Assembly: GCA_030741355.1 (NCBI GenBank)
Contig: JASLVM010000015.1
Span: 1-32,655, forward strand
Direction: 5' to 3'
From: Candidatus Poseidonia sp.
Lineage (GTDB): Archaea > Thermoplasmatota > Poseidoniia > Poseidoniales > Poseidoniaceae
Length of the DNA: 32,655 nt
Part shown: piece after piece, positions 1-32,655 of the stretch
How positions within the stretch are numbered: the stretch's first letter is position 1
Layout of the letters: each line of letters starts with the position of its first letter
Notes under the pieces: model-generated
What the model was told of the DNA's origin: nothing
Database searches by the model: none
Seen by the model: the letters and a program-made list of their open reading frames with translations, nothing else
Translations under genes and position numbers: made by a program

Positions 1-398
1 ACGTGATCGGTGACATCAAGATAGGCCTCGTCGATGCTCGCTTTTTCAAACAGGTCGGCCACCTCATTGAGAACCGACATCACTTTTCGACTCGCCCTGC
101 TGTACAATCCCCGTGTTCCACGAATGTAGATGGCCGGTCCAAAAGGGGTGGCAGGGCACCGACGCCAAGCCTCAGAAACCGGCATCGCTGAACGGATGCC
201 ATAAGCCCTGGCCGCATAGTTACAGGTTGAAACAATTCCACGGCCACGGCCCTGTTTCGGGTCCGAACCAATGATGAGAGGAACGTTGTCATCAAACCCG
301 TGATGCAGGGTTTCAACCGCAGCAAAGAAAGCATCCAAATCGCAATGGATGATGATCCTTGGACCATCTTTACCATGACCGCTACCTTCCTCCACCAC
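1..398 (-). CDS. dinB: Y-family DNA polymerase (DNA polymerase IV / DinB), N-terminal part, truncated by window edge
   Basis: Minus-strand reading from GTG at 398 (or 395) gives VVEEGSGHGKDGPRIIIHCDLDAFFAAVETLHHGFDDNVPLIIGSDPKQGRGRGIVSTCNYAARAYGIRSAMPVSEAWRRCPATPFGPAIYIRGTRGLYSRASRKVMSVLNEVADLFEKASIDEAYLDVTDH. Classic DinB motifs DLDAFFAAVE, CNYAARAYGIRSAMP and SIDEAYLD are present. Not in the supplied ORF track because the frame runs off the edge. Confidence 0.95.
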   Translation of the reverse strand, partial: MVEEGSGHGKDGPRIIIHCDLDAFFAAVETLHHGFDDNVPLIIGSDPKQGRGRGIVSTCNYAARAYGIRSAMPVSEAWRRCPATPFGPAIYIRGTRGLYSRASRKVMSVLNEVADLFEKASIDEAYLDVTDH

Positions 399-506
399 GC
401 ATCACCAACGTCGCCAGAGGTGTTTGAACTTGATGTGCAGGTTCAGTTCAACCAAGGGGTCTTCACAAGGATAGATGACCTCATTCACCGACCTTCAATG
501 ATTCAT

Positions 507-1283
507 ATGAGGCATCAACAAACAACGGATCACCTCGAAACCGGTGTAATTCAGCGGCAGCGAGGCATTGACCCCAGCGCTCTCCAACCTGTACGGGGTC
601 AACTCTACCATCTGAGCGGGCCCGGGCGTGCAGGGAAGAGCATGCGATGCGTTGCTGAACATTGGGTCGCTCATGCATTGGCTCAGGGAGAAGTGGTCCA
701 TTGGGTGGATGGTGCCTGCCGAATTGACCCATCTCGATTCATCCCCCGTTTGGAAATGTTGGGAGTGGACGTGGAAGCCTGCCTCGCACGATTGTACTTG
801 AGTCGGGGATTCACCCTTCACCAGTTGGACCGACAAATTGAGCGACTGCCCCACGAACTTGCCATCACGCGCGCACCCATGGTCGTGATTGACGGTTTGC
901 TTGCCATGCACGGCGATGACGCCGTCTCAAGACTCGAATCCAGAACCCTGTTACGGAGACATGTGGGTATTTTGCGGCAACTTTCGGGCCAGCATCACGC
1001 CGCCGTCATCGCCATAACGGGTTCATCTTCTTCGCCACACGTTGACCCACGATTGCTTCAACACCTTCATCGCCACGCGCAAAATCATCTGAAGGGTTCA
1101 TGGAACGGAGGACGAAGACGAAGAAGGCTGTACCTTCGGCATGTTCGCTCGGGACTTCGAGGACATTGGCGGCCCTTCGAAAGCCCTGCTCAAACACACT
1201 TTCGTCTCACAGAACGAAAATTCAATCGGTGGACAGTTCATCCATCGGTTGGTGTCCTGACCCTTCAGCATCAGGACGAGTAA
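507..1283 (+). CDS. RecA/RadA-superfamily P-loop ATPase (RadB/ImuA-like), start at ATG 498 or 507
   Basis: Walker A LSGPGRAGKS, Walker B-like APMVVIDGLLAM, overall RecA-core length. The ORF track starts at 300, but that part is antisense to dinB, so a start at 498/507 is more likely. Confidence 0.75.
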   Translation: MRHQQTTDHLETGVIQRQRGIDPSALQPVRGQLYHLSGPGRAGKSMRCVAEHWVAHALAQGEVVHWVDGACRIDPSRFIPRLEMLGVDVEACLARLYLSRGFTLHQLDRQIERLPHELAITRAPMVVIDGLLAMHGDDAVSRLESRTLLRRHVGILRQLSGQHHAAVIAITGSSSSPHVDPRLLQHLHRHAQNHLKGSWNGGRRRRRLYLRHVRSGLRGHWRPFESPAQTHFRLTERKFNRWTVHPSVGVLTLQHQDE

Positions 1284-3729
1284 ATTCCAGGAGACTCGGT
1301 TGTCGACCGTCCTGCCGAAGACGTTCGGTGGTCCAACCGAATGGAGCAAGAAGAGCCCAAATCGCTCGCTCGGCAAGTTCACCATAGTGAATCTTGCATC
1401 CGGAGAGGGAGCCTTTGGAAGTCTCGATTTCTTCGGCTAAACGAACTCGCTGCAGGGGTTCGGTTGACGACTTATCCACGACGGTGTATCGCACCTTTCC
1501 ACCCGGCGGAACAACATAGCCCCGTTCATGCGCCCGCATGAGCGCTGCATACGTCAAATTCTTCACCCGGTAATTGGCCAAGTCTTGAGTGGTTCTTCGT
1601 GTGATGACAAGGTCCACGAGTGGAACATCCCCTGCGTCCAACCGACGAAGTTCACTCCGGAGGTGGTTCAGCACCGACCGTTGAGTCGCAAGCGAAGGGA
1701 GACCTTTGGTGCGGTTACCCTCCGCTAGAATCTCCAAACCTTTCCGTTGCAATTCTCTCACCCAACGGGGTGTAGAATGCTGTCGCAATTCAATCCCTCG
1801 AACCTTGAAATCCTCGCCCGTGTAGGCCCAATATTTCGTCAAGGAACCCGAACCGTGCATCCTGCTCGGGAGAAACGCAATGAAATCGTAGTGAGCCTCA
1901 AACTCCAGTGGAATACCAACATGTTCGGAAATGCGTTCAGCAAAAGCCTCGGCCGCTGTGCGCTGCTGTTCAGGAGAACGACCTCTCGTATCGGAGAGCC
2001 AAACACAATCCACGATGGCATGAAGCACATCCCATCCATCTTCTTGAGCGGTTTCAATCGTGCTCAACAAAAGGTCCCGAGACCATGCGCAGATGGCTTC
2101 GTGAGCCTCGATGCGACCAAAACGAGCATTGCGGTAACCGGTGTATCCAAAACACGTCACAAGCAGCCATTTCAAGGCGTTTTGTCGCAAATCGTAGGCA
2201 TCCCCTTTGTGTTGCCGCAGACCTTTCAAAACCCGTCTTCGCTCAATGATGGGAGCGACCACACGTCCAAGGAATCCGTGCGTTCGGCCGCAGGTATGCA
2301 TGTTGAGACCTGGTACAGGGAGCGCCTTTTCGTTAGCAAGTGGAAAGAGACCATGGCCGAACCTCGACATGACGGTTCGTTCCCGAAACTCCTGCGCAGC
2401 TTCACGAGGATGCAAGGGCACCACGCCATGTTCCGAGGCGGAGGGAGGAGCTTGGCAACAGGAACAGTTGAGCGTCTCAGGAGAAATATTACGTGTGGCA
2501 ATGATGCTGGGAAAGAGACTCGCAAAGTCAAGTTCAATCACGGAAGCGTGGACGCCTGGGCGGCTGTCCAGATACAAACCACCTCGATCCGCATGAAGAA
2601 GGTCCAGCGCCGATTTGGTGTCTTCCGGACGATTTTTCTTCCACGGCACCAAGACCCCGTCATCCATGGCCACCCGCATTTGTATAGCGCTGATGACCGA
2701 ACCTGGAGAAAGACGAGAGATGACCTGTGCTGATTGACGAGAATGTTGTGCCAGTTCAAACAGGCCTGCGAGCCCACCTTCGTTGACGATGAAGCTGTTT
2801 TTCACGTCAAGGTGAAGGCGACCCTTGAGGAAGAAAGCACCGTGCCGGTGTCGTGTTTGTCCGTAGGAATGAATGGTGCGTTGGCCGGTCGATTGACGCA
2901 ACGGCTCTGAAGTTCGCCCGAGAACAAGTGGGAAGTGGTGTGCCTTGGTCTGTTCAACCAACCATGGAAACCAGCGTTGGTCGCCACCTGCGGTCAACAC
3001 GATGTCAGGGTCTATTCTGTCAAAAGCCGTTTGAAAAGCGCTGAGAAGGGATGACAGTGAATCGAATTCACGGCGTTCAAGCGTGCACAATGTCGTCTTT
3101 TGGGAAGGGGAAATCCCCGGCTCTTGAACGGTTTCCAGCCAAATCCGTTCAACAACATCCCCTTGCTCGGGAAAACCTCCACGCTGCTCAAATTCAAGAG
3201 CGAGACGAACAACATGAAACGGGGGATACATGTCATCGCCGGTCAAGGGTTCAGGCACCGGTTCAAGATGAGACGGATGTGAAGGACTCCAACGCACCCG
3301 TTGAAACGGCATGCAAGCGTGTTCATTTAGAAATCGTTGAGCCAGATGAGCGTCGACCGAGTAGAGTTTGTACCGATGAAAATCTCCCCTTGCTTCGATG
3401 TGTTCTGCAAGCGCCCGGAGGTGTTGGTAAGAGCGAAGGGTGATGGTAAGAACTTCAGATTGCCCTTCTGCCTCCAAATCCAAACGCGCTCGCGTGGAAA
3501 AGATGGTTCCAATGCCAAAACGCTGATGCAATTCGGGTTGATTCAACCAGTGCTCCAAACGATCAAGCCAACGGTGTGAGGCGTGAACATGAAGCACAGG
3601 TTGCCAAGGAAGGATACACCCGTGGGCCTCGCCTTGGTCGTCAACAATCCATGCCACCATACCGTTACGTGTTTCGTTCTCGTGAACATCCAACAACCAT
3701 CCTTCAATCATGTCGATGCCGTTCCTCAA
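1222..3729 (-). CDS. Divergent family B DNA polymerase (PolB2-like; degraded exonuclease motifs, altered motif C)
   Basis: Motif A ELDFASLFPSII; motif B KWLLVTCFGYTGYRNARFGRIEAHEAI; motif C position reads VLHAIVDCVWLSD instead of YGDTDSVF; exonuclease regions read RLALEFEQRG and LTAGGDQRWFPWL. Confidence 0.9.
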   Translation of the reverse strand: MRNGIDMIEGWLLDVHENETRNGMVAWIVDDQGEAHGCILPWQPVLHVHASHRWLDRLEHWLNQPELHQRFGIGTIFSTRARLDLEAEGQSEVLTITLRSYQHLRALAEHIEARGDFHRYKLYSVDAHLAQRFLNEHACMPFQRVRWSPSHPSHLEPVPEPLTGDDMYPPFHVVRLALEFEQRGGFPEQGDVVERIWLETVQEPGISPSQKTTLCTLERREFDSLSSLLSAFQTAFDRIDPDIVLTAGGDQRWFPWLVEQTKAHHFPLVLGRTSEPLRQSTGQRTIHSYGQTRHRHGAFFLKGRLHLDVKNSFIVNEGGLAGLFELAQHSRQSAQVISRLSPGSVISAIQMRVAMDDGVLVPWKKNRPEDTKSALDLLHADRGGLYLDSRPGVHASVIELDFASLFPSIIATRNISPETLNCSCCQAPPSASEHGVVPLHPREAAQEFRERTVMSRFGHGLFPLANEKALPVPGLNMHTCGRTHGFLGRVVAPIIERRRVLKGLRQHKGDAYDLRQNALKWLLVTCFGYTGYRNARFGRIEAHEAICAWSRDLLLSTIETAQEDGWDVLHAIVDCVWLSDTRGRSPEQQRTAAEAFAERISEHVGIPLEFEAHYDFIAFLPSRMHGSGSLTKYWAYTGEDFKVRGIELRQHSTPRWVRELQRKGLEILAEGNRTKGLPSLATQRSVLNHLRSELRRLDAGDVPLVDLVITRRTTQDLANYRVKNLTYAALMRAHERGYVVPPGGKVRYTVVDKSSTEPLQRVRLAEEIETSKGSLSGCKIHYGELAERAIWALLAPFGWTTERLRQDGRQPSLLEFTRPDAEGSGHQPMDELSTD

Positions 3730-3973
3730 GCGCTTGTACTCGTTCTGAAAGTTGGTTGATTTGCACCATCAAGCCAACCATCATGCTGAGAACCGTAGGC
3801 TGCCAGGTGTTCACCGCTGGAAGCATACCGCCCGCCGCACGTCGCTCCCGCACCGCATCCAAAAGCGCATCAAAAGCGGCGCAGTCAACGGATGAAAGGG
3901 CCCGACGGTAAGGCGCTAAATGCTGCAATTCATGTTCTACACGCGTTCGCCATGGCGGCACACTTCGACCCAT
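3704..3973 (-). CDS. Small helical/coiled-coil protein (89 aa), overlaps the polB start
   Basis: ORF of 89 aa immediately upstream of and overlapping the PolB ORF by 26 bp; C-terminal heptad-like LMVQINQLSERVQALEERHRHD. Confidence 0.65.
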   Translation of the reverse strand: MGRSVPPWRTRVEHELQHLAPYRRALSSVDCAAFDALLDAVRERRAAGGMLPAVNTWQPTVLSMMVGLMVQINQLSERVQALEERHRHD

Positions 3974-4037
3974 ACCCCCACGAGACTCAAGGCGGAAGGG
4001 ATGCTTATTGCAGACCCAGTTGTTGAAAGTGAAAGTG

Positions 4038-5021
4038 CTACAAGAAGGCCTTGTTCACAACGAAATCACAAGGTCGGTCATCAAGCGCATCCATCACGTT
4101 GGTGGCGATGTCCATGCCGACCCGACCTTGAGCCTCCACCGTGGATGCACCAATGTGGGGCGTTCCATGGAAATGTTCCATCTGAAGAAGCGGGTGGTCG
4201 GGGTCAACAGGCTCGTTTTCAAACACATCCAGAGCGGCCGAGGTGAGCGTGCCCGATTCGAGGGCTTGGAGAACAGCGTCTTCATCGACGATACCTCCCC
4301 TCGCACAATTGACGATGTGACTGCCACAGCGTGAACCGTCCTTCCCAATGTGCGGCATGGAGGCCAAGCGTTCGGCGTTGACAAGGTGGTGAGTTTCCTC
4401 GGTCAAATTGCAGTGAATCGAGATGTGGGTGCAGTTGGAGAACAACGATTCGAGGGTTTTGTGGAGGCGAGTGCCTTGTGATTTCGCAACTTTTGGAGGG
4501 AGGTAGGGGTCGTAGGCATGAATTTCCATCCCGATGGCTTGTGCCACGCGGCCGACCGATTGCGCAATTCGTCCAAAACCAATGAGACCGAGCGCTTTAC
4601 CAGAGAGTTCTGAACCCTTCATGGCCTTCTTTTCCCACTTCCCATCTCGGAGACTTCGATCGGACCGAGGAAGATGACGAATGGATGCCAACAAGTGACC
4701 CAAGGTCAGTTCAACAACCGATTGGGTACTGGCCCGAGGAGCGTTGACCACCTTGATGCCCTTGGACCCAGCCGTCATGAGATCGATGTTGTCAACGCCA
4801 ACACCTGCCCGTCCGATCACCTTCAATCGGTCGCCCGATGCTTCCAACACTTCTTTGGTGAGTTTCGTGGCGCTTCGGACGATGATGGCGTCGAAAGATT
4901 CCAAAGCACCGTTGAGCAATTCATCTTTCTCGAGGTGCTTGACAACGACATCATGACCTGCTTTTTCGAGACGTGCGACCGCCTTTTCATCCATCCCGTC
5001 CGTGACGGCAATCGTTGCCAT
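4038..5021 (-). CDS. serA: D-3-phosphoglycerate dehydrogenase-like D-2-hydroxyacid dehydrogenase (short form, no ACT domain)
   Basis: MATIAVTDGMDEKAV start; GRAGVGVDNID, GLIGFGRIAQSVGRVAQAIGM (Rossmann), NCARGGIVDEDAV, LDVFENEP, TPHIGAST. The longer ORF to 5180 looks like an upstream extension. Confidence 0.9.
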   Translation of the reverse strand: MATIAVTDGMDEKAVARLEKAGHDVVVKHLEKDELLNGALESFDAIIVRSATKLTKEVLEASGDRLKVIGRAGVGVDNIDLMTAGSKGIKVVNAPRASTQSVVELTLGHLLASIRHLPRSDRSLRDGKWEKKAMKGSELSGKALGLIGFGRIAQSVGRVAQAIGMEIHAYDPYLPPKVAKSQGTRLHKTLESLFSNCTHISIHCNLTEETHHLVNAERLASMPHIGKDGSRCGSHIVNCARGGIVDEDAVLQALESGTLTSAALDVFENEPVDPDHPLLQMEHFHGTPHIGASTVEAQGRVGMDIATNVMDALDDRPCDFVVNKAFL

Positions 5022-5121
5022 GGCCCGAACAGAACCCGAAGGCGTTAGAACATTCGGTTTGGGCGAAACGGAACCGTTGTTTTCAACAACCCCTAGCGAG
5101 TGGGCGGGATGAGGAAGCACC

Positions 5122-6276
5122 GTGGAGTCCGAAATGCAAGAGCTACTTTGGGGCGCAGGAATCTTGGCGCTGCCCCTCATTTTGGCTCTTCCAATGCGGC
5201 TTGCATGGCAATTTTGGGTGGGTGTTGGACACGAAGTCTCAGAATACCGGACCGTGGTTCGACAAATCCTTGATTCGGGACATCAAGTGGCTTCATTTTC
5301 TCAAACGTTGGACGATATTGCCCGCAACCTTCGCATCCCACCAGCCAAGCAACGACTCATTGAAGCCGAAATGCTCCATCCGCTCACGCTTTCCCACTTT
5401 CTGTTGTTGCCTGCACTGCTCATTCTTCCTCTTTCCGCCATCATGGCCCTACCGCTCGTGCTGATCGGTTTTCCATTCATGCTCTTCATGGAGTACCTCT
5501 TGATTCGGAAACGACTCCTGATTTGGAGCCTGAAAACCATCGAGCGATTGATGCACTGGCAGGTGATTCACATTCCAAAACCCCACCGTGGAAGTCGAGA
5601 ACAACGCAAATCGTTGACGGAGTTTTCACAACACATTGAGCACTTTAATTACGTGCCACAGGCCGCTTTTTTGGGATTGTTTGCCTGGCTCATCGTCCAT
5701 TGGGTCTTCAACCTGGATTCGTTGATTGTTGAACTGGTCGTTTCCTCCTTCCTCTACATGGTTCTCCTTTCGGTCTTGTCGGTATTGAACACCGCTTTCG
5801 AAGCGGATTTGGTCTTTGTCGACCCTGCCAAAGGACGCCTCGTTCCCGTAAACCAATGGCTTGAAGGCGTCCTCAACCCCATTGTTGGCATCGGTCTTCT
5901 CTTCTTGCTCGGCCGTAATCTGCTTGAGGAATCACGAGATGTGGGTGGGAATCCCGTCCTCTTCGCTACGGTCGTGCTCACGCTTCTCTACGGCGCGGCT
6001 ATTGTGGGCATTTCGTATCGCTGGGGCTACTCGTCTTGGCGGGGTGAACGTGTTCGCCACGATTTCGAAGAACAGGTCATTGAAAACTTGGAACCGCTCT
6101 CTTACGATTTAACCCGCTCCAAGGGTCGTATCGATTTCAATGTCCGAATGGGAATGAACGAGCGTCTGTCGGCCTTTGAGTCTGGAATTAATCAACAACT
6201 GACGTTTGAAGAATTGCAAAACCTCCCAACCATTCCCAAAGACACCAAAGCCCCGAAGAACCCACTCAAGAAGTAG
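5122..6276 (+). CDS. Multi-pass membrane protein of unknown function
   Basis: 384 aa with several long hydrophobic segments (LALPLILALPM, FLLLPALLILPLSAIMALPLVLIGFPFMLFMEYLL, LLFLLGRNLL); GTG start, possible ATG 12 nt downstream. Confidence 0.8.
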   Translation: MESEMQELLWGAGILALPLILALPMRLAWQFWVGVGHEVSEYRTVVRQILDSGHQVASFSQTLDDIARNLRIPPAKQRLIEAEMLHPLTLSHFLLLPALLILPLSAIMALPLVLIGFPFMLFMEYLLIRKRLLIWSLKTIERLMHWQVIHIPKPHRGSREQRKSLTEFSQHIEHFNYVPQAAFLGLFAWLIVHWVFNLDSLIVELVVSSFLYMVLLSVLSVLNTAFEADLVFVDPAKGRLVPVNQWLEGVLNPIVGIGLLFLLGRNLLEESRDVGGNPVLFATVVLTLLYGAAIVGISYRWGYSSWRGERVRHDFEEQVIENLEPLSYDLTRSKGRIDFNVRMGMNERLSAFESGINQQLTFEELQNLPTIPKDTKAPKNPLKK

Positions 6277-6278
6277 GT

Positions 6279-7001
6279 TTAATCGAGCCACGGGATGCTT
6301 TCAGGAAGTTCGCCGAAAAGATTGGCTGGAATGGCGGTTTTGATCTTTGAAACACCGCCCAGTTTGGCGGCCGTCTCTTCTTGCCACACACGGAAGGTTT
6401 CAAACGAGGACATGGAGAGAATCGGGTTGTTCTTACGATTCCAATCCAAAGGCATCATGGTGGTACCGGGCGGGTCGTGTCCCGAACAGACCACGGTGTG
6501 TCCCTCAAAGCGGTCCAAAACGGAAAGCGCATCCCAGTGGACCTGAACACGGCCGCTCGGGAGATCATCTCGACCGACACCGCCATCCCCGTTGAAGAGG
6601 AAATCTCCCGTCATCATGTAGCCGGGGACGTGGACGATCATGGAATCGTTGGTGTGGCCAGGAGCGGAGTGGAATTGAATGGGAATGGAACCAAGCATGA
6701 TTTTCTCCTCGTCATCCACGTGCATGGAAACGCCAAGACTCGCAGTTTCGGTGGACATCACGTACTCGCAGCCAAATTGTTCACGCAAAGTGAAACAAGC
6801 GGTGATGTGGTCTGCGTGTGTGTGGGTGGCAATGGCATAAACAAGCTTCAATCCTTGCTCGTTGAGCAGGGAAGTGTAGTGGTCCATGAAATCGTAGACC
6901 GGGTCAACCAAGGCCGCTTCTTTGGTGGCCTCGTCCACGATCAGATAGGTCATGGCCCAGACTCCCTCGTTCAATTGTTCAAACCGCATGGTGAGAGCCA
7001 C
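6279..7001 (-). CDS. MBL-fold metallo-hydrolase (glyoxalase II / persulfide dioxygenase-like)
   Basis: THTHADH motif, SAPGHTNDSM, MTGDFLF, VCSGHDPPG: metal-ligand pattern of the glyoxalase II/ETHE1-type family. Confidence 0.88.
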   Translation of the reverse strand: MALTMRFEQLNEGVWAMTYLIVDEATKEAALVDPVYDFMDHYTSLLNEQGLKLVYAIATHTHADHITACFTLREQFGCEYVMSTETASLGVSMHVDDEEKIMLGSIPIQFHSAPGHTNDSMIVHVPGYMMTGDFLFNGDGGVGRDDLPSGRVQVHWDALSVLDRFEGHTVVCSGHDPPGTTMMPLDWNRKNNPILSMSSFETFRVWQEETAAKLGGVSKIKTAIPANLFGELPESIPWLD

Positions 7002-7041
7002 CCATTGGACTGATTTGAAGTTTCACAAAATACACCGATGA

Positions 7042-7803
7042 TTGGATGCGAGTCTTCATGACGCCGAACGGATTGGCAGACACATGCACCCCTCTGAAGT
7101 CGTGTACCTCGAACACGACGGAAAGGTCCTGTTGGTCAACGATGAAGGCCAAGGTCCCAAACGGCCTGTTCAAGGTCGATTGGAAGGCGATGAGTCGATA
7201 CGGTTTCCTACAAAACAGGAAATCGAAGGCATGGGAATTGACTTCATCGAAAAGGAAACCCTTGTCCTGCGCTATGGCCAGGAGACGTACCTCGTGGTGA
7301 AAGCCTACCCCAAGTTGGATTGGCCCGTGCATTGGGCATGGAAGGACAAATGTGCATCGGACAACGCGGTTCACCCTGTTGTCAGGGATTCGATTTATCG
7401 CTCAATCCATCGGCTTGTCTCAAAAGTGATGGTCTGCAACGACGGTGGACATGTCTTGATGGGCAAGGTTGAGCGAGGGCATTTCAGAGGGTTTTGGACG
7501 CTCCCTGGCGGCTATATGGACCACAACGAACACCCTGCAGTTGGCTGTGTTCGAGAAACCCTTGAGGAACTGGGTCTTTCCATTGTTCTTGACGATGTGG
7601 AACCCGTCGTCACCCAACATGTCTTCAATGACGAGGGGATTTCCTTCGTATCCTTCACCTATCGAGCCACCTGGAACGGGGATTTGGATGAACTCACGCT
7701 CCAAACCGAGGAAATCTCAGAGGCAGCTTGGTTCACACCAGAAGAAGCCCACGGACAAGCCGTCTCGCATTTTGACCGGGAAGCCTTGAGAAGCCTGCTC
7801 TAA
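7042..7803 (+). CDS. NUDIX hydrolase
   Basis: Nudix box GGYMDHNEHPAVGCVRETLEELGL fits Gx5Ex7REUxEExGU. TTG start at 7042 or ATG at 7084. Confidence 0.88.
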   Translation: MDASLHDAERIGRHMHPSEVVYLEHDGKVLLVNDEGQGPKRPVQGRLEGDESIRFPTKQEIEGMGIDFIEKETLVLRYGQETYLVVKAYPKLDWPVHWAWKDKCASDNAVHPVVRDSIYRSIHRLVSKVMVCNDGGHVLMGKVERGHFRGFWTLPGGYMDHNEHPAVGCVRETLEELGLSIVLDDVEPVVTQHVFNDEGISFVSFTYRATWNGDLDELTLQTEEISEAAWFTPEEAHGQAVSHFDREALRSLL

Positions 7804-7804
7804 A

Positions 7805-10651
7805 TCAAAGGCCCAATTGTTTCCGTGCAGCATCAAGAGCATCGTTCAGTCCTTCTGCATGCGAACCGCCACCTTGAGCAAAGGTTGGCCGACCACCACC
7901 GCCACCTCGGATGTGAGAGGAAATCGAACGAAGCAAATCCACTGCATTGTATCGCTCACTCGCGACGGTGTTCTCCGTGATACCAATCATCAATTTCCCA
8001 CCTCCATCCTTTGAACCAAGTACGGCCAACGTCGGGTTGGAGGCATCGAGGGTCAGTTCCTTGAGCATCGTGGTCATGGATTTGAGATCTCCATCAATTT
8101 CCATCACCACCACACGAACACCATCAACCTCCGAGGAAGCATCGCCCCCTCCCGTGGTCCTCAGACGCACGATTTCAGATTCCAAATGTTCAATCAACTT
8201 CCGTTGTTCTTTCCATTCTTTGAAGAAGCGAGACGCAGCTTTGGGCAAATCGTCCCCGTGAACACCGAACACTTCGCTCGACTGGCGCACCAGTTCGTCC
8301 TGAGACCTCGCATAAGCCAAGGCAGCCTCGCCAGCAACGACGTGCAATCGCTCCACGCCGTCCTGGACTGCCGAGGAACGGACGATTCGAATGGAACCGA
8401 TTTGCCCCGGCTCATCATGATGCGTTCCACCGCAAGCTTGGATGTCATGGTCGGCGATTTTCAAGATTCGAATCGAATCTCCTTTGGGTGCGCCTCCTTG
8501 ATAGAGGTCAAAACCATGAACGAGGTCAGCATCACGACGGTTCAACTCGGTTTTCTCCGTCGAACGCACGTTGCTGAGAACCGCATTCGCCATGTCCTCC
8601 ATAGCGTCAAGGTCATCCCGAGTCAAGCGATGAAAGTGGGTGATGTCCAGTCGCCCACTCTCAACCGTGAGATGAGAACCTGCTTGGAAGATGTGCGGGC
8701 CGAGAAGGCGTCGAGCAGCACCCCCAACGATGTGGACTGCGGTGTGATGGTCCATCAGTTGCTTTCTCCGTTTCCAATCGAGACGGCCCTCAACCTCTTC
8801 TCCAGACTTGAGGGCGCCATCGGTGAAATGTACGATCACATCACCCACTTTTTGTGTGTCGAGAACCTCAACCACCGCTTGCTTGTGGTGAAGTTGCCCT
8901 CGGTCTCCCTCTTGACCGCCACCTTCTGGATAGAACAATGTTGATTCCAAAACAACGGCATGCGTGGCCGCTTTCGGGCCGTGTCCATCTGCTGGAAGAC
9001 AGTCGAGAACCTTGCTGTTGAAACGTTGAGAATAAGCGTCCTCGTAGTAAAGCGGGGTGGTGGCCGGTTGACCGTTGACCTCGAGAACATCACCTTCACT
9101 GCTCGAGGCCTTGGCCGCATCTTTGGCCATACGGGCATGACGCTCAGCCATTTCTGCGGAGAAACCGGTCCGCAAGACGACGTCACCCCAGCCCGCACTG
9201 CGAGCCAAGGTGATGGCCATGTCGGGTGCCAAACCGTGGGAATCGTTCATGGTGAAGAGAAGTTCATCTGGAATTTCAGCAGCGTTTTTCGAAAGGGACT
9301 TGAGTTGGGTCTGAATAACGTTCGTCCCCTTTCTCAACATTTCGACGTACCGCTCCTCTTCCAAAGCAAGAATGGTGAGCAAGCCGTCGCGAGTTTGTTT
9401 GTTGAGTAAACCTCCGAGGTTGACATCGAGGTGATGTGTAGCCAGCGCCGAGAGCGACACGTCAATGTCCAATTCATCCCTCATCCGTAGAACTCGGCGT
9501 GCAAGCATACGCGCAAGATATCCGGCTTTTGCATTGGACGGTACCAATCCATCACCGAGCATGTTGCACAGCGCATGAAGGTGGTCGGGGATGGCGTAAA
9601 TGTTCGCCAGTGGCTCCGTGATGGACGAAAATTGCTCACCGGTGACGTCGACACCTCGCTCGGCAAGTTTCTGCAAAAAGATGTTGACCAACTTCTCACC
9701 GTCAACACCTGCCTCGATGTTCATGATGCCGTTCAATCTTGACATTTCACTGAGGAGACGGTCCAAATCCAGCGAAGGCCATTGTTTCGCTACACTGTCA
9801 AAGCCGGACAGTTGTTTCAACCAAGCGACGGTTTCGGGATAAATCGCCTCGTAAATGGTAGGGGTTCCGGCTGCTGCCCAGCAAAACCGCTCCAGCCCAT
9901 AGCCCGTGTCGATGATTTGTAGCGGCATCGTTCGGTACCGATCGCCTTTGAGTTCCACCGTTCCATCAGGATGTTCTTCCATGTCCATGAAGACCAGCGT
10001 GGCCAACTCCAAACCACCGACAATCACTTCCACTGCAGCACCGGCGTTTCCACCGCCACACCAAGGATTCTCCACATAGGTGATTTCAGTTGCATCAATG
10101 CCGAAGGTCTCGGTCAACATCCGATGGCAATGCTCAACACATTGCTCCATCCAGTAAATTTCGACGCCTTCGTCAGGCCGATTGAAAACATGGTGAGCCA
10201 TCATCTCAAAGGTGGTTAAATGACGGCCAGACCGGCCAACAGCATCCACGTCAGTGAGACGTATGCACGGTTGAGAAACAGCCAACGGGTTGGCAGGTGG
10301 TTGAACAGAACCGGAAGTAACATGCGGCTGAAAATCAGCAATGGAGGCGATGGTCAGGTGAATATCGTCCCGCCAACGTGCAAGCACCGGGTAGGGTTCG
10401 ATGCGGACGTGTTCCCTGTCCACAAAAAAACCGAGAAAAGCCTCCCTCATGGCGTCCTTCAGCGCTTTTCCACGCTGTTCGAATCCGTCGATAAGTGGTG
10501 CACCGATGAAGGTGTACTCATCCTCTGGGGTGTCGCCACAGGTATCTCTGGCTTGGTCGCTGGTCCAAAACCAAAGCGAAGTTACTCGGCACTGCTTCCG
10601 AACATAGCCGTTGTCGTGAAAGACGGCTAAATCAATCGGTGGCAATGACAT
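7805..10651 (-). CDS. alaS: Alanyl-tRNA synthetase, archaeal type
   Basis: 948 aa; N-terminal NGYVRKQC...FWTSDQARDTCGD...YTFIG archaeal extension, WCGGGNAGAAVEVIVGGLELATLVFM, editing-domain HTAVH and CGGTH motifs, C-terminal GGGGGRPTFAQGGG. Confidence 0.97.
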   Translation of the reverse strand: MSLPPIDLAVFHDNGYVRKQCRVTSLWFWTSDQARDTCGDTPEDEYTFIGAPLIDGFEQRGKALKDAMREAFLGFFVDREHVRIEPYPVLARWRDDIHLTIASIADFQPHVTSGSVQPPANPLAVSQPCIRLTDVDAVGRSGRHLTTFEMMAHHVFNRPDEGVEIYWMEQCVEHCHRMLTETFGIDATEITYVENPWCGGGNAGAAVEVIVGGLELATLVFMDMEEHPDGTVELKGDRYRTMPLQIIDTGYGLERFCWAAAGTPTIYEAIYPETVAWLKQLSGFDSVAKQWPSLDLDRLLSEMSRLNGIMNIEAGVDGEKLVNIFLQKLAERGVDVTGEQFSSITEPLANIYAIPDHLHALCNMLGDGLVPSNAKAGYLARMLARRVLRMRDELDIDVSLSALATHHLDVNLGGLLNKQTRDGLLTILALEEERYVEMLRKGTNVIQTQLKSLSKNAAEIPDELLFTMNDSHGLAPDMAITLARSAGWGDVVLRTGFSAEMAERHARMAKDAAKASSSEGDVLEVNGQPATTPLYYEDAYSQRFNSKVLDCLPADGHGPKAATHAVVLESTLFYPEGGGQEGDRGQLHHKQAVVEVLDTQKVGDVIVHFTDGALKSGEEVEGRLDWKRRKQLMDHHTAVHIVGGAARRLLGPHIFQAGSHLTVESGRLDITHFHRLTRDDLDAMEDMANAVLSNVRSTEKTELNRRDADLVHGFDLYQGGAPKGDSIRILKIADHDIQACGGTHHDEPGQIGSIRIVRSSAVQDGVERLHVVAGEAALAYARSQDELVRQSSEVFGVHGDDLPKAASRFFKEWKEQRKLIEHLESEIVRLRTTGGGDASSEVDGVRVVVMEIDGDLKSMTTMLKELTLDASNPTLAVLGSKDGGGKLMIGITENTVASERYNAVDLLRSISSHIRGGGGGRPTFAQGGGSHAEGLNDALDAARKQLGL

Positions 10652-10775
10652 GCAGTGGGTCCCCCAAGTTGGATGGTCTTTCCAAGCAGAGACCCCCCTT
10701 CAAGGCTGTGCTGACGGACACAGTGAAACACCTGATTGTGAAAAGCCTCAAATCTCATCGTTATGACCGAGTCGT

Positions 10776-12251
10776 ATGGACCAAGCATGGCGTGACCACC
10801 TCGAAGACGAGGGTGACGGCACCATGCGCATACGGGCTCACGGCAACATGAAGGTCGATGCTCGGTTGATCACCGATGCAGCCCACATGAAACAGCATGC
10901 AGATGACAGGGGGCCTGAACAACTCGTCAACACCGCCTCATTACCAGGGGTCGTCGGCGAAGCATGGGCCATGGCTGATTGGCACTTTGGCTACGGATTT
11001 CCCATTGGAGGCGTGGTGGCAACCGATACGGAATACGGCGATGCAGGTGGCGCCATTTCCCCCGGCGGCGTTGGCTTTGACATCAATTGTGGTGTCCGAT
11101 TCATGGCCCTTGATGCGACGGCCCAAGACATTCCCAACCTCAAAAAATTAGCCGGAAGGCTCGCTGGTCGCATACCCGCTGGCGGTTCAGGCAAAGGAGG
11201 TATTGACATCACATCGTCTGACTTGAGAGACATTTTGCAACGAGGAGCCCATGCTGCTGCTGACCTCGGTCATGGACACCACGCCGACCTGGCCTTTTTG
11301 GAGTCAAACGGCCTGTTGGAGACCCAAGAGGCCAGTCTTTCCCAGCGTGCGCTAGAACGGGGGATGAAATCCCTGGGAACGTTGGGAAGTGGCAATCACT
11401 TCTTGGAACTGCAAACCGTAGGAAGCGTCGTTGATGAAGCCACAGCAAAGGCTTGGGGTTTGTACGAGGACCAAGTGGTGGCGATGATTCATTCGGGTAG
11501 CCGCGGCCTGGGACATCAGGTTTGCACGGACCATGTTCGCAATTTGGAAGCATCCTACAAACTTACAGAAGGCATGTGGGTGAATGAAAAATGGGACTAT
11601 GCTTTACCTGACCGGCAGTTGGCTGCCGCTCCGGTTCATTCTGCAGAAGGACAAGCCTATCTCGATTCCATGAACGCCGCTGCTAACTTTGCTTTTGCCA
11701 ACCGTGCCGTGTTGGCAGATCGGCTACGAACCGTCCTCAAACTTGAAATGGGCATTGATGGAGAAGCCACGACGCTGTACGATGTCGCTCATAACATCGC
11801 CAAGATGGAAACGCATGTCATCCACGGAAAATCATGTTCTTGTTGTGTACACAGAAAAGGCGCAACTCGTGCCTTTGGTGGCGACCATGCAGATGTAGGC
11901 CCTCAATTTGCATCAACCGGCCAACCGGTGATTGTTCCCGGCGACATGGGGAACGGGTCTTGGATCATGGCAGGGCCAACACAGGGCAACAACATGGCCT
12001 TCGGTTCATCATGCCACGGTGCAGGAAGAGCCCTTTCTCGCAGCCAAGCCAAAAAGACGCTTGATGGAAAGCTGTTGAAGCGTAGTCTTGAGGAACAGGG
12101 GATTCGGGTACACGCCTCAACGCCAAACGTCCTCGCCGAGGAGGCTCCCGACGCTTACAAAGACGTTGACGAGGTGATTCGACTGACGGCTCAAGCTGGG
12201 CTTGCTCGGCCAGTCGCACGAATGAATCCACTTGCGGTCATCAAAGGATGA
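10776..12251 (+). CDS. rtcB: RNA-splicing ligase RtcB
   Basis: GGVGFDINCGVR, GSGNHFLELQ, HSGSRGLGHQ, HGKSCSCCVHRKGATRAFGG, FGSSCHGAGRALSR. ATG 10824 is an alternative start. Confidence 0.97.
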   Translation: MDQAWRDHLEDEGDGTMRIRAHGNMKVDARLITDAAHMKQHADDRGPEQLVNTASLPGVVGEAWAMADWHFGYGFPIGGVVATDTEYGDAGGAISPGGVGFDINCGVRFMALDATAQDIPNLKKLAGRLAGRIPAGGSGKGGIDITSSDLRDILQRGAHAAADLGHGHHADLAFLESNGLLETQEASLSQRALERGMKSLGTLGSGNHFLELQTVGSVVDEATAKAWGLYEDQVVAMIHSGSRGLGHQVCTDHVRNLEASYKLTEGMWVNEKWDYALPDRQLAAAPVHSAEGQAYLDSMNAAANFAFANRAVLADRLRTVLKLEMGIDGEATTLYDVAHNIAKMETHVIHGKSCSCCVHRKGATRAFGGDHADVGPQFASTGQPVIVPGDMGNGSWIMAGPTQGNNMAFGSSCHGAGRALSRSQAKKTLDGKLLKRSLEEQGIRVHASTPNVLAEEAPDAYKDVDEVIRLTAQAGLARPVARMNPLAVIKG

Positions 12252-12443
12252 TCACATGCAGACTTCCATCATTCCCTGACCGGGGATGGTGGGGGCCGCA
12301 CCGCTGTGGACGCCATCGGGCTCTTCCACAATCACGCTTAGCAGCGTGTTGACCAATTCTTTCAGTTCATCGACTTGGTGTTGAAGTTCTTTCACCCGTC
12401 GTTGCATCTCATCATTTTGTTGTTGCTTACGCTCCATCTGCAT
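12252..12443 (-). CDS. Small coiled-coil protein (63 aa)
   Basis: Heptad-like MQMERKQQQNDEMQRRVKELQHQVDELKELVNTLLSVI; abuts the rtcB stop codon. Confidence 0.5.
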   Translation of the reverse strand: MQMERKQQQNDEMQRRVKELQHQVDELKELVNTLLSVIVEEPDGVHSGAAPTIPGQGMMEVCM

Positions 12444-12555
12444 CCCATCTGAGAAGTTGCCTTCTCATTATGGAATTTGAAAAATCGCCTCTTATACATT
12501 GAGGTATAAGGAGAGAAAATATGGCTCTTTTTTCACTCAACAAAAAAGCGGATGG

Positions 12556-12630
12556 TGGAGCCACCGGCGAGATTTGAACTCGCGACCTCCTCATTACCAA
12601 TGAGGTGCTATACCCCTAAGCCACGGTGGC
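12556..12630 (-). tRNA. tRNA-Thr (anticodon GGT), CCA encoded
   Basis: Minus strand GCCACCG...CCTCA TTGGTAA TGAGG...GCGAG TTCAAAT CTCGC CGGTGGC T CCA; complete cloverleaf with 7-bp acceptor stem. Confidence 0.95.
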
Positions 12631-12654
12631 AGTGGTCGGGCCACCAGCCAAGCG

Positions 12655-12663
12655 GATATAATC
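12655..12663 (-). promoter_or_regulatory. Candidate TATA/box A for tRNA-Thr
   Basis: Minus strand GATTATATCC lies about 26-33 nt upstream of the tRNA 5' end, the expected archaeal TATA spacing. Confidence 0.4.
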
Positions 12664-12681
12664 GCTTCGCGAATCAAGTCA

Positions 12682-14229
12682 TCATGCCGACAGACGGTAC
12701 AAGGACCAAGCACCACCTTGTATCCCGCCGGGCACGGATACGGGAACGTCACGTGTTTCGAGTAAATCCCAGGACGACATGTTTCCGTTAAACTTCGTTT
12801 CCGGTGCGAGAAGGACATAATCAATCGTAGCCGCATGTTCCTCCATTAAACCCGGGGCTTCATCGGGAGTTGCCCACAGACCGTTCACGTTCATCGAACC
12901 CTCGATATCGAGGTTTGTTTTGATGACATACAAATGGTGCATGGCCATGGATTCTGGGGCGATCAGAAGCACAGTATCGTCATCATCATTCCACGATTCA
13001 GCCAAACGTTCGCCTGCGTCTTCTGACCAAATTTGATGACCGACCAACGTGGTGAACAGCAAGAAGGGGAGAACGAGAACAATGGCTCGAAGTGAATGTC
13101 GTGTTTCTGCCTCTGGCTCATCGTCTTCGAACACGTCACTCCAACGTAACAACGCCACCAACGGTATGAGGAGCAAGGTGGCGTAACGACCGTTGTTGCC
13201 CAACACCACCATGACATGAGCCAAACTCATGTTCCAAAGGGACGCCTCCAGCGTCCAAAGGGTGGCAATGTACGCCACAAGACCGGCCAAGACGCCGCTG
13301 ATATAGACCACGAGCATGGTCAAACCGGGCCCACGGGCTGCGCGTAAACGGGCCCAACGATGCACGAAGAACGGCCAAAGAAGACAACCCATCAACAAAT
13401 ACAACACCACCGTGTCGAGAAGGGCAAAGAGCGAGGCGATGACAAAATTGAGCGGTTGTTGGCCGATGATGGAGAAGGTACCTGTTGAGGAAATGAACCC
13501 AACGAACATGACGCCGAGGTACACCAGAACAAACGTCAGCAAACCCATCGACCAAGGATTTCCGAGGTATTGACCCTCCCCGGTGTACGAACCAGAACGA
13601 TTCAACATCACCCAGGCTTCGGTGAGCCCGAGCATCACCAACCAAACGACGAGCGAAGCCATTGGCGAGAATCCTTTCCAAACCATGACCAAGAGCACCG
13701 AAGTGGCCATGAATCCACCGTTCAATCGCTGGTGGGCAGTGGATTCACCGCGATTGAACCAAAATCCAACCACACCCAGCCCCATCAACAGAGCAAGGGG
13801 GGCCTCATCGTACCCTCTGCTCGTTGAGAACATAAGGACTGGACTCAGCATCAGTAAAGCCCCCCATAACGGTTCGAAACGAACGGTCGAGCTCTGATGT
13901 CGAGGGCGACAAGACACCACGGCGGCGACCAAAACCAAGGAGGCGAGAGCGGTGATTTTCATGGCGGCCTCGCTGGTGTTCCAAGGAGGGATATAGCCGT
14001 CGTATACCGTACTTGAGTTGACACTGGATGAACCGGCGATTCTCGGTGACCCCCACGCCAAATCTTGACCCTCCGACGTTTCGTCATTCAAGGCATTGAG
14101 ACGAACATGTGCATCCAAACCAAGGTCGCTATGAAAAGCAGCGTAGCCGTGAAGGAGGATGCCGAGAACCAAGAGGATCGCCCATCGTCGGTGGCGAAGG
14201 CCTTCTTCCTGCTCCATGTCATGCACCAC
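12682..14229 (-). CDS. Multi-pass membrane protein, GT-C glycosyltransferase-like
   Basis: About 10 hydrophobic segments, an acidic HSDLGLDAHVRLN motif in the first extracytoplasmic loop, and a C-terminal soluble domain; the class call is inference. Confidence 0.7.
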   Translation of the reverse strand: MVHDMEQEEGLRHRRWAILLVLGILLHGYAAFHSDLGLDAHVRLNALNDETSEGQDLAWGSPRIAGSSSVNSSTVYDGYIPPWNTSEAAMKITALASLVLVAAVVSCRPRHQSSTVRFEPLWGALLMLSPVLMFSTSRGYDEAPLALLMGLGVVGFWFNRGESTAHQRLNGGFMATSVLLVMVWKGFSPMASLVVWLVMLGLTEAWVMLNRSGSYTGEGQYLGNPWSMGLLTFVLVYLGVMFVGFISSTGTFSIIGQQPLNFVIASLFALLDTVVLYLLMGCLLWPFFVHRWARLRAARGPGLTMLVVYISGVLAGLVAYIATLWTLEASLWNMSLAHVMVVLGNNGRYATLLLIPLVALLRWSDVFEDDEPEAETRHSLRAIVLVLPFLLFTTLVGHQIWSEDAGERLAESWNDDDDTVLLIAPESMAMHHLYVIKTNLDIEGSMNVNGLWATPDEAPGLMEEHAATIDYVLLAPETKFNGNMSSWDLLETRDVPVSVPGGIQGGAWSLYRLSA

Positions 14230-14258
14230 CTATCGTTTCGTCATGGAGGTTGTGGTTA

Positions 14259-14345
14259 TGGCGCCGAGAGAGAGATTTGAACTCCCGAGGGAACGGGCCC
14301 ACGCGATTTCCAGTCGCGCGCACTACCAGGCTATGCGATCTCGGC
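14259..14345 (-). tRNA. tRNA-Ser (anticodon GGA) with long variable arm, CCA encoded
   Basis: Minus strand GCCGAGA...CGCGA CTGGAAA TCGCG TGGGCCCGTTCCCTCGGGAG TTCAAAT CTCTC TCTCGGC G CCA. Confidence 0.95.
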
Positions 14346-14370
14346 TCTAACCCGCCGAACCCCACTTCTC

Positions 14371-14378
14371 GTTTAATC
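14371..14378 (-). promoter_or_regulatory. Candidate TATA/box A for tRNA-Ser
   Basis: Minus strand GATTAAAC about 26-33 nt upstream of the tRNA-Ser 5' end. Confidence 0.35.
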
Positions 14379-14436
14379 ATCACCCTCCGGACGAGAGAAA
14401 TGAAAGCACGGGAGCGAAAGGACTCAAAGGGGCGAA

Positions 14437-15585
14437 GTGCAGCCAAACAACATGGCCGAGGCGGCGGATTCCCAGGTGGATGCGACGCCCCCTTCAACGA
14501 CGCTACCGTTTCGGATGGCTGAGATGACGCTCTCTCGGCCGATACCGCCCCAATACCCCTTCGCTGATTTGCTCAATACGCTGCGCATAGAATGGACGTT
14601 TCACACCAAACTTCTCCGAGAGGAATGGAAGCGAGAACACTACATCGCCGTAGCTTTTGGAGTACTTGCGCTGTGTTTAGGTTCGATCTCGACCGAACTT
14701 TGGGATGGAGGAAACGCAAGCATCACCGGACTGGATGGCATCTTAGCCATCAACGGCTTCCAATTCTTCCAAATGTTGGTTTCCATGATTTGTTGGGGGT
14801 GGTTTGTCTATCAAGCCTGGATGCTCTTTCCTGTTATGCGCGTCCATGCCATGTCTTTGCTCGTCATGTGGAACGCCTTGTATGGGGCGCAGATTTTCTT
14901 CCATCGCAACAACGCATCGTTCCCAATGTCGCTCAATTTGGCCGACATGATGGAAGGAACGCTCGTTCTGCTCATCGTCTTCTTCTTTCTCTTCTTCTTT
15001 TGGAAAGCCGTTGTCGAGACGAGAGACTTACACGTCGAGGTCCACCATCTCCACGAGGATGTTCGTGTCATGGAAGAAAGCCTTGCCGAACATTCACTTC
15101 GTGGTTGGACAGCGATGTTTGGCGCGTGGGTGTTGCTCATCACCGTATCATCTTGGGCAGGACTTCACCATATTGCCTCTTACGGTGAATCCAACATCGG
15201 ATACCTTGTGCTCCACTTGCTCACTGGAATCCCCGCCGTGCCCCTCCTCCTCTTCGTGCTGTGGTACCCGCAACGAATGCTCGGCAACCAGACCAGTGTT
15301 CGCACGCGAGCGGCGGTTGACGCAGCCCTCGAAATGTCTGGGGAAGCGCCCCAAAAAGCGAACAAAGCCTCGAGTTGTCCCGAATGTGGCCATGCTTCCA
15401 AGGTCACCCTCAACGCATCGGGAGAATTGGCACACCCTTGCCTTTCCGCAGGTTGCAATACCCTCGTTGTCGTGGGAGCATCATGCCCGACTTGCAGCGC
15501 TTCCATGCCCAAGCGTATCGCCTGTCCAGCATGCGGCGTGAATGCGCCCGCCATGGATTATTTACCCGACCAGGAGGCTTGGTGA
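14437..15585 (+). CDS. Multi-pass membrane protein with C-terminal zinc-ribbon pairs
   Basis: Hydrophobic segments, then SSCPECGHASK...HPCLSAGC...ASCPTCSASMPKRIACPACG. Confidence 0.8.
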   Translation: MQPNNMAEAADSQVDATPPSTTLPFRMAEMTLSRPIPPQYPFADLLNTLRIEWTFHTKLLREEWKREHYIAVAFGVLALCLGSISTELWDGGNASITGLDGILAINGFQFFQMLVSMICWGWFVYQAWMLFPVMRVHAMSLLVMWNALYGAQIFFHRNNASFPMSLNLADMMEGTLVLLIVFFFLFFFWKAVVETRDLHVEVHHLHEDVRVMEESLAEHSLRGWTAMFGAWVLLITVSSWAGLHHIASYGESNIGYLVLHLLTGIPAVPLLLFVLWYPQRMLGNQTSVRTRAAVDAALEMSGEAPQKANKASSCPECGHASKVTLNASGELAHPCLSAGCNTLVVVGASCPTCSASMPKRIACPACGVNAPAMDYLPDQEAW

Positions 15586-16800
15586 ATGCTCAAGAATTGC
15601 AGAAATGATTTCCCAACACTCCAAGGAGATTCCCCTCCGGCTTACCTCGATAACGCCTGCGTCACGCTCAAACCTCAATCCGTGATTGACAGCATCCAGC
15701 GCTACTATACCGAAACGCCGGGGTGTGGCGGGAGGTCCGTCCACAGGTACGGCACAGCGGTATCAAAGTCCGTTGTTGATGCAAGAAACAAATTGGGGTC
15801 CTTCCTCAATGCGGCCACCCCGAACGAAATTGTGTTTACCCGCAACGCAACACATTCGATCAATCAAATCGCTCACGGCATGAAGTGGAACAAGGGCGAT
15901 GTGGTGCTGACTTCTGACCGAGAGCACAACTCGAACCTCGTGCCTTGGCTCCAACTTGAACAAGAGCAGGGCATTGACCACAGGGTCGTACCGAGTTTGT
16001 CGGACAATGCCTTCGACTTGGAAGCCTTTGAATCGGCTTGTGCCGAAGCAGGTGACCGGTTGAAAATGGTCGCAATGAGCCATGTTGGAAACCTCGACGG
16101 CGTGGAGATACCCATCGCAGAAGTCACCAAAATCGCCCATGACCATGGTGCACTTGTGGCCATTGACGGGGCCCAATCGACACCGCACATGAACGTCGAT
16201 GTTCAAGCGCTGGACATTGACTTCCTCTCGTTCTCCATTCACAAGATGTGCGGGCCATCCGGCATGGGAGGATTGTGGGGCCGATACGATTTGTTGGATG
16301 GGTTGCGAACCATCCAATCGGGAGGTCAGACCGTCTCCTCTTCCACTTACACCGATGCGACATGGGCAAAACCACCCGCCCGATTTGAGGGTGGACTCGG
16401 AAACTTTTCTGGTATGATGGCTACAGGGGCAGCTATTGATTACCTCGCAGGCTTGGACATGAACGCCGTTCACGAGCATGAAATCAAATTAAACCGAATC
16501 ATGACGGACGGAGTTAAAGATCTTCCCGGACTCTCCATCATCGGCCCGGAGGACCCAAGCAAGCGTGGAGGCATTTGTTCCATCTTGATGAATGAATTAC
16601 CAGCCCATGATGTCGCTCTTTTGTTGGATGAAGCGGCCGGCGTGATGGTAAGGAGCGGCCAACATTGCGTCCATTCATGGTTTGCTGACCGTGGCCATCC
16701 CCAAGGCTCACTTCGTGCCTCTGCCTACCTCTACAACAACGAAGAAGATGTTCGCCGATTCGTTGATACACTAACTGAAATAGTTCATACCCTGAGTTGA
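15586..16800 (+). CDS. sufS: Cysteine desulfurase, SufS-like (class V aminotransferase fold)
   Basis: DREHNSNLVPW, VAIDGAQSTPHMNVDVQALDIDFLSFSIHKMCGPSGMGGLWG (PLP lysine), VMVRSGQHCVHSW (catalytic Cys). Confidence 0.9.
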   Translation: MLKNCRNDFPTLQGDSPPAYLDNACVTLKPQSVIDSIQRYYTETPGCGGRSVHRYGTAVSKSVVDARNKLGSFLNAATPNEIVFTRNATHSINQIAHGMKWNKGDVVLTSDREHNSNLVPWLQLEQEQGIDHRVVPSLSDNAFDLEAFESACAEAGDRLKMVAMSHVGNLDGVEIPIAEVTKIAHDHGALVAIDGAQSTPHMNVDVQALDIDFLSFSIHKMCGPSGMGGLWGRYDLLDGLRTIQSGGQTVSSSTYTDATWAKPPARFEGGLGNFSGMMATGAAIDYLAGLDMNAVHEHEIKLNRIMTDGVKDLPGLSIIGPEDPSKRGGICSILMNELPAHDVALLLDEAAGVMVRSGQHCVHSWFADRGHPQGSLRASAYLYNNEEDVRRFVDTLTEIVHTLS

Positions 16801-16804
16801 GGAC

Positions 16805-17977
16805 ATGTCGGTCTACGACTTTTCTCCTTCGCCATCAGAAGAGGGAGAGGTTGAGGCCTTAACGCCCATTCTCCTTGGAAACACGGGAGATGACCAATCC
16901 GATATTCGTCTCATCAAATTGGTCGTCAGTTTCACCTTGGGAATCACCCTCGTTCTTGCCGCAGGCTATCTTGCCGCGGTGGTGTTGAGCGATGGCGCCA
17001 TCCTGATGCGCCCCAGTGAAGTGGCGCTGCAACGTCATGCAACCTACGACGCCCTCATTCAGCCGGCCAGCGAGAATCTGAACGGAGACGGTGTAGTGGC
17101 CTGCATCGTCGATTCGGGCATCGCCACCGACCACGAGGACTTGGAAGGCATGAATTTGGCAGGATGGAAAGACTTTGTCAACGGGAATTCCCAACCCTAC
17201 GACGACCACGGGCACGGCACTTCGATGGCCGGTATTTTGGTCGCCAACGGCTGGCTCAAAGGCGTGGCCAAAGAAGTTGACCTCCTCGTTGCCAAAGCGC
17301 TCGGTTCGGACGGCAGTGGAAACGATCAGACCGTGGCCGAAGCGATTGATTGGTGCGTTCAAAACGGTGCCCATGTCATTTCTCTTTCGCTGGGTGGAGC
17401 GCCGGATATTCTTCCCTTTACGCTTGGGTCGGGTCGAAGTTCAGGCGACGCTGCCAACGACGCCATCGATTCGGGCATCTATGTTGTTGCTGCGGCAGGA
17501 AATGACGGAGAAGACGACGATGGAGATGTGGCGCATCCATCCAGTGAGGCTGGCGTCATATCCGTCGGAGGCGTGACCCTGAAAGGCACGCACTGGTCGG
17601 GTTCATCCAAAGGCGATAACAACGGTCGTTTGCTTCCGCTCCCCGTCCTTATGCCACGAGGCGACCCCGACAAAAAACCAGAAATCGTTGCTCCCGCCGA
17701 AGGCGTACCCGTCTTGTTGGAAAACGGTGGATGGGGAATCGCGGACGGAACCAGCGCTTCAACGGTCTACGTGACCGGTGCGCTCTGTTTGTTGCTCCAA
17801 GAAAAACCGAATTTGAAGGCAGATGAATCCGATGCCGGTCCCGATAACATCAATGCAGTGAAGCAATGGCTGATGAACAGCGCTGTGCCAGACGAGGGCC
17901 AAGTCTCTCACGACGATTACTATGGCTACGGTTTGTTAAACATCCAAGGACTCATCGATGAAGCCACTCAGGCTTGA
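16805..17977 (+). CDS. Membrane-anchored subtilisin-like serine protease (S8 family)
   Basis: N-terminal TM (LVVSFTLGITLVLAAGYLAAVVL), catalytic D in VVACIVDSGIATDHEDL, H in DDHGHGTSMAG, S in DGTSASTVYVTGAL. Confidence 0.92.
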   Translation: MSVYDFSPSPSEEGEVEALTPILLGNTGDDQSDIRLIKLVVSFTLGITLVLAAGYLAAVVLSDGAILMRPSEVALQRHATYDALIQPASENLNGDGVVACIVDSGIATDHEDLEGMNLAGWKDFVNGNSQPYDDHGHGTSMAGILVANGWLKGVAKEVDLLVAKALGSDGSGNDQTVAEAIDWCVQNGAHVISLSLGGAPDILPFTLGSGRSSGDAANDAIDSGIYVVAAAGNDGEDDDGDVAHPSSEAGVISVGGVTLKGTHWSGSSKGDNNGRLLPLPVLMPRGDPDKKPEIVAPAEGVPVLLENGGWGIADGTSASTVYVTGALCLLLQEKPNLKADESDAGPDNINAVKQWLMNSAVPDEGQVSHDDYYGYGLLNIQGLIDEATQA

Positions 17978-18708
17978 TGGGGTAACCAGGCGACCAAAGT
18001 GCCACCAAACAAGGGCATGAACGCCAAGTGGTGGGTGTTTTTTGATTCGCTGATCACCTCAATCCAACGATTGAAACCGTTCACCAAAGCCATTCCAGCT
18101 TCATCGTTTTCATCGACGTCACCACTCGGCATGTTTGGCTCGACGGTAAACATCACACCGTTGTTGTTCAGCAATGGGAGATAACTCGCTACCAAACCTG
18201 CCCGTTGCGGAGAGGGTGCATCAACGATGATGACATCATACCCGGCCTCAAACGGCGTTTGGGACAACTCAGCGTTGGTGGCTGCTGCCAGTTGCCATGC
18301 CTGATGTTCCGCTGCGAGTTGACCCGGTTCACCCACCACAACGGTGGCCCATGGCATCGCTTCGTATCGTTGCAACAGACGTTGAAGAATGACGCCAAAT
18401 TTCCCGCCTTGTTCTACAAGCGTCAGGGTTGCGGGTTGAGAATCTGTACGCTCAAATTGGTCGAGGAGCCAAGCCGTCCGATGGCCGATGTTGGCGCCTA
18501 CCTCCAAAACCGAGGAGGGTTGTAAACGACCAACAGCGTCTCGCAGGCGGCGGTGAACAGAGATGGACCATGTTGAGAGACCCATGTGTTGGAGTTGCGC
18601 ATGGATATTCGCGGCGATTTCAGGTTCATCGCGTGGCTGCAGGGCGTCCTTGGCTAGCAGATGGGCGAGAATTTCATCCCGTGCAATCTCCTTTGGGAGG
18701 TCTGCCAT
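17968..18708 (-). CDS. SAM-dependent methyltransferase (O-methyltransferase-like)
   Basis: MADLPKEIARDEIL start; SSVLEVGANIGHRTAWLL motif I, LTLVEQGGKF, YDVIIVDAP, LPLLNNNGVMF. The N-terminal extension to 19029 in the ORF track is low-complexity antisense of the neighbouring gene. Confidence 0.75.
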   Translation of the reverse strand: MADLPKEIARDEILAHLLAKDALQPRDEPEIAANIHAQLQHMGLSTWSISVHRRLRDAVGRLQPSSVLEVGANIGHRTAWLLDQFERTDSQPATLTLVEQGGKFGVILQRLLQRYEAMPWATVVVGEPGQLAAEHQAWQLAAATNAELSQTPFEAGYDVIIVDAPSPQRAGLVASYLPLLNNNGVMFTVEPNMPSGDVDENDEAGMALVNGFNRWIEVISESKNTHHLAFMPLFGGTLVAWLPHQA

Positions 18709-18805
18709 GCACCTTGGTCGTCCCTCACCAACATCAAGGCTTGCACCCCCTCCAGTGTCGGAGGGTTCAAACCCAGTGGGTTCAGCGCAGGGATGAGGGA
18801 GCCCT

Positions 18806-19579
18806 ATGGAAGACGTCGATGAATGGGAGGAAGAGGAAGAAATCCTCGACAACGCCACCCATTGCCCAGCATGTGATGAACTCACAGGGCACGAAATTCT
18901 CCGCGAGAAGTCGGTTGGAACCGGTGCTGATTTCATGGTTCGATGCAACGAGTGCCAACATGTCCACACCATTGAGTTTCGACCACCTCCTCCTCGCAAC
19001 ATCCCCTTTATTCTCTCCGAGGGACCCAAGTCTGAACGCGTGGTTCTCGTGGTCGACGCTGACGAGGAATTCGTCGTTGGTGATGTGTTTGAGGAAGACG
19101 GAAAACTTTGGAAAATTCACCAAATTGAAACCGTAGATGAACGACAAACATCGTCCGAAACCGCCACCAATATCGCACGCGTCACCGCTCTGCGCACGGA
19201 CATGGTCCGTGTGAAATTGACCTTGACTCGAGGTGAAGAATCAACGGCCGATGTGATCGTCGTTTCCCAAGAGACAACCTTCACCGGTTCTCATCTGATG
19301 GAACACAACGGAGAGACATGGAGAATCCGGGCCATTCACACGGGTGCTGGACGAACGCTACGTGGTACGGTCAAGGCCCCGGACATCAAACGGATGTATC
19401 TTCATGAGCCGCCCAATCCAGAACACTTCTCTCCACGAACACCTCGTGAACGAAGGCAGGCATGGAAGGAAGGCCGCTTGGGACACAATCCAAATCCAGA
19501 GCGCCCGAAGGAGCACGTCAAAAAAGGCGTGAATCCAAACGCTTCTCGCAAGCGAGCGAACAAAAAGAAGCGAAAGTGA
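18806..19579 (+). CDS. HVO_0476-like archaeal zinc finger protein
   Basis: N-terminal CPACDELTGHEILRE...MVRCNECQHVHTI zinc-ribbon followed by the conserved archaeal domain; basic C-terminal tail KKKRK. Confidence 0.75.
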   Translation: MEDVDEWEEEEEILDNATHCPACDELTGHEILREKSVGTGADFMVRCNECQHVHTIEFRPPPPRNIPFILSEGPKSERVVLVVDADEEFVVGDVFEEDGKLWKIHQIETVDERQTSSETATNIARVTALRTDMVRVKLTLTRGEESTADVIVVSQETTFTGSHLMEHNGETWRIRAIHTGAGRTLRGTVKAPDIKRMYLHEPPNPEHFSPRTPRERRQAWKEGRLGHNPNPERPKEHVKKGVNPNASRKRANKKKRK

Positions 19580-19580
19580 T

Positions 19581-20573
19581 TCACGGTCGGTTTGTCCAAG
19601 GCATCAAGAAAGCCTTGGCCACCTGTGTTCCAATCGTAGGGTTCTCTTTCAATCGTCGAATGCTGTATTCGTACCACTTCTCGCCGTAAGGAATGTAGAC
19701 TCTTGTTCGATGCCCTTCTTTCAATAAACGACGGCGCAGGGGCCCCCTCACACCCAAGAGCATCTGGAATTCATAACCAGGGCCTTTGTGATGTCGTGCG
19801 GGTCCAGCATTCGGTCGCGGGTCATCGATGCCCGGGCCCATGTTGTGGGCCTTGAGGGCAGACAGCGTGTGGTCAATCACCGGCATGTCATGAGAAGCCA
19901 CGCCCACATAGGCTCCGGCGTCAAACATGCGGTCGATGGCGGCGTTGGTGCCGTCCACGATGTCCCTGTACGAGGTAAAGGAAATCTCCTCTGGCTCAAG
20001 GTAGATGCCTTTGCAAATTCGATAATCCGCATGAGGACCGAGTGTCGTTTCGAGTTCACCAATGTCTGCAAGTGTTCGAAACAAACGACCTTGCAGAACC
20101 GTGCCCACATTGGTCAACCCCTCAGCATGCAAGGTCGTCACCACATCAATCGTGTCGGTCGTGACCCGATGGTCTTCCATGTCCAAGCGTACGAACATGT
20201 TTTCCTCAGCGGCCATTTGAACCAATTTTCGGATGTTCTGAAGACCGAGGTCAGGATCGATCAGCAGACCAAAGGCGGTTGGCTTGATGCTGAGGTTTGC
20301 ATCCAAATCATGCGTCTTGATGGCCTGCATCACCCGAATGTATTCTTCGAGAAAATAATTGGCTTCGTCCATGGTTGAAATTTCCTCGCCCAAAACATCG
20401 ATGGTAAAACACGCACCTTCACTTGTCAGGCGTTTCATGACGGCCACGGCCTCTTCGAGAGATGCACCGGCGACGTACCTCCGGCTGACCCATCGCACAA
20501 ACCATCGGGGCATGCGAACGGTGGTGGCGACAACCATCTTGGAGAACCATCCCACCATGGTATTGCCACACAA
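19581..20573 (-). CDS. Proline dehydrogenase (monofunctional)
   Basis: LSIKPTAFGLLIDPD, FVRLDMEDHRVTTDTIDVV, GTVLQGRLFRTLADI, RICKGIYLEPEEI, YVGVASHDMPVIDHTL, YEFQMLLGVR, VYIPYGEKWYEYSIRRLKENP. Confidence 0.93.
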   Translation of the reverse strand: MCGNTMVGWFSKMVVATTVRMPRWFVRWVSRRYVAGASLEEAVAVMKRLTSEGACFTIDVLGEEISTMDEANYFLEEYIRVMQAIKTHDLDANLSIKPTAFGLLIDPDLGLQNIRKLVQMAAEENMFVRLDMEDHRVTTDTIDVVTTLHAEGLTNVGTVLQGRLFRTLADIGELETTLGPHADYRICKGIYLEPEEISFTSYRDIVDGTNAAIDRMFDAGAYVGVASHDMPVIDHTLSALKAHNMGPGIDDPRPNAGPARHHKGPGYEFQMLLGVRGPLRRRLLKEGHRTRVYIPYGEKWYEYSIRRLKENPTIGTQVAKAFLMPWTNRP

Positions 20574-20603
20574 GCGGCGCTCTTTGACCCTTTGTGCGCT
20601 CGC

Positions 20604-21557
20604 TTAATCGAGGCCCAATTTAGCCTTGATTTGCTTCGTGGTCAACAACGGAATGCCTTCAACTTCAAGCAGGTCTCGGATGGCTTGCCGTTGCCAACCT
20701 TTGAACGCCTTCTTGTCCATTGAACAGACGAGTTCACCGCCCGGAAACGACCGTCGGGTGGCTTTCAAAGCGGCGAGAATGGATTGCTTCCAATTGCCTC
20801 CAATCTCACCTTCAGTGGTTTTCTCAAACGGTAGTGCATAGGTTGCAAGCATATGACCGAGCCATACACCATCAAGTGCTGCCAATTGATTGGCTCGCGG
20901 GGCGTAATGTCCACCTCCAAGGGTTACCAGAACCATTTCACCCGCATGTTTCTCTTCCACCCAGGTGGAACCGGATGAATCGAGAAGGCCGTCTCTCATG
21001 ATCGTAGCCAAGAGTTGAGCAGCCCCCAAATGACCCCAGGTTTCTTCGGTGGAACCCACTTCAATGAACAAGGTTGGGACATCTACGGTCGGCCCGTGAT
21101 GTGTCACCTCTAACGAGAGATCAAACCCCTCGACGGAGTCCTCGTTCTTTGCTTGATTGAGAAGCATTTTCCACCACGATGCCAACCGGGGCGAGGGGGG
21201 CGGGGCTGTGCCTCCATGACCACCGTAAGGGCCTTGTTCACCCATCGGCAGATGCGGCACACCAATCGGATGCAATGTCAGTGAAGGTTGACCGCTCGCC
21301 GCAACGTGCCGCGAAGGGAAGATGATCTCCGAAACTCGCTCCCCAGTGGCCTCCTCCCAACGTTTGGCCAAATGGTCTTCAAACAACAAACCGTTTGGAA
21401 GGTAAAGCATCCTGAGATGTTTCAGTGCATAGGCGGGATGATGTTCAACCGGAGAAAGTTCCGACCAGTCATCCATAGCCCGGAGGGCGTCCGCTTGATT
21501 GGTGCTGGCGATGTCTTGTTGATTGACAGCGATGAGAATCACCGTCTCCCCGCTCAT
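20604..21557 (-). CDS. dtdA: D-aminoacyl-tRNA deacylase, archaeal DTD2 type
   Basis: FPSRHVAASGQPSLTLHPIG, LEVTHHGPTVDVPTLFIEVGSTEETW, LGGGHYAPRANQLA. Confidence 0.93.
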   Translation of the reverse strand: MSGETVILIAVNQQDIASTNQADALRAMDDWSELSPVEHHPAYALKHLRMLYLPNGLLFEDHLAKRWEEATGERVSEIIFPSRHVAASGQPSLTLHPIGVPHLPMGEQGPYGGHGGTAPPPSPRLASWWKMLLNQAKNEDSVEGFDLSLEVTHHGPTVDVPTLFIEVGSTEETWGHLGAAQLLATIMRDGLLDSSGSTWVEEKHAGEMVLVTLGGGHYAPRANQLAALDGVWLGHMLATYALPFEKTTEGEIGGNWKQSILAALKATRRSFPGGELVCSMDKKAFKGWQRQAIRDLLEVEGIPLLTTKQIKAKLGLD

Positions 21558-21587
21558 GGGTTGAACTCAAGCGGGCACTATTTGGAA

Positions 21588-22562
21588 ATGACCCAGACGA
21601 GCATTCACATACCGCCTCTGTGTCCTGCGTGCATGGACGAAGGGTTGCCACCTCGCATCCCGTTTCTCCCCGACCAAATCGTTCACCATGCAGAGGGGTT
21701 GCTGGTCACGGGAATGGAGGGTGAAGTGATTTGGCTCGACACCGACTTTCAACCCCTGTCGGAAGTCAAAACCCCACACCCCATGCGTATCAGGCAGGCG
21801 TCCATCGCCAAAGGTCAATTGTATGCTACATGGCTTGACCGAGAATTACTACTTGCTTGCATGGGCTCCATGCCGGTCGGTGTCGTTGAAGAAGGCCGAC
21901 CGAGGTCAGAAATCAGGACCTCCATTGGAACCCCAACCACCCACTATCCTGCGGGAACCACATGGGCACACGCCCTGGATGCGGAACCCATGGCTTTGGA
22001 AAGCAACGGAGAAATCGTCATTTTTGACTTGTACAACCGAGGCATGTACAAAATTGGCAGCAATGCAGATGAACGCTGGCGATTGCCTCCTCCTGAATGG
22101 GGCTATCCAAAGAAACGCCCTCGGAATGAAGAACTTGTGGCGTTACACCTTGAGCAGGACATCTATTGGCTTACTTCGAGAGGAGGGCGGGTTCAGCGAC
22201 GGTTATTGGAAACTGGCAAACTGATTGAAGAATTCCTGCTGGAGGGTGTAGAGTCTCCAGTTGAACATCATTTCAAACACGAAGACCACCATTTGGCCTG
22301 TTCTGCTACAGGCATGGTCTCTTGGCTTCACGATGGAGTGGTGCGGCAGCAAATTCAACTCAGCGGCCCTGTTCAGGCCGCCATGTGGGACGCACGCCTT
22401 GGAGGGTGGAGAATTGCGGGGTGGCGCGAAGAAGTCATCCTCAGCGAACGTATGATCGACCGCCGCTCAACACGAGAACTGCCCGTTCATGTCTGCCCGT
22501 ACAAAGGCGGTGGGCTTGTGTTGTTCAACGATGGTTCGTGGGAAACAAGTCCCTTCGAATAA
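21588..22562 (+). CDS. Hypothetical protein, possibly beta-propeller-like
   Basis: ORF continues to 22562; the part before about 21560 is antisense to dtdA, so the start is probably TTG 21561/21582 or ATG 21588. Repeated short beta-strand-like segments (EGLLVTGMEGEVIWLD, GQLYATWLDRELLLA, EDIYWLTSRGGRVQRRLL, GGLVLFNDGSWE). Confidence 0.65.
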   Translation: MTQTSIHIPPLCPACMDEGLPPRIPFLPDQIVHHAEGLLVTGMEGEVIWLDTDFQPLSEVKTPHPMRIRQASIAKGQLYATWLDRELLLACMGSMPVGVVEEGRPRSEIRTSIGTPTTHYPAGTTWAHALDAEPMALESNGEIVIFDLYNRGMYKIGSNADERWRLPPPEWGYPKKRPRNEELVALHLEQDIYWLTSRGGRVQRRLLETGKLIEEFLLEGVESPVEHHFKHEDHHLACSATGMVSWLHDGVVRQQIQLSGPVQAAMWDARLGGWRIAGWREEVILSERMIDRRSTRELPVHVCPYKGGGLVLFNDGSWETSPFE

Positions 22563-22574
22563 AATTCAGTGAAT

Positions 22575-22742
22575 TTACTCGTTCATCACGGTGTAGCCAC
22601 AGCGTCCACAGGATTTGCGATTGCCGTGAACGGCGAGGAAAACACCTGGCTCACATTCAGGACACATTTCGGCACGGACGAGTTTACCGTCTTCGACCTT
22701 GTACTTCGAGTGCTTTCCTTTGGGGTTTGGACCGTCTCCCAT
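22575..22742 (-). CDS. rps27ae: Ribosomal protein eS31 (S27ae), 55 aa
   Basis: Minus strand gives MGDGPNPKGKHSKYKVEDGKLVRAEMCPECEPGVFLAVHGNRKSCGRCGYTVMNE*; C4 zinc ribbon. Below the ORF-track size cut-off; directly follows S24e. Confidence 0.93.
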   Translation of the reverse strand: MGDGPNPKGKHSKYKVEDGKLVRAEMCPECEPGVFLAVHGNRKSCGRCGYTVMNE

Positions 22743-23071
22743 CACTCATCGCCTCCTTCGGATTCAGCTTTCTCTCCACCGCTCGCAGAACCACTGCGAA
22801 GGCTCTCGTGTCGCTTGTAAATGTAGCTTGGCTCAACGGCCATGGCTTCCTGCGAAGAATAAATGTAAGCCAAACCGGTGGTCAGCGGTTGACCAAAACG
22901 AGTTTCGCAATCCTTGATCACGATGAGGTCACGGTTAGCGCCAGGCTCCAAAGTTTGGACAAGGTCCATGACTTCCTTGCGAGAGGGCGTGGATTTTGAG
23001 TCGTGCTTCCAACTGAAGGCAATTTCAACTCGGTTCAAGATTTTGTTTTCGGTTCGTTCTTTGATTTCCAT
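22742..23071 (-). CDS. rps24e: Ribosomal protein eS24 (S24e)
   Basis: MEIKERTENKILNRVEIAFSWKHDSKSTPSRKEVMDLVQTLEPGANRDLIVIKDCETRFGQPLTTGLAYIYSSQEAM. Confidence 0.95.
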   Translation of the reverse strand: MEIKERTENKILNRVEIAFSWKHDSKSTPSRKEVMDLVQTLEPGANRDLIVIKDCETRFGQPLTTGLAYIYSSQEAMAVEPSYIYKRHESLRSGSASGGEKAESEGGDE

Positions 23072-23081
23072 GTTCTCACCT

Positions 23082-23291
23082 TCATCGGATGTTCACTTTG
23101 AGTGCATATTTTCCAGGTTGTTCCACCTTCAAGCGCTCAGCAATTTCGGAGCGCTGTGGTTGAATGATGATGACGTAGCCAGTCCAATCGGACGAGACCT
23201 TGGCCGAGGGGTGTCGAGGGCATTGGTCGACACCGTCGTTGAGAACGAGATGACACTCGCCGCATGCAAAGGGGTTCTTGACCATCTTCAC
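23082..23291 (-). CDS. spt4: Transcription elongation factor Spt4 (RpoE2)
   Basis: ACGECHLVLNDGVDQCPRHPSAKVSSDWTGYVIIIQPQRSEIAERLKVEQPGKYALKV; Zn-binding CxxC plus genomic context with rpo7 and S24e. Confidence 0.92.
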   Translation of the reverse strand: MKMVKNPFACGECHLVLNDGVDQCPRHPSAKVSSDWTGYVIIIQPQRSEIAERLKVEQPGKYALKVNIR

Positions 23292-23845
23292 TCACCGCCG
23301 GCGCTTTTCTTCTTCCAACCAGGTGAGCCAAGCCCGTCTTGCTTGCTGGTCAGTCCAATCTTGGAGCGACGTGGATCTGATGTATCCGGCGAAAGGGAAA
23401 CAATTCGAGCACGAACGAAGGACCCGATGGAAAGTTCACGCCCGGTTTGGCGGCCTGTGATTTTGTTTGCACCGATGTTGATGTCAACAGGTTCGTCCAT
23501 GATTTGGGATTTGTGGAGAAGAGCCTCCATGGGGCCAATTCGGACAAAGGCCCCGAATTCATTGACTTCAGAGACAGCACCTTCAACGACCTCTTGGTCG
23601 TCCATGCAAAACAAAACAGCATCGAATTGGACCCGCTGGTAAATGGCTCCATCGCCGTGAATAATGCGTCCTCGGCCGATGGTTTTGTGATTGTTCGTGA
23701 CGAGAACAAAGCGATTTTCGGAATCGAATTTGCCTTCGAAAGCGTCCATGGAGAGACGGTCGATGTGCTGATCGAGGGATTGCCCCTTACGCATGTATTC
23801 CGCAGGAATGCGGATGATGTCTTCCTTGGTTACGACCTTGTACAT
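23288..23845 (-). CDS. rpo7: DNA-directed RNA polymerase subunit Rpo7 (RpoE1)
   Basis: MYKVVTKEDIIRIP start; S1-domain FDAVLFCMDDQEVVEGAVSEVNEFGAFVRIGPMEALLHKSQIMDE, SKIGLTSKQDGLG. Confidence 0.95.
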   Translation of the reverse strand: MYKVVTKEDIIRIPAEYMRKGQSLDQHIDRLSMDAFEGKFDSENRFVLVTNNHKTIGRGRIIHGDGAIYQRVQFDAVLFCMDDQEVVEGAVSEVNEFGAFVRIGPMEALLHKSQIMDEPVDINIGANKITGRQTGRELSIGSFVRARIVSLSPDTSDPRRSKIGLTSKQDGLGSPGWKKKSAGGE

Positions 23846-24108
23846 TTTATCACCTCTTTGCGTTCTCAAGAGGCACAAGGAAGACGGTGAGTCTCGCGAC
23901 TTTTCCGTCCTTCACCGGTGAACCCTCAGGAGAGAATGCGACCGAAGTCATTCTGTCCACCGGAGACCCCTATTTAATTCAAGCGGCATGGACTGGTTTC
24001 GACTTCCGCTCCATGGCCCTGTTTCCGCAACTCTGACGCAGGGGAGAAAAGGGGTTTTAGGGAGTAAATCATCCATAAGCAATAACAACCCCCCGAAGGC
24101 GGTGATGT

Positions 24109-27100
24109 ATGATGTCCAGCGGGTCTCAAGTAACTACCCGGCGAACCGTCGCTTCATCGCTGATGGTTTTGCTCATGTTGGGCGTCTTGTTCAACCCACT
24201 GATTCACCCCCCGTTACTTCCTGAAACCGACGTCGTTCAACCCACGCCTGGCAGCTGGGCAGGAGACGGCCAACCCTGGGCGCAATATGCCAAAACCCCG
24301 ACGCACAATCAAACCGTGCCTGAACACGGCGTGGACGGTGGCCCCGGAGAAGGCAGTCTTGCCAACATAACGAGCTTGGGCACGCTCGAGAACCCAGTGG
24401 TGAATTGGCAGGTCTTTTCGGGACAGTCCGAAAGCGATGCTTACGGTTCGATCATCGGTGATTTCTCTGCGAGCATCAGCGCATCGGAGGCTGCCCTTGA
24501 GCGATGTGGCGCAGGGACATTGTTCCCCGTCATGATCTCCAGCGAGATCACCGATGGTTCACGGGAGAGTTTTCTCAACATTGTTTCGGGCAACGACGCT
24601 AAGATCGCTTGGAAGGTCAGCCTTGGCGTTACCGAAGCCATTCGATCCACACCGATGATTCACGACATTGACGGCGATGGGCAACAAGAAATCATCGTGG
24701 TGTACGATACTCAGGGGGCCCTCAACATCGATGTTTGGTCGCCACAACTCACCTGCACCGAATCAAACTGGCAAGCCACAGGACACAGCAATGAACTCCT
24801 GTGGTCCTACAGCGATGCTGAGGTCCGTATTGGCTCGCCATCCCCCCATTTCGCTACAGCGAACAGTGACCACAAAGCAGTCACACAGCCACTTCTCGCA
24901 GACTTGGAATTGGATGGCACGCCTGAACTGGTCATCGCCGTGGTCGACGACCCCGACAACAACCCGTTGGTGAAGGTCAACGCCTATTCATTGACCTCAT
25001 CCCAGCCAACCCAAGAGGACTGGACCGTTTCATTGGACCGAGGAACGCATCCCTCCGACCCGGTATGGGCGCAACTGGATAGCAGCACGACTTCGGTCCT
25101 CCTCACGACCATTGATGGAGATTCGGGGAACATGTGGATATGGAAAATCGATGGCTCCACCGGCTCCTTGGATTGGGAACGCGTGGCCGTTCAAGGAACC
25201 GACACCGATTCCGATTCTCCTCGGCTTCGACTCCCGGGGCCGATCATCGTTCAACTTGACCAAGACAGCGCACCCGAGATGATTCTCACCGTACCCACCG
25301 ACGCCAACGGACGTCAATCTGGCAACGGTGCTCGCTTTATTGGCATGGAATTAACCTCAACCACGGAACTCTTCAATTTCCGAGCGCAGAACGGCTACGC
25401 AGACGCTCAGCCGTTGGCCCTTGACACCGATGAAGATGGTGTAGACGACCGATTGTGTTGGGTCACATGGTATTCAGAGTCGTCGGTTAGTTTCAACCGA
25501 AAAGGCATGCTTGGTTGCACCGACATCTCCGATAACTCGCCCGTCACGGAATGGACTCGAGACCTCCAGCGTGGAGCAGGAAACGACAATGACGAAATTG
25601 CTGCATCCCCTCCATTCTGGCTGGACATTGACGGAGAAGGGACTCCCGAGATTTTGGTTGGTTTCGGGCGTCGCTTCTGGGCCTTTGATGGAGACACGGG
25701 GGCCTCGGCCGACATCAACAGCGCATGGTCAACGCCATTGAGCATGCCGCACCGTGTGTGGACGGCACCTGCCATCGCTGATGTGGACGGTGATGGGCAC
25801 ATCGACGTCCTTTACGGCGACACCTTGGTGTCGGACCAGGGACCGGATTTGTCCCCTTCGTTTGACGGACGTGGACTCTCTTTCAATCCCGCCCAAGCCG
25901 ACCCGGGCATGACGGTCACCGTAACTGGCCAATTTGCCAACATTGGAACCGGCGAGGCGGACGAAGACATTGATGCAGCCATCATCATGAACGGCGAGGA
26001 ATTGACGAGGGAGCGATTTACATCCAGTGAGCCGGTTGCACCATCTGGAGAAGGAGGCCCGCTCACGTTTTCTGCAGAGTTTGTCGCAACCCTCGGCGTT
26101 CATGCGTTTGAACTCGTGCTTGACGTTAACGAGAACATTACGGAACAACGGGAAGACAACAACGATGCGAGCACCACCTTCACCGTTGTCGAGCCGTATC
26201 TCGCCCAAATGACCGGGCCGCTTGAGACCCCTCGAATCCCACCCGGCTCAACCCAGCAAGTCATGGTTGAGTTGGTCGCCACTGGCTCTCGCACGGCCGA
26301 CTGGACACTTTCCTACGATGAGAGTGCCCTTCCTTCAGGGTGGTCATTTTCACCAGCAGGGAACCAAGACCTCACCCTTGAATTGATTCCAGACACACCA
26401 CAAACGGTGATCTTTGACGCCCATGTGCCGTCCACAGCCCTTGGTGATGAATCCGGTATGGTCTCGATGCTACTGGCCCTCGATGACGATGACACGATCA
26501 ACAGCACCATCGATGTCCAAATCGATGTGTTCCGAACCCGTGGGCTTGACCTCTCCGGCTCAACCGGAATGAACATCTCAACCGCACATGGACGACCGGG
26601 CCACACTGCAAAGGCGTGGTTCATGGTGGAAAACCTCGGAAACGCTGCTGAATCAACAACTTCCATCACGTGGACGGCACCGTCATGGGGTGGCTCGCCA
26701 TCCATCCACGACACTAACGGACAGGAACTCTTCAGCATTTCACTTGCTCCTGGCGAGTCAAAGGTTCTGTTCGCTCACCTAACCACACCAGCATCCGTGA
26801 GTTATGGTAGTTCGACACAAACCACGCTCACCCTCTGCATGGGCAGCGGAGAGGATGCACTCTGCGAATCCATGCCGTTCACTTTTACAGCTCAGAAATT
26901 TGTCGCCGAACCCACCCATCACCGCTCGCTTCCAGACGCGACCCTAACATGGTCGTTCACTGGCACGGCCCCGGCATCAGGGAGTGCTGAGTGGAGCATG
27001 AGTTCCATGGGCATGCTCCAACAGGGTTGGGTATGGTCGGCAACGGGTGATTTCACCATCAACGGCACACAACTCGTCGCACAGGGCACATCAGGCGGTG

Positions 27101-29850
27101 TCGTGAGCGGTGACCTGGTCCTCCAACTTCCACCCAATGCCGTTCCGAATCGCCATGCTTTTGCGGAGACGGATGGCGTTGATGTCGATGCTTCGCTGAA
27201 CATCAGCCTCCATGTTTTGCAGGTCTACCGAGCAAACCTCAACGTGATTGAACCACTCCCGGAAACGGTCGGTGAACCCCTCTCACTGAATGTTTCCGAG
27301 CCCCAAAGATTCCTTCTGTTCTTGGAAAACCCTGGAAACGGCGTGGACACCTTCCAACTCGCTGCAACTGCATCATCCATTGACGGTTCATTTACGCCGG
27401 ATGTTGCCTTCACCTATTTCGACCCTCAGAAAACCCTCGGGGCACTCGCCACAGGTATTGGCACCGTGGACGTCATCCTCTCAGAAGAAACACCGGCTCA
27501 GACGCCGTTTGATCTTGTCTTCACATGGACCTCACTCGGAGGAGATGTGGTGGATTCGACCACCCTTGTTGTGCAAGCTGCACCAAGTCACGAGTGGACG
27601 GTATCCCCAACCAACGACACCCAAGTCTCAGGGCAGCCAGGAGAAACCCTTTCCTTTGCATTCAACGTCACGAACCTCGGAAATGCGGCTGACGATTTAA
27701 CCCTTGAACCATCGCTCAATGTCCTGCCTTTCGGCGAAGATACATCCGTTTGGGTGGCTTCATCAGTTCAAACAACGACCCTCCCCATCAACGATTCAGC
27801 CCTGCTGAATTTCTCCATCACCGTCCCTTCGATGGCCTGGGCGTCATCCTCCGTAAACATCACACTCAACCACGTGGCCAACGGCTACACCATCGGCCAA
27901 ACCCTTGTGTCAGTTGATGTCGAATCGGTATCGGGCTGGCGTTTGAACCTCACAGAAGCCGATTTAGAAGTAGACCCCACTGGAGAGAACCTCACCTTTG
28001 AACTGATTCACACTGGCAACGCCTACGAGCGACCGTACTTTGCCAAGGCGGGAGCAGGATGGAACATCACCCTACCCGATGACGCTGAAGATGTGGCCCC
28101 TTACGGAACAAGCACCTTCCAGGTCCATGTTCAGCCCCCTTCGAATGCCGTCGCAGGTGAAGTCGGTGTGCTGCGAATACGCATCACGGGCAACGACACC
28201 AGCGGCTTGGTGGTTGAAGAAATCCCGGTCCGCGTGGGTGCATCGCCCGACATCCTCGTGGACCATCGAGGGACGTGGTACATCAACGCTGAAGGTGGCT
28301 ACCCCACCGCCTGGATCGAGAACAACGGCAACGATATCGCCATGCTCACGGTGGACGTTGACGGGCTTCCGGATGGCTGGTCAACCACCCAAGGCACGCA
28401 AGTCATTCTCGCCCCGGGTGAGGTCACCGGTGTCCCGATGACACTCCTCCCTGCCTCGTCATGGAACGAACAGAGATTTTTGTTGACCATCAATGTCAAC
28501 CACCCTCTTCTCGGTATCATCGCCCACAACATTGAGGTAGAATACAGCCAGGTGGTGTTTACCCAAAGCCCGGTGTTCGATGCGTTTGAAGGGACCATGC
28601 AGGACCTCTCCTATGAGGTGGATAACGGCGAGACGGCAACCTTTGGTGGTTCACTTTCAGTGGCACAAGGCGACAATGAACTCTCGTTTGAGCAACCCGA
28701 CACCACGGGAGAGCACTTGATCAGTTTCCAAACCTCCAACACCTCTGGAAATCTCTCGGTGTATGTGGTTTCACGAACGTATCCAGACACCGATATCTCT
28801 TGCGAGTTTGAAGACGATGTATTCGCGTCCTTGGGCCAATCGGCGGCAGAAGGCATCTTGGCCACCTGTACCCTAACGGCAGGCGTTGACGAATCCATGC
28901 GCGTGGTGTTCACGCTGGTCTCATCGACCGGTGAGCGTGTGGATCTCGAGGAGGACGTCTTCATCGTGCCAGCAGGTGGGCAAGAAAGCGTCAATGTGAG
29001 TCTTGATTCGTGGGATCCAGAAGCAGGAATGTTCTCCGTAGAACTGCGTGCTCATGACCGCTACGGACGGGAATTGGAAAGCATATCAGAATCGGTCATC
29101 GCTCGTGAGAGCGGCTGGAACGTCGGGATCAGTTCTCTAACAGCAGATGGAGACATCACCATTGGCATCCAACGAACCGGCTACAGTTTACTCGCCAACG
29201 CCGTGTGTGAGTTGGACGTGCAAGCAGAAGGTGGCTGGTCGACCACTTACATCGTTGACATCGCCTACGCAGAATACGCACCTGTCATCTTCATTGAAAA
29301 TCCAAACAGCATTGAGCGTGATGAGAAGATCACCGCCAACCTTGCTTGTAGCGTACCGTTTGATATCGACGACAACCCCGAAGATGACACCCGCAGCACC
29401 TACTACAAGTCAGAAGGCTTGCTGACGGTCTCATCCAATGAGATTGGTTGGGTTGTCGGCGTTGCTGCCCTTGTTCTGGCAGTAGCATGGTTGGTGGGCG
29501 CCATACAATCTCCAAAACCAAAGGCAGCGAAAACTCCCACGGCCGGCCGGGAAACCTCTGCCCCAACCATCAATGAAAACTCAACACCAGCCAGTCCAGC
29601 ACCAGAGGACGATATGCAACTTCAACCGGTGGAAGAACCTGAAGAGGAATCCGAACTCTTCGTGGAAGAGGACATCGTTGAATCCACCATAGAAGTGATT
29701 GAAACGGTTGAAGGGACCGATACCGAACCTACGAACACCACCGCCAGTGGTCGTCTGGCAAGTCTTCGAGAAGAAATTGTAACCGACGACACACCCCAGC
29801 GAGAGGGAACGATGGAAGACCGAATGAAGAAATTCTTTGGAAACGAGTGA
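24109..29850 (+). CDS. Giant cell-surface protein: FG-GAP-like N-terminus, CARDB domain, tandem Ig-like/NEW3-like repeats, C-terminal TM and acidic tail
   Basis: N-terminal hydrophobic signal (VASSLMVLLMLGVLFNPLIHPPLLP), repeated DxDGDGxxEIxV-type motifs, CARDB-like PGMTVTVTGQFANIGTGEADE...LDVNENITEQREDNN, recurrent NLGNAA/NPGNGVD/NNGNDI motifs, TM IGWVVGVAALVLAVAWLVGAI, acidic tail. Confidence 0.88.
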   Translation: MMSSGSQVTTRRTVASSLMVLLMLGVLFNPLIHPPLLPETDVVQPTPGSWAGDGQPWAQYAKTPTHNQTVPEHGVDGGPGEGSLANITSLGTLENPVVNWQVFSGQSESDAYGSIIGDFSASISASEAALERCGAGTLFPVMISSEITDGSRESFLNIVSGNDAKIAWKVSLGVTEAIRSTPMIHDIDGDGQQEIIVVYDTQGALNIDVWSPQLTCTESNWQATGHSNELLWSYSDAEVRIGSPSPHFATANSDHKAVTQPLLADLELDGTPELVIAVVDDPDNNPLVKVNAYSLTSSQPTQEDWTVSLDRGTHPSDPVWAQLDSSTTSVLLTTIDGDSGNMWIWKIDGSTGSLDWERVAVQGTDTDSDSPRLRLPGPIIVQLDQDSAPEMILTVPTDANGRQSGNGARFIGMELTSTTELFNFRAQNGYADAQPLALDTDEDGVDDRLCWVTWYSESSVSFNRKGMLGCTDISDNSPVTEWTRDLQRGAGNDNDEIAASPPFWLDIDGEGTPEILVGFGRRFWAFDGDTGASADINSAWSTPLSMPHRVWTAPAIADVDGDGHIDVLYGDTLVSDQGPDLSPSFDGRGLSFNPAQADPGMTVTVTGQFANIGTGEADEDIDAAIIMNGEELTRERFTSSEPVAPSGEGGPLTFSAEFVATLGVHAFELVLDVNENITEQREDNNDASTTFTVVEPYLAQMTGPLETPRIPPGSTQQVMVELVATGSRTADWTLSYDESALPSGWSFSPAGNQDLTLELIPDTPQTVIFDAHVPSTALGDESGMVSMLLALDDDDTINSTIDVQIDVFRTRGLDLSGSTGMNISTAHGRPGHTAKAWFMVENLGNAAESTTSITWTAPSWGGSPSIHDTNGQELFSISLAPGESKVLFAHLTTPASVSYGSSTQTTLTLCMGSGEDALCESMPFTFTAQKFVAEPTHHRSLPDATLTWSFTGTAPASGSAEWSMSSMGMLQQGWVWSATGDFTINGTQLVAQGTSGGVVSGDLVLQLPPNAVPNRHAFAETDGVDVDASLNISLHVLQVYRANLNVIEPLPETVGEPLSLNVSEPQRFLLFLENPGNGVDTFQLAATASSIDGSFTPDVAFTYFDPQKTLGALATGIGTVDVILSEETPAQTPFDLVFTWTSLGGDVVDSTTLVVQAAPSHEWTVSPTNDTQVSGQPGETLSFAFNVTNLGNAADDLTLEPSLNVLPFGEDTSVWVASSVQTTTLPINDSALLNFSITVPSMAWASSSVNITLNHVANGYTIGQTLVSVDVESVSGWRLNLTEADLEVDPTGENLTFELIHTGNAYERPYFAKAGAGWNITLPDDAEDVAPYGTSTFQVHVQPPSNAVAGEVGVLRIRITGNDTSGLVVEEIPVRVGASPDILVDHRGTWYINAEGGYPTAWIENNGNDIAMLTVDVDGLPDGWSTTQGTQVILAPGEVTGVPMTLLPASSWNEQRFLLTINVNHPLLGIIAHNIEVEYSQVVFTQSPVFDAFEGTMQDLSYEVDNGETATFGGSLSVAQGDNELSFEQPDTTGEHLISFQTSNTSGNLSVYVVSRTYPDTDISCEFEDDVFASLGQSAAEGILATCTLTAGVDESMRVVFTLVSSTGERVDLEEDVFIVPAGGQESVNVSLDSWDPEAGMFSVELRAHDRYGRELESISESVIARESGWNVGISSLTADGDITIGIQRTGYSLLANAVCELDVQAEGGWSTTYIVDIAYAEYAPVIFIENPNSIERDEKITANLACSVPFDIDDNPEDDTRSTYYKSEGLLTVSSNEIGWVVGVAALVLAVAWLVGAIQSPKPKAAKTPTAGRETSAPTINENSTPASPAPEDDMQLQPVEEPEEESELFVEEDIVESTIEVIETVEGTDTEPTNTTASGRLASLREEIVTDDTPQREGTMEDRMKKFFGNE

Positions 29851-29896
29851 TTCGCACAAAGCAAGGGCTTAATCCACTTGAGAGGTGCGAAGGGAC

Positions 29897-30583
29897 ATGG
29901 ACGAGCAGACGCAAGCATCAACCTCCGCGTTTTTCACCCTTGACGCCTTCAACGGTGAATTGGCTCTTCAAGTCATGAACGCTATTGAGGAAGGGCATGC
30001 TGGCAACGTCGAGATCTGGGCGACCCTGGTTAAATCGGACGAGGAACTCCACCACCGGTTGACCGAACAAGGCATTTCAAAGCCCGAGGAGTTCACATCC
30101 ATTGCATGGGATGGAGCCACCCTGTTGTTCACGGCATGTGTTGAATTGAACAACGATGGCCGACCGTTGCCGCTTGGAGAACGACTGACAAGGGAACGCT
30201 TTGGCCGGTTCCCTCATGCAGATGGCTCAGCCCTGGGCTACTTTTTGGAATACATTCGACCCAATCGGAGCATCACCGATCACGATGGGCAAGTCATTTA
30301 TGACGAACTTCTGGAACGTCTACATCAGCTTGCTCATGGGTGTGAAGAAGAGGCTCGGGGCCACACGATGTTCGAGGATGGATTTGGTGGCATGCAGATT
30401 CACGGATTTTTATCAGCCGACGCTGTTCGAGAGTTGCGAAAGCACCTTTCGAGCAGAGCGTGGACGGCGTCCTACGACGAACCGCTGGACGGTGGTGTCG
30501 CTGACGTGGCCAAGCATTTCACTTCACTGCTCAAGGCTGCCGAACGACGGCGTGTAGGAATGGCCCTACGGACCCATCGCTGA
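29897..30583 (+). CDS. Hypothetical protein
   Basis: ORF of about 228 aa (MDEQTQASTSAFFTLDAFNGELALQVMNAI...) between two strong genes; no recognised family. Confidence 0.65.
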   Translation: MDEQTQASTSAFFTLDAFNGELALQVMNAIEEGHAGNVEIWATLVKSDEELHHRLTEQGISKPEEFTSIAWDGATLLFTACVELNNDGRPLPLGERLTRERFGRFPHADGSALGYFLEYIRPNRSITDHDGQVIYDELLERLHQLAHGCEEEARGHTMFEDGFGGMQIHGFLSADAVRELRKHLSSRAWTASYDEPLDGGVADVAKHFTSLLKAAERRRVGMALRTHR

Positions 30584-31495
30584 TCAGAAGTCTTGTGAGG
30601 TCAATCGCTCGTACATCGAGGCGTAGAGCGCTGCTGTCTCATCGATAACAGACTGTGGCAAGGCAGGAATCGGTGGGTCTTCGGCACCGGTGTCTCGAGC
30701 CGTTTGGAGAGCGGCTTGGTGACCGGTTCCAATGTAGTGAGTCCTGACAAACTCCTTGGACAATTCGATGCATTCACCGTTAGCGTAGGCTTCAGCATCC
30801 CACCAACGGTCTTCGTCGAGCGTTCCGAACGTATCGACCAAAACGACCTCACGGTTGGCGCCAAGAGCGAATTCCTTCTTCCCATCAACGTGAATCAAAC
30901 CGTTCTTGGCGGCTTCCTCTTCGATAATGGCATCAACAGCAAGGGCGGCAGCCACGATTTTCTCGTATTCTTCCTCGGTGATGTTGGATATCTCAAGAGC
31001 CTCAGCCCGTCCGATGTTTCGGTCAAACGCTTCGAATTTGGTGGTGACTTCAACAAAGGGTTCAGCCAATTTGACACCGTATTCGCAGTCCTGAGCCACA
31101 CCCAACGCTTCAGCCGTCAGTTCACCACGTTGGAAACGACGCCAGGCGGAACCTGAGAGGTAATGGCGAACAATGACTTCGAGAGGGACGAACACCCATT
31201 CCATATCCCGAGGGATAGCACCGGGTTCTTTGATGACCTTGACCTTGCGAACAAGGCAGCGGTCAGGGGCATTGACTTCAATCAAGTGCGTCTTGCAGAT
31301 GCCGGCTTCTTCGACGAGTTTGAACCAGTGGGCGGTTGTACGGTTGAGCGATTCACCCTTGCGAGGAATCAACGAGGGAATGATTTGGTCAAAGACCGAA
31401 ATCTGGTTGGTGAACCGAAATTCATAGGTGTCTGGGTCATCAGTGGACCATACTTGCTTGACTTTGCCTTGGTAGAGCATTTCTCCCATGAACAA
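30584..31495 (-). CDS. purC: Phosphoribosylaminoimidazole-succinocarboxamide synthase
   Basis: LYQGKVKQVWSTDDPDTYEFRFTNQISVFD, VRKVKVIKEP, EVIVRHYLSGSAWRRFQ, ALGANREVVLVDTFGTLDEDRWW. Confidence 0.95.
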   Translation of the reverse strand: MFMGEMLYQGKVKQVWSTDDPDTYEFRFTNQISVFDQIIPSLIPRKGESLNRTTAHWFKLVEEAGICKTHLIEVNAPDRCLVRKVKVIKEPGAIPRDMEWVFVPLEVIVRHYLSGSAWRRFQRGELTAEALGVAQDCEYGVKLAEPFVEVTTKFEAFDRNIGRAEALEISNITEEEYEKIVAAALAVDAIIEEEAAKNGLIHVDGKKEFALGANREVVLVDTFGTLDEDRWWDAEAYANGECIELSKEFVRTHYIGTGHQAALQTARDTGAEDPPIPALPQSVIDETAALYASMYERLTSQDF

Positions 31496-31545
31496 GAATC
31501 CTCGAAATCAGCCTTTGAACATTTCACATCGGAGCGATGGAGGAT

Positions 31546-32208
31546 TCAAAGGAATCCCAAGGCATCTTCAATCCGATTCAATTCAGGACCCGTGGTCTGT
31601 GTTCCACTGATGGCCCCTTTGTTGGAAGCACAGACACCTGCACCAACGTAGGGAGAACCAAAGGATACCGTTCCCACCATGGGAGGGACGCCAAGCACCT
31701 CTTCGATGAGCATGGCTTCATCTGGTGTGACGTCAGGATGAAGCAACACACCTTGGTCGTTGGCGACGGCTAAACTGCCGACAACATCCTGTCCCGCAAC
31801 GGTGGTGGAAACCACGTCAACGGCCAAGACCTCGGCAAGAATTTCAAGTCCTTCGTGAGGGATACTGGGAGAAGCGACGGCTCCTTGTTCGTTCACGACG
31901 AGAAGGTTGCCTGCTGTGTTTACACCGCCTTCCATGACGACCACATCGCCATAAGCTGTTAACTGGTCGATATCGCTCTCGTTGGCAATATCTGCTACGG
32001 CAATACCACGGCTGTTGCCACAAACGAGAGCGCCAACCAAACTTGACCCCCCGATGGTGATCGGGTGAAGTTCCAGCTCAAGGCAAGTTTCGAGGATTTG
32101 AACGGTGGGCTCAGGCAATTCAGGAGGGTGGAAGAGAACGTTTCCGACACTGGCGAGGTGGATACCCGCTTGGTCGCTTCCAAAGATGTCGACCGTGTCT
32201 ATTGGCAT
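31546..32208 (-). CDS. eif6: Translation initiation factor 6 (aIF-6)
   Basis: FGSDQAGIHLASVGNVLF, GGSSLVGALVCGNSRGIAVADIA, AGNLLVVNEQGAVASPSI, VVGSLAVANDQGVLLHPDVTPDE, VGAGVCASNKGAISG. Start MPIDTVDIFG; the ORF-track extension to 32568 overlaps 5S rRNA. Confidence 0.95.
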   Translation of the reverse strand: MPIDTVDIFGSDQAGIHLASVGNVLFHPPELPEPTVQILETCLELELHPITIGGSSLVGALVCGNSRGIAVADIANESDIDQLTAYGDVVVMEGGVNTAGNLLVVNEQGAVASPSIPHEGLEILAEVLAVDVVSTTVAGQDVVGSLAVANDQGVLLHPDVTPDEAMLIEEVLGVPPMVGTVSFGSPYVGAGVCASNKGAISGTQTTGPELNRIEDALGFL

Positions 32209-32271
32209 GCTCTCATCCTGACCTTCTTGTGCGAGTTCTAAAACGTGGTGTTTCAAGATTCCGTAGAACGC

Positions 32272-32303
32272 AAAAAAGGCCGGCCTCCGAAGGAGGTCCG
32301 GCC
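32272..32303 (-). terminator. GC-rich hairpin followed by T6, downstream of 5S rRNA
   Basis: Minus strand GGCCGGaCCTCC-TTC-GGAGGCCGGCC followed by TTTTTT; 11-bp stem with one bulge. Confidence 0.75.
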
Positions 32304-32342
32304 TTAAGCGCCCTTGCGGGTCGAGGAACCCGAGGTGAAAAG

Positions 32343-32471
32343 AGAGGGGCACAGTGACTTCCTTTCCCGTGGACTCTCGTACCACAGTAATGGGAGAGAC
32401 GCAGAAGGGCTTGACTTCTGGGTTCGGAATGGGACCAGGTAAACACCTTCGCTGTGACCGTGCACCCATCT
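32343..32471 (-). rRNA. rrf: 5S ribosomal RNA (boundaries approximate)
   Basis: Minus strand GGGTGCACGGTCACAGCGAAGG...ACCTGGTCCCATTCCGAACCCAGAAGTCAAGCCCTTC...GTCACTGTGCCCC; helix I pairs the two ends. Confidence 0.92.
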
Positions 32472-32489
32472 CTTTTCGAATCGGATAGG

Positions 32490-32508
32490 TTGCGACGGAG
32501 CGTCGCAA
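32490..32508 (-). other. Hairpin in the 23S-5S spacer
   Basis: Perfect 8-bp inverted repeat ttgcgacg-gag-cgtcgcaa. Confidence 0.6.
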
Positions 32509-32574
32509 AATGAATTGGCATGATCTTTTAGACGAAGGGCACTCATGGTGCGGATACAAAATACACACGAAAAA

Positions 32575-32655
32575 GATGCTCGAACATTAGTGCAGCTGGA
32601 CTGAATACGTCGCCGAAGCTTCGTACTTACATCCGCTGTCTATCATCTCGTCTTT
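32575..32655 (-). rRNA. rrl: 23S ribosomal RNA, 3' end (truncated by window edge)
   Basis: Minus strand AAAGACGAGATGATAGACAGCGGATGTAAGTACGAAGC...GTATTCAGTCCAGCTGCACTAATG resembles archaeal 23S 3' ends (GATAGACxxxGxxxTGTAAG...CACTAA); followed by 5S. Confidence 0.85.

Follow-up and report, generated by a model that had tools for sequence, protein, structure and literature searches.

A probable PolB2 mutasome of Poseidoniales archaea and a promoter element that it shares with radA

The first 4 kb of a contig from Candidatus Poseidonia sp. (the window, 32,655 nucleotides) carry genes for a Y-family DNA polymerase, a RecA-like protein, a divergent B-family polymerase and a protein of 89 amino acids. 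This raises the question whether the locus encodes a new archaeal analogue of the bacterial imuA-imuB-dnaE2 mutasome, as had been proposed in the initial annotation, or a system that is already known. All four ORFs are present in the window (Table 1), and since the arrangement of three of them recurs in 60 further genomes, it is not due to chance. Judged by its sequence signatures, the system is the published PolB2-PPB2-iRadA system (PMC4104785, PMC11791011) and not a new imuAB-dnaE2 analogue. The proposed pairing of a PolB2-type enzyme with a RecA-family partner was thus retained, whereas the system is already published, the RecA-like protein is an inactive iRadA and DinB lies outside the unit. 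The locus very likely encodes the archaeal PolB2 mutasome in the form that it takes in the Poseidoniales. This translesion-synthesis complex is probably co-expressed with radA. New here are the convergent order of iRadA, the role of DinB as a fixed neighbour only, and a promoter element together with its gene set.

Table 1. Features of the cassette and its flanks (positions in the window)
Feature	Position	Strand	Remarks
dinB, Y-family DNA polymerase	3..398	-	N-terminal 132 aa visible, cut by contig end; PF00817 4.5e-27
Element copy on the iRadA side	436..461	+	TTCAGTTCAACCAAGGGGTC at 442-461; between the divergent genes dinB and iRadA; 62 nt upstream of ATG 498; 10.6 bits
iRadA, catalytically inactive RadA paralogue	498..1283	+	261 aa; P-loop GPGRAGKS kept, catalytic Glu replaced by Ala
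polB2, B-family DNA polymerase	1222..3711	-	about 829 aa from ATG 3711; motif C IVD, DRGG
PPB2 (arCOG07300)	3704..3973	-	89-aa helical PolB2 partner; N-terminus MGRSVPPWR
PPB2-polB2 promoter element	4013..4039	-	AGCACTTTCACTTTCAACAACTGGGTC; 16-mer begins 66 nt before PPB2 ATG; 23.1 bits
serA-type 2-hydroxyacid dehydrogenase	4038..5018	-	PF02826/PF00389; right border of insertion site

All three components resemble those of the PolB2 mutasome (Makarova et al., 2014, PMC4104785; Timinskas et al., 2025, PMC11791011), by homology as well as by signature residues, and profiles of the three proteins also pick up operons of the canonical order, iRadA>PPB2>PolB2, in other Thermoplasmatota. The suggestion of a divergent PolB next to the 89-aa gene was borne out, as models of archaeal type-B polymerases fit the protein (NCBIfam, 4e-118) and the polB2 start overlaps the end of PPB2, whereby an alternative TTG start at 3729 is possible. 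It carries the motif C of the form I/V-I/V-D, the D(K/R) motif and the motif A Asp of PolB2-type enzymes; IVD, DRGG and the motif A Asp occur in the window and in all 60 aligned rows, bar one ambiguous residue. As in the published system, some of the loci have a PIP-like motif in PolB2 (QPSLLEFT near the C-terminus in the window) and SRAP is found among the neighbours in some relatives. The 89-aa protein is helical (AlphaFold2, pLDDT 90), as had been predicted, and has the approximate length of 90 aa, the N-terminal MGR[ST] and the Arg3 and Arg9 of PPB2, with M1, G2, R3, W8 and R9 invariant in 42 sequences. A Foldseek search of PPB2 remained without a significant match; among the structures with the highest TM-scores were sigma-factor N-terminal domains, which were likewise obtained in a published Dali search (PMC11791011).

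The RecA-like protein, which most likely starts at 498 and not at 300, had been described as a RecA/RadA-superfamily ATPase because of its GPGRAGKS motif. Its superfamily membership is supported by a predicted Rad51/RadA core fold (Foldseek E ~5e-12), and the P-loop is retained in the window. An active ATPase was rejected, since the catalytic Glu is absent in 60 of 60 sequences (Ala in the window, VHWVDGA) and loss of the P-loop Lys has occurred repeatedly, also inside Poseidonia; the P-loop is lost in 46 of the 60. The window protein thus combines a RadA fold lacking the N-terminal domain with a lost ATPase site, which is the combination known from the iRadA of PolB2 mutasomes. The Ala at the Glu position, together with a score of only 17.8 bits against the RadB model (cut-off 172), led us to reject an identity as the ordinary RadB mediator or as RadA recombinase, and the genuine RadA of this genome is located on another contig (C99).

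A survey of synteny revealed a conserved neighbourhood, the three-gene core being kept throughout the order. PPB2, polB2 and iRadA adjoin each other in every locus, occur together in 60 loci and move as a unit. The published mutasome genes share one orientation "in most cases" (PMC11791011), and this co-directional order is retained in other Thermoplasmatota, whereas in the Poseidoniales the order is PPB2>PolB2><iRadA throughout, with iRadA convergent on the opposite strand in all loci. In the window, the 3' end of iRadA and polB2 overlap by 62 bp. Further differences to the published system are the dinB neighbour in Poseidoniaceae, a separate promoter element that is common to radA, and the lack of an orc1/cdc6 neighbour within the window.

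This tandem element, TTCACTTTCACTTTCA, is common to both cassette promoters and lies about 62-66 nt before the ATG. The PPB2-polB2 copy has the best matrix score in the window, and the exact sequence CASTTTCASTTTCA occurs once in the genome, at this promoter; in pattern searches, on which these genome-wide statements rest, the composite element has exactly two matches in the 1.97-Mb genome, both at the cassette promoters. Matches inside long ORFs (window 28650; G000:C50 and C37) were treated as chance. The sites at the iRadA promoters are weaker, with about half of these promoters reaching 10 bits, and in other Thermoplasmatota the cassettes have no consistent promoter feature. When a matrix was trained on the PPB2 promoters, it detected the element before radA in 37 of 38 cases and before a beta-propeller-like gene (BPL) in 41 of 41; in five genomes it also lies 64-65 nt before a 58-aa gene. 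These data suggest an SOS-like gene set that was previously undescribed. Based on the shared element, the mutasome is probably a translesion-synthesis module in a radA-centred regulon, which would be inducible by DNA damage. It could also be that the element belongs to the ordinary make-up of promoters or serves a non-damage response such as growth or light, so that the gene set is no SOS-like regulon; its fixed spacing to the ATG resembles that of a core promoter part. We regard this as rather unlikely, as the element is missing from most control promoters (present in 0-3%), is nearly unique in the genome and stands reversed or doubled before radA, unlike a core promoter element, and the gene set of radA, PolB2 mutasome and, in some genomes, dinB is coherent. 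Within the element there are two A[CG]TTTC hexamers, which recall the Sulfolobales damage-response element A(N)TTTC that is bound by Orc1-2, whose gene is autoregulated (PMC5817253, PMC9738581), and likewise precedes damage-tolerance genes, although this likeness rests on a hexamer short enough for coincidence. Two Orc1 paralogues are present per genome. In contrast to the Sulfolobales element, the Poseidoniales element is tandem, longer and much rarer, and it is absent at both orc1/cdc6 genes, which were consequently rejected as regulon members; this absence and the weakness of the iRadA element (10.6 bits in the window) speak against the overall reading. We consider the chances about even that TTCACTTTCACTTTCA marks a Poseidoniales SOS-like regulon of radA, the genes of the PolB2 mutasome on both of its converging transcripts, dinB where it adjoins them, and the genes for the beta-propeller-like and 58-aa proteins, with an operator related to A(N)TTTC.

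The Y-family polymerase had been regarded as apparently catalytically intact; in keeping with this, its visible part has the domain match and the motifs DLDAFF and SIDEAY, both of which are kept in full-length orthologues of relatives. Its inclusion in the functional unit did not hold. According to a four-part model analogous to ImuA-ImuB-DnaE2, DinB would be an obligate subunit, and indeed the genes dinB and iRadA diverge from the promoter element between them, and 31 of the sampled Poseidoniaceae genomes and 35 of the 80 loci of a second collection have dinB beside the cassette. The genome search placed it there in 28 loci besides the window, all from Poseidoniaceae. However, the cassette occurs without DinB in about 20 Thalassarchaeaceae and DinB without PolB2 in 26 Poseidoniaceae, and 8 carry both, but apart. 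The Poseidoniaceae cassette lies between dinB and serA, and the same site is empty in many genomes, where dinB and serA are direct neighbours. Since this adjacency exists without the cassette, the linkage of dinB to the cassette equals that of serA and does not indicate a subunit. The four-part model is therefore very improbable, and DinB is a fixed but dispensable neighbour and not a core component. The longest ORF of serA, a flanking gene outside the system, extends to 5180. The N-terminal extension of dinB in genus g2 was considered as a cassette remnant and rejected, as it has no similarity to cassette proteins, and a defence system was dismissed because PADLOC gave no relevant match.

According to another view (Rogozin 2008; Makarova 2014), PolB2 and iRadA have both lost their activity and serve replication in a structural or regulatory capacity, without taking part in synthesis. 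The replaced first motif C Asp in all 60 sequences (IVD), the weak exonuclease region and the missing Glu of iRadA would agree with this view, but it is hardly credible given that the Asp of motif A, the Lys of motif B and the second Asp of motif C are invariant in the alignment of 60 and that in Sulfolobus a PolB2 with IID has activity and acts as an extender (PMC11791011, PMC8764526). In the PolB2 mutasome reading, PolB2 would be the catalytic, proofreading-deficient extender polymerase. By analogy to published models of relatives, in which the complex is a heteropentamer PolB2:iRadA:PPB2(3), the dead RadA paralogue iRadA may dock on PolB2 in the manner of a RadA protomer, and a PPB2 trimer may insert one N-terminal MGR[ST] arm near the PolB2 active site. 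As iRadA is turned round in the Poseidoniales, the two transcripts that encode the complex, PPB2-polB2 and iRadA, would converge and overlap, each presumably under its own copy of the promoter element; against this, a convergent overlap is an odd arrangement for subunits that belong to one complex. Because the same element precedes radA, the beta-propeller-like gene and the 58-aa gene, expression of the mutasome is probably joined to that of the recombinase in an SOS-like regulon. DinB, whose gene lies beside iRadA and points away from it in most Poseidoniaceae cassettes, would use the same promoter region and could provide the inserter step, as Dpo4 does for PolB2 in vitro.

In Sulfolobus, PolB2 extends what the Y-family enzyme inserts, and Dpo2 (PolB2) and Dpo4 act together in abasic-site bypass (PMC8721586); dpo2 is damage-inducible and required for targeted mutagenesis (PMC11791011, PMC7390963). 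Here too, a B-family extender and a Y-family enzyme occur in one cell, with adjoining genes, whereas the presence of the cassette in Poseidoniales is independent of DinB and a hand-off from DinB to PolB2 is putative. Bacterial Pol V (UmuD'2C-RecA) and ImuA-ImuB-DnaE2 are alike in combining a bypass polymerase with a RecA-family partner and, as far as the putative regulon goes, in a gene set with the recombinase. They are not homologous as systems: here the catalytic subunit is B-family and not a C-family DnaE2, PPB2 takes the place of UmuD', the RecA-like partner is an inactive RadA paralogue, there is no LexA, and the Y-family neighbour is neither constant nor obligatory.

Among the archaea of the surface ocean, a sunlit habitat, those of Marine Group II rank with the most abundant, and we found no description of their response to DNA damage in the literature. 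One rare promoter element links a mutagenic polymerase complex with the gene of the recombinase and names a small candidate regulon, which includes two genes of unknown function. Should the operator be akin to the Sulfolobales element, one could test directly whether archaea have an SOS-like response in common, and such kinship, if true, would point to a damage-response code common to distant archaea.

All four genes named in the initial annotation (DinB, a RecA-like protein, PolB and a small gene) are present at the start of the window, in its first 4 kb. Makarova et al. 2014 (PMC4104785) reported that PolB2 shares an operon with an inactivated RadA and an ~90-aa helical arCOG07300 protein, and the names iRadA (inactivated RadA) and PPB2 (the arCOG07300 protein) as well as the model of a PolB2:iRadA:PPB2(3) mutasome come from Timinskas et al. 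2025 (PMC11791011). By homology and predicted fold, the window cassette is this already known PolB2 mutasome system; the archaeal mutasome proposed earlier holds as a PolB2-type enzyme with a RecA-family partner, but not as a novelty (PMC4104785, PMC11791011). Poseidoniales-built profiles also detected all three components (iRadA, PPB2, PolB2) where other Thermoplasmatota have the canonical operon, and system membership therefore rests on homology, beyond motifs alone. Among named organisms, Poseidonia and other Candidatus Poseidoniales are the nearest relatives; the families searched as f1 and f2 are Poseidoniaceae and Thalassarchaeaceae.

Features of the locus and of genes sharing the element (G000, own genome; C116, contig; L, genome loci)
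Feature	Location	Strand	Remarks
dinB	first 4 kb of window		truncated by contig end; IMS match 4.5e-27 (Pfam/NCBIfam)
iRadA (RecA-family gene)	first 4 kb of window	opposite dinB	weak Rad51, DMC1, RadB scores
polB2 (PolB gene)	first 4 kb of window		archaeal type-B polymerase models, 4e-118 (Pfam/NCBIfam)
PPB2 (small gene)	first 4 kb of window		precedes PolB gene
Composite match, iRadA	442-461	+	
Composite match, PPB2	4013-4033	-	
1913-aa ORF	window 24109-29850	+	element-like match inside, 17.6 bits at 28650
5S rRNA gene	window 32346-32465	-	near window end
BPL, own copy	G000:C116:2982-3461	+	L253; orthologues L193-L222, L254-L265
58-aa gene	G000:C116, element at 50342 (L467)		others L454, L457, L458, L155; protein MPHVLTQVEHALCWTVFAPLVR...

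In the alignment of Poseidoniales PPB2, MGR[ST] is present and Arg3 and Arg9 are invariant. Across 60 aligned PolB2 rows IVD replaces the DxD motif, DRGG is present, and both the Asp of motif A and the Lys of motif B are conserved. A PIP-like QPSLLEFT close to the C-terminus of the window's PolB2 suggests PCNA binding. The predicted iRadA fold is a Rad51/RadA core without the N-terminal domain (Foldseek E ~5e-12; 5qul, TM 0.76 by target length). The P-loop is intact in the window, as the initial reading of a RecA-like ATPase had it, but the catalytic Glu is Ala, and this residue is Ala, Gly or Val in 60/60 iRadA. Since merely 14/60 retain GxxxxGK[ST], the intact P-loop of the window is not under general constraint. 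An ordinary RadB is not supported: the scores lie far below the cut-offs of the Rad51, DMC1 and RadB models (Pfam/NCBIfam). The one ordinary RadA of the genome is encoded on a different contig, the window protein being a second, weak RadA-family match.

A neighbourhood survey of sampled Poseidoniales genomes found the order PPB2>PolB2><iRadA in 60 loci. A few of these are broken or run off their contig; in most, the 3' ends overlap by as much as ~220 bp. A second, named collection, which shares genomes with the first sample, had iRadA on the opposite strand in 76/76 iRadA-containing loci. The convergent iRadA differs from the published order iRadA>PPB2>PolB2 of other Thermoplasmatota, one genome of which has iRadA>PolB2>PPB2.

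Most cassette-bearing Poseidoniaceae have dinB on one side of the unit (~3.5 kb) and serA on the other, and where the unit is absent the dinB-serA gap is usually 5-70 bp. Many genomes are incomplete, and owing to shared ancestry the following counts are not independent events. By place, PolB2 and DinB are adjacent in 31 Poseidoniaceae genomes and apart in 8, while 26 have DinB without PolB2; ~20 Thalassarchaeaceae genomes have PolB2 with no DinB found, and all five DinB-bearing ones lack PolB2. Genomes with one and without the other, together with the cassette-free dinB-serA sites, speak against DinB as a cassette component; it belongs to the surroundings of the cassette and not to the complex. 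One sublineage of the tree, with members in several genera, has the cassette at another place, still as a unit. Cassettes away from dinB have an SRAP neighbour in L066, L067, L069, L070 and L075, and a photolyase-like one in L055-L058, L084 and L088; SRAP enrichment near polB2 was noted previously (PMC11791011). DinB of cassette-free genomes of genus g2 (L093, L095, L096, L097, L102, L105, L106, L107, L132) carries an N-terminal extension of ~50 aa, in frame, alike between genomes and mostly preceded by an element-like promoter; no similarity to the cassette proteins was found.

A promoter element of the form TTCACTTTCACTTTCA lies upstream of PPB2 in nearly all loci, mostly 60-79 nt from the ATG. 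In a pattern search of the own genome CASTTTCASTTTCA was found once, at PPB2. The composite TTCASTTN{0,1}CAN{4,8}GGGTS, devised after inspecting the PPB2 and iRadA sites, has two matches in this genome, at those genes, and none when reversed; as it was built from its two known sites, the informative part is its rarity elsewhere. With a matrix trained on PPB2 sites alone (threshold 10 bits), about half of the iRadA sites reach at least 10 bits (10.6 in the window), the weak scores often reflecting one absent T. The radA upstream regions do so in 16/16 Poseidoniaceae and 21/22 Thalassarchaeaceae, compared to 0-3% of control promoters for most gene families, 1/12 in the small family c14 and 2-5% of shuffles. 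Several radA promoters (e.g. L129:2310-2346, L227, L231, L250) have two facing copies ~20 nt apart, whereas other promoters have a single tandem copy. The match inside the 1913-aa ORF is probably due to chance, and the element is absent from Orc1/Cdc6 promoters. The search of open PMC papers yielded no description of the element, nor any of PolB2 in Poseidoniales.

In Sulfolobus, PolB2 (Dpo2) extends from what a Y-family enzyme has inserted (PMC8721586), and dpo2 is damage-inducible and required for targeted mutagenesis (PMC11791011, PMC7390963). By analogy, PolB2 would have the same role here, with iRadA and PPB2 as putative accessory subunits; DinB may be a co-located inserter. As radA shares the element, in which there are two A(N)TTTC hexamers, the genes are probably damage-inducible; the hexamer is short, and its likeness to the Sulfolobales damage element could therefore be coincidence.

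BPL, a conserved protein of 165-205 aa with only weak beta-propeller resemblance, occurs in most Poseidoniaceae and some Thalassarchaeaceae, and 41/41 of its promoters with usable sequence carry the element, 61-68 nt from the start and with high matrix scores. A 58-aa gene, easily missed by gene callers, is preceded by it in five genomes, the own included, at a distance of 64-65 nt from the ATG, and several cassette-free g2 genomes have a related element ~62 nt upstream of dinB's own start. In Thalassarchaeaceae of genus g16 (L469, L477), two related ORFs of <100 aa downstream of strong copies are a possible further member in the second family. Since the element also precedes BPL in PolB2-free genomes, the cassette appears to have joined a pre-existing regulon.
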